NCBI RefSeq assembly: GCF_024347295.1
Contig: NZ_AP025458.1
Coordinates: 2,294,001-2,358,000 of the forward strand
DNA length: 64,000 bases
Reading direction: 5' to 3'
DNA from: Vibrio artabrorum
GTDB lineage: Bacteria > Pseudomonadota > Gammaproteobacteria > Enterobacterales > Vibrionaceae
Part shown: positions 1 through 64,000 of the stretch, in pieces
How the letters are laid out: every line of letters begins with the position of its first letter
How positions within the stretch are numbered: the stretch's first letter is position 1
Notes under the pieces: generated by a model
Seen by the model: only the letters and a program-made list of their open reading frames with translations
Database searches by the model: none
What the model was told of the DNA's origin: nothing
Program-made: the position numbers and the translations under genes

Positions 1-2096
1 TATCAGATCAACGCGAGAAGAGCCCATCAGCGATTTCTCGCGAGGAAACAGACTCTTCAATTAGAACGCCAAGCAGTAGCATCGATGCCTACAAAATATT
101 AGCGAAAGCGGAATATAACCTTGGCAACATCCATACTGCGATTCAACAACTCGACAAAGCCTCTGAGTTAGCAAAAACCTATAATATTGACTACCTAAAA
201 CTGGATATTCAAATATTAAAAGTTAAGTTGCTTTGGCTGAACGATAGAGAGTCAACCACAGCAAAAGCCGAACTCGCGAAGATCGAAACCAACCTAGAGT
301 CGGTGAACAAAACCTTGCGCTTAACAGAAGGCATTACCTATCGTTTAATTATGTTGAAGGCTGATATTGCTTCTTATGATAATAAAGTCGACGAAGCCGA
401 GATGTTCTACCAAGAAGCTAAATCTTACTTAGAGCAACGCTACTCTAAAAAAGTCACCATCGACTATCACATTGTCGTTGGGGAATTTTACCTGACTCAC
501 AAAGAGTACAACCACGCGCTTACAGAGCTACTATATGGCTATTGGAAATCAGTAGAAAGCAACCAAAGCGCACGCTTAGCAAAAGTCAACCGCCTACTTG
601 CCCAACTTTTCTTTGAACGCCAAGTGTTAGATAAGGCACTAGAACACCTTTCACAAGCCGCTGATTTCTATGACGGCTTTGAAAACTCGCCTATTTTGGC
701 GCAAGTGCTCAAAAAGATGGGCGATGTGTACTTCTTACAAGGAAAATATAACCTTGCTTTAGTGCATTTTTTCAATGTATTGGATCATGAGAGTAGCGAC
801 CGAGATATTCACCAAGTCATCGATATTCGTTTGAGTTTATCAGCCACTTATTTACGCCTTTTTAACTATCCTCAAGCAGAACACTACCTATCACGAGCCC
901 TTGAACTGCTGGAAAAAACAGACATTCCAAGACTGGAAGGCCGAGCGGCATTGTTATCGGCAGGGTTGGCTTATCACTTACAAAACAGCGCCGACGTGAT
1001 CAAGCATGCAACACGAGCTCTCACAATCTCACGTCAAATAGAGAGCATGTATCTGTCTCAACGTTCATACTATTTACTCTCTTTGGGTTACGAGCAAGCG
1101 GGGCGTCCTCAACAAGCCTTAGCGAACCTCAAGCAATACAACAGTCTTGTCTCTTTAGAGCAGCAAAAACTCAACCGGGTTGGTGAAGATGCATTCAGAC
1201 AACAAAAAGAGTTTGCCGAACAAACGTTGCACTATGCCGGCCAAGAGCAGGAACTACAAAAATACCAATTAGAGCATCATAAATTCCAAAAAATATCGTT
1301 CGCCCTATTCTTGTTCAGCATCATTTTGTTTTTCTTCGTGCTGCGCAGAGGCTACCTCATTCAAACCTTAGCCAAAGAAGTGGACTCGCTGCAAACTGAC
1401 CTGTTTACGCACTCGCGTTCAAAGCTCCCAAATCTAAGAATGCTCAATGCGAAACTCTCTAACTCCTTGGAGAAAACCAGTCAAAATTTCGAACAGTGGC
1501 AACTTGGCGAACTGATCCACGAACCACTCAACGACCGTTTACGTTTTGTGATGATTGATTTACCTTTCTTACGCAATATGTACACGCAGAACGGTTATAA
1601 GGCGGGTTTAGAACTCGAAGACGCTTTCGGCAATTTCATAAAATCAAAACTGGATGGTTTGGCTCGCGTCTACCACTTCTCTGATGCTAACCTGCTTTAT
1701 ATAGAGTCGAACTCTGATCGTGATTCCTCTCCAGAAGAGATGTTCCTAAAAATTCAATCTTGGATTAATCACTTCGAGCCAGAGCGCAACATCAATCGGA
1801 CTGTGCGGATGGGCATCGCGGACTACCCATTCTTACCAAGAGCTTACACTGCGATTAACGATCAAGAACTGCTCGATGTTTTATTGATGTCGGCCAACCT
1901 AGCGCGTGAAATCAGCTTAAAAGAAGGCACGAGTCAATGGGTCTATCTAAAGGCTATCGACAATGCACCCGCGGCCAGTCTTGCAACCGGTAACATAAGA
2001 GAAGCCTGTAAACAAGCCATTAATCAAGGGTTAGTAAAAGTACAATCATCTTACAAGAATGAGGACAACATCAAAAAATTGCTAAAAGATGACTGA
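1..2096 (+). CDS. TPR-repeat membrane protein with degenerate GGDEF domain (5' partial)
   Basis: The reading frame is open from the window edge (first full codon at base 3), so the start lies outside. An internal TTG at 228 has no special support as a start. The N-terminal two thirds is helical with TPR-like repeats (alternating A/Y/L helices such as the FLQGKYNLALVHFFNVLD stretch). One hydrophobic segment (ISFALFLFSIILFFFVL, encoded near 1293-1350) would anchor the protein in the inner membrane. The C-terminal region resembles a GGDEF fold, but the signature position reads FSDAN, so cyclase activity is unlikely. Probably a sensor or scaffold for c-di-GMP or stress signalling; the exact function is not recognised. 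A true GGDEF gene follows 118 bp downstream on the same strand, which may be functionally linked. Confidence 0.8.
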   Translation, partial: SDQREKSPSAISREETDSSIRTPSSSIDAYKILAKAEYNLGNIHTAIQQLDKASELAKTYNIDYLKLDIQILKVKLLWLNDRESTTAKAELAKIETNLESVNKTLRLTEGITYRLIMLKADIASYDNKVDEAEMFYQEAKSYLEQRYSKKVTIDYHIVVGEFYLTHKEYNHALTELLYGYWKSVESNQSARLAKVNRLLAQLFFERQVLDKALEHLSQAADFYDGFENSPILAQVLKKMGDVYFLQGKYNLALVHFFNVLDHESSDRDIHQVIDIRLSLSATYLRLFNYPQAEHYLSRALELLEKTDIPRLEGRAALLSAGLAYHLQNSADVIKHATRALTISRQIESMYLSQRSYYLLSLGYEQAGRPQQALANLKQYNSLVSLEQQKLNRVGEDAFRQQKEFAEQTLHYAGQEQELQKYQLEHHKFQKISFALFLFSIILFFFVLRRGYLIQTLAKEVDSLQTDLFTHSRSKLPNLRMLNAKLSNSLEKTSQNFEQWQLGELIHEPLNDRLRFVMIDLPFLRNMYTQNGYKAGLELEDAFGNFIKSKLDGLARVYHFSDANLLYIESNSDRDSSPEEMFLKIQSWINHFEPERNINRTVRMGIADYPFLPRAYTAINDQELLDVLLMSANLAREISLKEGTSQWVYLKAIDNAPAASLATGNIREACKQAINQGLVKVQSSYKNEDNIKKLLKDD

Positions 2097-2214
2097 TTTG
2101 CGAGCGGTTAAGACTTGCAAGCCGTGACCTTATTTTTAGTTTTGTTATTATCGATGCAACGGAATTTCATTTAAACGATCGTAATCGATCTCTGCGGCGC
2201 TAATTAATACATCT

Positions 2215-3780
2215 ATGGGCATTCTTGAACAAGACATTCAGGCGCAACTCCACCAACTGAAATGTCAGCTGGAACAAACTCGCTTGACACAAAGGGACTC
2301 CTCTTTCAAATTTATTCGAGAGCAGAAAGTTCTAAAGCGTATCGTTACATCTTTAAGTCATGCGTGTACTGGTAGTAACTGCTATTTAGATGAAAATCTT
2401 ATTACCCTGAGGGAAGAGCTAGAAAAGCAAAAAGACATCAGCTCGCTGCTCCCAAAGTTGGCAATCTTAGAAAGGATGCTCAAGCAGAAAACGTTAGCTA
2501 TGAATAAACAGAACGGATATCTGGATGATAGCATTAAGCAAAGTGGTGAAACACTACAACGCATAACTGGCCTGCCAGCGCCGTTGAAACGTGATCTACG
2601 AAACTTGCTGAGCTTCTCCGAATGCAATGGCAGTCAGAAAGTCGACCATGCCATGAAACTCCTCGGTATTTACGAACGTGCCATAAAAATCATGGCCAAT
2701 GACTCACGTACTCATTTTGCCGATGCAGCCCACACTCCAGAGCAAGAACTCCTTTCTGATTTATCGATAGAATTACAACACCTGATCACAGAGCTCGACT
2801 TTGAAGGCGAATCTGGGGATTTACTTACTGATATTCGAGCAAAACTGCTGCTTGGTGTTTCAACCCAACATCTACTTGAGTTAGCACTTCAAGTTCTCAA
2901 ACAAGTTATTGAAGGCACCAACTTAGAGCGCAAGAAATCAGAACAATTTCTCGATCAACTCAATGCTTCACTTGCTTGCAGTATCAAAACAGCCGCCCAA
3001 AACACCGATCAGAGTCAAAGCTATTTTGAGCACCGCCAAGAACTTAATTCCAATCTTAATAGCCTTGTTACGAAAAGCTTACACTCTGTTGACTGTGCGA
3101 CAGACATGGATAACTTAAAGCTATCCATCACCCCTCTGCTTAAGGAGTTGGCCTCTCTCTCAGAAAGACTGAATCATGCAGAGCAGAAAGAACATGCTCT
3201 AATCGAACGAATGAATTATGGAAAAACGCAGTTAGACTCACTCTATGAAGTAACCCAAGACTATCGCAAACGCTTGGAAGATCAGGCTCAGCGTATGCTG
3301 CTTGATCCTCTCACTAAGGTCTATAATCGAACGGCGTTTACTGATCGCCTAGAGCTTGAATATCGACGTTGGATTCGGGCACAACACTCGTTGCGTGTGG
3401 TATTGCTCGATATCGACAACTTCAAAGCCATTAACGATAGTTTTGGTTATACGGCCGGTGATAAAGCGCTTAAAATCATTGCCCGAACCATCACTAAAGA
3501 GACCAGTACGACCGACACCGTTGCACGTTTTTCTGGTGAAGAGTTCATTTTATTGCTGCCAGAACAAACGGATGAATATTGTCACAAGGTGATTCAAAAC
3601 ATCCAAACTCAAGTGAGCCTCCTGCCATTTAAGTTCCGTGACCAACAAATCAAGATAACCTTATGTGCGACATGCACCCAATTTAAAGAGTCAGATACTC
3701 CGGAAGAAGTGTTAGAGCGACTCAATAAAACACTAAATAAAGCGAAAAAACGCGGTACTAACCAACTTGTTTGGAACTAA
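2215..3780 (+). CDS. GGDEF-domain diguanylate cyclase
   Basis: A 521-residue protein predicted to make cyclic di-GMP from two GTP. The C-terminal GGDEF domain (about residues 360-521) starts with the typical DPLTKVYNRTAF element and has LLDIDNFKAINDSFGYTAGD. The active-site signature is SGEEF (residues 440-444) rather than GGDEF/GGEEF; glycine-1 substitutions are tolerated in some active cyclases. The RxxD inhibitory site normally found just upstream is SxxD here, so product inhibition is probably absent. The long N-terminal half is helical and coiled-coil-like, with no transmembrane segment or recognisable PAS/GAF domain, so the protein is probably cytoplasmic. The start ATG gives a full-length helical N-terminus; the Shine-Dalgarno is weak. 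Confidence 0.88.
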   Translation: MGILEQDIQAQLHQLKCQLEQTRLTQRDSSFKFIREQKVLKRIVTSLSHACTGSNCYLDENLITLREELEKQKDISSLLPKLAILERMLKQKTLAMNKQNGYLDDSIKQSGETLQRITGLPAPLKRDLRNLLSFSECNGSQKVDHAMKLLGIYERAIKIMANDSRTHFADAAHTPEQELLSDLSIELQHLITELDFEGESGDLLTDIRAKLLLGVSTQHLLELALQVLKQVIEGTNLERKKSEQFLDQLNASLACSIKTAAQNTDQSQSYFEHRQELNSNLNSLVTKSLHSVDCATDMDNLKLSITPLLKELASLSERLNHAEQKEHALIERMNYGKTQLDSLYEVTQDYRKRLEDQAQRMLLDPLTKVYNRTAFTDRLELEYRRWIRAQHSLRVVLLDIDNFKAINDSFGYTAGDKALKIIARTITKETSTTDTVARFSGEEFILLLPEQTDEYCHKVIQNIQTQVSLLPFKFRDQQIKITLCATCTQFKESDTPEEVLERLNKTLNKAKKRGTNQLVWN

Positions 3781-4097
3781 AGTAACTCTGTAATTAATTT
3801 ATTTCATTTTTTCAAATAGTTATCATATACTCACTTCCCCAATGTTTGCTAATCTGATAGTTAACATTCAATTAACAAGCATTTTTTCGGTAAGTCATGC
3901 TATATACATGCACTTAACTTAAACAGCAGTATATTAGCGATTAAGCAAATCGGTAAAATCATTAAACAAGCAGTCGTAACCGTTTCGTCTGGTTAACACT
4001 CCTCACCTTTAACCAAACACTTTCAACGCTTGCTTCTCACTCTCGAGCCTGAGGGGCACTTAATCGGCGCCCCGGCTCTTCTTAATAAGGAGGCGCT
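3781..4097. other. 317-bp spacer before ppnN
   Basis: This AT-rich gap contains no credible coding frame. No strong intrinsic terminator follows the diguanylate cyclase gene. The only clear structures are the GC-rich hairpin at 4047-4080 and the AAGGAGG ribosome binding site directly upstream of ppnN. Confidence 0.6.
4047..4080 (+). promoter_or_regulatory. GC-rich stem-loop in the ppnN leader
   Basis: GAGCC...GGCTC enclosing GGGGC...GCCCC forms a two-part hairpin that ends just before the sequence TTCTTAATAAGGAGGCGCT and the ppnN ATG. It could be a weak terminator or attenuator, or a structure next to the ribosome binding site. The U-tract is poor (TTCTT), so strong termination is doubtful. 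Confidence 0.45.
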
Positions 4098-5465
4098 ATG
4101 ATCACGCACATTAGCCCGACTGGCAGCATGGATTTACTCTCTCAACTTGAAGTTGAGCGTCTTAAAAAAACCGCATCTAGTGATCTGTACCAACTGTATC
4201 GTAACTGCACGTTAGCGGTCCTGAACTCAGGTAGTCACACCGACAACTCCAAAGAGTTGCTCGATAAATATCAATCATTTGATGTTGAAGTGGTGCGCCG
4301 TGAACGTGGGATCAAACTCGAACTGAATAACGCACCTGAGCATGCATTTGTCGATGGTGAAATCATTAAGGGTATTCAAGAACATCTATTTTCAGTGTTA
4401 CGTGACATTGTTTACGTCAACATGCATCTCGCCGATAACCAAAGGCTCAATCTCACCAACGCGACTCACATCACCAACCTTGTGTTTGGTATCTTGAGAA
4501 ATGCAGGTGCGCTAACGCCAGGCATTGAACCTAACCTAATTGTATGTTGGGGGGGTCACTCCATAAATGCCAACGAATACCAATACACTCGTGAAGTCGG
4601 TAATGAATTAGGCCTGCGCGAACTGAACATCTGTACCGGTTGTGGACCGGGAGCGATGGAAGGCCCAATGAAAGGTGCCGCCATTGGTCACGCGAAACAA
4701 CGTTATACCAATCATCGTTATCTAGGGCTTACCGAACCGTCAATCATTGCGGCAGAGCCACCAAACCCCATCGTCAATGAACTGGTGATCATGCCTGATA
4801 TTGAGAAGCGCCTTGAAGCGTTTGTTCGGATGGCACATGGCATCATCATTTTCCCTGGCGGCCCAGGTACTGCCGAAGAGCTGTTGTATATATTGGGGAT
4901 CATGATGCACCCGAGTAACGCAGACCAACCGATGCCTATCGTTTTAACTGGCTCAAAAGAGAGCGAAGCTTACTTTCGCTCAATTGATACATTCATTGGT
5001 GAAACGTTAGGTAAAGAAGCGCAAAAGCATTATGAAATCGTCATTGATGATCCAGCTCGCGCAGCGAAAATCATGAAACAAGCGATGCCAGAAGTACGAT
5101 CTCACCGCAAAGAGACCGGCGATGCATACAGTTACAACTGGTCACTGCATATTGAGCCAGAGTTCCAACTGCCATTCGATCCAACTCATCAATCAATGGC
5201 GGCGCTCGACCTTCATATGGATCAAAAAACAGAGAGCCTTGCTGCGAATCTGCGTAAGGCGTTCTCTGGTATTGTGGCAGGTAATGTCAAAGCCGAGGGT
5301 ATTCTAGAGATTGAGAAGCATGGCCCATTCCTGATTGATGGTGATAAGGAGCTAATGACTAAGATGGATCAGCTGCTGAATGACTTTGTTGAACAACATC
5401 GAATGAAACTGCCGGGCGGCACTGACTACGTGCCTTGCTACAAAATTGCACCAAGTCAGCACTGA
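4098..5465 (+). CDS. ppnN: Nucleotide 5'-monophosphate nucleosidase PpnN (YgdH)
   Basis: A 455-residue protein, the size of E. coli PpnN (454). It hydrolyses purine and pyrimidine nucleoside monophosphates to the base and ribose 5-phosphate, and in E. coli is a (p)ppGpp-responsive enzyme. The central Rossmann-like LOG domain carries the signature [10 protein letters not shown] (residues 252-261), preceded by the [16 protein letters not shown] nucleotide-binding loop. The N-terminal and C-terminal extensions that distinguish PpnN from short LOG proteins are both present. The start is fixed by a textbook AAGGAGG Shine-Dalgarno seven bases upstream. It appears monocistronic, with a leader hairpin and its own terminator. 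Confidence 0.95.
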
Positions 5466-5592
5466 TAATGGAACTCTTATTGGTCCTAAGTCATCTTTGA
5501 CACCCAGGTTCTAGCCCATCGCTCTAAGACAGAGCAACAAGTCATGACGTTGACATCAACACCGTATCAACTCACTGATTGATACGTTACTA

Positions 5593-5613
5593 TAAGGGGC
5601 TAGCAGCCCCTTA
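5593..5613 (+). terminator. ppnN intrinsic terminator
   Basis: Perfect 9-bp stem TAAGGGGCT / AGCCCCTTA with a 3-base loop, followed by TTTATTG. It lies 130 bp after ppnN and 26 bp before xni. Confidence 0.7.
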
Positions 5614-5639
5614 TTTATTGCCTATTTAGTGGAATACTT

Positions 5640-6419
5640 ATGTCTATCCATCTTGTTATTATCGATGCCTTGAACCTGATCCGACGCGTGCACTCTGCTC
5701 AACCGGATCCCACCGATATAGCAAGAACCATCACCACCACAACTCGTACACTGAACCGAATCCTAAACGAATCACAACCCACGCACATCATTGCGGTATT
5801 TGATCATCATCTACAAGACCGAGGCTGGCGTGCCAAAGTGCTTCCTGCCTATAAACAGAACCGAAAGCCAATGCCAGAACCATTAATGAAAGGCCTTGAT
5901 GCTATTCAGCAGGCTTGGTGGGAACTCGGTATTGACTCGTTGCTATCTGATGGTGATGAAGCCGATGATCTCGTGGCAACACTTGCCAAGAAAGTGGCCG
6001 ATCACGGCGAAAAAGTCACCATCATCTCTACCGATAAAGGCTATTGCCAGCTGCTATCACCCACACTACAGATTCGTGATTACTTCCAACACCGTTGGTT
6101 AGACAAACCTTTTATTGAAACTGAATTCGGCGTAAAACCAGAACAACTTGCTGACTATTGGGGATTAACTGGCGTGATCTCTAGCCAAGTTCCGGGGATC
6201 CCGGGCGTTGGACCCAAAGCCGCAAAAGAGATTTTAACCACATACCCAGACATCGAAACAGCATTCCACGCTGAAGATTTGCCGAAAAAATATCGTAAGA
6301 AGTTCGATGAGCATATCGAATCCGCTCGAGTGTGTAAGCGAGTATCGGCCTTAAAAACTGACATCGACTTGGGTTTTAACCTACAAGATATTCGCTACGA
6401 CCCGCAAGTGACGTCTTAA
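5640..6419 (+). CDS. xni: Flap endonuclease Xni (exonuclease IX family)
   Basis: A 259-residue member of the 5'-nuclease (FEN) family, related to the nuclease domain of DNA polymerase I and able to cleave 5' flaps in DNA. Metal-binding acidic residues are visible at D9 (VIIDALNLIRR) and in SDGDEADDLVATL (D104 and following). The helix-hairpin-helix VPGIPGVGPKAAKEIL follows. Like E. coli Xni it has fewer acidic metal ligands than full PolI-type nucleases. The length matches the family (about 250). In enterics the gene is close to ppnN and rlmM, and the same neighbourhood is kept here. Confidence 0.93.
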   Translation: MSIHLVIIDALNLIRRVHSAQPDPTDIARTITTTTRTLNRILNESQPTHIIAVFDHHLQDRGWRAKVLPAYKQNRKPMPEPLMKGLDAIQQAWWELGIDSLLSDGDEADDLVATLAKKVADHGEKVTIISTDKGYCQLLSPTLQIRDYFQHRWLDKPFIETEFGVKPEQLADYWGLTGVISSQVPGIPGVGPKAAKEILTTYPDIETAFHAEDLPKKYRKKFDEHIESARVCKRVSALKTDIDLGFNLQDIRYDPQVTS

Positions 6420-6430
6420 CGTTGTATATA

Positions 6431-6455
6431 AAAAACGCTCCTGACAGGGAGCGTT
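6431..6455 (-). terminator. Terminator downstream of rlmM (and xni)
   Basis: AACGCTCC / GGAGCGTT, an 8-bp stem with a 6-base loop between the convergent genes xni and rlmM. Read on the minus strand the stem is followed by a T6 run, so it terminates the gcvA-rlmM operon. On the plus strand the U-tract is weaker, though it may still act. Confidence 0.8.
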
Positions 6456-6489
6456 GTTATTATGTTGTAACCAATCTAAATATCAAAAA

Positions 6490-7581
6490 TTAATGCGGTG
6501 ATATATTCGAAAGTGCCTGAATGTGAACCGTGATCTCTTCGCGATCATGATAAAGGTGCTTAGCCTGCATCTTGAACTTCACTTTGTTCTCAATCAGGAA
6601 CACTTTTAGGTTCTCGATATCTTGCAGTACTTCATCGTAACGGCCTTTCATTGGCAGTTTAAGGTTAAACAGTGCTTCTTTTGCCCAACCTTTGATGATC
6701 CACTCCCCCATGAGGTGCGCAACACGAGCTGGCTTCTCAACCATGTCACAGATAATCCAAGTTACGTTCTTACGATCAGGTTCGAATTTAAAGCCATCCA
6801 CCATGTGGTGCTTAATTTGACCCGTTTCCATTAGGCTGTCTGCCATCATGCCGTTATCAACACAGTGAACGAACATCGAGCGCTTAACCAATTGGTAAGT
6901 CCAACCACCAGGACACGCACCTAAATCTACGCCCCACATACCCGGAGCCAGACGCTCGTCCCACTCATCACGAGGGATGAATACGTGGAATGCTTCTTCT
7001 AGCTTCAATGTAGAACGGCTTGGCGCATCTGATGGGAACTTCAGACGAGGGATACCCATAAAGAACTGTGAGTTATTGGTTGGGTAAGAGTAACCAACAA
7101 AACAGTGACCCGGAGCGATGAAGCATAAATGAAATACAGGCTTCTTAGCATTATCTTTCGCAGTCATCAGGCCTTTACCACGCATCGCTTGACGCATCGG
7201 CACGGTAAACTTACGGCAGAACTTCAAAAGCTCTTTTGCTTCGTTAGTGTCTGGCGTTTCAATACGGATATCACCACAACGAGGGAAACCTTCTTTATCA
7301 GAAAGCGCCTCAAGAATTGGAGAAATACGGTCATCGGTTGGCAGGTCTTTGATTTCAACAGCCACTGCTAGCATTTGACGAGCAAAGATCAGTGATTGGA
7401 AATCGATCTCTTTGATCAACTTGTCCGCTTCACCTGCTTGATAACATTCAAACAATACAAAGCCTGTATTATTCTTTAGGCGAGGAAAACCAAACACTTC
7501 CAGTTGTGTTGCCTTGTCTTGAATTTCGCCAGCACATTCTTTTTCAAAACCAGAGCGACAATAAAGTAGTACGTGTTTCAC
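6490..7581 (-). CDS. rlmM: 23S rRNA 2'-O-ribose C2498 methyltransferase RlmM
   Basis: The enzyme methylates the ribose of C2498 in 23S rRNA using SAM. From the GTG at 7581 the protein is 363 residues (E. coli 366) and begins [20 protein letters not shown], the family N-terminus. A longer upstream frame exists but would run through ygdD. An AGAGG ribosome binding site precedes this GTG, and GTGA overlaps the ygdD stop codon by four bases, indicating translational coupling. An N-terminal THUMP-like region is followed by a Rossmann methyltransferase domain with the SAM motif [15 protein letters not shown] and the DMVEKP loop. It is the last gene of the gcvA-hydrolase-ygdD-rlmM operon. Confidence 0.96.
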
Positions 7582-7976
7582 TGAGTTACCTCTTTTATAT
7601 TCAAAGCAGCGAAGGAGAAGACTCCCCAACCAATGATAAATAGTAGACCACCAAACGGAGTGATAGGGCCAAACCATTTTATTCCTGTCAGTGCCAAGCC
7701 ATAAAGGCTGCCACTAAAACAAAGGATGCCGATGATAAAGCAAATTGCCGCAATGAAAAAATATTTTTGTGATTTAGCACCAAGTTTCATCTGCAGCAGA
7801 GCACCACACGCCAATATCGCCAAAGTATGGATAAACTGGTACTGAACACCGGTCTCAAACACACCGAGCAGATATTCAGGCAGGATAGCCTTCAAACCGT
7901 GGGCGGCGAAGGCGCCAAGCATCACAGCAGTCGCGCCAGATAAACCAGCAAACGATAGTAAATACTTACTTCTCAT
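7578..7976 (-). CDS. ygdD: DUF423 inner-membrane protein (YgdD family)
   Basis: A 132-residue protein with four hydrophobic segments ([79 protein letters not shown]). It matches the DUF423 family (E. coli YgdD, 131 residues) of unknown function. I place the start at the ATG at 7976 (MRSKYLL); it overlaps the end of the upstream hydrolase gene by 11 bp. The stop codon overlaps the rlmM start (GTGA). In E. coli the order gcvA-ygdD-rlmM is the same, without the hydrolase gene. Confidence 0.9.
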
Positions 7977-8592
7977 CGAGCACCTCTTTGATAAACGCTG
8001 ATAGTTTCTCAACGGTTAACGCAATGTTCTGCTGTTCGGTGTAACCAGAACTCTTACGAGGCTTAAAGCTGTGGTCGCCATCAGGGATAAACTCGACACG
8101 TACCGAGTCAGACAGATCAAAGTCAGCAAACTCTTCACGCTTACCAAAGGTGTCACGCTCGCCTTGTAAAATCAAACATGGCTTTTTCAACTCAGCTAAG
8201 TGCTCACCTTTGTATTTTTCTGGCTTACCCGGTGGATGAAAAGGAAAACCTAAACACGCGATGCCAGCCACCTTATTAACTTCAGACAAATGGCTTGCCA
8301 TACGTCCTCCCATCGACTTACCGCCAATCACAAGCTTATCGGCATCACAATACTGCTCAATGATACCTTGGTAAGCTTCAAGTAGCTTAGGCGCTCTGTC
8401 AGGAGGACGACGCTTCCCCTCTTCGGCACGCTTAATCATGTACGGGAAATTGAAACGAATCACTCGTATCCCTTTCAAGGCCAATCCTTTAGCAACCAAC
8501 CGCATGAATTCATGATCCATGCCTGCGCCAGCACCATGGGCAAAGATAAAGGTAATGGGATTGTCTTCACCGTCAATGATGACATTATTCAT
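7966..8592 (-). CDS. Alpha/beta-fold hydrolase (KANL3/TEX30-like family)
   Basis: A 208-residue cytoplasmic hydrolase. Visible elements are the oxyanion-loop HGAGAGMDHEFM, the nucleophile elbow GKSMGGR with its serine, the acid loop LQGERDTFGKREE and the catalytic histidine in GDHSFKPRKSSG. The substrate is unknown. The start at 8592 (MNNVIIDGED) has a GAGGA ribosome binding site about eight bases upstream and overlaps the 3' end of gcvA by 8 bp. It sits between gcvA and ygdD, where E. coli has no gene. No secretion signal is seen. Confidence 0.85.
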   Translation of the reverse strand: MNNVIIDGEDNPITFIFAHGAGAGMDHEFMRLVAKGLALKGIRVIRFNFPYMIKRAEEGKRRPPDRAPKLLEAYQGIIEQYCDADKLVIGGKSMGGRMASHLSEVNKVAGIACLGFPFHPPGKPEKYKGEHLAELKKPCLILQGERDTFGKREEFADFDLSDSVRVEFIPDGDHSFKPRKSSGYTEQQNIALTVEKLSAFIKEVLDEK

Positions 8593-9493
8593 CCAGCAGA
8601 TCCTCTTGCTCACTCTGCGCTTTCGCTAGCATCCAGTCGCGGAAGGTAGCGATACGGCCCATGTCGGCTTGTTTCTCATGACAAACCACATAGAAAGCGT
8701 TCTTACTCACCAATACTTCATCAAATGGTGCAATCAAGCGACCCGCTTCGATTTCTGGCTGCGCCAAGACATTGTTGCCCAGTGCAATCCCTTGTCCATG
8801 AGCCGCGGCTTGCAGCACCATCGTCGAGTGGCTGAAGATCGGGCCATGATTCACGTTAACGCCGTCGATACCATTTTGCTTGGTAAACTGTTTCCAATCT
8901 TTTCGAGAGGTATCGTGTAATAACGTATGGCATGCTAAATCACTTAGCGTTTCTAATGGTTTTGCCCCCAATAATACTGAAGGAGAACACAAAGGAATTA
9001 AGTACTCTTGATAAAGCTTATCCGCTCGTAAGCCAGACCAATTACCTCGCCCATAGTAAATGGCGACATCGACATCATCAGTTAGTGAGCCCTCCTCCAT
9101 ATCAACGGCTTTAATTCTTACATCAATATCAGGTTCTTGCTGATTAAAATCGGCAAGCCTTGGAACTAACCATTGGATCGCAAAGCTAGGGGGTAAACTG
9201 ATGGTCAATGCGCCCTTCTCACTTCGTTCAAGCACTTTGTCAGTCGCTTCTGCCAGCGATGTAAAAATATCTTTGATATCTAAGAAGTAGCTCTGCCCTT
9301 CTTCGGTCAGGAGTAAAGAGCGGTTTCTTCGACGAAAAAGCTTCAAAGACAAGAATTCTTCAAGCGCTTTAATTTGATGACTGACCGCTGCTTGAGTCAC
9401 AAATAACTCTTCTGCGGCACGCGTAAAACTCAAATGCCGAGCGGCAGCTTCAAACACTCTTAGCGAGTTTAATGGGGGTAATCGACGAGACAT
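8585..9493 (-). CDS. gcvA: LysR-type regulator GcvA (glycine cleavage operon)
   Basis: A 302-residue LysR regulator that begins MSRRLPPLNSLRVFEAAARHLSFTRAAEELFVTQAAVSHQI and closely follows E. coli GcvA (305 residues). It has an N-terminal winged HTH (about residues 6-65) and a C-terminal effector domain. In enterics GcvA activates the glycine cleavage operon gcvTHP and the small RNA gene gcvB. The call is strengthened because a GcvB-like RNA gene lies divergently 90 bp upstream, as in E. coli. It is the first gene of a four-gene overlapping operon ending in rlmM. Confidence 0.93.
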   Translation of the reverse strand: MSRRLPPLNSLRVFEAAARHLSFTRAAEELFVTQAAVSHQIKALEEFLSLKLFRRRNRSLLLTEEGQSYFLDIKDIFTSLAEATDKVLERSEKGALTISLPPSFAIQWLVPRLADFNQQEPDIDVRIKAVDMEEGSLTDDVDVAIYYGRGNWSGLRADKLYQEYLIPLCSPSVLLGAKPLETLSDLACHTLLHDTSRKDWKQFTKQNGIDGVNVNHGPIFSHSTMVLQAAAHGQGIALGNNVLAQPEIEAGRLIAPFDEVLVSKNAFYVVCHEKQADMGRIATFRDWMLAKAQSEQEDLLDE

Positions 9494-9549
9494 AGTTACT
9501 CTCTAAATAAGCATTAGTTTTTTTTATCTGAAACATTATAATTTGTCCA

Positions 9550-9578
9550 TTGCCTAGCGGCCAGAGAAATTCTATATT
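9550..9578 (+). promoter_or_regulatory. gcvB promoter
   Basis: TTGCCT (9550-9555), a 17-base spacer and TATATT (9573-9578) form a good sigma-70 promoter pointing away from gcvA. It predicts transcription from about 9585, matching the expected 5' end of GcvB. The 50 bp between this promoter and the gcvA start probably hold the GcvA binding site. Confidence 0.65.
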
Positions 9579-9584
9579 TCGTTC

Positions 9585-9800
9585 CGCAGTAGCTAGCCTG
9601 AACGGCTTGGTTCTTTCCAGAATCAATTGGCTCGGCTCCTGCGATGTTGTGTTTGCAAACTCGTTATTTTCGAGTTGGGTAGAGTTCTACCAAATGTTTT
9701 GTTACAGCGATATACTGAAACGAGACATATACTTCCTATATTTATTTTGACCTGTCTGTCAAATTTGTTTACACCGTCTTATGGGCGGTGTTTTTTTTTT
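9585..9800 (+). ncRNA. gcvB: GcvB small regulatory RNA
   Basis: A roughly 215-nt RNA gene divergent from gcvA. It shares with E. coli GcvB the GU-rich seed region (GATGTTGTGTTTGCAAAC, 9643-9660), a small hairpin (GGTAGAGTTCTACC, 9678-9691), the ACTTCCTATATT and CCTGTCTGTC segments (9731-9760), and a terminator CACCGTC / GGCGGTG followed by T10 (9772-9800). GcvB is an Hfq-dependent RNA that pairs mainly through the GU-rich element with mRNAs of amino-acid and peptide transporters. Two short open frames on this stretch have no codon or ribosome-binding support and are explained by the RNA. The 5' end is inferred from the promoter. Confidence 0.88.
9772..9800 (+). terminator. gcvB terminator
   Basis: 7-bp stem CACCGTC / GGCGGTG (one G-U pair) with a 5-base loop and ten Ts. 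It is a near copy of the E. coli GcvB terminator (CACCGCC...GGCGGTG). Confidence 0.85.
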
Positions 9801-10095
9801 GCCCAAAGAAAGTCGCAACAAGTTTAGCAATAGCTGCGCTAATTGCTCTTTATTATTTTTCATCATAAATCACAGAATGAAACTCGTATTCAAATAATCA
9901 ACTGAACACATACAAATAACCTCATTGATTACACAAAAAAATAACAGACATATTCAAGATGCTTACACTGATTGTGTCACTCAAAATAACTAACTAAACA
10001 CCATGACTTGGCAACAATCGAGACCAAATATGACTGTAGAATGATAAACTTCCCCCCTTTCTGATTACGCTCCATCATTCACACGAGAAAATAAA
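9801..10095. other. Spacer between gcvB and the thiI terminator
   Basis: About 295 bp of AT-rich sequence between convergent units. No coding frame with a ribosome binding site, and no clear repeat or hairpin, was seen. Confidence 0.5.
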
Positions 10096-10125
10096 AAAGC
10101 CGCTTACTTTTCAGTAAGCGGCTTT
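10096..10125 (-). terminator. thiI terminator
   Basis: Perfect 13-bp stem AAAGCCGCTTACT / AGTAAGCGGCTTT with a 4-base loop. On the minus strand it continues into a T run. It sits 30 bp after the thiI stop codon. Confidence 0.88.
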
Positions 10126-10156
10126 GTAAAAGACTTAACGATTGATCAACGCACCA

Positions 10157-11605
10157 CTATGGGCGATAAACCTTAACGTTATGGAAGCCTTGCTCTTGCA
10201 GGTAAAGCGCCTGTAGACGGCTCATTACACCACGATCACAGTACAGCAAGTACTCTTTCGATTGGTCTAGATCACCAAACTGAGTCGATAGCTTAAAGAA
10301 CGGTATGTGCTTCACTTCAACACCATCAATATCTAGTGGACGCTCATCTTCCTCTTCTGGACTACGAATATCAAGAACGATGGCATGCTCCGACACGGCT
10401 TGAACTTGCTCAACTTCAGGCGCTTGCTCTTGACTCTCTTTCTCGATGTCACGGATATCCATAATGCGAGCGTTCTCAATCACTTGCTCCAGAACCTCGA
10501 AATTGAACTTAGCTTCTTCCGCTTCTAGTTTGCCTTTCTTCGCTTTTACTGTCGGCTTCTTCGAGATAACACCACAATACTCAGGCATGACTTTAGCGAA
10601 ATCTTCAGTACCAATGTTACGAGATAGGTCGATGATGTCTTCTTTATCCCAGTTGATAAGCGGACGCAAGATCAAAGTATCCGTCACGTTGTCAATATGG
10701 CGAAGATTCGTAAGCGTTTGGCTAGAAACCTGACCAAGTGCTTCACCCGTTACGAGCGCTTCAATACCGAAACGCTCAGCAACCATGCCACCCGCTCGCA
10801 TGAACATACGCTTAAGTACCACGCCCATTTGGCCATCTTCTACGTTCTCAAGGATTTCAGCAACCACTGGTTCAAAGTCGATAGAGATGAACTTCACCTT
10901 TGCCGATGAGCCATATTTATTCCATAAGTAGTGAGCCACTTGCTTGACGCCAATCTCGTGCGCAGGGCCACCAAGGTTGAAGAAACAGTAGTGAACCTTA
11001 GAACCACGTTTGATGTGTAAGTAGCTTGAAACACCTGAATCAAAGCCGCCAGAAATCAAGCTCAGTAGATCTTCTTGAGTTCCTAGAGGGAAACCGCCTA
11101 GACCTTTATGACGTTCAATCACTTGGTTTAACTTATCGTTAGTGACTTCAACCTTAACGGTCACATCAGGGTTCTTAAGTCGAACTTTAGCCGACTCAAC
11201 CGCTTGGTTTAGACCGCCGCCAACATAACGTTCTAGTTCAATAGACGTGAAGTCATGTTGACCTCGACGTTTGGCACGAACAGAGAAAGTTTTGCCTTCG
11301 ATAAGAGTACGGCTGCGCTCAAGTACTTGCTCGTAAATATCGTGCAAGTCTTTAAAATCGGATTGCTGAACCTCAAGGGAGTGATGGATGCCTGGAGTTT
11401 GCGTCAATACTTCTAGTGTTTCTTTAAAGTATTTGTCACTCTCAGACGTCACTTCGATGTGATCGCGACGGTTAAAAACAGCCACAGACTCAGTACGGCG
11501 CTGAAGAATAGTACGAATATTACGTTCTAAAATCTTTGTGAAGCGCTTACGCACCGATTCACTTTTTACAAAAATTTCCGGATGGGGCTTAACAATAAAT
11601 TTCAT
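10157..11605 (-). CDS. thiI: tRNA 4-thiouridine synthetase / thiamine sulfurtransferase ThiI
   Basis: A 482-residue protein, the same length as E. coli ThiI. It transfers sulfur from IscS to uridine 8 of tRNA and to ThiS in thiamine thiazole synthesis. Domain order is an N-terminal ferredoxin-like plus THUMP region (about 1-165), the PP-loop ATPase with [10 protein letters not shown] (about 183-192), and a C-terminal rhodanese domain. The rhodanese loop CDRGVMS carries the catalytic cysteine at residue 456, the E. coli position. The rhodanese domain is essential for thiamine synthesis and is missing in many bacteria, so its presence shows both functions are kept. Monocistronic, with its own terminator. 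Confidence 0.96.
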
Positions 11606-11856
11606 AGTACTTTCACGCCAATAAGGTTCACAATTTTAATAGGTTCATCGCCACGCAAAAGGTCATTTCACATAGTCATTGAAGCAATAATAGATCAATA
11701 TTAAATCTAAGGGCGCGAATTATACATGAGAAAGTCAAACAAGGAAAAGAGTGCGTGCTTTGGCGCGGTCAATAAACTCAACGTAGCAACAAACGACCAC
11801 CTCATTTCACCCTGTGTTCTCGCAACATTGGGGCAAAACCGGTATCAAACAAAGAA
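11606..11856. other. Spacer between thiI and pomB terminator
   Basis: A 250-bp region that must contain the thiI promoter (minus strand). One short open frame on the plus strand has no ribosome binding site and an unconvincing composition. Nothing else was recognised. Confidence 0.45.
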
Positions 11857-11885
11857 AAAGCCCAATCTACGAGAGATTGGGCTTT
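11857..11885 (-). terminator. pomAB terminator
   Basis: Perfect 12-bp stem AAAGCCCAATCT / AGATTGGGCTTT with a 5-base loop. Minus-strand reading continues TTTTTCTTTG. It lies 25 bp after the pomB stop. Confidence 0.87.
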
Positions 11886-11909
11886 CAAGGTACCGATTAG
11901 AAATAAAGG

Positions 11910-12857
11910 CTATTTAGCGATCGCTGGAACTTCATCACTATACAGCGGTTCACCCTGCATGATACTGATTTCAACACGACGATTGAGGCTGCGTTGCCAC
12001 TCAGTATCGTTTGGCTCTACTGGCTCAGTGTCGGCCATACCACGCACTCTCAAGCGTTGATGAGAGAATCCGCGCACCTTTTCCATCTCTTGAGCAACAG
12101 ACACCGCACGTTGCGATGATAAATCCCAATTAGAACGATAAAGCTCAGAATCAAGACGTTGGTTATCTGTATGCCCTGAGATCCGAACAATACCCGGAAC
12201 ATCTTTAACAAGTTCAGCAACCTGTCGAACTAAAGGTCGGAACTTAGGTTGTAAGAAAGCCGAACCAGAGGGGAACGCCCCTTTTTCACGGATTCGAATC
12301 ACTATCTGTTGACCCAGGTTATCAACCTCAATTGCGCCTTGGTCGATCTCTCTCTCGAGCGCCTTCTTGATGCTTTCCATCAAGGAATCCATATCTTGAG
12401 ACTGCGCTTCAGCTTGCTTTTGCTGTTGGTCTGACTCTGAGTTCTGATTGTCGTGAGTCGACACCTCTGGCGACTTACCTCCAGTCATCTTTCCTTGGTC
12501 GCGCATTGTGCCCCCTGCGCGTTCAGATTCACCCTCATGAAACTCTAGCGTTTGCTGAGTAATATCAATGGTCTGTTGCATAATCACATCAATCGGCGTT
12601 GGCTCTGGGCGACCTGGACGAAACTCTTGTGCAATAATACTGGTGCCTTTCGGAATATCTTTTACTTCCAAGCTATTCTGCACACCAAACGCAAATTTCA
12701 TTGAGCCTGCTATCTGCTTGAATTTTAGTACGTCCATCTCAGAGAAAGAGAGCAGCAGTACGAAGAAACACATCAGCAACGACATCAAATCAGCAAATGT
12801 CCCCATCCATAGAGGTAACCCCGGAGGAGGACATTTACATGGCTTGTCTTCATCCAT
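11910..12857 (-). CDS. pomB: Sodium-driven flagellar stator protein PomB
   Basis: A 315-residue inner-membrane protein, the MotB-type half of the Na+-driven stator that powers the polar flagellum. The N-terminus is rich in Cys/Pro (CKCPPPGLPLWMGTFADLMSLLMCFFVLLLSF). The sodium-binding aspartate is D23 at the start of the single membrane helix, equivalent to D24 in V. alginolyticus PomB. A plug/linker region rich in E, Q and S follows (about 60-160). The C-terminal OmpA-like peptidoglycan-binding domain has SGHTDNQRLDSELYRSNWDL. The gene follows pomA by 11 bp. The sequence is very close to the well-studied Vibrio PomB, so Na+ rather than H+ coupling is expected. Confidence 0.96.
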   Translation of the reverse strand: MDEDKPCKCPPPGLPLWMGTFADLMSLLMCFFVLLLSFSEMDVLKFKQIAGSMKFAFGVQNSLEVKDIPKGTSIIAQEFRPGRPEPTPIDVIMQQTIDITQQTLEFHEGESERAGGTMRDQGKMTGGKSPEVSTHDNQNSESDQQQKQAEAQSQDMDSLMESIKKALEREIDQGAIEVDNLGQQIVIRIREKGAFPSGSAFLQPKFRPLVRQVAELVKDVPGIVRISGHTDNQRLDSELYRSNWDLSSQRAVSVAQEMEKVRGFSHQRLRVRGMADTEPVEPNDTEWQRSLNRRVEISIMQGEPLYSDEVPAIAK

Positions 12858-12868
12858 CTTCCATTCCT

Positions 12869-13633
12869 CTAAGCGGGTTCACCATCAAAAATTCGTTTAC
12901 CTTCATTTAGGTAACTCTTCAGGTAACCATCAATAACACGTGGATTTTGACCATCTTGAATAGCGAGCACACCATCCATCACTAAACGGCGGTTCAATGC
13001 CTCTTGATCACGGCGTAGCGCCAACTTATCTGCGATTGGGAAAAACACCATGTTTGAAAGAATTGCGCCGTAAAGCGTGGTCAAAAGTGCTACCGCCATT
13101 GCAGGACCGATCGATTTAGGATCATCCATGTTCGAAAGCATGGCAACCAAACCAACCAAGGTACCAATCATCCCCATTGCTGGGGCAACATCACCAAATG
13201 CCGTGAATACTTTCGATCCCTGCTCATGACGCTCTGTGGTCAACGCAATGTCTTTTTGCAATGCAGCACGAACTACATCACCGTCATGACCATCCACCAA
13301 CAGATCGATGCCCTTTTGCATGAAGCTGTTGTTAATTTCCATCTCTTCGAGAGCTAAAAAGCCACCTTTACGTGCCGCATCAGCCATCTCTACAACTTTA
13401 GCGATAAGATCTTCAGGTTCATCAGCTTTAAACATAAATGCTTTGCCAGCAATTTTAGCGGCACCAAAGAACTGTCCCATGGTGAACTTCATCAGAACAA
13501 CAAACGTTGAACCACCAACCACGATCAAAATGGATGTCGTGTCATAAAACATCCCAAGGCTTCCACCTAGGATCATAGCCATGACGACAAAGGCCATTCC
13601 ACCAATCAAACCTATTAGGGTTGCTAAATCCAC
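12869..13633 (-). CDS. pomA: Sodium-driven flagellar stator protein PomA
   Basis: A 254-residue protein with four membrane segments, the MotA-type stator partner of PomB (V. alginolyticus PomA has 253). The N-terminal helices start MDLATLIGLIGGMAFVVMAMILGG. A large cytoplasmic loop (about 55-150) carries the charged residues that contact the rotor protein FliG. The C-terminal pair contains the signature PAMGMIGTLVGLVAMLSNMDDP and LLTTLYGAILSNMVFFPIADKL. It is the first gene of the pomAB operon and is transcribed divergently from xseB across a 296-bp AT-rich gap that must hold both promoters. E. coli has no stator genes at this position between thiI and xseB. Confidence 0.96.
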   Translation of the reverse strand: MDLATLIGLIGGMAFVVMAMILGGSLGMFYDTTSILIVVGGSTFVVLMKFTMGQFFGAAKIAGKAFMFKADEPEDLIAKVVEMADAARKGGFLALEEMEINNSFMQKGIDLLVDGHDGDVVRAALQKDIALTTERHEQGSKVFTAFGDVAPAMGMIGTLVGLVAMLSNMDDPKSIGPAMAVALLTTLYGAILSNMVFFPIADKLALRRDQEALNRRLVMDGVLAIQDGQNPRVIDGYLKSYLNEGKRIFDGEPA

Positions 13634-13929
13634 TGAGCACTCCTCATGCTTTTTGTAGCTCTACATCGACGATAAACTTTTTATCGGCCAGATTATAAGA
13701 TCTTTTAGTAAATTCTTAGCCTAAGTATCACATTTTTAGTTTTTGAATCACAAATACTACCCACTTTACCCTGATCAACCAGAGATAATTTTTATAAAGA
13801 TAAGATTATTCGACAAAATTGACCTAAAGGCTCTTAAAAAAGAACTTTATTGCAAAATTTATTGGTTACATTTGACCATATCAGCAGCCTAGGGTAACGT
13901 TCGTTCATCTTTCCAAATGCAGATTTATT

Positions 13930-14172
13930 ATGGCCACTAAGAAACCTGAAAATATGAGCTTTGAAGCGGCAATCGAAGAACTTGATGGCTTAGTTGATCA
14001 ACTGGAAAATGGTGATCTAGCTTTAGATGATGCACTGAAAAAGTTCGAGCGAGGTATTTCCCTTGCTCGTGCTGGTCAAAGCAAACTAAACGATGCTGAA
14101 CAGCGTGTTAGCATCCTACTGCAAAATGACGAAGATGCAGAGCTTAGTGACTTTAACCCACAACCTGAATAA
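13930..14172 (+). CDS. xseB: Exonuclease VII small subunit XseB
   Basis: An 80-residue helical protein with the family core FEAAIEELDGLVDQLENGDLALDDALKKFERGI. It is the small subunit that joins XseA to form exonuclease VII, which degrades single-stranded DNA from both ends. Length and sequence match E. coli XseB (80). It is first in the xseB-ispA-dxs operon, with about 20 bp to ispA and the same order as in E. coli. Confidence 0.95.
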   Translation: MATKKPENMSFEAAIEELDGLVDQLENGDLALDDALKKFERGISLARAGQSKLNDAEQRVSILLQNDEDAELSDFNPQPE

Positions 14173-14192
14173 CAAATTGTATGAGATCCCCT

Positions 14193-15077
14193 ATGATCGA
14201 GACTTTATTGTCTTATCAAGCACGTAATAACGAGCAACTGAACTTTTGGCTTGATCGCCTACCACACCAAAATCAGACTCTAATCGACGCAATGCGTTAC
14301 GGCTTGCTTTTAGGCGGCAAACGTGTGCGTCCATTTCTTGTTTACATTACAGGGGAAATGTTTGGTTGCACGGCTGAAGAACTCGATACGCCCGCTTCTG
14401 CAGTCGAATGTATTCATACCTACTCTCTGATTCACGACGATCTGCCAGCGATGGACGACGACGAACTGCGTCGCGGTCACCAGACTTGTCACATCAAATA
14501 CGATGAAGCGACCGCTATTTTAACGGGTGATGCACTACAAACTCTCGCGTTTACTATACTTGCGGAAGGGACATTAAGTGGCACTGGCGAAAGCAATCGT
14601 GTTCGAATGATTCAATGCCTAGCTGAAGCTTCTGGCGCTCAGGGTATGTGTATCGGTCAGGCTCTTGATATTGAAGCAGAAAATCGTGCGGTCACGTTAG
14701 CAGAATTGGAAGAAGTTCATCGTAATAAAACCGGCGCTCTTATGAAGTGCGCGATTCGCTTAGGTGCACTCGCTGCTGGTGATAAAGCGTTAGAAGTCAT
14801 GCCTCAATTGGACAAGTACGCTGATGCGGTAGGGCTGGCCTTCCAGGTTCAAGATGATATTTTGGATATCGTCAGCGACACTGAAACCTTGGGCAAACCG
14901 CAAGGGTCCGATCAAAGCTTGAATAAAAGCACTTACCCTTCTTTACTTAGTTTAGAGGGCGCTCAAGAAAAAGCGCAAACTCTACTACAGGAAGCGCTTC
15001 AAGCTTTGGCTGCAATCCCATACAATACCCAGTTACTCGAAGAGTTCGCCCGATACGTCATCGAGCGCAAGAACTAA
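14193..15077 (+). CDS. ispA: Farnesyl diphosphate synthase IspA
   Basis: Condenses isopentenyl diphosphate with dimethylallyl and geranyl diphosphate to give farnesyl diphosphate. From the ATG at 14193 (MIETLLSYQARNNEQL) it has 294 residues, close to the family norm of 295-300. An in-frame ATG at 14181 would add four residues but has no better ribosome binding site. The first aspartate-rich motif is DDLPAMDDDELRRG, and the second is DDILD within FQVQDDILDIVSD. GGKRVRPFLVY and GDALQTLAF are also present. It lies between xseB and dxs in a conserved isoprenoid operon. Confidence 0.95.
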   Translation: MIETLLSYQARNNEQLNFWLDRLPHQNQTLIDAMRYGLLLGGKRVRPFLVYITGEMFGCTAEELDTPASAVECIHTYSLIHDDLPAMDDDELRRGHQTCHIKYDEATAILTGDALQTLAFTILAEGTLSGTGESNRVRMIQCLAEASGAQGMCIGQALDIEAENRAVTLAELEEVHRNKTGALMKCAIRLGALAAGDKALEVMPQLDKYADAVGLAFQVQDDILDIVSDTETLGKPQGSDQSLNKSTYPSLLSLEGAQEKAQTLLQEALQALAAIPYNTQLLEEFARYVIERKN

Positions 15078-15097
15078 GACAATAAGCGCGCATTACT

Positions 15098-16981
15098 ATG
15101 ACTCTTGATATATCCAAGTACCCAACTCTTGCTTTGGCAGATAAGCCAGAGGATTTGCGTCTACTTCCGAAAGAGACGCTAACACAACTTTGTGATGAAT
15201 TACGCACCTACCTCCTTAACTCTGTGAGCCAATCAAGTGGTCACTTAGCATCAGGCTTAGGTGCGGTAGAGCTCACGGTTGCTCTGCATTATGTGTACAA
15301 CACACCTTTTGACAAGTTGGTTTGGGATGTTGGTCACCAAGCATATCCGCACAAAATCCTTACCGGTCGTCGCGATCGCCTATCGACGATCCGCCAAAAA
15401 GGTGGATTGCACCCATTCCCATGGCGTCAAGAGAGCGAATACGACACCCTATCGGTAGGTCACTCATCGACGTCGATCAGTGCCGCGCTTGGTATGGCTA
15501 TCAGTGCCCAAAAAGAAGGCAAAGATCGCAAGATTGTCAGCGTCATTGGTGATGGAGCCATTACCGCGGGTATGGCCTTTGAAGCGATGAATCACGCCGG
15601 CGATATCCACAATGACATGCTCGTTATCCTGAATGATAATGAGATGTCGATATCAGAAAACGTCGGTGCGCTGAATAATCATCTGGCTCAAGTCCTTTCT
15701 GGTAGTCTTTACACGTCGATTCGTGAAGGCAGCAAAAAGGTACTATCAGGTGTTCCACCGATTAAAGAATTAGTACGCCGTACAGAAGAGCATCTAAAAG
15801 GCATGGTTGTCCCTGGCACCATGTTTGAAGAGTTAGGCTTCAACTACATAGGCCCGATTGATGGTCATGATGTCAATGAGTTAATAAAAACGCTGAAAAA
15901 CATGAGAGATCTTAAAGGTCCTCAATTTCTGCATATCATGACGAAAAAAGGCAAAGGCTATGAGCCCGCTGAAAAAGATCCGATTGGCTACCATGGCGTT
16001 CCTAAATTCGACCCAGCACATTCAAGTTTGCCTAAGAGCACCAGCTCTAAGCCCACTTTCTCTAAGATTTTTGGTGACTTCCTATGTGATATGGCCGCAC
16101 AAGATCCTAAGCTAATGGCGATAACGCCAGCAATGCGTGAAGGTTCTGGTATGGTGCGATTCTCGAAAGAGTATCCCGAGCAGTATTTCGATGTCGCGAT
16201 TGCTGAGCAACATGCCGTGACGCTAGCAACCGGTATGGCGATTGCGGGTGATAAGCCGATTGTGGCGATCTACTCGACTTTCCTCCAACGTGGCTATGAT
16301 CAACTGATCCACGATGTAGCAATCATGGATCTACCGGTCATGTTCGCGATTGACCGTGCTGGTCTTGTCGGTGCTGATGGCCAAACGCACCAGGGAGCAT
16401 TCGACTTAAGCTTCATGCGTTGTATTCCAAATATGGTGATCATGGCACCAAGCGACGAAAACGAATGCCGTCAGATGCTTTATACTGGCCACCAACATAC
16501 GGGACCTAGTGCTGTACGTTACCCTCGCGGAAATGGTATGGGCACCGAGATTCAAAGTGAGTTTACTGCACTCGAAATCGGAAAAGGTCGTATCATTCGC
16601 GAAAGCGAAAAAGCAAAAGATGGCTCGAAAGTCGCTATTCTAAGCTTCGGCACTTTCCTTGAAAATGCACTTCAAACGGCTCATGCTATCGATGCTACGG
16701 TAGCCGATATGCGCTTTGTCAAACCACTCGATGAAGCTCTCATCAAACAACTGGCCGCTGACCACGATGTACTGGTTACTATCGAAGAGAATGCCATCGC
16801 AGGTGGTGCTGGTGCGGGTGTGGTTGAATTCTTAATGCAAGAGAAGCAACTCATGCCAGTATTGAACCTTGGCCTACCAGACAAGTTCATTGCTCAAGGC
16901 ACACAGGGCGAGTTGCATGAAGAGTTGGGCTTAGATGCGAAAGGCATTGAGACATCAATCGCAGCTTATCTGGCGAAATAG
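15098..16981 (+). CDS. dxs: 1-deoxy-D-xylulose-5-phosphate synthase Dxs
   Basis: A 627-residue thiamine-diphosphate enzyme that joins pyruvate and glyceraldehyde 3-phosphate. The product feeds the MEP isoprenoid pathway and also thiamine and pyridoxal synthesis. The ThDP-binding motif runs [31 protein letters not shown] (around residues 150-180). The transketolase central domain has [18 protein letters not shown] and the C-terminal domain has [15 protein letters not shown]. The start ATG lies 20 bp after ispA. It is the last gene of the operon, followed by a hairpin terminator. Confidence 0.97.
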
Positions 16982-17005
16982 AAACTTAGCTAGATAACGG
17001 AAACA

Positions 17006-17035
17006 AAAAAGGTTGGCCCTAGGGTCAACCTTTTT
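17006..17035 (+). terminator. dxs terminator
   Basis: Near-palindromic hairpin AAAAAGGTTGGCCCT / AGGGTCAACCTTTTT (one G-T pair) followed by AGTCT. It is flanked by A and T runs, so it may work in both directions between dxs and the convergent ABM gene. Confidence 0.82.
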
Positions 17036-17085
17036 AGTCTCTACTCATTGACTCGACGTATTCGTCGCTGAGAGTCGATAAAGCC

Positions 17086-17445
17086 TTAGCAACAAGGCTT
17101 AAGTACTGGCGCGTCATAGTTCTCTGGTTCATCAGAGTAGATAGCTACGTTGAAGTTCTCAACCAACCCCGTCTCCTCAACGCACTGCGCTTGGAAAAAC
17201 TGCTGAATCTCACGACGTTGACAATGCGCTTCAAACGCTTCGTTATCCGCCCAAATTTCATTGAATGCAATAGGGAAGCTCTGCCCCTCAGCAAACGGGC
17301 TCTGAATATGGCGAGTGACTCTGTATTGAATACAACCATCTTCACGCAGAGTATTTGACTCTAGTGATTTTAGAACCTCAAATAACTCGTTCAATTTGCC
17401 TTCTTTTGGCTGGAATTGAGCGATACAGTAAACCTTTTTAGACAT
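17086..17445 (-). CDS. ABM-domain (antibiotic biosynthesis monooxygenase-like) protein
   Basis: A 119-residue protein with a single ferredoxin-like ABM domain: VYCIAQFQPKEGKLNELFEVLKSLESNTLREDGCIQYRVT and FNEIWADNEAFEAH. This group includes quinol monooxygenases such as YgiN and heme-degrading enzymes. The cofactor and substrate cannot be told from sequence. It follows pgpA by about 60 bp on the same strand and may be co-transcribed. In E. coli this position between dxs and pgpA holds yajO, an unrelated gene. Confidence 0.8.
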   Translation of the reverse strand: MSKKVYCIAQFQPKEGKLNELFEVLKSLESNTLREDGCIQYRVTRHIQSPFAEGQSFPIAFNEIWADNEAFEAHCQRREIQQFFQAQCVEETGLVENFNVAIYSDEPENYDAPVLKPCC

Positions 17446-17508
17446 TATAATTCCTTACTTTTTTTACTTTAGACTTGAACCGTTGATTGGTCTAAAAGCC
17501 TTCTGAAC

Positions 17509-18015
17509 TTAAACTAGCCAACCGGCGAAATGTGCCACTGCATACAGCGAAATCGCCGCCATAAGGCCTGCAACAATATCATCAATCATGATCCCGAGCC
17601 CACCGTGAACTCGCTTATCTAACCAACCAATAGGCCAAGGCTTGATCATATCGAAAAAGCGAAACAGCACAAAACCAGCTACTAGCCATCTCCAATCATC
17701 AACAGGAATGTTCAACATAGGCACTAAGCTCATGGTGATCCAAAAACCTGAAAATTCATCCCATACGATAGAACCATGATCATGCACGCCCATGTCATCA
17801 GACGTTATTTGGCAGATTTTGATACCTATAATGCAGCTTACCACCACGAGAACGACATAAATAGGGAACGGTAATTGAACCAACAAAAGATAGAAAGGAA
17901 TCGACGCCAGTGTGCCCATCGTGCCGGGAATAATCGGCGATAAGCCACTGCCAAACCCGGTTGCCAATAAGTGCCAAGGGTTTTTAAGAGAGATTGCAGA
18001 AAGTGGGTTTGTCAT
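17509..18015 (-). CDS. pgpA: Phosphatidylglycerophosphatase A PgpA
   Basis: A 168-residue inner-membrane phosphatase that removes phosphate from phosphatidylglycerophosphate to give phosphatidylglycerol. Hydrophobic helices surround SPIIPGTMGTLASIPFYL and the DDIVAG element. The ATG at 18015 overlaps the TGA of thiL (TGATG), showing tight coupling. A TTG one codon earlier is a less likely start. The gene order nusB-thiL-pgpA is as in E. coli. Confidence 0.94.
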   Translation of the reverse strand: MTNPLSAISLKNPWHLLATGFGSGLSPIIPGTMGTLASIPFYLLLVQLPFPIYVVLVVVSCIIGIKICQITSDDMGVHDHGSIVWDEFSGFWITMSLVPMLNIPVDDWRWLVAGFVLFRFFDMIKPWPIGWLDKRVHGGLGIMIDDIVAGLMAAISLYAVAHFAGWLV

Positions 18016-18989
18016 CAATTAGCCTTAAAGTGATCGTAACCAGTTAAGCGCCAACTTAATGGTTCACCATTGTTGTGTAATTCAAAATATTCTACAGGTC
18101 TTATCTGGCCAATGCAGGTAACTTTTGTCCCTGTGTGTGACAAAACACTTTCCAATGACCCTTTATTCTCTTCTGGTACAGTAAAGCACAGTTCGTACTC
18201 CTCACCACTGGTCAGCGCATACTGCTGAGCTGAAGCGATATCAGAAGTAAACTGACATAATTCTGGAGAAATAGGTAAACAACTCACATCAATGCTTGCA
18301 CCAACCTGTGAACGCTTAAGGATATGTTTTAAATCAGCGATAACACCGTCAGAGATATCAATAGCAGACGAAGCAAGGTTCACCAGTGCTTGGCCAGCCA
18401 ATACTCGAGGAACGCTCAAATAGTGCCTCTCTTCAAGTTCTAGCGCATAAGGCTTTGCTCTATTCTGTTCCGGTTCCAGTACCACTTCGAGGCCTGCTTT
18501 GCTGTCGCCTAGGTTGCCCGTTACGTAAATCCAGTCCCCCACTTTTGCGCCATCTCTGCGCAGCGCTCGCCCTTCCGGTACAAAACCTTGCACAGTCAAT
18601 GTTAGGCTCAATGGACCTTTGGTTGTGTCACCACCAATTAACTGAATACCAAAGTAGTCTGCAAGTTTAAAAAAGGAGTCACAGAAGGGAGCAAGCCATG
18701 CTTCATCGACTTCCGGTATGGTTAAAGCAAACGACACCCACGCAGGCGTCGCCCCCATAGCGGCAAGGTCACTGATATTCGAAGCCAAAGCTTTGTGTGC
18801 GACCCAAGCTGGATTCGCTTCCGTTAAGAAGTGGGTACCGGCCACTAAGGTGTCCGTGCTGACCGCAATCTCAACATTGCCTGGGGCTTTGACCAAAGCA
18901 CAATCATCACCCGCCGCTAGAAGTACGTCTTTACGTTGGGGTTGTCGATTAACAAAATATTTTTCAATCAGGTTAAATTCGCCAGACAT
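18015..18989 (-). CDS. thiL: Thiamine-monophosphate kinase ThiL
   Basis: A 324-residue enzyme that phosphorylates thiamine monophosphate to the active diphosphate with ATP. From MSGEFNLIEKYFVNRQ the length matches E. coli (325). An upstream in-frame extension is rejected because it would read back through the hairpin after nusB. Metal and ATP-binding motifs include DDCALV, STDTLVAGTHF, GGDTTKG and SSAIDISDGVIADL. It overlaps pgpA. A hairpin terminator lies between nusB and thiL, so expression may depend on partial read-through or a promoter of its own. Confidence 0.95.
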   Translation of the reverse strand: MSGEFNLIEKYFVNRQPQRKDVLLAAGDDCALVKAPGNVEIAVSTDTLVAGTHFLTEANPAWVAHKALASNISDLAAMGATPAWVSFALTIPEVDEAWLAPFCDSFFKLADYFGIQLIGGDTTKGPLSLTLTVQGFVPEGRALRRDGAKVGDWIYVTGNLGDSKAGLEVVLEPEQNRAKPYALELEERHYLSVPRVLAGQALVNLASSAIDISDGVIADLKHILKRSQVGASIDVSCLPISPELCQFTSDIASAQQYALTSGEEYELCFTVPEENKGSLESVLSHTGTKVTCIGQIRPVEYFELHNNGEPLSWRLTGYDHFKAN

Positions 18990-19030
18990 CACATGCCCTA
19001 TCTTTAATGTTACAGAAATTGAGTTACAAA

Positions 19031-19056
19031 AAAGGCCAGCATAAAAGCTGACCTTT
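19031..19056 (-). terminator. Hairpin terminator between nusB and thiL
   Basis: On the minus strand AAAGGTCAGC / GCTGGCCTTT (one G-U pair) with a 6-base loop runs into a T6 tract 20 bp after the nusB stop. It is a good intrinsic terminator inside what is usually one operon. Confidence 0.65.
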
Positions 19057-19076
19057 AGATTCAATAGACAAACGTC

Positions 19077-19544
19077 TTATTTCTTACGAACGTGCGGCGC
19101 TGCTTTATCAAGCACACCATTCACAAACTTATGGCTGTCTTCTGCTGCAAATACTTTTGCAAGCTCGATAGCTTCGTTGATAACCACTTTGTATGGTACA
19201 TCTTCGCGACGAGTCATCTCGTACATAGCTAAACGTAGAAGCGCGAGTTCCATCAAATCCAAATCTTGCATCGGGCGAGATACGAATGGACGAAGCTTAC
19301 TATCAAGTTCCATGTGGCTAAGAGCAACACCAGTGAGTAGGTCGCGGAAATAGGCAACGTCTGTTTCAGGCATCGCAAGAGCAGGCTCTGCAGCATGATG
19401 CTCTTCTTCATCATACTTACCACCAGATAAGAACTGTTCTTCAACGGTAGCAATATTTTCTTTAGTAATTTGCCAAGAATAAATTGCTTGTAGAGCAAAT
19501 TGACGTGCGTTACGACGTGCGGCTGGTTTCACACTGGCCCCCAT
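19077..19544 (-). CDS. nusB: Transcription antitermination factor NusB
   Basis: A 155-residue all-helical protein that binds boxA RNA with NusE (ribosomal protein S10) to allow antitermination of rRNA operons. Recognisable family elements are [20 protein letters not shown] at the N-terminus and [32 protein letters not shown] at the C-terminus. The length is slightly above E. coli (139) because of a short insertion in the middle ([16 protein letters not shown]). The ATG overlaps the ribH stop (TAATG), the expected coupling in the rib-nusB operon. Confidence 0.95.
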
Positions 19545-20014
19545 TAGGAATCGATTTCAGAAAGAACGTTGATCATCTCAAGTGCGCTAAGTGCGGCTTC
19601 TGCACCCTTATTACCAGCCTTGGTTCCTGCGCGTTCAATAGCTTGATCGATCGTATCAACAGTAAGAACACCAAACGCTACTGGAAGAGAATATTCCAGC
19701 GACACTTGTGCCAAACCTTTATTACATTCACTGCAAACATAGTCAAAGTGAGGTGTACCGCCGCGAATAACTGTACCTAGAGATACAATCGCATCGAACT
19801 TACCCGTTTTTGCAACACGCTGCGCAACAAGCGGAAGTTCGACTGCACCAGGGCAACGAACAACAGTGATGTTGTCTTCGCTTACTTGTCCGTGACGCTT
19901 TAAAGTATCGATTGCACCAGAAAGTAAACTTTCGTTAATAAAACTGTTGAAACGAGCAATAACGATAGCAATTTTTGCATTTGGCGCTGGGAAGCCACCC
20001 TCGATCACTTTCAT
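19544..20014 (-). CDS. ribH: 6,7-dimethyl-8-ribityllumazine synthase RibH
   Basis: A 156-residue enzyme for the next-to-last step of riboflavin synthesis, joining the ribityl-pyrimidine to dihydroxybutanone phosphate. The start at 20014 ([23 protein letters not shown]) has an AGGAAGG ribosome binding site; further upstream in-frame ATGs lack one. The catalytic histidine is in [17 protein letters not shown], and the phosphate-binding [14 protein letters not shown] is present. It follows ribBX after a 294-bp gap with hairpins, and overlaps nusB. Also named ribE in some schemes. Confidence 0.96.
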
Positions 20015-20210
20015 AAGCCTTCCTTTAACTATTTTCATCAAGTGAGAATCGCCGGATTCTAGCACAAAACTGTGAGCAATATCTAATGCTAATTTAGAAG
20101 AACAGACACCGGAGATGTAAATAGGATAACGCAGTACGGTTGCCGATGATATGGGAACAACATGTCGCTCAGCTTACGCATTTAACGCGCTGAAAATCCG
20201 GCTTAACAAC

Positions 20211-20247
20211 TTTGCTGTTTGGGTCTAATTATTGCCCAAACAGCAAA
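20211..20247. promoter_or_regulatory. Long perfect hairpin between ribBX and ribH
   Basis: TTTGCTGTTTGGG (20211-20223) pairs perfectly with CCCAAACAGCAAA (20235-20247) across an 11-base loop. There is no T-run on either side, so it is not a standard terminator. A second inverted repeat, GTTATCAC...GTGATAAAC, and ATAAACAGA...TCTGTTTAT follow on the ribBX side. They are probably mRNA structures setting relative ribBX/ribH output or protecting an RNA end. Confidence 0.55.
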
Positions 20248-20308
20248 CCGAGTTATCACGAATAGATAGGGTGATAAACAGAGAAATATCTGTTTATACA
20301 CCAGTCGC

Positions 20309-21418
20309 TTATTCGCAAACGTACTCAACAACGTTAAGGCCAAAACCACCCAATGCATGGTAACGCTTAGAGCTTGAAGAGAGCAGACGCATATCTTGAA
20401 TGCCTAAGTCTTGCAGAATCTGAGAACCCACCCCAACACGACGAGAGGTACCTTGCTTCTTCGCCATTGTCGGTTGCTCATTTTTATCCTGAGCTTCGAA
20501 TGTCTTCACTTTATGAATCAAAGAATCTGACGACTCCTCATTCCCAAGAATCACCAATACACCCCCTTCGTCACCAATACGTTTCATCGCTTTATCTAAT
20601 GACCAACTGCGCTCGGCACCACGATCAGAATGCAGCAGATCAGTAAACGTATCATGCAGGTGAACACGCACTAAAGGCGCTCCTTCAGATAGGTCGCCTT
20701 TCTGCATCGCATAGTGGATCTGGTTATCAATGGTATCGCGGTAAGTCACCAGCTCGAAATCACCAAACTCTGTTGGTAAGTGACATTGTGCGACACGTTC
20801 AATCGTGGTTTCGGTGTTGTTACGGTATTCGATCAAGTCAGCAATGGTGCCTAGTTTGATATCGTGTTTTTCAGCGAAAATCTCAAGATCTGGACGACGA
20901 GCCATAGTACCGTCGTCGTTTAGAATCTCAACGATAACGGATGCTGGCTCACAACCGGCGAGACGAGCTAAGTCGCACCCCGCTTCAGTGTGACCCGCGC
21001 GCGTTAACACACCGCCTTCTTGCGCTGTCAGTGGGAAAATATGGCCCGGTTGAACTAAGTCTGCCGCTTTGGCATCTTTCGCCACTGCCGCTTGAACCGT
21101 CACAGCGCGGTCTGATGCAGAAATACCCGTGGTTACGCCCTCTGCCGCTTCAATCGAAACCGTAAAGTTAGTGGTGTACTGTGCATTGTTGTCTTGCACC
21201 ATAGGCGCAAGCCCCAGACGATTTGAACGCTCTTTGGTCAGTGTAAGACAGATTAAACCACGGCCATACATCGCCATAAAATTAATCGCTTCAGGCGTCA
21301 CATGTTCTGCTGCCATGATCAGATCGCCTTCATTTTCACGATCTTCATCATCCATCAGGATAACCATTTTTCCTAGGCGAATGTCTTCAATAATTTCTTG
21401 AGGAGTACTAATTGGCAT
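20309..21418 (-). CDS. ribB: RibBX: DHBP synthase fused to a degenerate GTP cyclohydrolase II domain
   Basis: A 369-residue fusion. The N-terminal half (about 1-200) is an intact 3,4-dihydroxy-2-butanone-4-phosphate synthase, with [21 protein letters not shown] and [14 protein letters not shown]. The C-terminal half is homologous to GTP cyclohydrolase II, but the zinc-site region reads [23 protein letters not shown], where active enzymes have HSECLTGD and RCDCG. All three zinc cysteines are gone, so the second activity is probably lost. Such RibBX forms are common in Proteobacteria; a true ribA is expected elsewhere. It lies in the ribD-ribE-ribBX-ribH operon. No FMN riboswitch is seen upstream. 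Confidence 0.93.
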
Positions 21419-21526
21419 TGTTCTATATCCTTTGAAATGGTTCTGATTCCTAGAACCGACACTATTTAAACCTGATGATATTGCTGAACTTTTACAAAGT
21501 GCTATTGGGGGACTGAGTAAAGGCGA

Positions 21527-22183
21527 TTAGGCAAAACCATTCTGCTGTAAGAATTCCATCGTTAATCGAGATTCAGGCTCAGACTCTTGTTGCTGACCTT
21601 GCAGTAAACGTTCCATATAACGGGCTAACACATCGACTTCTAGATTCACTTTACGACCAACATTGAATTGGTCAATAGTGGTTTCTGAAGAGGTGTGCGG
21701 AACGATAGTCAGCTTAAAAGAATTCTTACGTAAGTCATTCACGGTCAAGCTAATACCATCAACCGTGATGGACCCTTTTTGAGCCACGTACTTTGAGATT
21801 TCAGCAGGCATTTCTACCCAGAACTCAATGGCACGACCGACTTGATTACGTTCAACAATCACCCCTACGCCATCAACATGACCAGACACAATGTGTCCGC
21901 CAAAACGCGTGGTTGGTAACATTGCTTTCTCAAGGTTTACCTTATCGCCCGCTTGGTAATCCATAAAGCCCGTTTTTTTCAGGGTTTCAAGCGAAAGGTC
22001 TGCGCTGTAGCTGTGGTCATTGAACTCAACCACCGTCAAACACACACCATTGGTCGCGATACTGTCGCCTAACTGAACGTCAGCCATATCGAGCTTGCCA
22101 ACGTTAACCGTGACGGTGATGTCTTCTCCGCGGGGAGTGATGGCACTCAATGTACCTACGGCTTCTACAATTCCTGTAAACAT
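21527..22183 (-). CDS. ribE: Riboflavin synthase alpha subunit
   Basis: A 218-residue enzyme that dismutates two lumazine molecules to riboflavin. Two tandem lumazine-binding barrels are evident: MFTGIVEAVGTLSAITPRGED with GVCLTVVEF, then HIVSGHVDGVGVIVER with SITVDGISLTVND. The length is typical (E. coli 213). It lies between ribD and ribBX on the same strand with short spacers, consistent with one operon. Some nomenclature calls this gene ribC. Confidence 0.96.
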   Translation of the reverse strand: MFTGIVEAVGTLSAITPRGEDITVTVNVGKLDMADVQLGDSIATNGVCLTVVEFNDHSYSADLSLETLKKTGFMDYQAGDKVNLEKAMLPTTRFGGHIVSGHVDGVGVIVERNQVGRAIEFWVEMPAEISKYVAQKGSITVDGISLTVNDLRKNSFKLTIVPHTSSETTIDQFNVGRKVNLEVDVLARYMERLLQGQQQESEPESRLTMEFLQQNGFA

Positions 22184-22228
22184 TTTAAAACTCTTTTTGT
22201 TGTCAACGACACTGTGTAGTTGGAGTGA

Positions 22229-23377
22229 CTATTTCGAAAATGGTTTCGCCGCTCTTGGTTCTGCCACGATTGATTTCGCCACAATTGGTTTCGCCACAAT
22301 ACGAATATCCACACCCACCAGTCGAATATCTTTAATATCTAGGTCAATCACATCCGACATTGAAGTGAGCCCTAATGCGCCCATCAAACCTCGTCCGTCA
22401 CTGCCCATCAATTTAGGCGCTAAATAGAGGACAAGCTCATCCACCAGCTGTGCTTCAATCAAGCTTTTAGCTAATGTCGCGCCCGCTTCAACCCAAAGAT
22501 GATCGATATGATTGGCAGGTAATTGACGCATCAGATCATGTAAATCGAGCTGACCTGCAGCTGTGGTTCTAACTTCAATATCAGCAGACGCTTCAGCGAC
22601 TCTCAACACGGGGGTGGGAGTCTGGAATAACTTGAGTTCAGGACGCAGTTGGTTTTGACGATCAAGTATCACGCGAATCGGCTGACGCAGCTTATCTTCA
22701 GCGTAATGCTGTTTGATACTGCTTGGCAACTCTGCCCAACGAACATTCAATGACGCGTTATCTTCAATCACCGTCTGGCTCGTAGATAACACCGCACCGG
22801 CTTTTGCTCGATAGTTCTGAACATCACGACGCGCTTCTGGCAACGTGATCCACTGGCTTTGACCATTGTTCAATGCGGTTTGCCCATCGAGACTCGCCGC
22901 CATCTTTAACTGTACGAATGGCATGCCCGTTTGCATACGCTTGATAAATGCCGGATTCAAGTCGAGAGCGTCTTGCTCTAGTAAACCGATTTCAACCTCA
23001 ATACCCGCATCACGTAGCATTTTAATACCACGTCCTGCGACTTTTGGGTTAGGGTCCTGCATGGCACAAATCACTTTTGAAACTTGAGCCTTAATCAAAC
23101 CTTCCGCACAAGGTGGCGTTCGGCCATAGTGCGAACAAGGCTCTAGCGTGACATAAGCGGTCGCACCTTTTGCCTTGTCACCTGCCATGCGCATGGCGTG
23201 TACTTCAGCATGAGGTTCGCCGGCTTTGGCATGAAAACCTTCGCCAACGATCTGACCATCGGTTTGTACGATGACACACCCAACATTTGGGTTGGGTGCT
23301 GTCGTGTAAATGCCGCGTTTTGCTAACTGAATAGCACGCGACATCATTTGAAAATCTAGGGGAGTAAAATTGGACAT
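22229..23377 (-). CDS. ribD: Bifunctional pyrimidine deaminase/reductase RibD
   Basis: A 382-residue enzyme for the deamination and reduction steps after GTP ring opening in riboflavin synthesis. The N-terminal deaminase has HAEVHAM and the zinc motif PCSHYGRTPPCAEG. The C-terminal reductase domain has LKMAASLDGQTALNNGQSQWIT and LWVEAGATLAKSLI. It is about 15 residues longer than E. coli RibD (367). The extra tail is a pentapeptide repeat (IVAKP-IVAKS-IVAEP-RAAKP) encoded by a 15-bp tandem repeat just before the stop. It follows nrdR by 10 bp, the usual order. Confidence 0.95.
   Translation of the reverse strand: MSNFTPLDFQMMSRAIQLAKRGIYTTAPNPNVGCVIVQTDGQIVGEGFHAKAGEPHAEVHAMRMAGDKAKGATAYVTLEPCSHYGRTPPCAEGLIKAQVSKVICAMQDPNPKVAGRGIKMLRDAGIEVEIGLLEQDALDLNPAFIKRMQTGMPFVQLKMAASLDGQTALNNGQSQWITLPEARRDVQNYRAKAGAVLSTSQTVIEDNASLNVRWAELPSSIKQHYAEDKLRQPIRVILDRQNQLRPELKLFQTPTPVLRVAEASADIEVRTTAAGQLDLHDLMRQLPANHIDHLWVEAGATLAKSLIEAQLVDELVLYLAPKLMGSDGRGLMGALGLTSMSDVIDLDIKDIRLVGVDIRIVAKPIVAKSIVAEPRAAKPFSK
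22241..22300 (-). repeat. 15-bp tandem repeat, four copies, in the ribD 3' end
   Basis: Four in-frame 15-bp units (22241-22255, 22256-22270, 22271-22285, 22286-22300) with the plus-strand consensus TGGTTTCGCCACAAT. The units closest to the reductase domain are the most alike; the terminal one has diverged. They encode a repeated five-residue A/K/P tail. Confidence 0.85.
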
Positions 23378-23387
23378 GATTGAGGGG

Positions 23388-23837
23388 TTAATCCTCTAAT
23401 TTAGCGATTTCTTCGCCAAACTCTCGGATGTCTTCAAAGCTGCGGTAAACAGAGGCAAAACGAATGTACGCCACTTTATCCAATTCTTTCAATTGGCCCA
23501 TCACAAGGTTACCAATCATTTCGCTTGGTACTTCCCGTTCACCGGTCGCACGAAGCTGTGATTTAATCGTACTGATAGCCAGTTCAATCGCATCCGCACT
23601 CACAGGGCGTTTTTCGAGGGCTCGCTGAACACCGCCGACCATTTTATCTTCATTAAATGGTTCACGGTTTCCATTCGACTTGATGACTTTTGGCATCACA
23701 AGTTCTGCCGATTCGAACGTCGTAAAACGTTCATTACAAGCAAGGCATTGACGGCGACGACGAACCTGATGACCATCGGCGACCAGTCTTGAATCGATTA
23801 CTTTAGTATCGTTCTCTGAACAAAAAGGACAATGCAT
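23388..23837 (-). CDS. nrdR: Transcriptional repressor NrdR
   Basis: A 149-residue repressor of ribonucleotide reductase genes, the same length as E. coli NrdR. It has an N-terminal zinc ribbon ([17 protein letters not shown] ... [12 protein letters not shown], four cysteines) followed by an ATP-cone domain ([24 protein letters not shown]) that senses ATP/dATP. It is first in the nrdR-ribD-ribE-ribBX-ribH-nusB operon, preceded by an AGGTGAT-type ribosome binding site. It binds NrdR boxes at nrd promoters; none was seen here. Confidence 0.96.
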
Positions 23838-23893
23838 ATCACCTCCAAATAATTGGATATCAGTGTAACGGAATTGCTAAACGTAAGGAAAGA

Positions 23894-23917
23894 AAAAGGG
23901 CCAATTAAGGCCCTTTT
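23894..23917 (-). terminator. proBA terminator
   Basis: Perfect 9-bp stem AAAAGGGCC / GGCCCTTTT with a 6-base loop. The minus-strand reading continues as a T run. It lies between the proA stop and the nrdR start. Confidence 0.85.
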
Positions 23918-23993
23918 GTGTGGTGATTCATTGATTATTGCTGCTCGACAGTCATTTCAAAAATGAGCAGAGGAGCAAAACCAGCGGTAAGCG

Positions 23994-25244
23994 TTAGCCA
24001 CGAACTAAATAGTTTGCTTTACCCACCCATTTGTAACTGGTCAGTTCCTCTAACCCCATAGGACCGCGAGCGTGCAGTTTCTGAGTCGATACGGCGACTT
24101 CCGCGCCCAAACCAAACTGCGCACCATCGGTAAATCGCGTGGATGCATTCACATAAACGGCCGCAGAGCCTACCGAGTTAATAAAGCGCTCAGAGCTTTC
24201 GAGACTGTTGGTCATGATCGCATCGGAATGACTCGCATTGTGCACACGCATATGGTCAATCGCCTCTGCCACATCCGCAACCACTTTTACACCTAGCGTG
24301 TAGCTTAACCATTCAGTATCAAAGTCGCCTTCAACCGCATCACGTTGGTCTTCAAAACCCGCCAGCAGCGATTTTGCGCTGGCATCGGCAACCAAGGTCA
24401 CCTTGCCAGCTAAACGCGCTTTCAGCTTAGCGAGGAAAGCTTCAGCAACGGTTTCATGCACCAACAAAGTGTCTAACGAGTTACACGCTGATGGCCGTTG
24501 CACTTTTGAATTTTCAACCACATCGACAGATTTCTCAAGATCTGCACTGTCATCAACGAAGATATGGCTGATACCAAAGCCGCCGATGATCACGGGAATC
24601 GTGCTGTTCTCTTTACACATCTTATGCAAACCAGCGCCGCCACGCGGAATGATCATATCCACGTAGTCATCCAGCTTAAGCAGTTGAGATACGAGTTCAC
24701 GATCAGGTTTCTCGATGTACTGAACAGAAGCGGCTGGAAGCTGCGCTTTCTCTAATGCAGACTGGATAACCTTAACCAGTTCCATGTTCGAGAAGAACGT
24801 CTCTTTACCACCACGTAGAATGCTTGCGTTACCTGTCTTCAGACATAGGGCTGCAATATCAATAGTTACGTTTGGACGCGCTTCATAGATAACACCCACC
24901 ACACCAAGTGGCACGCGACGGCGAGACAGTGACATACCATTTTCCAGTACTTTACTGTCCATTTCACTGCCAACCGGGTCATTCAGGCTGATCACGTTAC
25001 GCACATCATTCGCGATGCCGGTTAAACGCTCTTCGTTGAGCAACAGACGATCTAATAGTGCATCTGTCAGACCCGCTTCGCGACCCAGTTCGATATCTTT
25101 TGCGTTTGCTTCTAAAATCGTTGCTGCGTTTATTTCTAACTCATCAGCAATGATCGCCAATGCCTTGTTCTTTTGCGCCGTTGATGCGGTCGCTAGGTGG
25201 AAAGCCGCGTCTTTTGCTGCTATCCCCATGTTAGTTAAATCCAC
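23994..25244 (-). CDS. proA: Gamma-glutamyl phosphate reductase ProA
   Basis: A 416-residue NADPH-dependent enzyme (E. coli 417) that reduces gamma-glutamyl phosphate to glutamate semialdehyde, the second step of proline synthesis. It belongs to the aldehyde dehydrogenase superfamily. The catalytic cysteine lies in [19 protein letters not shown], and [19 protein letters not shown] and [26 protein letters not shown] are also visible. It follows proB by about 100 bp on the same strand and shares its terminator. No tRNA gene follows, unlike E. coli where thrW sits after proA. Confidence 0.97.
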
Positions 25245-25343
25245 GTTTAACGCTCCCTAAATTCTGTCTTTGGATGGATAAGGCGACGGGTGATGTCTAG
25301 ATGCTAGAGCCGAATCTGCGGTTCATCACCTTATCATCTCGAG

Positions 25344-26483
25344 CTACTCTTGAATCACAACCAAGTCGTCACGGTGAATGACTTCTGCTCCGTAATCGTA
25401 CCCAAGAATAGCGCCAATATCTTTACTGTGCTTGCCTGCTATTTTAGCTAAATCTTGGCTTGAATAACTGGCGATACCACGCGCAACCACCTTGCCTTTA
25501 CTGTTGGTGACTTGGGTAACTTCACCACGAGAAAATTCGCCTTGAACTTGAATCACCCCTTTCGCCAGCAAGCTACTGCCCTTGGTGTTGACGGCATTGA
25601 CTGCACCATCGTCGACCACAATGTCTCCGGCAGAAGCCGGGCCCGCTAAAATCCAACGTTTACGGTTTTCTAGCGCTTCTTCTAAAGGTAAGAAACGGGT
25701 CCCTTGAGGATTATCACTCAATGAGTCAAATACCACATTTTCCGCACTGCCTGCGGCAATAATGACTTCAATACCAGCACGGCGAGCAATATCAGCGGCC
25801 TGCAGTTTGGTTGCCATGCCACCTGTACCTAACGTAGAACCACTGCCGCCAGCGATCTTACGCAGTGTGTCATCAATGGTTTTCACTTCCTTGATGAGCT
25901 CGGCATTTGGGTCTTTGCGAGGGTCGGCCGTAAACAGACCTTTTTGGTCGGTTAACAGCAAAAGCTTATCAGCACCGCATAAAATACCCACCAATGCCGA
26001 TAAATTATCGTTGTCACCCACTTTAATTTCATTGGTCGCTACTGCGTCGTTTTCATTCACCACGGGAATAATATCGTGTTCAACGAGTGCGTTGATCGTG
26101 TCACGCGCATTAAGAAAACGCTCGCGATCATCAAGATCGGCGCGAGTCAGTAGCATCTGGCCAATTTTAAGGCCATAGATAGCGAATAAAGACTCCCAAA
26201 CTTGAATCAACCGACTTTGCCCTACGGCCGCAAGCAACTGTTTGCTCGCCATAGAGTTGGGAAGTGCGGGGTAACCAAGGTGCTCACGCCCTGCTGCAAT
26301 AGCGCCAGACGAAACCATAACCACCGAATGGCCTTGTTTTTTTAATTCAGCACATTGACGAACCAACTCAACCATGTGAGCTCGATCTAATGCCAATGTT
26401 CCACCAGTTAAGACACTGGTACCCAGTTTAACAACGACAGTTTTACGCTGTGCTGTTGTCCCGCTTTGATGATTGATTGTCAT
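25344..26483 (-). CDS. proB: Glutamate 5-kinase ProB
   Basis: The first enzyme of proline synthesis, phosphorylating glutamate and feedback-inhibited by proline. From [28 protein letters not shown] the length is 379 residues (E. coli 367), with a slightly long N-terminus. An in-frame start further upstream at 26528 would add 15 atypical residues and is not favoured. The amino-acid kinase domain has [17 protein letters not shown] and [25 protein letters not shown]-terminal PUA domain (about 290-379) is present. Gene order proB-proA is conserved. Confidence 0.96.
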
Positions 26484-26604
26484 GAAGTCTTTTATGGATA
26501 AAACAAATAAGAGGTGATGTTTTAGCAATCAACAAGAGAATTCACAAGTAGAAAAGGCGCGAAATCACACCTTTTTACTTTATAGAGAAGAGTAACCTTT
26601 AAAA

Positions 26605-26994
26605 TCAGACGAATTCGACAGACTCTTCGTCGAACTGAACGCTGATTTCAAATTTCTTTTGAAGTTCATCGATCAACTTTTGGTGAAAGGCCTCTTGAGT
26701 ACGAGAGACCTCAGCCACCGCTTTTTTCGGTAATGGCAAAGGCTCCCAATGACCATCGATGTTGTACTTACCTGTGTTGTATTTGGCCGAAAATCCGTCT
26801 CCCGACTTATCCAACTCTAACCACCATCCCCAGAACTCGCGCTCTTCTGGTGACTTTTTATCGTTCACACACACCGACAAACAATCAAAAATATAATGAC
26901 CCTCTTCTGATTGTGGCTCCCTCAGGTAAGGACCAATAGCCTTCAAAACATTTAACAGTCGGTAATGGGTTGGTTGTTGTGTCACTTTTGACAT
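26605..26994 (-). CDS. crl: Sigma factor-binding protein Crl
   Basis: A 129-residue homologue of E. coli Crl (133), which binds sigma-S and helps it assemble with core RNA polymerase. The conserved core is visible: [48 protein letters not shown], where the family has FDCLAVCVN and EFWGWWMELE. It is a single-gene unit between frsA and proB. E. coli has the same frsA-crl-proBA order with phoE inserted. Confidence 0.93.
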
Positions 26995-27137
26995 ATTGAA
27001 TCTCCGTTTTCAATGTTAAGAATGACGAACTCAGACAGTAATACGTAGAAACTACCCTGTTGGGTGTTATCAATAACCTCTGAGTATCAAGCACTTAGTT
27101 TGTACACTTTTCATGCTTAACTAATTTCGGAGAGATG

Positions 27138-28391
27138 TCACCTAAATAATTCATCTTCAAGCCATTTTATCGCCAATTCGAGGGATTGCTCATACCCTTG
27201 TGTAATTGACTTCGCTTTGATTTGCTTCGCTTTCCCATACTGGCTGTAAATGGCAACCAGTTGATTATCCATTGCCGGTGATACCGGGTCCCCTTCCAAG
27301 GCCAATGCTAAGATAGGAACGCGCGTTTTACTATTCGACAACAAACCTTGTACTTTCAATGACCACGCCATCAGTTGTCCTGAGAGACTATTGATATCCA
27401 CGGCACCTTTACCAAGACGAGAAGCCAGTACATCGAGATGCATCTTAGGCATCTGCTTGAGTTTGTCGGTATGAACAAAGATATCGTGGATCGGAGCACC
27501 AAGAGAGATACATGCTTTGATCTTCTGCTGCTCAACAAACGACAACCTAACCATAGCGTTGCCACCAAAGCGGAAGCCAAACAAGCCGACCTTATGATGA
27601 TCAACCCAAGGGATATTCGGCAACTCATTCAACACCGCTTGATGCAAACATGAAGAGTCTTCAGTTAATGGCCAGTGAGAGCTGTGCCCTATCGATGGCA
27701 TGTCTACCGTCAGCATCGCGATATTCTTAGGTGCTAAGTAATCCCGAAACAAGCGCCACATATCCGTTTGTAAACTATCTAAACCCGCGCTGACAATCAC
27801 AACCGGTTGTGGCTTGTCTGTTTTAGTTAGATGTAAATTCGCTTTGATCTTCTTGTTTTGGTATGGGATATCAATCTGTTTGACGATCAACTTAGTGTGT
27901 TTTATCGCTTCAGAGTAAGCGGTATTGGCCAACACTTGAGCCTGAGCGGCAAGGCTATCGTTTTTCAGATGTGGATAGCCGGCAATACTGAAACACAAAG
28001 ATGCTGAAAATAGCTCTTCAGCCCGCTCTTCTTCACTCTTCTCATTAGAACGATTTTGATGCTGCATACCAAGTTTAGTCCACTCGTATGCCCAGTTACC
28101 GCTTCGGTAGCCCATCACAGTATCTAACCACTCATCAGTAGTGCGTGAATTATCGGATGACGCGATTCTCGCTAACACGGCTTCTTGCTCTATTGGGTTG
28201 ACCCCCTGCCATGCCCACTGCAGACGCCTTAGGTTTCGGTACCAAGACGAGTTTTGCTGCTCACGCTTCTCATCCAGTAATTCTTGCGAACTTGGCATGT
28301 ACTGCGTCAGCATCGAGGTTTCTTTAGCCTGCTTGTGCTTAACAAATAATGTTTCCGAAAGGTTTGAGCTCGTTTCTTCTGATTCAGACAT
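27138..28391 (-). CDS. frsA: Alpha/beta hydrolase FrsA (YafA)
   Basis: A 417-residue protein of the FrsA family (E. coli 414), linked to the fermentation/respiration balance through binding of unphosphorylated EIIA-Glc in enterics. The enzymatic function remains debated. The N-terminal region ends with SWYRNLRRLQWAWQGVNPIE. The C-terminal alpha/beta-hydrolase domain has VIVSAGLDSLQTDMW and GFRFGGNAMVRLSF. I choose MSESEETSSNLSETLF at 28391 as the start from length; in-frame ATGs at 28424 and 28457 are possible but overlap the gpt terminator. Confidence 0.9.
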   Translation of the reverse strand: MSESEETSSNLSETLFVKHKQAKETSMLTQYMPSSQELLDEKREQQNSSWYRNLRRLQWAWQGVNPIEQEAVLARIASSDNSRTTDEWLDTVMGYRSGNWAYEWTKLGMQHQNRSNEKSEEERAEELFSASLCFSIAGYPHLKNDSLAAQAQVLANTAYSEAIKHTKLIVKQIDIPYQNKKIKANLHLTKTDKPQPVVIVSAGLDSLQTDMWRLFRDYLAPKNIAMLTVDMPSIGHSSHWPLTEDSSCLHQAVLNELPNIPWVDHHKVGLFGFRFGGNAMVRLSFVEQQKIKACISLGAPIHDIFVHTDKLKQMPKMHLDVLASRLGKGAVDINSLSGQLMAWSLKVQGLLSNSKTRVPILALALEGDPVSPAMDNQLVAIYSQYGKAKQIKAKSITQGYEQSLELAIKWLEDELFR

Positions 28392-28435
28392 TGGGATACT
28401 TAATAAGAAATGGTTGTGACTCATAGTATAAAAAA

Positions 28436-28459
28436 AAATGACCCTATATAGGGTCATTT
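28436..28459 (-). terminator. gpt terminator
   Basis: Perfect 9-bp stem AAATGACCC / GGGTCATTT with a 6-base loop. On the minus strand it runs into eight Ts. It lies 22 bp after the gpt stop. Confidence 0.88.
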
Positions 28460-28480
28460 ATCAAAAAACTTAGCTTACGC

Positions 28481-28945
28481 TTATTTTACCTTGCGATTTA
28501 CAGGTTCAACATAACTTAGGCTAGTATCCCAAGGTTGTTCAATCCATGTGTCTTGAGCGATATCGACGATGTACTCGTCAAGCAAATGTGCGCCTGATGG
28601 CTTAGCACAAACTGCGATTAATTTCGCTTTAGGGTACATTTCGCGAAGCTTACGTGCAGTGTCACCACTATCGACAAGATCTTCAACAATCAAGAAGCCT
28701 TCGCCATCACCTTCAGGTGCTTTAACTACCGTCATATCACGTTGGTGATCATGGTCGTAGCTAGAAATACAAATCGTATCTACGTGACGAATACCTAACT
28801 CACGAGCCAGTATAGCACCTGGTACTAACCCCCCACGGCTTACAGCCCAAATGCCTTTCCACTGCTCGGCTGGCATTTGTTTTTCTGCTAGTTGACGGCA
28901 GTAAGTCTGCATATTGTCCCAAGTGATAACGAATTTGTTACTCAT
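28481..28945 (-). CDS. gpt: Xanthine(-guanine) phosphoribosyltransferase Gpt
   Basis: A 154-residue purine salvage enzyme (E. coli 152) that transfers phosphoribose from PRPP to xanthine, guanine or hypoxanthine. The PRPP loop is [17 protein letters not shown], the flexible-loop region follows [24 protein letters not shown], and the C-terminus WIEQPWD is diagnostic of XGPRT. It follows a purine permease gene on the same strand, consistent with a shared role in purine uptake and salvage. In E. coli gpt is followed by frsA in the same way. Confidence 0.95.
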
Positions 28946-29029
28946 AGTATAAAACCTAATAATATTGTCATGTTATGAGAAGCTCTGCCAAGCACAGCTT
29001 CTTCAGCAGTTAAGCCGAAATCTAGACGA

Positions 29030-30319
29030 TTAAGCGAAAATGTATTTAATAATAAAGATAACCGACATTACCCACACAGCAGGAGAAACGTCACGACCTT
29101 TACCGCTTAACAACTTAATTGCAGCATAAGCGATGAAACCCAGTGAAATACCCTCAGCAATAGAGTATGTCAGAGGCATAAGCAGACATGTTACCACGAC
29201 TGGTGCAGCTTCTGTAAGATCACGCCAATCAATACCGACTAAACCAGACATCATTAGAATGGCGACATAGAAAAGCGCACCGGATGTAGCGTAAGCTGGG
29301 ATCATACCGGCCAATGGTGAGAAGAAAAGAGCCAATAGGAATAAGATACCAACCACCACTGCGGTTAGACCGGTACGGCCACCTTCAGCGACACCAGCCA
29401 CACTTTCAACGTATGAGGTGGTATTGGATGTACCCAGCAGAGCACCAATAGACGTTGCCGTTGAGTCTGCAAGTAGTGCTTTATTCAAGCGCGGTAGCTT
29501 ACCGTCTTCTTTGATTAAATTGGCTTTCGTTGCAACCCCCACCAAAGTACCCGCAGTATCAAACAAATCAACGAATAAGAACGCGAATATCACTGAAACC
29601 ATGCCGATATCAAATATAGCCGAGAAATCAAGCTGCAAAAATGTTGGAGCTAAACTTGGCGGTGTAGACATAATGCCGCCATATTGAACATCACCAACCG
29701 CAACACCGATCACGGTAATAGCAAGAATGGCAATCATTACCGCACCTTTCACTCCGCGGTGAACCAGAGCAACAGTAAGGAAGAAACCCAGAGCGCCTAG
29801 GATTGGAGCAATCGCCGTAATATCACCCAGTGAGACTTTCGTTGCAGGGTTAGACACCACGATACCAGCATTACTAAGCGCAATAAACGCAAGGAAAAGG
29901 CCGATACCAGCCGATATACCAACACGCAGTGACATAGGAATCGAATTGATGATCCATTCACGGATCTTAAAGAGGCTTAAGAAAATGAAGATGACGCCGG
30001 AAACGAAAACCGCCGCCAAAGCAACTTGCCACGTATAACCCATTCCCATCACAACAGCATAAGTAAAGAACGCGTTCAGCCCCATACCTGGAGCTTGAGC
30101 AATAGGGTAATTCGCAACAAAGCCCATAATGAAACAGCCAATAGCAGCCGCTAAACAGGTTGCGACAAAGACAGCGCCATGGTCCATACCTGCATCAGAT
30201 AGAATCATTGGGTTTACAAAAATGATGTAAGCCATTGTTAGGAAGGTTGTCAGGCCTGCGATGATTTCAGTATGGACATTTGTGCCATTTTCACTGAGTT
30301 TGAATAGCTTTTCGAGCAT
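29030..30319 (-). CDS. NCS2 / AzgA-type purine permease
   Basis: A 429-residue inner-membrane transporter with about twelve to fourteen hydrophobic segments, of the AzgA-like branch of NCS2 (hypoxanthine/adenine/guanine:H+ symporters such as E. coli AdeP/GhxP). Signature segments are NVHTEIIAGLTTFLTMAYIIFVNPMILSDAGMD, APGMGLNAFFTYAVV, FAFLFVDLFDTAGTLVGV and GTSNTTSYVESVAGVAEGGRTG. Exact substrate specificity cannot be read from sequence. A perfect PurR-type operator lies 23-38 bp upstream, supporting a purine role. It sits between gpt and pepD, which are adjacent in E. coli. Confidence 0.92.
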   Translation of the reverse strand: MLEKLFKLSENGTNVHTEIIAGLTTFLTMAYIIFVNPMILSDAGMDHGAVFVATCLAAAIGCFIMGFVANYPIAQAPGMGLNAFFTYAVVMGMGYTWQVALAAVFVSGVIFIFLSLFKIREWIINSIPMSLRVGISAGIGLFLAFIALSNAGIVVSNPATKVSLGDITAIAPILGALGFFLTVALVHRGVKGAVMIAILAITVIGVAVGDVQYGGIMSTPPSLAPTFLQLDFSAIFDIGMVSVIFAFLFVDLFDTAGTLVGVATKANLIKEDGKLPRLNKALLADSTATSIGALLGTSNTTSYVESVAGVAEGGRTGLTAVVVGILFLLALFFSPLAGMIPAYATSGALFYVAILMMSGLVGIDWRDLTEAAPVVVTCLLMPLTYSIAEGISLGFIAYAAIKLLSGKGRDVSPAVWVMSVIFIIKYIFA

Positions 30320-30341
30320 TTTCGAATCCTATATGGGTAAG

Positions 30342-30369
30342 AAGTAAACGGTTGCGTAAACGATTGGCC
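30342..30369 (-). promoter_or_regulatory. PurR-type operators upstream of the purine permease
   Basis: On the minus strand 30357-30342 reads ACGCAACCGTTTACTT, matching every fixed position of the E. coli PurR consensus ANGCAANCGNTTNCNT. An overlapping weaker copy, GGCCAATCGTTTACGC, occupies 30369-30354. The location just upstream of the start codon suits repression of the permease by PurR when purines are plentiful. Confidence 0.7.
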
Positions 30370-30728
30370 GTGATTATAAAGTTATCAAATAACAAATTCT
30401 AGATAGAATTAGGGCTCTAAACGATATTTATCAAAATAGTATCGACATCAAAGTGATAAAAAAAACAAGCTATAAAAACATTAACCATTAAAAACAAATA
30501 ATTAAAATAGTAGGCGACGATAAAGTCACTTGATTATCATTTCGAAAAAATGCCATTTTTATTGAAAATCCTTTGATTAAATTTTCAGTTTATACCGGCA
30601 AGAACTGGTCATTTTTCAACATAATTAGTTATAAAGTGAAAATTAACGATTTGACGTTAGAAAAACAACCGCAGTGAGTGGTAGAGAAATGACAAATGGA
30701 GAGAGTGGAAAGTGGCAGGCAAAAAAAA

Positions 30729-30750
30729 CGCCACTCAAAAATGAGTGGCG
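30729..30750 (-). terminator. Terminator of the small minus-strand transcript
   Basis: Perfect 9-bp stem CGCCACTCA / TGAGTGGCG with a 4-base loop, followed on the minus strand by eight Ts. It lies about 410 bp upstream of the permease start and so cannot belong to that gene. It is the expected 3' end of the small unit starting near 31023. Confidence 0.82.
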
Positions 30751-30828
30751 GTAGAATCTGTCAACCAAGGGTTGTAAAAAAATTCCAATATTAGGGGTGA
30801 ACAAACTGTTCAAGTCACATGCGTTGGT

Positions 30829-30915
30829 TTAGTAACCAAAGCTTGTTGGGTATGCAAAGTTGCTAGTATAAACCGAGCTGTTAATCCAGAACATTGCAGA
30901 TGGTAAACCTTTCAT
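30829..30915 (-). CDS. Putative 28-residue small protein
   Basis: ATG at 30915 with a good ribosome binding site (AAGGTGAT, ending about five bases before the ATG) and a TAA stop at 30829-30831. The peptide begins MKGLPSAMFWINSSVY and ends PTSFGY. It is rich in S, Y, F, N and W, with no charged stretch, transmembrane helix or signal peptide. A promoter about 115 bp upstream and an intrinsic terminator about 80 bp downstream frame it as a separate ~300-nt transcription unit. I do not recognise the peptide. It could be a functional microprotein, a leader peptide, or the coding part of a dual-function small RNA. Confidence 0.5.
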   Translation of the reverse strand: MKGLPSAMFWINSSVYTSNFAYPTSFGY

Positions 30916-31029
30916 AACTATCACCTTAGTAAATCAATAAAAAACGAATATGATTTCTCAGTTCCTTGGAGGCGATAAAACGGACTCATCCTTTGAGCAT
31001 TTACTCTTCACTTCAGAAGTTGGTTACTA

Positions 31030-31057
31030 ATATACCACTAAGAAAAAAGATTACAAC
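31030..31057 (-). promoter_or_regulatory. Promoter of the small minus-strand transcript
   Basis: On the minus strand TTGTAA (31057-31052), a 16-base spacer and TATATT (31035-31030). Predicted start near 31023, giving a 5' leader of about 108 nt before the 28-codon frame. The leader contains a small CTCA/TGAG hairpin. Confidence 0.55.
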
Positions 31058-31370
31058 AACTTTCCGTTCAACTTCACACTTTTGATATAAATGATTATTT
31101 ATACAACTGAATTAAGTAATTAAATTACAAAATTGTTTTTAAATTACCTGTCAACCCAGCAATATTAAGCATACAAATGCGTATTTGTAATCAAGTAAAC
31201 AAACTGGCGTTTAAAAATTGAGGTGTCTGAGGCTTAGAAGCACTACTCGTAAAAACACGCAAGTGGTATGCTGTTGCCATTAAAGCAGACCTATATTTTA
31301 GATTTTTGTTCTAATTTATCATCCATTGAAACTCTAAATATATGGCAATCAAATAAAAAAGGAGTCATCC

Positions 31371-32843
31371 GTGTCTGAATTCCACTCTGAGATCAGTAAA
31401 TTATCCCCTGCCCCTATTTGGCAGTTTTTCGATAAAATTTGTTCAATCCCACACCCATCGAAACAGGAAGAAGAGCTTGCTCAATACATTGTTACTTGGG
31501 CAACAGAGCAAGGCCTAGATGTACGTCGCGACCCAACGGGCAACGTATTCATCAAAAAGCCAGCAACGGCGGGTATGGAAAACAAAAAAGGTGTGGTGCT
31601 ACAAGCTCACATCGATATGGTTCCACAAAAGAACGAAGACACCGTTCATGACTTCGCTAAAGATCCAATCCAACCATACATTGATGGTGAGTGGGTTACC
31701 GCTAAAGGCACAACGCTTGGCGCTGACAACGGCATGGGCATGGCTTCTTGCCTAGCGGTTCTTGCTTCAAACGAAATCCAACACGGTCCTATCGAAGTTC
31801 TACTCACCGTCGATGAAGAAGCAGGCATGACGGGTGCTTTCGGTCTTGAAGCGGGTTGGTTAGAAGGCGATATCCTTCTTAACACCGATTCAGAGCAAGA
31901 AGGCGAAGTGTACATGGGTTGTGCTGGCGGCATCGACGGTACAATGACATTTGAAATTGCACGTAACGCCATTCCAGCTGACTTCGTCACACGTAAGCTA
32001 ACGCTAAAAGGCCTAAAAGGCGGTCACTCTGGTTGTGATATCCACACCGGTCGTGCAAACGCAAACAAACTGCTTGCTCGCTTCCTAGCGGGTCACGCAA
32101 AAGAGCTAGACCTTCGCATCGTCGAATTCAAAGGGGGCAGCCTTCGTAACGCGATCCCTCGTGAAGGTTTCGTCACGGTTGCTGTTCCTTCTGCAAACCA
32201 AGAGAAGCTGGCTTCACTATATAACGACTACACTGAGCTGCTTTCAACAGAGCTAGGTAAAGTAGAAGACAGCATCGTGACTTTCAATGAAGAAGCGTCT
32301 GTAGAAATGGGCGCACTTGCGTCAGCAGACCAAGCTCGCTTCATCGCGGCACTTAACGCCTGTCCAAACGGCGTGATTCGCATGAGTGACGAGATTGAAG
32401 GTGTTGTTGAAACGTCTCTAAATGTAGGGGTTATCACAACAGAAGAGAACTCAATCACGGTGCTTTGCCTGATCCGTTCTCTTATTGACTCCGGCCGTAG
32501 CCAGGTTGAAAGTATGTTGAACTCAGTAGCAGAACTGGCAGGTGCTAACATCGCGTTTTCTGGTGCTTACCCAGGTTGGAAACCAGACGCAGATTCAGAG
32601 ATCATGCATATCTTCCGCGATATGTACCAAGGGATCTACGGTCACAAACCAAACATCATGGTGATCCATGCTGGTCTTGAGTGTGGTCTGTTCAAAGAAC
32701 CTTACCCGAACATGGATATGGTCTCTTTCGGCCCAACCATCAAGTTCCCACACTCTCCTGATGAAAAGGTGAAGATCGATACTGTTGAGCTGTTCTGGGA
32801 CCAAATGGTTGCATTGCTTGAAGCGATCCCAGAAAAAGCATAA
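31371..32843 (+). CDS. pepD: Aminoacyl-histidine dipeptidase PepD
   Basis: A 490-residue M20-family zinc dipeptidase (E. coli PepD 485) that splits Xaa-His dipeptides such as carnosine. Metal-binding segments are visible: VLQAHIDMVPQKN, GADNGMGMASCLAVL and LTVDEEAGMTGAFGL, with LKGGHSGCDIHTGRANA in the dimerisation/lid region. The start is a GTG at 31371 with an AAGGAG ribosome binding site eight bases upstream, giving the family N-terminus (SEFHSEISKLSPAPIWQFFDKICSIPHPS). It is transcribed divergently from the gpt-permease group, as pepD is from gpt in E. coli, and ends at a hairpin terminator. Confidence 0.96.
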   Translation: MSEFHSEISKLSPAPIWQFFDKICSIPHPSKQEEELAQYIVTWATEQGLDVRRDPTGNVFIKKPATAGMENKKGVVLQAHIDMVPQKNEDTVHDFAKDPIQPYIDGEWVTAKGTTLGADNGMGMASCLAVLASNEIQHGPIEVLLTVDEEAGMTGAFGLEAGWLEGDILLNTDSEQEGEVYMGCAGGIDGTMTFEIARNAIPADFVTRKLTLKGLKGGHSGCDIHTGRANANKLLARFLAGHAKELDLRIVEFKGGSLRNAIPREGFVTVAVPSANQEKLASLYNDYTELLSTELGKVEDSIVTFNEEASVEMGALASADQARFIAALNACPNGVIRMSDEIEGVVETSLNVGVITTEENSITVLCLIRSLIDSGRSQVESMLNSVAELAGANIAFSGAYPGWKPDADSEIMHIFRDMYQGIYGHKPNIMVIHAGLECGLFKEPYPNMDMVSFGPTIKFPHSPDEKVKIDTVELFWDQMVALLEAIPEKA

Positions 32844-32910
32844 TTCGATAAGCTATCGTCTTTTTCAATAAATGATGTTGTCAGCAAACATCGCTTATCG
32901 ACACAAAATA

Positions 32911-32939
32911 AAACAGGTACTCAATGAGTACCTGTTTTT
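32911..32939. terminator. Bidirectional terminator between pepD and the DUF3332 gene
   Basis: Perfect 12-bp stem AAACAGGTACTC / GAGTACCTGTTT with a 3-base loop, flanked by A and T runs. It lies between two convergent genes and can serve both. Confidence 0.85.
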
Positions 32940-32960
32940 GTATCTCGATCAGATAAACGC

Positions 32961-33500
32961 TCAAGCGCGTGAAGCTGCGTAACTTTCTAGCTCATCAATC
33001 GATGTCTGCGCAACAACTTCTCCATCGATGAAATACGTCACCATCTCACCGTCACGAACACCAATCAAGGTCGCTCGCTCACCAGATTGGTAAGTAATGT
33101 CCATTTGGATAGTATTCTCATCAATCTGCTGCATTTGACCTTTCTTAATCATATTGGTACGAGTGATAGGGCCGACAGGCGCTTCAGTCAATGACTTATC
33201 TAGATGATGGTTAATATCAAGGTAAGTATCCATCTTTGCATCAAAAATATGTGGAGAACCCGTTAGTGGGTTGCTACCCGTCCAAAACTCTAGTGAGTTA
33301 AATACCAAATAGTCGGCTGCAACAGTAAGACCATAAGCAGGCGCTAGTAGCATGTTTAATCCACCACGAGCGTAGCGGTTATCAACAGCTTTAAGGTTAA
33401 ACTTCATTAAGTACCCGGTAACAGCATTACTACCGACACAACCAGACAGCGCGACAGAAACCGCTGCTAATGCAACGATTTTTGTAATTGTTTTTTTCAT
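32961..33500 (-). CDS. DUF3332 lipoprotein
   Basis: A 179-residue protein starting MKKTITKIVALAAVSVALSGCVGSNAV, a lipoprotein signal peptide with the lipobox LSGC and mature cysteine at residue 20. A serine at +3 and no aspartate at +2 fit outer-membrane sorting. The body (GYLMKFNLKAVDNRYARGGLNMLLAPAYGL) matches the DUF3332 family of unknown function, common in Vibrio. An in-frame ATG two codons upstream (33506) is an alternative start; I prefer 33500 because the nearest purine-rich element is at the right distance. It is monocistronic. Confidence 0.83.
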   Translation of the reverse strand: MKKTITKIVALAAVSVALSGCVGSNAVTGYLMKFNLKAVDNRYARGGLNMLLAPAYGLTVAADYLVFNSLEFWTGSNPLTGSPHIFDAKMDTYLDINHHLDKSLTEAPVGPITRTNMIKKGQMQQIDENTIQMDITYQSGERATLIGVRDGEMVTYFIDGEVVAQTSIDELESYAASRA

Positions 33501-33769
33501 TTTCATCTCAATATTTAAATTTGGCTGCCAAAAATGGCGATGGATACTATCAATCCACCTAACGGCAAATATCATTAAAAAAACAGAGTATTGTCAGAAA
33601 AATGCCAATTTAAAACGAACTCAAATGGTCAAAATAGAAAAGAGAAACCAATCTTACTCCCCTTCCATAAAAAACTTTTGTCGTGACCGCAAAGTGATTG
33701 ATTCGTACTAAAAATCAACGGTTGCTACATTCCGTGTTAATGAATTATCACCCTGTTGAGACCCCCTAA

Positions 33770-34816
33770 ATGGCAAGACTAAAACCTAATCAACCATTCG
33801 AATTACTTGGTTATACTGTTCAGCCAGGACAACGAATGGAGATAGAACTACAAGCAGCTCAGCTGTACACACACTCTCCACTTTCGATCCCGATTGAAAT
33901 CATTCACGGTCGCCAAGCTGGCCCGACCCTTATGGTCAATGCAGCGATCCATGGCGATGAGCTAAACGGTGTCGAGATTGCACGACAATTAACGAATGCC
34001 ATTGAACCAAAGAAATTAAAAGGTACATTGATTATTGTGCCGATTGTTAATGTGTTTGGCTTCATCCATAAGTCTCGCTACCTGCCAGACCGTCGTGATC
34101 TAAACCGTTGTTTCCCTGGTAGTGAAAAAGGCTCATTGACATCACGTATCGCTTACACCTTCTTCGAAAACGTAGCGAAGCACTGTGATTATATTTTGGA
34201 TCTACACACGGGGGCGATTCACCGTACCAATCTGCCGCAGATCCGAGCAAATCTATCGAACCCTGAAACACTGCGTATCGCAAAAGCATTCGCAACCCCC
34301 GTCATTATTGACTCGCCACTGCGTGACGGTTCACTGCGTAGCGAAGCGGAAAAGCTGGGGATTCCAGTATTAACTTACGAAGGTGGTGAAGCGCTGCGTT
34401 TTGATCACCTAGCGATTCGTGCGGGTTACCTTGGCGTGCATCAAGTCATGAAAGAGATCGGCATGCTACGCCCTAACCGTAAAAAGTTACCAGAGCCAGT
34501 ATTAAGTAAATCGACCAGTTGGCTCCGCGCTGAATCAGACGGTATTTTGCGTAATATGGTAGGACTTGGCGAACAGGTTGAAGCAGGACAAACTCTCGCT
34601 TATATCAGTTCACCTCTGGGGCACGAAGAAAGCCAAGTGATCACCACCAAAGGCGGAATCGTGATTGGTCAGCAAACTCTCCCCTTAGTCAATGAAGGTG
34701 ATGCGATATTCCACATCGCTTACTTTAAACAAGACGATGATGAAGTGGGCCAATCTGTAGAAAGTTATATTGAAGAAGTAGCAGAAGACGATTGGTTAAC
34801 AGCACTGAACAACTGA
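33770..34816 (+). CDS. Succinylglutamate desuccinylase / aspartoacylase family protein
   Basis: A 348-residue M14-like zinc protein. The zinc ligands appear in NAAIHGDELNGVEIARQL (His...Glu) and YILDLHTGAIHRTN (His), with substrate-binding SRYLPDRRDLNRCFPG. The C-terminal region (about 245-310: GILRNMVGLGEQVEAGQTLAYISSPLG) resembles a biotinyl/lipoyl-like barrel found in this subgroup. Members remove acyl groups from amino acids, but the substrate here is unknown. It does not lie in an arginine catabolism (ast) operon. It stands alone, followed by its own terminator. Confidence 0.87.
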   Translation: MARLKPNQPFELLGYTVQPGQRMEIELQAAQLYTHSPLSIPIEIIHGRQAGPTLMVNAAIHGDELNGVEIARQLTNAIEPKKLKGTLIIVPIVNVFGFIHKSRYLPDRRDLNRCFPGSEKGSLTSRIAYTFFENVAKHCDYILDLHTGAIHRTNLPQIRANLSNPETLRIAKAFATPVIIDSPLRDGSLRSEAEKLGIPVLTYEGGEALRFDHLAIRAGYLGVHQVMKEIGMLRPNRKKLPEPVLSKSTSWLRAESDGILRNMVGLGEQVEAGQTLAYISSPLGHEESQVITTKGGIVIGQQTLPLVNEGDAIFHIAYFKQDDDEVGQSVESYIEEVAEDDWLTALNN

Positions 34817-34873
34817 GAATCCTAACGCATGCTTGGACAAGTTCGCAGTGAAAGACTCCAAGTATTTAAAGTA

Positions 34874-34912
34874 AAAAGCCCCAATGATAGTTGCCTATCT
34901 TGGGGCCTTTTT
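34874..34912 (+). terminator. Terminator after the desuccinylase-like gene
   Basis: Long hairpin AAAAAGCCCCAATGATAG / CTATCTTGGGGCCTTTTT (with mismatches near the middle and base) followed by ATTATT. It separates the gene from the convergent DUF3622 gene. Confidence 0.8.
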
Positions 34913-34964
34913 ATTATTCCCTTATCTTAAAATTAAGGGAACAATCAATTTGTCATGCACTGAA

Positions 34965-35279
34965 TTACTCAGCGTCTTCCTCTTCGGCACGCGCTTTAGC
35001 ACGAGCTTCACGAGCTTGTTCTGCTTTAAGCTCTTTAGTGTGACGTAGTTCGTCACGCTCTTTGCGCTGCTCTGATTTACGTTCGTTACGTTCAGCTTGG
35101 TTAGCGATGAAAGAGGCGAGCTCTTTTTCTGCCCACTCTTGCGCTAGAGCTTCGGTTTCGAAACCAGACTCACGCTTAGATACCGTTGTGCTGCGAGATG
35201 TCACTTGACGAGTAATCTCTGCGCACCAACCGTTGCGTTTTTCTGTTAGGCGGATATCAAATTTTTTGTTCTTAGACAT
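34965..35279 (-). CDS. DUF3622 protein
   Basis: A 104-residue protein. The N-terminal part (KFDIRLTEKRNGWCAEITRQVTSRSTTVSKRESGFETEALAQEWAEKEL) forms the DUF3622 domain found mostly in Vibrio and Shewanella relatives. From about residue 58 it turns into a highly charged Arg/Lys/Glu helix with alanine-rich end. No signal peptide or membrane segment; probably cytoplasmic, perhaps nucleic-acid binding, though the function is unknown. It is monocistronic, with two tandem palindromes upstream. Confidence 0.82.
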   Translation of the reverse strand: MSKNKKFDIRLTEKRNGWCAEITRQVTSRSTTVSKRESGFETEALAQEWAEKELASFIANQAERNERKSEQRKERDELRHTKELKAEQAREARAKARAEEEDAE

Positions 35280-35633
35280 GTTCTATTTTTCCTAAGGGAG
35301 ATCATTAAGGGATCGGTCAACTTTGATAACTCAATCTAAGTGAGCATCTTTTAACACCATCCCTTGGTAAGCGCGGTATTAGAGCACAAATCAATAAATA
35401 TTGCTGCAAATATTTGCCGCGGATCACACTCTTCAACTGCAAATCGTTTGCGGATCATTTCGATTCGCTAAGAACTCACTGATGTCACCGATTTACGAGG
35501 GCTATTCTCAATCACAGCTTAACTCATTCGCCTAAAACAGAGCTTTTTTAGCGAGATATCACAAACTTGAGAACCAACACTTCCTTTCATCATGGTTCAA
35601 GTTAATCATCGTTCAGGTTTAGGCGTGCCCCGA
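35280..35633. other. 354-bp spacer upstream of the DUF3622 gene
   Basis: No coding frame seen. It contains two similar palindromes (35406-35417 and 35439-35451). No clear terminator is visible after nnrS. Confidence 0.55.
35406..35456. promoter_or_regulatory. Tandem palindromes upstream of the DUF3622 gene
   Basis: GCAAATATTTGC (35406-35417) and GCAAATCGTTTGC (35439-35451) are two similar inverted repeats, each preceded by CT and followed by CGGATCA, so the block is also a direct repeat. The centres are about 33 bp apart, close to three turns of DNA. This arrangement is typical of paired operator sites; the cognate regulator is not identified. Confidence 0.5.
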
Positions 35634-36818
35634 TTAACCCGGGTGACCATCCACTCTTGGCGTTAACAGCATCATGCCAAATTTCCAGATAAACAGACCG
35701 AACGCTAACGTCCATAAACCCGCGCTGATGTTGACCATCTCAAATAAATACGCCGGAAATAAAGTCACACCTACACTACGAACGAGTGCCGCAATAAAAA
35801 TAGCTGAGAACGCCAAAGCCATACTCGGCCCTTTATAGATAGCACGACCGGTATGCCCTATGGTCACGCGCGTAATCATCGCCAAAATTAACCCACTCAA
35901 ACCACCAATCGCAAACAAGTGCAACATGTTATGGCTCGCGAACGGGTTGTCTAATAAACCACGTAATAGCAAACTGAGAGGGATACAAAGGTAAGCCGCA
36001 TGCAGTGACCACACCAAAGGTTCTGACAGTGTCGTCCACGGTTTCCAGCGAATGAAGCGTACCAATTGAGCCACCCCTGCAAATACCATCAACTCATGAC
36101 CAACTTGAGCAAAAGTCAATGGGAAGAAGCTCAACACAAATAACCCCACCAAAGGTAGATTGGCGAACCATTCCAACCAAACCAAGGGCTGAGCTTTTTC
36201 AAAATCAAAACGACGCGCCGTAAAGAATGGAATCACTCGTCCACCCATTACAGACAGCAGCAAGGTAAACCACCACAACATGGCCTGCCAAACGGCAGAC
36301 GATGGGAATGGAGGCATCCCCTTAATGGTCGCGTAACTCGCAAAGTTCGCCACGATAGCCAATATAAACAGTGGCACAAAGAACAGGTTCTTCCAGCCTT
36401 TCGATTTAACGACTCGGAAACCCATTTCGTAAACGGCGAAGATCAAGAACAGCGCCTCAACCGACGAGATCAGCCATAACGGTGCGGGGGTCCAAAACAG
36501 AATACGAGGAGTGAGCCATAAGCCCACTAGCGCTGCCAACCGATAGTGCTTGGTTCCGTTTACCCCTGTCCACGTTTGTACCGCTGTTAACACAAAGCCG
36601 ACCACAATCGCCATCGAGAAACCAAACAGCATTTCATGCACGTGCCACCACAGTGCGGGAACTTTTAAAATCTCTGGCTGACCGTTTTGGAACATGATAA
36701 CCCAAGCCACAATCGCGATCACAGCATAGAGACTGCCTAAAAAGAAGAAAGGTCTAAACCCCAAACGAAGATAGGCAGGAATCGCCTCTTCTACACTTTT
36801 ATCTGTGATATTTAACAA
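35634..36818 (-). CDS. nnrS: NnrS family heme/copper membrane protein
   Basis: A 394-residue protein with about twelve hydrophobic segments (for example AVIAIVAWVIMF, MLFGFSMAIVVGFVLTAV, MLWWFTLLLSVMGGRVIPFFTARRF). Conserved histidines in WWHVHEMLFGFSMA and SHNMLHLFAIGGLSGLILAMITRVTIGHTGR fit the NnrS family. These proteins protect against nitric-oxide stress, in V. cholerae by limiting formation of iron complexes under NO. Family genes are usually controlled by NO-responsive regulators such as NsrR or NorR. Two inverted repeats lie just upstream. No denitrification genes are adjacent. Confidence 0.9.
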   Translation of the reverse strand: MLNITDKSVEEAIPAYLRLGFRPFFFLGSLYAVIAIVAWVIMFQNGQPEILKVPALWWHVHEMLFGFSMAIVVGFVLTAVQTWTGVNGTKHYRLAALVGLWLTPRILFWTPAPLWLISSVEALFLIFAVYEMGFRVVKSKGWKNLFFVPLFILAIVANFASYATIKGMPPFPSSAVWQAMLWWFTLLLSVMGGRVIPFFTARRFDFEKAQPLVWLEWFANLPLVGLFVLSFFPLTFAQVGHELMVFAGVAQLVRFIRWKPWTTLSEPLVWSLHAAYLCIPLSLLLRGLLDNPFASHNMLHLFAIGGLSGLILAMITRVTIGHTGRAIYKGPSMALAFSAIFIAALVRSVGVTLFPAYLFEMVNISAGLWTLAFGLFIWKFGMMLLTPRVDGHPG

Positions 36819-36861
36819 ACTCGTTCCTCATTCTCAGATAAGCGGCCAAGGTATTACCTAA

Positions 36862-36912
36862 ACCAAATTTGGTGTGCATCAAATCCGATGCAATATGCAG
36901 ATCACATTGCAT
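36862..36912. promoter_or_regulatory. Inverted repeats in the nnrS upstream region
   Basis: A perfect 12-bp palindrome ACCAAATTTGGT (36862-36873) and an inverted repeat ATGCAAT-N11-ATTGCAT (36888-36894 / 36906-36912) lie 44-94 bp upstream of the nnrS start. The second has AT-rich spaced half-sites containing GCAT as in NsrR-type operators, but it does not fully match the E. coli consensus, so the regulator is a guess. Confidence 0.45.
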
Positions 36913-37107
36913 GAAACGCGCCAATTAGATAAAACCAGTAAAAACAGCGACTCACGATATTTACTAGCCAATAAACAAGTCAAAAAAACACAACAGAAAG
37001 AGTCATAAAGACATATAGATGTATAAATAGAAACTTACTGACTTTTTGTATCTCGCCACATATAGTAAGACTAAAACTTAAATGGAAGATCTCAGACAAG
37101 GAATGCG

Positions 37108-37671
37108 ATGTATATTTTTGGTTATGGCAGCTTAATCAACTCATGTTCACGCCAGCTTACCGGTCAGACAGGGCAAGCGATCCCTGCGATTGTTCATGGC
37201 TTAGTGCGCCATTGGAGCAAGATCGATGACAGCTATGTGTTATCACCTTTGATCGTCAATCTTGGCAAGGGACAAGTCAATGGTGTGTTGCTTGAAGTGG
37301 ATGATATTGCACTGGCTGAATTTGATCGACGTGAGCGTGGCTATCACCGAATTGAATTAAAGGCTTCTCAGATCGAAAGCCAAGATGAGTTCAAGCAGGA
37401 GCAAGCGATCTGGGTATACATCAAAAACGAGATTGAAGCACCTTGCGAAAACAGCCCTATCGTTCAAACCTATGTCGATACGGTATTGGCAGGATGTTTA
37501 GAGGTGTCTGAAAGCTTTGCGGAACACTTTGTTAAACACACGCAAGGTTGGCATCACCCATTAGAAAATGATCGCCACCAGCCTAAATACGGCAACCTTG
37601 CCGGGGTTTCCGATCACCACCACAGTGTGATTGATGGTTTGATAATGACCGTGCGCAGCGAGTTGCTCTAG
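37108..37671 (+). CDS. Gamma-glutamylcyclotransferase-like (AIG2/GGACT) protein
   Basis: A 187-residue cytoplasmic protein of the gamma-glutamylcyclotransferase fold. The substrate-binding loop YIFGYGSLI is at the very N-terminus and the probable catalytic glutamate lies in EFDRRERGYHRIEL, the expected positions. Family members release 5-oxoproline from gamma-glutamyl amino acids or isopeptides; the exact substrate is unknown. It sits alone, convergent with the tRNA-binding protein gene. The longer C-terminal part beyond the GGCT core (about 110-187) is not recognised. Confidence 0.82.
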   Translation: MYIFGYGSLINSCSRQLTGQTGQAIPAIVHGLVRHWSKIDDSYVLSPLIVNLGKGQVNGVLLEVDDIALAEFDRRERGYHRIELKASQIESQDEFKQEQAIWVYIKNEIEAPCENSPIVQTYVDTVLAGCLEVSESFAEHFVKHTQGWHHPLENDRHQPKYGNLAGVSDHHHSVIDGLIMTVRSELL

Positions 37672-37742
37672 ATAGCCAATTGCCCTTCAAAGCGAGTTCA
37701 TTTAGGTTGGTGAACACATTGGCTCTCCAACCTAAAGCGCGC

Positions 37743-38078
<336 letters not shown>

Positions 38079-38230
38079 TCACATCCTATATTGAGCTACT
38101 TTTTACCTAGAACGATATTTACTAAAATTAAGTAAACTATAAATATTTACACTAGCATTAAGTCTAATAATTACAAGTGGTAAAGCTCTCATTACTGCGA
38201 AGTAAAGAGCATAAAAGTTGTCAGTAACTG

Positions 38231-40015
38231 TTACCAGATCTCACTCAATTTTGGCCAACCCCAAGCGGTGATTTTCACGCCTTTAAAGATATCGAGAAAG
38301 CTGAGCGTTTGCCTATGGTGGAGCATCGGAGTAATTAAGCCTTCGTAGATAAGAACAGAGCCTAGTTGCTCGAGTTGATTGAGGTATTCGTTGGGTGAGA
38401 AATTCTCTCGGATACGGTTAAGCTCAACCACCAGCCATTCACTCACATCAGATCCAATTGTGGCATGCAGAACAGGATCACTCAAAAAGTACAACAGAGC
38501 CGACACTTGGCGGTTATCATCAAGATTAAGGCTACTCATGACGATCTCTTCAGTGAAGCCATCACCCTGTGCTTTCTCTATGAACACTTCAAAAGAGTAG
38601 AGATTGATCTGCGCTTCAATGCCAGCCTTCGACAATATTTGTGCCGCAGCTTTGGCGCTGCGTTGAACCCCTAAGTGGGAATAGCAGGCAATCTGAACTG
38701 AGCGAGGCAATTCGGTTTGTTGGCTTCTGATCTGTTTAACGTTATGCCAGAAAGGGAAGAAGTTGTGCGCTATTTCGGCTCCAAATGTCGTTTCATTAAG
38801 TTCGAGCTGGCGCCAAATTTCCTCTCCGTTTAGTCGCTCGCTCAACCAACGACGCTGAGGGTAAGATAAGCTTGGGTTGTTTTGATTGAAAATAATAAAC
38901 AGACAACCTTCCTCAATCCGATCTCTTGATGCGGTATGTTGAAAGTCTGGCGTATGATGGCTTTCCAATGCACTTTTATTGAACTCACTGCTCGCATTGG
39001 TGATGATTTTTTTAGAATACGGCTCTGTGTCAGGCACACCACATGAATCACCAGAGGCTTGTTCATGGTTATCCAAGGACGAATTTAAAGACCAAATCGT
39101 CACTTTATCCGTCAAAGATCGGAAACCATGAAAGTGCTCATTAGCCGCTAAGGTCAGCTTGCTGTCTGAGTGCATTTCAAGGGAAAAGATACCGCAACCA
39201 ACAACATTAGATGATGCGTGTTTGAGTTGTTCCGGTGGTTGGAGCGAGTACTTTAAATCACTCATCAACGCAGCAAAGCCTTTATCACTTCGACTGAGAT
39301 GAACAGAAAATCGATAAGGCGTTTCAACCGTGATGGCTTCAAGGTGATAGAGTTCATTTCGATAATAAGGCAGTGCTTGTAGTTCAAGTAATAGTTGCGA
39401 GACAACCTCAGCATCAACTTTGCCACCCGAATGAAAGCTCACGGAAGGACGAAGATAAAAGGTCCACACTGTCCAATTTTCATCGGCTTCCCAATGGTGT
39501 GCAATATTAGGAATCAAATCGCCTTCTGAGTTCATTGAAACCAAACAAGAATGGATTTGACGAATCAAATAGCGCTCACTATTACGATGCGGCATTGTCG
39601 GAATAAGAGCAGCAAATGGCCGATTATAAGTCAATTGTACACTCACTTTGCCTTCTGTCACTTGTGCTCCAGAAGTCTGCTTCAACAACTGTTCGAAAAC
39701 CACTTGATTGTATTCAAGAAACTCCAGAGCCCGGTCGTATTTGCTCTCTTTGATCCACTCCAAGGCAATAGAGCGCTTCACCTCGGTGCGGCCGATGCGA
39801 CGAATGAGAGTCGAACGCTGATTTCGCCCGACTCGTGGCATCCAAGCAACCCACTTACGTTCCGTCATCTGTTTAAGGATGGTACGCGCATGCCGTGGAC
39901 TGGTGCACATCTTGTCTGCAGTCTCTGCAAGTGTGACGGCATGCTCGAGCAATAATTCAAATTCTTCTAGCCGTTCGTAATATCGAAAAAGGTTAATACC
40001 ATCCAAAATAGGCAC
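38231..40015 (-). CDS. sgrR: SgrR family transcriptional regulator
   Basis: A 594-residue regulator (E. coli SgrR 551). The N-terminal winged-HTH domain (about 15-120) has the family motif TSPRHARTILKQMTERKWVAWMPRVGRNQRSTL. The C-terminal part is a solute-binding-protein (SBP_bac_5-like) domain: IPTMPHRNSERYLIRQIHSCLVSMN and HHWEADENWTVWTFYLRPSVSFHSGGKV. In E. coli SgrR senses glucose-phosphate stress and activates the divergent small RNA gene sgrS, whose RNA blocks ptsG translation. Here sgrR is divergent from ptsG itself across about 400 bp, which strongly supports a sugar-phosphate role. Effector and exact promoter targets are inferred. Confidence 0.9.
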   Translation of the reverse strand: MPILDGINLFRYYERLEEFELLLEHAVTLAETADKMCTSPRHARTILKQMTERKWVAWMPRVGRNQRSTLIRRIGRTEVKRSIALEWIKESKYDRALEFLEYNQVVFEQLLKQTSGAQVTEGKVSVQLTYNRPFAALIPTMPHRNSERYLIRQIHSCLVSMNSEGDLIPNIAHHWEADENWTVWTFYLRPSVSFHSGGKVDAEVVSQLLLELQALPYYRNELYHLEAITVETPYRFSVHLSRSDKGFAALMSDLKYSLQPPEQLKHASSNVVGCGIFSLEMHSDSKLTLAANEHFHGFRSLTDKVTIWSLNSSLDNHEQASGDSCGVPDTEPYSKKIITNASSEFNKSALESHHTPDFQHTASRDRIEEGCLFIIFNQNNPSLSYPQRRWLSERLNGEEIWRQLELNETTFGAEIAHNFFPFWHNVKQIRSQQTELPRSVQIACYSHLGVQRSAKAAAQILSKAGIEAQINLYSFEVFIEKAQGDGFTEEIVMSSLNLDDNRQVSALLYFLSDPVLHATIGSDVSEWLVVELNRIRENFSPNEYLNQLEQLGSVLIYEGLITPMLHHRQTLSFLDIFKGVKITAWGWPKLSEIW

Positions 40016-40416
40016 TCCAAAGCTAAGTTTAAGTTCCTTATATTAGTTTGATCATGGCCCAGTCAAGTAAAAGTGTCTAAAAACACCATTATGGGGAACT
40101 TGAAATATAAAAAACACACTCTTTTTATATTCCTCATTTTTAGCAAAAATAAACTAAGTTCTAGTGCAGCCCTACGGTTGAGTAATTCAGGCGAAGATAA
40201 TTCATCGATTGTTGAATGCAAAAAGCATTCACAACAAAAGCCTCTCCGCCAACGGTAAATTCACTCTTTAAAAGCTTTAGCGATAGCAACCTACTTTATG
40301 TTTATGCTCCTACCCCCTGCAAACCATAATTTCGCTGCTATCGCTAATCCCCTTTTTGCCATTACTTATCGATGATATTGCACCCCAAATTTTATATAAC
40401 AAATTGGAGTATATTT
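40016..40416 (+). promoter_or_regulatory. sgrR-ptsG divergent regulatory region with RNA-like structure
   Basis: 401 bp between divergent genes. It holds a stem-loop TTGTTGAATGC...GCATTCACAACAA (40209-40237) and an 11-bp perfect inverted repeat TAGCGATAGCA (40278-40288) / TGCTATCGCTA (40336-40346) enclosing 47 bases, followed by C4T5. Inside that loop TATGCTCC (40303-40310) can pair with GGAGTATA (40406-40413), the ptsG ribosome binding site, through eight base pairs including one G-U. The layout fits either an SgrS-like small RNA or a regulatory ptsG leader. A 55-61-codon frame in this stretch has no ribosome binding site and is not accepted as a gene. Confidence 0.5.
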
Positions 40417-41826
40417 ATGTTTGCTAACTTTTTTGCCAACTTGTCTAAAGTAGGTAAAGCCTTGATGTTGCCCATAGCCTCAATGCCCGCAGCGGGTATT
40501 TTATTGGGCATTGGCTCGGCACAATTTGGGTTTATTCCACCGGTGGTTTCTGAGTTAATGGCAGAAGCCGGTGGCGCAGTCTTCGGTAACCTGCCATTGA
40601 TTTTTGCATTAGGTGTGGCGATTTCATTCACCAACAATGACGGTGTCAGTGCGGTAGCGGGAGGTATCGGTTATTACGTTCTGGTGGCGACACTGAAAGT
40701 CATGGCAGGCGTGCTGGGTGTAGATCATATCGACACGGGTGTTCTTGGCGGCATCATCTCTGGTGCGGTTGGTGCGTATATGTTTAACCGCTTCTACACC
40801 ATTAAGATGCCCGCTTATTTGGCCTTCTTTGCTGGTAAGCGATTTGTTCCAATCGTAACGTCATTTTCTATGCTGTTCTTGGGCGTCGCCATTGCATTTA
40901 TTTGGCAACCAATCGGTGCTGGCATTGATTGGTTTGGCTCCTGGGCTACGGAACAAAATCCATTGGTGGCATTCTGGGCTTACGGCACCGCTGAGCGAGC
41001 GTTGATTCCATTTGGTCTGCACCATGTGATTAACGTGATTATTCAACTTCAAGCGGGTGAGTTTGTAAACGCAGCTGGCCAAGCATTCCATGGGGAAATT
41101 CCTCGCTTCTTCGCAGGCGATCCCAATGCGGGCAACCTAGCTGGTGGCTACTTATTTAAGATGTTTGGCCTTCCTGCCGCTGCAATTGCAATTGGCCGAG
41201 CTGCGAAACCAAAGAATCGCACCAAAGTCATGGGCATCATGGTCTCAGCTGCACTGACATCATTCCTAACCGGTATCACAGAGCCTATTGAGTTTGCGTT
41301 CTTATTCATCTCACCAGCGCTTTACGTGATTCACGCGATCATTGCAGGGCTCGCTTATCCACTGTGTATTATTCTGGGTGTCAAACATGGCTACAGCTTT
41401 AGTGCGGGTCTTATCGATTACGTGACCTTCTTTGGTATCTCAACCAAAGGCTGGATGATCATACCACTAGGTTTGGCTTACGCAGTGCTGTACTACATAG
41501 TTTTCACTTGGTTTATTAAGAGATTCGATCTCAAAACACCAGGCCGTGAAGAAGAAGACAACAGCAAAGCAATCAATGACACAAGCTCAGAGTTTGCCCG
41601 TGAATTGGTCAGCGCATTTGGTGGCAAGCAAAATATCTTGAGCACAGATGCGTGTATCACTCGCTTGAGAATCCAAGTCGACGAGCAAGACAAAGTCGAC
41701 GAAGCAAAATTGAAAGCGCTAGGCGCAGCAGGTGTCGTGCGAGTGGGCACTGGTGTACAAGCTATTTTCGGTGGCAATAGTGACGTTTATAAAACTCAAA
41801 TGGTCGACTGGATGAACAACAACTAG
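40417..41826 (+). CDS. ptsG: Glucose-specific PTS enzyme IICB PtsG
   Basis: A 469-residue glucose transporter/phosphotransferase of the PTS (E. coli 477). The start at 40417 ([36 protein letters not shown]) has a GGAG ribosome binding site eight bases upstream; an earlier in-frame ATG at 40372 has none. The EIIC domain (about 1-380) has [34 protein letters not shown] and [16 protein letters not shown]. The EIIB domain (about 395-469) carries the phosphorylated cysteine in [13 protein letters not shown]. Phosphate comes from EIIA-Glc, encoded elsewhere. It is followed by its own terminator. Confidence 0.95.
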
Positions 41827-41873
41827 TTTTCCTAATGCCATGTTCTAGGTCTGTACAATAAAACATAAACTCT

Positions 41874-41905
41874 AAAATCGCGGTCGCATCGATGACCGCG
41901 ATTTT
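41874..41905 (+). terminator. ptsG terminator
   Basis: Perfect 12-bp stem AAAATCGCGGTC / GACCGCGATTTT with an 8-base loop, continuing into TGTTTT. It lies 48 bp after the ptsG stop. Confidence 0.88.
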
Positions 41906-41945
41906 TGTTTTGTTGCAGCCAATCGATTCAAACACTGACCTATAG

Positions 41946-41961
41946 AAGATAACGTTTACAC
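41946..41961. promoter_or_regulatory. Candidate GalR-type operator upstream of galR
   Basis: AAGATAACGTTTACAC has a perfect right half-site CGTTTACAC, identical to the galE operator at 48281-48296, but a poor left half. It lies about 133 bp upstream of galR, so autoregulation is possible but not proven. Confidence 0.4.
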
Positions 41962-42093
41962 TTCACATATATTCAATAAATTCATAGAGTAATGGTGAAT
42001 TCATCGCAATATAAAAATGGTGATAATTGCACTGATTACACAATGGGTGTTTAATACTCCGGTTAACGTTATTTAGCCCACGAAAGGTCCCTC

Positions 42094-43092
42094 ATGGCAA
42101 CCATTAAAGATGTAGCAAAGGAAGCGGGAGTTTCTGTTGCAACGGTATCTCGAGTCGTAAATAAGTCTCCGAAAGCAAGCGCAAACTCAATTGAGTCCGT
42201 CACTAAAGCGATGTCTAAACTCGGTTATCGCCCGAATGCCAATGCTCGCGCGCTGGTAAGCCAGAGTACCAATACCGTCGGTGTGTTGGTTGGTGATATC
42301 TCCGATCCCTTCTTTGGCACGCTGGTTAAAGCTGTCGATAATGTTGCTCGTGAGAACGGAAAGCACATCCTCGTCGGTAATGGCTCACACGATCGTGAAG
42401 AAGAAAGACAAGCGATTGAATTACTGATTAATAGTCGCTGCGATGCCTTGGTGATCCACTCGAAAGGACTCACTGACGAAGAGCTGATTGCCTACGCCAA
42501 AGAGGTCAAGGGCTTGGTACTGATCAACCGTTATATTGCTGAGATTGCCAACCGTTGTATTTTTTTGGACAACAAGAAAGGCGCGTATCTTGCGACGGAA
42601 TACTTGATTCGCCATGGTCATAACAATATTGCCTGCATCGCTTCATCGCACAGCATTGAAGATGCTGATGAGCGTGTACAAGGTTATTTGTCAGCACTTT
42701 CAGATTACAAAATAGCACTATCGGACAACTATATTGAGTACTCGACTCCCACCAGTGACGGTGGCGAATACGCCATGACCAACCTTTTGACTAAATCACT
42801 GCCAATCACCGGCATTGTAGCGTACAACGATTACATGGCAGCAGGAGCTTTGTCTGTGCTTGATGAAAACGGTATTCAAGCACCGGACACAATGTCGATC
42901 ATCGGTTTCGATGATGGCTTGATTGCCCGCTATGTTCATCCAAGGCTGACTACTATTCGCTATCCAATTCAGATGATGGCGGAGAAAGCGACACGACTCG
43001 CGCTGTACTTAGCCAAAGGTGAAAACACCTCAACTGAGCCAATGATGTTCTCTCCGACTTTGGTACGCCGTAATTCGGTAGAGAAAATCTAA
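42094..43092 (+). CDS. galR: LacI-family repressor, GalR/GalS-like
   Basis: A 332-residue LacI/GalR regulator. The N-terminal HTH is MATIKDVAKEAGVSVATVSRVVNKSPKASANSIESVTKAMSKLGYRPNANARALVSQ, near-identical in style to E. coli GalR/GalS. The periplasmic-binding-like domain begins NTVGVLVGDISDPFFGTLVKAVD. The gal genes follow on the opposite strand, and a perfect GalR-type palindrome lies in front of galE, making galactose the likely inducer. It is transcribed toward galM and ends at a hairpin. GalS-type isorepressor function cannot be excluded. Confidence 0.88.
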   Translation: MATIKDVAKEAGVSVATVSRVVNKSPKASANSIESVTKAMSKLGYRPNANARALVSQSTNTVGVLVGDISDPFFGTLVKAVDNVARENGKHILVGNGSHDREEERQAIELLINSRCDALVIHSKGLTDEELIAYAKEVKGLVLINRYIAEIANRCIFLDNKKGAYLATEYLIRHGHNNIACIASSHSIEDADERVQGYLSALSDYKIALSDNYIEYSTPTSDGGEYAMTNLLTKSLPITGIVAYNDYMAAGALSVLDENGIQAPDTMSIIGFDDGLIARYVHPRLTTIRYPIQMMAEKATRLALYLAKGENTSTEPMMFSPTLVRRNSVEKI

Positions 43093-43125
43093 GTTCTGGT
43101 CAACGGACTAAACAGCAAACAAAAA

Positions 43126-43163
43126 AAAGCCCTAACAGAAACACTTTAGTCTGTTAGGGCTTT
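43126..43163. terminator. Terminator between galR and galM
   Basis: 14-bp perfect stem AAAGCCCTAACAGA / TCTGTTAGGGCTTT with a 10-base loop between convergent genes. The minus-strand side (downstream of galM) has an eight-T tract, while the galR side is weaker. Confidence 0.83.
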
Positions 43164-43315
43164 CCTACCTTACTCAGAGACTCAACAATCACGCTGAATC
43201 AACCGCCCTTTTGTTGAGCGCCACTTTTACTCATCCCCCAAGAACAATGTGATGATTCACATCGCTCTATTCACGAGCAAAAGACATTCGCGTAACCACT
43301 TTAAGCCAGAGCGTA

Positions 43316-44395
43316 CTAGTTTGAAGAATCCCCCGAAAATTCAAACTGGTAACAGGTACGGTAGTTATATTCTTGTTCAGGCTTGAGAATACAACTGTCC
43401 TGCTTCCACTCTGGGTGGTTAGGAGAGTCAGGTAAGAACTGGGTTTCTAGCGCCAACCCCGCGTAGTCTTCATAGCTGCCACCACTTCGGTTTGGTGTGC
43501 CACCAAGCCAGTTTCCGGTGTATAACTGCATCGCAGGTTTGGTTGAAAAGACTTTTAGTGTGACGAGCGCATCTGGTGACGTTACGGTCGCGGCGCATTG
43601 AGTGCGCTTACAGCCATCAGCCAACAAGAAAGAGTGGTCGTAACCCTTTGCTGCTTTCTGCTGTTCATCACCCAACAAACGCTCTGAGATCATCATAGGC
43701 TGATTGAAGTCGAAGCTAGTCGATTTCACCGATTTAAGGTTGCCTAATGGAATGCCTACCGAATTGGTCGGCAAGAATTGATCGGCGTTGATGCTGACAA
43801 TGTGTGACAAGCAATCGTGCCCGGTTTCTGCACCAAGTAGATTGAAGTACGCATGATTCGTTAGGTTAACCACGGTCGGCTTGTCTGTCGTTGCCAAGTA
43901 ATGAATGGAAACTCGATTACCTTCAGTGAGTTCATAACGCACCGACACATTCAAATTCCCCGGAAAGCCTTGGTCGCCATCAGCAGACTCTAGCGTAAAC
44001 ACCACTGACGTTTCGGTTTGCTCGGCAATATTCCAACGACGTTTATCAAAACCATTCGGGCCACCGTGCAAGGTATTGCCCGCTTGGTTGGTTTCCAGCT
44101 TGTAGTTCTGACCATCCATTTTGAAGCGACCATTAGCAATGCGATTTGCATAACGGCCAACGGTTGTGCCCATATAGCTGGCTTGTTTCTCGAAGTTCTC
44201 CATTGAGTTTACACCCAACAAAACCTCTCTTTTATTTCCCTTTACTGGCAAGATACAGCTCAACCACGTTGCGCCAATATCCATGAATGTCACTTGCATG
44301 CCATGCGTATTTGATAGCGTCACTAACTGAGCGGGTTGGCCATCATAGGCTGGAGTCTGCGTCATGGATTGATGCAGGTTTTGCGCTTGTGTCAT
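43316..44395 (-). CDS. galM: Aldose 1-epimerase (galactose mutarotase) GalM
   Basis: A 359-residue enzyme that interconverts the alpha and beta anomers of galactose, giving GalK its alpha form. Family segments are visible: GATWLSCILPVKGNKREVLLGV, TVGRYANRIANGRFKMDGQNYKLETNQAGNTLHGG (with the substrate-binding Arg and His), VNLTNHAYFNL (catalytic histidine) and LALETQFLPDSPNHPEW (catalytic glutamate). It is last in galETKM on the minus strand. A terminator-like hairpin lies 25 bp upstream, between galK and galM, so it may be expressed at a lower level. Confidence 0.95.
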   Translation of the reverse strand: MTQAQNLHQSMTQTPAYDGQPAQLVTLSNTHGMQVTFMDIGATWLSCILPVKGNKREVLLGVNSMENFEKQASYMGTTVGRYANRIANGRFKMDGQNYKLETNQAGNTLHGGPNGFDKRRWNIAEQTETSVVFTLESADGDQGFPGNLNVSVRYELTEGNRVSIHYLATTDKPTVVNLTNHAYFNLLGAETGHDCLSHIVSINADQFLPTNSVGIPLGNLKSVKSTSFDFNQPMMISERLLGDEQQKAAKGYDHSFLLADGCKRTQCAATVTSPDALVTLKVFSTKPAMQLYTGNWLGGTPNRSGGSYEDYAGLALETQFLPDSPNHPEWKQDSCILKPEQEYNYRTCYQFEFSGDSSN

Positions 44396-44420
44396 TCTAA
44401 ATTCCTTCTACTGCCAGTAA

Positions 44421-44448
44421 AAAGCCTCTACCTTGAGGTAAAGGCTTT
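44421..44448 (-). terminator. Terminator-like hairpin between galK and galM
   Basis: On the minus strand AAAGCCTTTACC / GGTAGAGGCTTT (two weak pairs) with a 4-base loop runs into TTTTTACTGG, 60 bp after galK and 25 bp before galM. It probably reduces read-through into galM. Confidence 0.6.
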
Positions 44449-44507
44449 AGCATTTGGCCTACCATGATCTTTTTACTTGGTAAGCTCTATATTAAGTCTC
44501 GAAGCCG

Positions 44508-45668
44508 TTAGATTACTTCAACTAAGCCTGCGCCGTCTTTCGCTTGGCACACATAAATTGATTCTTTTAGACCCGTTGCCGCTTGATATTTCTGTTCAAC
44601 GGTTGTTTTGATTTCATCAACCAACGCAGGTGGAACCAATGCCACAATACAGCCCCCGAAACCACCGCCGGTCATACGCACGCCACCTTGATCACCGATC
44701 ACTTCTTTGACCATATCAACCAACGTATCAATCTCTTTGACCGTGATTTCAAAATCATCACGCATTGATGCATGCGATTCAGCCATCAGCTCACCCATAC
44801 GCTTCATGTCATGGGTTCGCAGAGCTTGAGCCGCTTCAACGGTACGGTCATTTTCAGTAATCACGTGACGAGCACGTTTTGCGACCATTTCATCTAACTC
44901 AGACTCTTTCGCTTTGAATTGTTCAATGGTCACATCACGAAGTGCCGGAACACCGAAGATGCACGCCGCTTCTTCACACTGCTCACGACGCGTGTTGTAT
45001 TCGCTGTCGACCAAGCCACGTTTCTTGTTCGAGTTAATGATCACCACCGCCATGTCTTCAGGCATTGAAACCGCTTGAGTTTCTAGGCTACGACAATCCA
45101 AAAGCATCGCGTGATTTGCGCGACCTTCTGCAGAGATCATTTGGTCCATGATGCCGCAATTACAACCCACAAATTCGTTTTCAGCTTGCTGACCATTTAA
45201 CGCGACTTCGGCTTGGCTGATCTCTAGGTTATAAAGCACCTTGAATGTCTGACCAATCACCACTTCCAGTGCCGCAGAAGAACTTAAACCGGCACCTTGA
45301 GGCACGTTGCCCGTTACCGAGATATCGGCACCTGTAAATTCAAAACCGCGACCTTTTAAGCACTTCACTACACCACGAATGTAGTTCGCCCACATCTTGT
45401 CTTGTTGAAATGTGATCGCTTGCGTTAAATCGAACTCATCCACGGCATTGCCGTAATCCACTGATACTACGCGCACAATATTGTCGTCACGCTTAGCCGC
45501 TGCAACGACCGTTTGGTAGTTAATGGCACACGGTAGAACAAAACCGTCGTTGTAGTCAGTGTGCTCCCCAATCAGGTTCACACGACCTGGCGCTTGGATA
45601 ATATGAGTCGCTTGGTAACCAAGGACTTGCTCAAAAGATGCTTTCACATTTTGGATTAGATCAGACAT
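44508..45668 (-). CDS. galK: Galactokinase GalK
   Basis: A 386-residue GHMP-family kinase (E. coli 382) that converts galactose to galactose 1-phosphate. The galactokinase signature is [19 protein letters not shown], the ATP-binding GHMP loop is [14 protein letters not shown], and the C-terminal motif is [19 protein letters not shown]. The start ATG gives the standard N-terminus. It follows galT after a 191-bp gap filled by a repeated element and precedes galM. Confidence 0.97.
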
Positions 45669-45740
45669 AAGTAAACTCTCTGCTTAAACTCTTTAATCAA
45701 ATGGTTATGGCCCCTTTATGGCGCCACTTTAATTCTCTTC

Positions 45741-45840
45741 GATTCCCTATCTCGTTTGTCTCTCACGATAGGGAATGACAACATCGACTTCCCACTTGTC
45801 GTCATTCCAGAATCGAGGGACGAGATATCAGGGATCTCGC
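45741..45840. repeat. Intergenic palindromic repeat, copy 1 (galT-galK)
   Basis: About 100 bp: a hairpin ATTCCCTATC...GATAGGGAATGAC, a variable middle, then TCCAGAATCGAGGGACGAGA and TATCAGGGATCTCG, which can form a second stem (CGAGAT...ATCTCG). It fills most of the spacer between galT and galK. A related copy lies at 46981-47083. It resembles REP/BIME-type dispersed elements and carries no gene. Confidence 0.75.
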
Positions 45841-45859
45841 TCGTTATCTACGAAGTAGG

Positions 45860-46915
45860 CTATTCCTGCTCTTTGTAGTGAACGTCACTCAAATCACGCA
45901 GACGTTGCGCTGCTTGTTCTGCGGTTAAATCACGCTGAGACTCTGCTAACATTTCGTAGCCAACCATGAACTTACGAACCGAAGCACTACGTAACAGTGG
46001 CGGGTAGAACAATGCATGCAGTTGCCAGTGATCGATGTCGGTGCCTTCTTCGAAGAACGGCGCATAATGCCAGCCCATTGAGTAAGGGAATGAGCATTGG
46101 AACAAGTTGTCGTAACGACTGGTCAGCTTCTTAATCGCAACCGCTAAATCATCACGCTGCGTGTCCGTCAGTTCACTCATACGGCGGATGTGTGTTTTAG
46201 GTAGCAACATGGTTTCAAAAGGCCATGCTGCCCAGTAAGGCACCACGGCAATCCAATGTTCCGTTTCAACCACAGTGCGAGAGCCGTCTTTCATTTCAGC
46301 TTCAACGTAATCCACTAATAAGTTTGTACCTTGTTGCGCAAAGTACTCTTTTAGCAATTTGTCTTTGCGTTCAATCTCGTTAGGTAAAAAGCTGTTTGCC
46401 CAGATTTGACCGTGTGGGTGTGGCTGAGAACAGCCCATGGTCTCACCTTTGTTTTCAAACGCTTGAACCCACAGGTAGTCTTTACCTAGCTCTTCAATCT
46501 GTTCATTCCAGGTATTGATAACACCGCGAATCTTATTGATTGGAAGCTCCGGCAGCGTTTTGCTGTGGTCCGGAGAAAAACAGATTACGCGGCTCAACCC
46601 ACGTACACCCTGAGTCTTGAATAGAGGGTTATCAGACTCTGGAGCATCAGGTGAATCAGGCATCAACGCCGCGAAATCATTACTGAATACATAAGTACCA
46701 TCGTAATCTGGGTTTTCATCACCCGAGATACGCGTATTGGTTGGGCACAAGAAACACTCTTTCTCATACGCAGGAAGCTGCGCTGTTGAGGGTTTCTCAT
46801 CTTGACCACTCCAAGGACGTTTTGCTCGGTGCGGTGAAACTAAGATCCACTGACCCGTTAATGGGTTATAACGGCGGTGCGGATGGTCTACTGGGTTAAA
46901 TTCAACTTTTGACAT
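45860..46915 (-). CDS. galT: Galactose-1-phosphate uridylyltransferase GalT
   Basis: A 351-residue enzyme (E. coli 348) that exchanges UMP between UDP-glucose and galactose 1-phosphate. The active-site motif is [13 protein letters not shown] with the nucleophilic histidine in HPH. The zinc-region cysteines are in [11 protein letters not shown], and [12 protein letters not shown] and [12 protein letters not shown] are also family segments. Middle gene of galETKM; both flanking spacers contain a copy of the same palindromic repeat. Confidence 0.97.
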
Positions 46916-46980
46916 GCTTAGATTGCTCTCAAATTTTGTGTCTTGGTCAATTCACCAAGATGAATCATTCTTCTGCGAGG

Positions 46981-47083
46981 AGATTCCCTGTCACGCTCGT
47001 TACTTGCGGTAGGGAATGACGTTTAGAACCGTAGCGTTAAATTTTGTCACTCCAGAATCGAGGATCGAGATATCTGGAATCTC
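46981..47083. repeat. Intergenic palindromic repeat, copy 2 (galE-galT)
   Basis: Related to copy 1 at 45741-45840: GATTCCCTGTC...GGTAGGGAATGAC, a variable middle, then TCCAGAATCGAGGATCGAGA and TATCTGGAATCTC. The ends are conserved and the middle differs, as expected for palindromic mobile-type repeats of one family. Both copies have the same orientation relative to the gal genes. Confidence 0.75.
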
Positions 47084-47149
47084 TCTTTTCTTATCTCAGC
47101 CTTCTCCTAAGAAATTGGAGTTGCAGCTAGGCAGCTTCAATTACACAGG

Positions 47150-48160
47150 TTAATAGCCGTTCGGGTTATTCGACTGCCAGTTCCACGTATCCGCCGTCAT
47201 CTCCATCACGCTGCGAGTCGCCTTCCAACCAAGTTCACGCTCTGCTTTTTCGGTGCTTGCCCAACATTCGGCAATATCACCTGCACGGCGTGGACAAAGT
47301 TCATAAGGAACCGGTTTGCCAGACGCTTGTGCGAAGGCTTCAACCATCTCGAGTACGCTTGAACCTTTGCCTGTACCGAGATTGTAAATGTGTAACCCTG
47401 CTTTCTCGCCAACCGCTTTTAGTGCTGCGACATGGCCGTCCGCTAAATCCATGACATGAATATAGTCGCGGACCCCTGTGCCATCGACGGTTGGGTAATC
47501 GTTTCCAAAAACAGCCAGTTTTTCACGGCGACCGACGGCTACTTGAGCGATAAACGGCATTAAATTATTTGGGATACCTTGTGGGTCTTCACCCATAGTG
47601 CCCGATGGATGTGCGCCGACTGGATTGAAGTAACGCAGTAACGTCACGCTCCAATCGTTCTCCGCGTTGAACAGATCACTTAAGCACTCTTCCACCATAT
47701 ATTTGCTGCGACCATACGGGTTAGTTGTCGCGCCAGTTGGTGAAGTTTCAGTAATCGGCACTACTTCTGGGTCACCGTAAACGGTAGCCGAAGAACTAAA
47801 TACGATGCTTTTCACGCCCGCTTTCTTCATGCTTCGCGCTAACACTAATGAACCATTAACGTTGTTATCGTAATACTCCAAAGGTTTAGCCACCGACTCC
47901 CCTACCGCTTTCAGGCCAGCGAAGTGAATCACAGCTTGGATATCATTTTCTGCAAACACGCTATCTAAAAAAGATTGCTCACGAATGTCGCCAAGATAAA
48001 ACGTTGGTCGCTTACCCGTTAGCGATTCGATTCGCTCCAGCACTAGCTCTTTGCTGTTGCAAAGGTTGTCAACAATGATTGGCTCCATACCTGCCTGTAT
48101 CATTTGAATGCATGTATGACTTCCGATGTAACCCATGCCGCCCGTAACCAGTACTTTCAC
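47150..48160 (-). CDS. galE: UDP-glucose 4-epimerase GalE
   Basis: A 336-residue NAD-dependent short-chain dehydrogenase-type enzyme (E. coli 338) that interconverts UDP-galactose and UDP-glucose. It has the NAD loop GGMGYIGSHT and the catalytic S/Y/K set in SSSATVYG and NPYGRSKYMVEE. The start is the GTG at 48160 (VKVLVTGGMGYIGSH), with an AGAGG ribosome binding site six bases upstream; a TTG two codons earlier lacks it. It is the first gene of galETKM, with a perfect GalR-type operator 120-136 bp upstream. Confidence 0.97.
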   Translation of the reverse strand: MKVLVTGGMGYIGSHTCIQMIQAGMEPIIVDNLCNSKELVLERIESLTGKRPTFYLGDIREQSFLDSVFAENDIQAVIHFAGLKAVGESVAKPLEYYDNNVNGSLVLARSMKKAGVKSIVFSSSATVYGDPEVVPITETSPTGATTNPYGRSKYMVEECLSDLFNAENDWSVTLLRYFNPVGAHPSGTMGEDPQGIPNNLMPFIAQVAVGRREKLAVFGNDYPTVDGTGVRDYIHVMDLADGHVAALKAVGEKAGLHIYNLGTGKGSSVLEMVEAFAQASGKPVPYELCPRRAGDIAECWASTEKAERELGWKATRSVMEMTADTWNWQSNNPNGY

Positions 48161-49536
<1,376 letters not shown>

Positions 49537-49560
49537 TTAAATATATCAAATAGATAAATA

Positions 49561-49591
49561 AAGGCTGCTTTTGTTGAAAGCAGCCTTTTTT
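49561..49591 (+). terminator. ebgR terminator
   Basis: Perfect 11-bp stem AAGGCTGCTTT / AAAGCAGCCTT with a 5-base loop and six Ts, 24 bp after the ebgR stop. It separates ebgR from ebgACB-type genes, which need their own promoter. Confidence 0.88.
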
Positions 49592-49719
49592 GTGTCCATC
49601 ACAGACATCAATCTCCATATATCTCCCTCGTTCACCGGCTTCATCAATCAGCACATAGCATTCTTTTAAGTCGATCACACAGCACCGTAAAAAGACCATA
49701 AAAAACGTGATGAAGTTAA

Positions 49720-53418
<3,699 letters not shown>

Positions 53419-53480
53419 GTAACCGAAAACAAGCTACCGAAGCCAAATAGCCGAAAGTAGCAACAACAAGATCTATTCAC

Positions 53481-53560
53481 AGTGTGACTGAAGCTTGCTG
53501 TTCATTGCTCAATCACACTGCATTACGCCTTTAAGCTTCTTCCCCTACAAAGAAGCTTAA
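53481..53560. promoter_or_regulatory. Two hairpins between ebgC and ygjI
   Basis: AGTGTGA...TCACACT (53481-53487 / 53513-53519) and a perfect 11-bp stem TTAAGCTTCTT / AAGAAGCTTAA (53531-53541 / 53550-53560). Neither has a T-run. A TATAAT lies just downstream (about 53573). They may lower ygjI expression relative to ebgAC or protect the ebgAC mRNA end. Confidence 0.5.
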
Positions 53561-53585
53561 AGATATAACGACTATAATTACGTGA

Positions 53586-55025
<1,440 letters not shown>

Positions 55026-55049
55026 CACTCTGCATTACCCCCCAATTTT

Positions 55050-55075
55050 AAAAGCGCCTACCAAGGCGCTTTTTG
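55050..55075 (+). terminator. ygjI / ebg operon terminator
   Basis: 9-bp stem AAAGCGCCT / AGGCGCTTT with a 4-base loop followed by TTGTTTT, 25 bp after the ygjI stop. Confidence 0.85.
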
Positions 55076-55278
55076 TTTTAAATCAGACCAATGAAATAAA
55101 AAACAACTACGACTTTATCACCACAATAAGAATGTCCTCACGCCTCAAACCTCGTAATTCTGACGTTTTATCAAAATGTGATTTATCCTTATTACTCTTC
55201 CGGACATTAATTTGATAGTCGTTGACTCAATAATCGCTAAACTATAGTGTCGCCTACCCTTTTTTTGAGAAAACCTAA

Positions 55279-56619
55279 ATGCCTAATGCTGATTCCGCCC
55301 TAAATAAACGCATGGGAATCGTAACGCTCACCTGGCCGATTTTTATTGAAGTTCTATTAAGAACCGCGCTCAATACCAGTGATGTATTCATGTTATCGGG
55401 ATACTCGGACAAAGCCGTGTCTGCCGTTGGTGTTATTTCTCAGATATCCTTTTTCCTGATCATTGTCTCGACCATGGTCAGCAGTGGCACGGGGATATTA
55501 ATCGCACAATATAACGGTGCCTCTCGTAATGAAGAGAGTGCTCATGTGGGAGTAGCAAGCATCGTATTAGCCATTATTACTGGCCTTCTATTGAGTATTA
55601 TCGCCGTTCTTGGTGCTGAGTATTTTATCCCACTTTATCAACTTGAAGCTCAAGTAGAGCAATACGCTCAAGAGTATCTGTTCATCAGTGGCGCCCTCAC
55701 TTTCAATGTAACGATTGGCGTGGTGCTAACGACGATTTTGCGCAGTCATGGCTATTCAAAGTCACCGATGATCATCAACTTGATTGCGGGAGTGATTAAC
55801 GTATTTGGTAACTACTGCGTGCTGTATCAACCTTTTGGCCTACCAGTATATGGCGTGCAAGGCGTAGCAACCGCAACGGTTATCAGTCAAATGATCAGTC
55901 TCTTGCTTTTAATCAGCGTCGTAAAAAGTAAGGGAATAGACTTACCCCTTAAGCAGCTCAAAGCCGTGCCTAAATCTATCTATCAAAAAATCATTCAGAT
56001 CGGATCGATGAACGCAGGAGAAGTACTCTCTTATAACATGGCTCAGATCAGCATAACTTTCTTCGTGGTACAGATGGGCACGTCTTCATTAGCTGCGTTT
56101 ACTTACGCACAGAACATCGCTCGCCTCTCTTTTGCGTTTGCACTGGCTATTGGTCAAGGTAGCCAAATTCAAACGGGCTATTACATAGGCAAAGGCTGGA
56201 TAGATGAAATCACCCATCGCGTACAACGTTACTTTGTGGTTGGTTTTATCGCCTCGACCAGTATTACTTGTATGGTCTACATTTTCCGCTTTGAAATTCT
56301 GGATTTGTTCACTCAAGATCCTGAAATCATCGCCTTGGCTGCATTGCTGATCACTGGTTCAATTGTGTTAGAGGCTGGCCGTGTCTTTAACCTGATCTTC
56401 ATCTCATCCTTAAAAGCGACAGGTGACATCAAGTTCCCTGTGAAAATGGGCATATTGAGTATGTGGGGTATTGGGGTTGCCATGAGCTATTTGCTTGGCG
56501 TGCACTGGGGTTATGGCGTATTTGGTGCTTGGATGGCTATCGCAATGGACGAATGGTTCCGTGGAATCATCATGGCACATCGCTGGCGAGCAAAAAAATG
56601 GACTCGATTCTCTTTTTAG
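55279..56619 (+). CDS. MATE family efflux transporter
   Basis: A 446-residue inner-membrane protein with twelve hydrophobic segments in two similar halves, as in the MATE family of Na+ or H+ coupled drug/metabolite exporters. The N-terminal half begins TLTWPIFIEVLLRTALNTSDVFMLSGYSDKAVSAVGV and the matching second half GSMNAGEVLSYNMAQISITFFVVQMGTSSLAAFTYAQN. The closest sub-group appears to be the NorM/DinF-like branch; the substrate cannot be predicted. It is a single-gene unit downstream of the ebg operon. Confidence 0.9.
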   Translation: MPNADSALNKRMGIVTLTWPIFIEVLLRTALNTSDVFMLSGYSDKAVSAVGVISQISFFLIIVSTMVSSGTGILIAQYNGASRNEESAHVGVASIVLAIITGLLLSIIAVLGAEYFIPLYQLEAQVEQYAQEYLFISGALTFNVTIGVVLTTILRSHGYSKSPMIINLIAGVINVFGNYCVLYQPFGLPVYGVQGVATATVISQMISLLLLISVVKSKGIDLPLKQLKAVPKSIYQKIIQIGSMNAGEVLSYNMAQISITFFVVQMGTSSLAAFTYAQNIARLSFAFALAIGQGSQIQTGYYIGKGWIDEITHRVQRYFVVGFIASTSITCMVYIFRFEILDLFTQDPEIIALAALLITGSIVLEAGRVFNLIFISSLKATGDIKFPVKMGILSMWGIGVAMSYLLGVHWGYGVFGAWMAIAMDEWFRGIIMAHRWRAKKWTRFSF

Positions 56620-56628
56620 AATAAACAA

Positions 56629-56654
56629 AAAGCGCTAGGGGGAGCTAGCGCTTT
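56629..56654. terminator. Terminator between the MATE gene and the LysR gene
   Basis: Perfect 10-bp stem AAAGCGCTAG / CTAGCGCTTT with a 6-base loop between two convergent genes. The minus side has a T run (TTTTTG), the plus side only TTT, so it acts in both directions with more strength on the LysR side. Confidence 0.8.
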
Positions 56655-56847
56655 AAGACCAACTAAGTCCGTTTAGACTGGTAGTTAGTTAAGCTACATC
56701 ATAAGGATATAAGCAATTTTTCACTTAGGTAAATCAAAAATCCTATTCTTTACGACTGTTTTGAGTCGTAAATTAAGTATAGTCACGTTCTGGTCATCAA
56801 TTGTTTTTTTTAGAGATAATTTATACGAACTTAACGACGCATCGCGA

Positions 56848-57783
56848 CTAATCAATTGAATCACTCATCACAGATGAAATCGCTTTCGCAATCAACCTTC
56901 TAAGCAATTGATTTTTATCTTCTAACTGCTTTGTCTTACGATAGACAAGCTGGATATCAAAATCTGGAACATCAATCGGTGGTTTCACTGCCAGCAAAGT
57001 TTCTTCGCTATCGATATCCTTGCGCGCAACGAGTTTGGGGACAATACACAATAGTTCTCTGCCACGAATGAGTCGCTTAACGGTTAAAAAATTACTCGAT
57101 GCAATCGCCACTTTTCTCGTATAACCCAGTTCCGCCAATTTAATGTCTACGCCCGTTTTTAGGGAACCATTGGGAGAAACGAGCGCGTGCTCGACAGCAA
57201 CAAATTGTGCTAACGACATCGGCTCCTCAATAGATAGAACCGACTGATCAAGTAAACAAACATGTTGCTCCGTGTACAAATGCTTTGTTCGATATTGCTT
57301 TGGTACCTCACCAAAGCTGCCTATCGTCATATCAAGCTTGGCATCTTCAAAGACTTGCTGGTAGTTACTCCGGTTTACATTGAACAACGCGACTTGGGAA
57401 TAAGGCGAGGATTGTTTAATCAGGTCAAACACTGTTGGAGCGAACATCTGCTCGGCATAATCCGTGAGACCAATCTTCCAAGTCCCTTTATACGTTTCTG
57501 CATCAAACGATTTAGACAGCAGTACCTCTGACTGGATGGTATTCAGTAGCGCATCCACGGTGCTCGATAATTCAATGGCTCGGTCGGTCGCCTCCATCTT
57601 ACTACCTACACGCTCAAACAAAGGGTCATCAAACAGTTTTCGAAGCCTTTGTAAGCTATGACTCATCGCAGATTGGCTGACATAACAACGCTCAGCAGCC
57701 TTACTCACGCTATTCGTTTTATACAAAGCCTGCAGTGCAATCAATAAGTTAAGGTCAATTCCTTTCCAGTTAAAATCAGCCAT
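56848..57783 (-). CDS. LysR-family transcriptional regulator
   Basis: A 311-residue LysR regulator of the NodD/NahR-like type. The HTH is WKGIDLNLLIALQALYKTNSVSKAAERCYVSQSAMSHSLQRLRKLFDDPLFERVG. A substrate-binding domain follows. The start at 57783 (MADFNWKGIDLNLL) is chosen over one six codons upstream because it gives the family-like N-terminus. The gene is divergent from chrA across 100 bp, so it probably controls chrA; the signal molecule is unknown. Confidence 0.88.
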   Translation of the reverse strand: MADFNWKGIDLNLLIALQALYKTNSVSKAAERCYVSQSAMSHSLQRLRKLFDDPLFERVGSKMEATDRAIELSSTVDALLNTIQSEVLLSKSFDAETYKGTWKIGLTDYAEQMFAPTVFDLIKQSSPYSQVALFNVNRSNYQQVFEDAKLDMTIGSFGEVPKQYRTKHLYTEQHVCLLDQSVLSIEEPMSLAQFVAVEHALVSPNGSLKTGVDIKLAELGYTRKVAIASSNFLTVKRLIRGRELLCIVPKLVARKDIDSEETLLAVKPPIDVPDFDIQLVYRKTKQLEDKNQLLRRLIAKAISSVMSDSID

Positions 57784-57883
57784 AAGAGAAACCCATATCA
57801 TTCATAGTTATAATTAAAACAATTAATTTGAATCATAGTTCAACTCCACCTAAATTACGCTAAACATTTATCTGGAATCGATC

Positions 57884-59026
57884 ATGCTTTCAATTTTCAA
57901 AACCTTTTTCTGGCTGGGTTGGATTAGCTTTGGTGGACCAGCGGCACACATTGGCTACTTCCGTAAGACGTTTGTTGAGAAACTGAATTGGTTGTCCGAC
58001 CAAGAGTACGGGCAAATTGTCGCCCTCAGTCAATTTCTTCCGGGTCCAGGATCCAGTCAGGTTGGCTTCGCGGTTGGCTACAAGAAAGGTGGCTTAACAG
58101 GGGCTATTGCAGCCTTTATCGGCTTCACTTCCCCATCGGTCATTCTGATGTTGATATTGGCGTTAGTTAGCAACCAGTTGCTAGAAGCCCCGCTGTTTAT
58201 CTCCGTCATCCATGGGCTTAAATTACTCGCCGTTGTGGTGGTGGCTGATGCCACTTTCGGGATGTACAAAAACTTTTGTCAATCGAAGGTAGCAACCGCC
58301 TTATGTGTGATTACCACCGTTGTTTTGCTTTTGCTTCCTGGGATCTGGCCTCAAGTGTTAGTTCTATTGTTTGCAGCGATCGTGGGCAGTCAGTTCTTGA
58401 CGTCTCAAGCGCTAAAAACAACACCTTCAACACAGAAAATATCGGTAACGCCTCTCGTAATTTTTGTTGCGTTATTGGTTGGTCTGCCTCTATTCAGTGC
58501 TTACTCTCAAAGCATTGAAGTGTTTGGCTTGTTCTACCAAGCAGGTAGCTTAGTCTTTGGTGGCGGCCACGTGGTACTTCCTCTGCTACAAAATGGGATT
58601 GGTGATCAACTCTCTCAAGATGCCTTCCTAACAGGCTATGCGGCTGCGCAAGCGGTCCCAGGTCCGATGTTTACGTTAGCCACTTATCTGGGTTATATGT
58701 TGATGCCATCGGCACCGATCATAGGCGCACTACTCGCAACGATCGCCGTGTTCTTACCGGGCTTCTTATTGCTACTGGGTGTACTAAAAAACTGGCAAGC
58801 GATTGCAAGCAAGCCCTTGGTGGCAGGCGCTCTTACGGGGGTGAATGCGGCGGTGGTTGGTTTATTGCTGGCAGCACTGTATCAACCGATCTTCACAAGT
58901 GCCGTGAACAGTCGCTTAGATTTCGTTCTGATCGTTGTTGGTGTGTGGTTATTAAAAACGGTGAAGATGCCCATTGTGGGGCTTGTCGGAGTCTTCATGT
59001 TATTTGGTGTCGCTACTGGCCTGTAA
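57884..59026 (+). CDS. chrA: Chromate transporter family protein ChrA
   Basis: A 380-residue inner-membrane protein of the CHR family, with two homologous halves (the two-domain long form). The signature FWLGWISFGGPAAHIGYFRKTFVEKLNWLSDQEYGQIVALSQFLPGPGSSQVGFAVG is at the N-terminus, and the second half has AGSLVFGGGHVVLPLLQNGIG and GYAAAQAVPGPMFTLATYLGY. Family members export chromate or take part in sulfate-related transport; without chrB nearby, resistance is not certain. It is divergent from a LysR gene. Confidence 0.9.
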   Translation: MLSIFKTFFWLGWISFGGPAAHIGYFRKTFVEKLNWLSDQEYGQIVALSQFLPGPGSSQVGFAVGYKKGGLTGAIAAFIGFTSPSVILMLILALVSNQLLEAPLFISVIHGLKLLAVVVVADATFGMYKNFCQSKVATALCVITTVVLLLLPGIWPQVLVLLFAAIVGSQFLTSQALKTTPSTQKISVTPLVIFVALLVGLPLFSAYSQSIEVFGLFYQAGSLVFGGGHVVLPLLQNGIGDQLSQDAFLTGYAAAQAVPGPMFTLATYLGYMLMPSAPIIGALLATIAVFLPGFLLLLGVLKNWQAIASKPLVAGALTGVNAAVVGLLLAALYQPIFTSAVNSRLDFVLIVVGVWLLKTVKMPIVGLVGVFMLFGVATGL

Positions 59027-59044
59027 CACTAAACAGGAAGTAGG

Positions 59045-59075
59045 AAGTAGGAAGCTAACAACTGGCTTCCTACTT
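59045..59075. terminator. Hairpin between chrA and the methyltransferase gene
   Basis: Perfect 11-bp stem AAGTAGGAAGC / GCTTCCTACTT with a 9-base loop, followed by TTAATG on the plus strand. The left arm is part of a short direct repeat AGGAAGT-AGGAAGT-AGGAAGC (59035-59055). It lies between convergent genes and may work in both directions. Confidence 0.7.
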
Positions 59076-59794
59076 TAATGTCTAGCGACCCTTTTAATGC
59101 CGTGAAAATTGAAGAATAAGTTGCAGTCAATCAATGGCGCAAAACTCAACGGCCAAAACGAGTGTTGATTGTCAGGAAGGTAGTAGTTTAAAAAAGCCAT
59201 TAAGTTATTGCATGGATTTACATGCTCTCTCGCCATTATGTAATCGTAATTCCAGCCCTTTTTTAAACCGTGTTTTCTTGTCGTCATATAGCGACCGACC
59301 TTCCAAGCAATTCCCGGGTCGGTAGGAATCAAAATAGATAGCGTTCCTTCTGGCTTTAACACCCTTAGCCACTCTTTGATCACCAAGTGAGGTTCATACA
59401 GGTGCTCCAATATATGAGTGGCGATGACACGATCAAAACTGTTGCTTTCAAAATCTAACTCTCGAGCATTCGTGACATTAAAGGTGAGCTTGTCATAGGC
59501 GTTGATAGGGTTGAGTTGCTTCTGTGCGACTTCGAGTGCCGATGCATCACCATCACTAACAATGTATTCATCAAAAGTATGCTTAACATGCAATAAGTGT
59601 TCACCGGTTCCAGCCCCCACCTCTAAGACTTTCGAAAAATGTTTGTCTTCACCGAATGGCTTTTCACACGCAATGTGACCAGCCCTCATCACATAACCGG
59701 TTGAATAACTTTGATAAACTCGTTCATCGTATTCATCACTAAAACGAGATAAATAATCGAGCCACTCCTTATCTTCATCCTTGCTTATTCTCAT
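59075..59794 (-). CDS. Class I SAM-dependent methyltransferase
   Basis: A 239-residue cytoplasmic methyltransferase of the UbiE/Methyltransf_11 type. The SAM motif is VLEVGAGTGEHLLHV, followed by DGDASALEVAQ, VIATHILEHLYEPHLVIKEWLRVLKPEGTLSILIPTD. The C-terminus (YYLPDNQHSFWPLSFAPLIDCNLFFNFHGIKRVARH) is not recognised. The substrate is unknown. It is last in a run of genes that begins with tadC and tadD, 9 bp after the glycosyltransferase gene, so it probably modifies a glycan or lipid linked to that unit. Confidence 0.85.
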   Translation of the reverse strand: MRISKDEDKEWLDYLSRFSDEYDERVYQSYSTGYVMRAGHIACEKPFGEDKHFSKVLEVGAGTGEHLLHVKHTFDEYIVSDGDASALEVAQKQLNPINAYDKLTFNVTNARELDFESNSFDRVIATHILEHLYEPHLVIKEWLRVLKPEGTLSILIPTDPGIAWKVGRYMTTRKHGLKKGWNYDYIMAREHVNPCNNLMAFLNYYLPDNQHSFWPLSFAPLIDCNLFFNFHGIKRVARH

Positions 59795-59803
59795 TAATGC
59801 CCC

Positions 59804-60730
59804 TTATTCCAATGATTTGCCATCACGACACCTTAATATAGAAAGAATGCGCATCTCTCGCCGACCTCGTGATACGTTGTCGAGTATCAACCCACAAAAA
59901 AAAGCCATCACCGCGATTAACGCAATGGAGCTAGACAAAATAGCAGTCGGTACTCTTTCGACTAATCCTGTATCAATAAAATCAATAATGACAGGGATCC
60001 CTAATCCTAATGAGATGATACAAAGCAAGGCCGACAGTAGACCAAAGAAAAACATTGGCTTTACATCTCTCAATAAGAACAAAACAAAGCTAAGAATCTT
60101 GATACCATCGCTCAATGTGTTCAATTTGCTCGCCGTACAGTCAGGCCTTGCTCGGTATTGAGTCGCCACCTCTTTAATTGACATGTTGTGATGCAATGCA
60201 TGCACGGTAAGCTCTGTCTCAATTTGGAAGCCATCACTAAAAACGGGAACGGTTTTAACAAACCGACGACTCATGATCCGGTATCCCGAAAATACATCAT
60301 TTAGATGGGCATTAAATCCACGATTGATCAATGATGAGAACATTTTATTACCGAAGATATGCCCTTTTGGATAAGCTTCCAAAGAGCGCTCACGACTGCC
60401 AATGATCATATCTAACTGCTCTCTCAATAATTGATCAATTAGCATCGGGCATATTGAGGCATCGTAAGTGTCATCACCATCAGCCATCACATAAATATCG
60501 GCGTCAATATCGGAAAACATACGCCTGACCACCTCTCCTTTACCTTGACGAGATTCATAGCGAACGATAGCACCAGCTTTTAAAGCTTCTTCAACAGTAG
60601 TGTCCGTTGAATTGTTGTCATACACATAAACAGTTGCGTTCGGTAAGGCTTGTTGAAAAGAAGCAACCGTTCTTCCTACAGCCCCAGCCTCGTTAAAGCA
60701 TGGGAGTAATACTGCTATATTTTTATTCAT
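59804..60730 (-). CDS. GT2 glycosyltransferase, dolichol-phosphate-mannose synthase-like
   Basis: A 308-residue protein. The N-terminal GT-A domain has VLLPCFNEAGAVGRTVASF, VYDNNSTDTT and the metal-binding ADGDDTYDASICPMLIDQL (DxD-type DGDD). It belongs to the group that puts mannose or glucose on polyprenyl phosphate. Two membrane helices at the C-terminus (FFFGLLSALLCIISLGLGIPVII; ILSSSIALIAVMAFFCGLIL) anchor it. Such enzymes make the lipid-linked donor for a GT-C type transferase. The ATG overlaps the stop of the upstream GT-C-like gene (ATGA), so the two are coupled. Confidence 0.88.
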   Translation of the reverse strand: MNKNIAVLLPCFNEAGAVGRTVASFQQALPNATVYVYDNNSTDTTVEEALKAGAIVRYESRQGKGEVVRRMFSDIDADIYVMADGDDTYDASICPMLIDQLLREQLDMIIGSRERSLEAYPKGHIFGNKMFSSLINRGFNAHLNDVFSGYRIMSRRFVKTVPVFSDGFQIETELTVHALHHNMSIKEVATQYRARPDCTASKLNTLSDGIKILSFVLFLLRDVKPMFFFGLLSALLCIISLGLGIPVIIDFIDTGLVERVPTAILSSSIALIAVMAFFCGLILDNVSRGRREMRILSILRCRDGKSLE

Positions 60731-62487
60731 GAATTGCCCCTTACTCTAAAGATACGATAACCATCTTGAATGTCATCATGTATCACCTCTAGCCAAGCCG
60801 GTGTTTCTGAACCATAAAGTTTTTTAATCAGCGCGCCTTCACTTGCAGAATCTCTTAAAATGACCAAATGAGGGTCATTACCGATAACAATATAGTTTAT
60901 ATTTTTTGCTATGATCTTCCTTTCAGCCAACAAAAGATCTTCTTCCAGCATCACTTCGATAAGGAATAGGTTACCGACAATATTTCGATGATAAGGTGCA
61001 GCGATAATTTTGTTGTCTGTTTTGGCTAATACAGGTGCACCCGTTTCTATTCCTGAGAGTATGGTCTGTGATTCAATCCCATTATCTTTGAGTACGTTGG
61101 AAATGTTAGGTGATTTAGGACGCTCAGATAAAGAGGGGGTTATTGGCTCTGTTGGTGACAACAAAAGTATCACAAGAGCGACAACTAATGGTGCGCCAGA
61201 TAAAACGACGATTACCTTCAAAATTGAAAATTTAACATATTCAGATACCCTGAAAACAAAATAGGCTTGGAAAGGTGCTGCTAAAACAAAACACAACCTC
61301 ATGACTCTAATTTGCCAAAATATCGCCAGCAATAAATAGAACATGAATATCAGATACAATATTGTGCTGTGGTGATTTTTATCTCCAAAGATTGGGTATA
61401 GCATGGCAGGCACTAGTAGTAGAGCATAATTTTCGATAGAGAAAAAACCATTACTGGCGATGTAATTTGCTATTGATTTTGCTTCTGTAACTTGGTCAAG
61501 CCAATACAACTTAAGTACCGGCGGGTAATCAATGAACAAAGCACTCGTGAGTGATGGATAAACAGCAACGACTGGAGATAAGCACAAGAAACCAAGAATA
61601 AAACATAAAAAAAGCTTTCGAGCTAAACTCTCATCATCATCGCTGAATCGATTATAAGCATGAACAAAGGCCCCACCAGCAAAGAAAAGAAGAATTAGAA
61701 TGAGTGATATTTCATCGTACTTAAAGATAAAAAACTCACTGTAAGGTCTGTTTAATAAAATCGCACTGATGCCAAAAACCGTACATGTTGCATATAATTG
61801 AGTGAGGTAACCAAACCATTCTCGACGAAAGAAGCAGTAATATAGGGTATATGCAATAAAGTAAGCCATAAATAACAAGACATTATCCATCCCTGTCCAC
61901 AAAGAGAGAGACAGTAAAATAGATTGAGTATAGATACGCCATGAGTGGTTAAGCTGACTTATCGTAATAGGAGTTATCGCGAGAAAGAGCGTCGCTAAAA
62001 TTAACTGGATATTATGATGATCGATAGAACCCGGTAAAAAATGAATGATGGTAGGTGATGAAATAGCGAACATCATGCTGACAAATCGGTACTGATGACC
62101 TAAGTAGTGTTCACACAAATAAAAGCATGCCAAAGCATAAATTAACAAATACAACAGTGGGACAATAGCAATCGAAAGAATAGATGCTGTGTTATCATCA
62201 ACCAGAAAGAGTAAAGGGAAAGTAACAAGCGACAACATCAGATCGGGAAACCTTGACCAATGAATAATTAGACCATCATCAGCATTGAAATCAGTCATTG
62301 GCTTTAAGTACCAATGACCATTTTTCATCCATTCCTGAAATTGAACAAAACGCATATAGTCATCATTGTCATTCAAATTAAGTGATGAAATGCTCTCCCA
62401 TTTATAAATAAATATCGCTGTGGCACACACTAACCAAAAAAAAGAAATAACCACAATATCTTTATTAAAACGTTTAATTTTAGGCAA
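60727..62487 (-). CDS. Polytopic membrane protein, GT-C glycosyltransferase-like
   Basis: A 586-residue protein with about ten to twelve membrane segments and a hydrophilic C-terminal domain (about 455-586). The first external loop has NDNDDYMRFVQFQEWMKNGHWY and IIHWSRFPD, and a later one HFLPGSIDHHNIQL. Acidic and DHH motifs in early loops are typical of GT-C enzymes such as STT3/PglB-like transferases that use polyprenyl-phosphate donors. Exact function is not recognised. I choose TTG at 62487 as the start because AAGGA lies seven bases upstream; an earlier TTG at 62520 has no ribosome binding site. It follows tadD and overlaps the GT2 gene. Confidence 0.75.
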   Translation of the reverse strand: MPKIKRFNKDIVVISFFWLVCATAIFIYKWESISSLNLNDNDDYMRFVQFQEWMKNGHWYLKPMTDFNADDGLIIHWSRFPDLMLSLVTFPLLFLVDDNTASILSIAIVPLLYLLIYALACFYLCEHYLGHQYRFVSMMFAISSPTIIHFLPGSIDHHNIQLILATLFLAITPITISQLNHSWRIYTQSILLSLSLWTGMDNVLLFMAYFIAYTLYYCFFRREWFGYLTQLYATCTVFGISAILLNRPYSEFFIFKYDEISLILILLFFAGGAFVHAYNRFSDDDESLARKLFLCFILGFLCLSPVVAVYPSLTSALFIDYPPVLKLYWLDQVTEAKSIANYIASNGFFSIENYALLLVPAMLYPIFGDKNHHSTILYLIFMFYLLLAIFWQIRVMRLCFVLAAPFQAYFVFRVSEYVKFSILKVIVVLSGAPLVVALVILLLSPTEPITPSLSERPKSPNISNVLKDNGIESQTILSGIETGAPVLAKTDNKIIAAPYHRNIVGNLFLIEVMLEEDLLLAERKIIAKNINYIVIGNDPHLVILRDSASEGALIKKLYGSETPAWLEVIHDDIQDGYRIFRVRGNS

Positions 62488-62523
62488 TTGAATATCCTTT
62501 TCACTGACCCAAAAAACCAATGA

Positions 62524-63528
62524 CTATTGTTTCATCTCTCTCACTTCAGACAATGCTCTATTTAAGTTATCGTTAGCTACTTTATAATAAGACGGCTTCT
62601 TATCAATAGCTTGCTGTAAGTAGGGCACCGCTTCGTCTGGTTTTCCTTGTAAGATCAAAAAGTAACCCACATTATTTAACGCCTCTGCTGCATCCATATG
62701 CCTCATAAAGACATTGGTCGCCTTCTTAATATCTCCAGAAGCTAAATAAATCAGCGCTAGGTTGTTCTGAGCTTTTTCATTATTTGGTTCTATCTCTAGA
62801 GCTGAACGCGTGTATTGATAGGCTTGCTTATAGTTTCCATACATGTAGTGAGAATAGCCCATATTCAGTAATGCTTTGACCGATCTTTTATCAATAGCAA
62901 GTGCCTTTTTAAAATACGCCTGAGCTATCTGGTGTTTTCCTTCAACATCTTCTAAAACACCAAGCCCCATATAGGCTAATGCTGGAGAGCGACTGTCAAC
63001 TTTATAAGCATCGACTTCGTCTATATCTAAGGCTTGATAACTTCTGATGGTAGTGCTGCTTTTTAATCGAACTTGATCGGCATTTATCGCTTTAAAAAAA
63101 TAGCTGCGCCCTTCATCAATTCTACGTTGCTTCGTGTATAAACTGCCTAACTGTTCTAATGCATCTGTATGGGCAGGATTAAAGTCTAGCGCTGCCAAGT
63201 ACGCTTTTTCGGCTAGTGCATAATTTCCTCGCGAGGAATGTATTTGGCCGATAGTAAATAGCGTTTTGTCATGGAACTCTTTGTCAGCAAAGGATAGAGA
63301 ACGTATATATTCATATAATGCCAAGTCTATGTTGTTATCTCGCAGAGCAATATCACCACGCATGATGGCTTCTTTCTCATTAAGAGGTGGATCATCACTG
63401 GTTAAACTATCGATTGGTTTACCGGAATACAGCTCGGCGTCAAACTGGTTTGTTGGCACATCTGAAGAGGCGCACCCTAACAATAATATTGGCAACAGTA
63501 GAATAAGAAACTTATTATTAAAAATCAT
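62524..63528 (-). CDS. tadD: TPR lipoprotein of the tad pilus operon (TadD)
   Basis: A 334-residue lipoprotein: MIFNNKFLILLLPILLLGCASSD is a signal peptide with lipobox LLGC. The rest is a series of TPR repeats (for example SSRGNYALAEKAYLAALDFNPAHTDALEQLGSLY and MGYSHYMYGNYKQAYQYTRSALEIEPNNEKAQNNLALIYLASGD). In tad systems TadD is a pilotin-like lipoprotein needed for Flp pilus secretion. The ATG at 63528 overlaps the tadC stop (ATGA) and has a GGGAGC ribosome binding site. It is longer than the short TadD of Aggregatibacter (about 250). Confidence 0.9.
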   Translation of the reverse strand: MIFNNKFLILLLPILLLGCASSDVPTNQFDAELYSGKPIDSLTSDDPPLNEKEAIMRGDIALRDNNIDLALYEYIRSLSFADKEFHDKTLFTIGQIHSSRGNYALAEKAYLAALDFNPAHTDALEQLGSLYTKQRRIDEGRSYFFKAINADQVRLKSSTTIRSYQALDIDEVDAYKVDSRSPALAYMGLGVLEDVEGKHQIAQAYFKKALAIDKRSVKALLNMGYSHYMYGNYKQAYQYTRSALEIEPNNEKAQNNLALIYLASGDIKKATNVFMRHMDAAEALNNVGYFLILQGKPDEAVPYLQQAIDKKPSYYKVANDNLNRALSEVREMKQ

Positions 63529-64000
63529 AAACTTGCTCCCGGCGCACTCAGTGCGTCCATGACAATCAGTAGTCCAGGGCCAAGTGCAACAATGAAAAAA
63601 CAAGGCCAAATAAATATCAGCATTGGAAATAGCATTTTAGTCGGTATTTTTGCCGCGATTTCTTCAGCAGCTTGCTGGCGCTTGTCTCGAAAATCTTCCG
63701 TATAATCACGGAGGGTTTGCGCTAAGCTCCCTCCCATACGTGAAGCATGTGAAAGCAAAGAAACTAAGCCTTCCAATTCAACCAAACCGGTTCTTTCAAT
63801 GAACTGCCTCAGCGCATCGGGCATCGTCACCCCAGCTTGAATTTTGGCAAAAACAGTGTCCAATTCATCCGCGAGTTCTGGCTGAGAAACATAAAGCTCT
63901 GATGCAACACGTCCCAATGCAGCATTAAAACCAAGCCCAGATTCGGTACACACGACGAGAAGATCAAGTGCATCTGGTACGCCATTTCTGATTTTTTTCT
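63525..64000 (-). CDS. tadC: Flp pilus assembly inner-membrane protein TadC (5' partial)
   Basis: The C-terminal 157 or so residues of a type II secretion F-domain (GspF/TadC) protein; the start lies beyond the right edge. The domain is evident from RNGVPDALDLLVVCTESGLGFNAALGRVASEL and SHASRMGGSLAQTLRDYTEDFRDKRQQAAEEIAAKIPTKMLFPMLIFIWPCFFIVALGPGLLI, with two membrane helices at the end. With TadB it forms the inner-membrane platform for Flp pilus assembly. The frame stays open from base 64000 through to the TGA at 63525-63527, so an internal GTG at 63953 is not the start. Confidence 0.92.
   Translation of the reverse strand, partial: KKIRNGVPDALDLLVVCTESGLGFNAALGRVASELYVSQPELADELDTVFAKIQAGVTMPDALRQFIERTGLVELEGLVSLLSHASRMGGSLAQTLRDYTEDFRDKRQQAAEEIAAKIPTKMLFPMLIFIWPCFFIVALGPGLLIVMDALSAPGASL

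Follow-up and report, generated by a model that had tools for sequence, protein, structure and literature searches.

A predicted small RNA gene divergent from sgrR in Vibrio, with a hairpin loop complementary to the ptsG start region, as a candidate counterpart of SgrS

The locus described here lies in a window of 64,000 nucleotides, the whole stretch of Vibrio artabrorum DNA that was analysed, and its features are collected in Table 1. Direct reading confirmed that an sgrR-type gene diverges from a ptsG-like gene, as had been stated in a preliminary description made from the sequence alone. The two stem-loops and the 47-nt loop described there for the intervening spacer were found as well; the inverted repeat given as 11 bp was corrected to a stem of 12 bp, one pair more. 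The proposed pairing of TATGCTCC (40303-40310) with GGAGTATA was placed at the right positions and comprises eight paired positions, one of which is a G-U pair. The terminator of the window clade is imperfect, as CCCC intervenes between the stem and the T-run. In this clade the spacer adjoins a ptsG paralogue and is without the small ORF found in many relatives, which is why the preliminary description makes no mention of one. A 37-aa ORF in the spacer (40216-40329) was judged to be non-coding; its sole clear match among 148 genomes was in G005 (76% over 29 aa), where the in-frame start is a TTG, and the printed ORFs of G099 contained no counterpart. The main Vibrio ptsG of the same genome is located on chromosome 1 near 1937357 on the minus strand, 397 kb from the spacer.

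Table 1. Features of the sgrR-ptsG spacer and the adjoining genes, in window coordinates.
Feature	Positions	Strand	Basis or remark
sgrR-type regulator gene, 594 aa, GTG start	38231..40015	-	ORF; Pfam SgrR_N PF12793
Promoter/operator-like block GGGGAAC-N30-TTCC...	40093..40145	+	candidate SgrR site and -35 region; putative function
Predicted small RNA, about 199 nt	40159..40357	+	predicted from sequence; 5' end placed in analogy to that of E. coli sgrS, T-run taken as the 3' end
First stem-loop GAATGC-AAAAA-GCATTC, 6 bp, 5-nt loop	40214..40230	+	direct reading
Terminator-like hairpin, 12-bp stem TTAGCGATAGCA (40277-40288) / TGCTATCGCTAA (40336-40347), 47-nt seed loop	40277..40347	+	
Seed ATGTTTATGCTCCT	40298..40311	+	exact complement of main ptsG mRNA, -12 to +2
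CCCCC, second conserved loop element	40313..40317	+	other targets possible
T-run (five T) 3' of the hairpin	40353..40357	+	TCCCC region between stem and T's
Ribosome binding site of the adjacent ptsG paralogue, GGAGTATA	40406..40413	+	weaker pairing partner, 8 nt, one G-U
ptsG-type PTS transporter paralogue, 469 aa from ATG 40417	40417..41826	+	

Conservation of the spacer was assessed in a sample of 148 genus-level genomes, the source genome included. When a 685-bp region was used as the query, the complete spacer was recovered from four of these, the source genome among them, and the three others keep both the hairpin and its loop; the loss of the repeat and the complementarity in close relatives, which had been named as a point against a regulatory RNA, was thus not observed. 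Searching with the loop pattern returned 12 places in 11 of the 148 genomes, compared with three places in three genomes for the reversed pattern. At ten of the 12, an sgrR-like ORF diverges from the pattern, which lies in a hairpin; the stems of these hairpins are of several different kinds. The other two places (L069 and L073) had no sgrR-like ORF beside them and no comparable hairpin and were set aside. The genus was then searched with Pfam SgrR_N (PF12793) and with the N-terminus of the window SgrR, the latter as the query for spacers of the same type. Among the matches listed for this query (E <=1.8e-37), 108 spacers in 92 genomes precede an SgrR of the window type. The seed was found within a hairpin in 86 of these 108 spacers and 82 of the 92 genomes and was absent from 22 spacers. 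The broad regular expression used for the seed, which like the promoter pattern was shaped after seeing the data, matched seven times in the antisense of the same spacers and 3.45 times in shuffles, against the 86 observed. As it had been extended on inspection, the count for the strict seed GCTCC-N0-8-CCCC is reported too: 70 of 108 spacers, with none in antisense and 0.55 in shuffles. Two control spacers (L213 and L214), which belong to a more distant SgrR type taken as DsvR-like, contained neither seed nor small ORF. The earlier suggestion that the spacer is likely to encode an SgrS-like RNA was judged to be right.

Of 80 named records kept from a scan of SgrR alignments, 65 carried the seed, including V. 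lentus, V. owensii, V. jasicida, V. mediterranei, V. splendidus, V. crassostreae, V. harveyi, V. coralliilyticus, V. mimicus and Photobacterium ganghwense. The nearest named record to the window SgrR was that of V. lentus, with 88% over 172 aa. The seed expression found no match in two other Photobacterium records (L387 and L414), in Enterovibrio (L417) or in V. metoecus (L403); despite this miss, the V. metoecus spacer has a hairpin with a C-run at the position of the seed. When the pattern search was extended family-wide, 13 of 121 genomes were matched; exact matches occurred in four, all within the genus, and every place in other genera had one mismatch.

In 66 of the 86 cases the stem of the hairpin surpassed every one of 60 flank-shuffles, and in others (L131 and L165, for example) it was no better than shuffles. 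There are 50 distinct 5' arms among the seed hairpins, and stems of differing length misaligned when they were aligned together. In seven close homologues, three stem pairs had changed on both sides, a number attained by 56 of 500 shuffles; the covariation score was reached by none of the 500. The outer helix is intact in all seven, and in three of them the same inner-helix pair is broken. At least five T within the 8 nt after the stem were present in 47 of the 86 hairpins, compared with five of 86 for the mirror arrangement of at least five A that a minus-strand terminator would leave; with a looser cut-off of four, the T-run was present in 64 and the A-run in 30. The conserved small ORF is likewise located on the plus strand.

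At its start region, the main ptsG has the sequence TCAGGAGCATAAACATG, within which AGGAGCATAAACAT (-12 to +2) is exactly complementary to the loop sequence ATGTTTATGCTCCT. This 14-mer has two exact places in the 4.44-Mb genome, one at the main ptsG and the other, in antisense, in the window spacer itself; one further place was found when one mismatch was allowed, as was also the case for the reversed-pattern control. The copy of the target 14-mer with one mismatch (L420, G000:C1:53663-53676) lies at the start of an ORF resembling a membrane-transporter subunit and may mark a further target. Pairing of the loop with the main ptsG was calculated at -31.1 kcal/mol, against -16.5 +/- 2.8 for shuffled loops, none of 300 of which reached this value. 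The earlier claim that the loop can pair with a ptsG start stood; the best predicted partner, however, is the main ptsG and not the adjacent gene, with a match of 14 nt without a mismatch. The complementarity was then compared over 104 spacers (two of them controls) for which the main ptsG start of the same genome was read; six spacers lacked a ptsG of this kind. Among the former are 82 seed loops, whose longest exact run of complementarity to their own main ptsG had a mean of 9.38 nt, against 4.42 for shuffled loops, and for 71 of the 82 the observed run was attained by at most one of 100 shuffles. The exact complement extends over 14 nt in the window, 16 in G051 and 15 in G076. The ptsG start is nearly invariant across the genomes compared and so leaves little room for co-variation between seed and target; one clear case was nevertheless found in G080, where an altered ptsG, GGAGCATGAAC, is matched by the loop GTTCATGCTCC. 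The longest exact match amounts to 8-10 nt in 51 of the 82 loops and there covers the generic Shine-Dalgarno sequence, so that ptsG need not be the sole target and further targets are likely. No ptsG match longer than 7 nt exists anywhere in the spacer in 22 of the 104 cases, of which one is a control. Other PTS mRNAs could be targets of the conserved C-run, as they are of the four C of VcdR (PMC8672173).

The preliminary description had also offered action in cis within a long ptsG leader. In such a leader of the neighbouring paralogue, read-through from the sgrS-like promoter past a leaky hairpin would allow the loop to pair with the downstream ribosome binding site and so set translation. 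Such a leader is consistent with the hairpin ending 70 nt before the paralogue ATG, with the imperfect T-run, and with the pairing calculated for the paralogue start (-20.3 kcal/mol against -11.0 +/- 2.5 for shuffled loops, reached by none of 300). However, in G051, G076 and G055 the hairpin and its seed diverge from sgrR although the 1.5 kb downstream contain no ptsG, and a DNA search found the adjacent paralogue in 11 of the 148 genomes, against 82 with the seed hairpin. In addition, the paralogue site of G082, G106 and G143 (GGGGTAATCAC or AGGGTAATCAC) mismatches the GCTCC of the loop, even if the C-run could pair with its G's, and for the window seed the distant main ptsG is the better match, at 14 nt. 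On this evidence, regulation of the paralogue in cis is regarded as unlikely, and action in trans on the main ptsG is preferred.

A small ORF of the type M..YYqqRLe.s.s.lERlALlaLiqLcqW was found upstream of the hairpin position in 68 of the 108 spacers. Its length is 28-96 aa with a median of 45 (58 of the 68 have at most 62 aa), counted from the first in-frame start, from which the true starts may differ. ORF and seed occur together in 58 spacers, the seed by itself in 28, the ORF by itself in 10 and neither in 12. The pN/pS ratio was 0.35 in frame, compared with 1.00 and 2.02 in the other frames (79 non-independent pairs, 51 distinct cores), and over a wider identity range it was 0.49 in frame compared with 0.99 and 1.62 (392 pairs, again non-independent); the ratio was the same with or without choosing pairs by protein identity. 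These values support a small ORF that is coding and under purifying selection. A profile of the small protein was built from 27 sequences of these spacers, which match it by construction, and when run against whole genomes it returned 72 places in 67 of the 148 genomes. Sixty-seven of these places, including all 65 with E <=3.0e-5, are beside matches to the window-type SgrR; the remaining five lie elsewhere with E values of 3.3e-4 or worse, four of them in ORFs of 1159-1162 aa and one in an interrupted frame. No remnant of the small ORF was detected in the window clade, where the best six-frame match had an E value of 9.1. The same genome does possess a second sgrR-divergent locus, on chromosome 2 near 124245-124400 (L135), which has an intact ORF of 32 aa together with a seed hairpin whose seed matches ptsG over 9 nt.

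An order-wide search with the profile matched 34 of 394 genomes, 14 of them outside the genus. At ten loci outside the genus (L328-L337), from two other families, the small ORF is followed immediately by a gene that by eye is VOC/glyoxalase-like (damaged-looking in L334), and an SgrR-like ORF is divergent in nine; neither GCTCC nor GTTCC was found in any of the ten within 260 nt after the small ORF. These loci are perhaps a protein-only form of the locus. At five loci (L185, L190, L191, L204 and L207), a variant protein (e.g. ..YYQSRLEQA...EAIIYTQSLISLYDW) is encoded divergently from SgrR, in spacers without the seed.

Alternatively, the hairpin could be a mere terminator of the small-protein mRNA, with its ptsG matches reflecting a generic anti-Shine-Dalgarno motif; the CTCC of the loop is of this kind, and the matches of just 8-10 nt in 51 of 82 loops are in line with it. 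However, the window clade keeps hairpin and seed without the small ORF, as do 28 of the 108 spacers overall, the loop motif recurs on stems that differ, and beyond the spacer itself the complement of the window 14-mer occurs once in the genome, at ptsG. A terminator with no more than generic complementarity is accordingly regarded as quite improbable.

The arrangement of the E. coli locus, with sgrR on the minus and sgrS-sgrT on the plus strand, is the same as that of the Vibrio locus, and SgrS shares the order of small ORF, base-pairing region and terminator, as well as complementarity to the ptsG start region. A GGAA-N22-38-TTCC block was found in 56 of 110 spacers, against 4.15 in shuffles, and the E. 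coli sgrR-sgrS spacer (L246) contains one too (GGGGAACT...TTTTATTTTCCCTATATTAAG), which is a similarity and not proof of common descent. The two systems also differ: the Vibrio seed GCUCCU..CCCC sits inside the loop of a terminator-like hairpin, whereas that of SgrS is 5' of the terminator; the Vibrio seeds differ from the E. coli SgrS sequence (L246); and the next gene in the window is a ptsG paralogue, whereas the SgrS system has setA. According to the available text of PMC4021124, the features that mark SgrS homologues are genomic place, promoter and terminator, together with a 13-nt pairing region that hardly varies. In agreement with the earlier remark that the spacer is not homologous to SgrS by sequence, a covariance search of the window with the Rfam SgrS model (RF00534) gave no match at the gathering threshold and none at E <=5 for positions 37500-42500. 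None of 19 Vibrio spacers matched the model at E <=1, compared with 228.8 bits for the E. coli control; the other Rfam match in these spacers was to Polynucleobacter-1, sub-threshold, in L164 (E 0.59). The SgrT family (PF15894) was listed at E <=10, with HMMER filters on, for none of ten small ORFs, NCBIfam likewise yielded none of ten, and alignment of the small protein with SgrT using hhalign gave a probability of 3.6% and an E value of 0.012 over 15 columns, which is not significant. The locus was not filed as SgrS because it gave neither an Rfam SgrS match nor significant SgrT similarity. The predicted Vibrio RNA is arranged like SgrS and probably works like it. The parts of PMC4114697 available to us count SgrS among the E. 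coli RNAs that, in one of two reconstructions, occur outside Enterobacteriales.

Judged by these comparisons of sequence, the spacer very probably contains the gene for a trans-acting small RNA divergent from sgrR, a Vibrionaceae counterpart of SgrS. What was observed is the sequence and its conservation, a structure in which some changes are compensatory, a complementarity that exceeds chance, and purifying selection on the ORF; from these we infer transcription from about the predicted start, control by SgrR and use of Hfq. When sugar phosphates accumulate, SgrR would switch on the promoter of the small RNA. The RNA would end in the conserved hairpin, whose big loop would expose the C-rich seed; by virtue of the observed complementarity, this would pair with the Shine-Dalgarno sequence and start of the main ptsG, and translation and with it glucose uptake would be blocked. 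In many relatives the same predicted RNA encodes the small protein, which plausibly does the job of SgrT. We also lean towards the more specific reading that this is a dual-function RNA of the Vibrionaceae's own, controlled by SgrR and either independent of SgrS/SgrT or diverged from them beyond recognition, that carries its seed in the loop of its own terminator, encodes a new family of small proteins of sugar uptake and has separable arms. The RNA arm alone would be kept in some species, and the protein arm alone in related families, as a small ORF beside SgrR and ahead of another gene, with no hairpin.

Work of 2025-2026 on sugar-phosphate toxicity treats V. cholerae as being without a known SgrS: it 'has not been identified' there according to the accessible portion of PMC12345230, and in that of PMC13060122 the species is said to lack SgrS, an analogous system not being excluded. 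The distribution of the seed hairpin points to a counterpart of SgrS in much of the genus Vibrio. Among the papers and passages covered, our literature search found no Vibrio seed-hairpin RNA divergent from sgrR in print, although such an RNA may have been published. If confirmed, the locus would mean that the sgrR-sgrS-ptsG circuit is older, or re-evolves more readily, than has been assumed; it would also open to testing a new family of small proteins that likely take part in sugar uptake.

Vibrio cholerae vc2278 and vc2279, which we take to be a permease gene and pepD, respectively, give a gene order that is matched in the window at 30320-31370, about 9 kb away from the spacer. The gene of the dual-function RNA VcdRP is placed between these two in the available text of PMC8672173, and membership of the spacer RNA in this family, suggested by the fact that in both a small ORF precedes a C-rich seed directed at ptsG, was rejected on this synteny and is very improbable. 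A candidate vcdRP, assigned from the gene order in the available text of PMC8672173, lies in the window on the minus strand at about 30726-31031, flanked by the permease gene (29030-30319) and the pepD-like gene (31371). It has a 28-aa ORF from 30915 and CCCC at 30794-30797, and a long T-run accompanies its terminator-like hairpin. As described in the accessible parts of the same paper, VcdRP of V. cholerae resembles the predicted RNA in being a dual-function RNA with a C-rich seed near its 3' end that represses ptsG and other PTS mRNAs, but it is encoded at another locus and repressed by CRP, and its protein VcdP acts on citrate synthase (PMC8672173). TarA of V. cholerae is likewise a small RNA that pairs with the 5' region of ptsG mRNA but is activated by ToxT, as stated in the available part of PMC5225090. 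DsvR (VCA0578) is a regulator of the SgrR family, going by the available text of PMC13060122, and is probably the more distant SgrR type of the control spacers. Elsewhere in the window, Rfam matches to GcvB and to the Vibrio RNA AS9 were obtained at 9587-9799 and 21215-21321, respectively.
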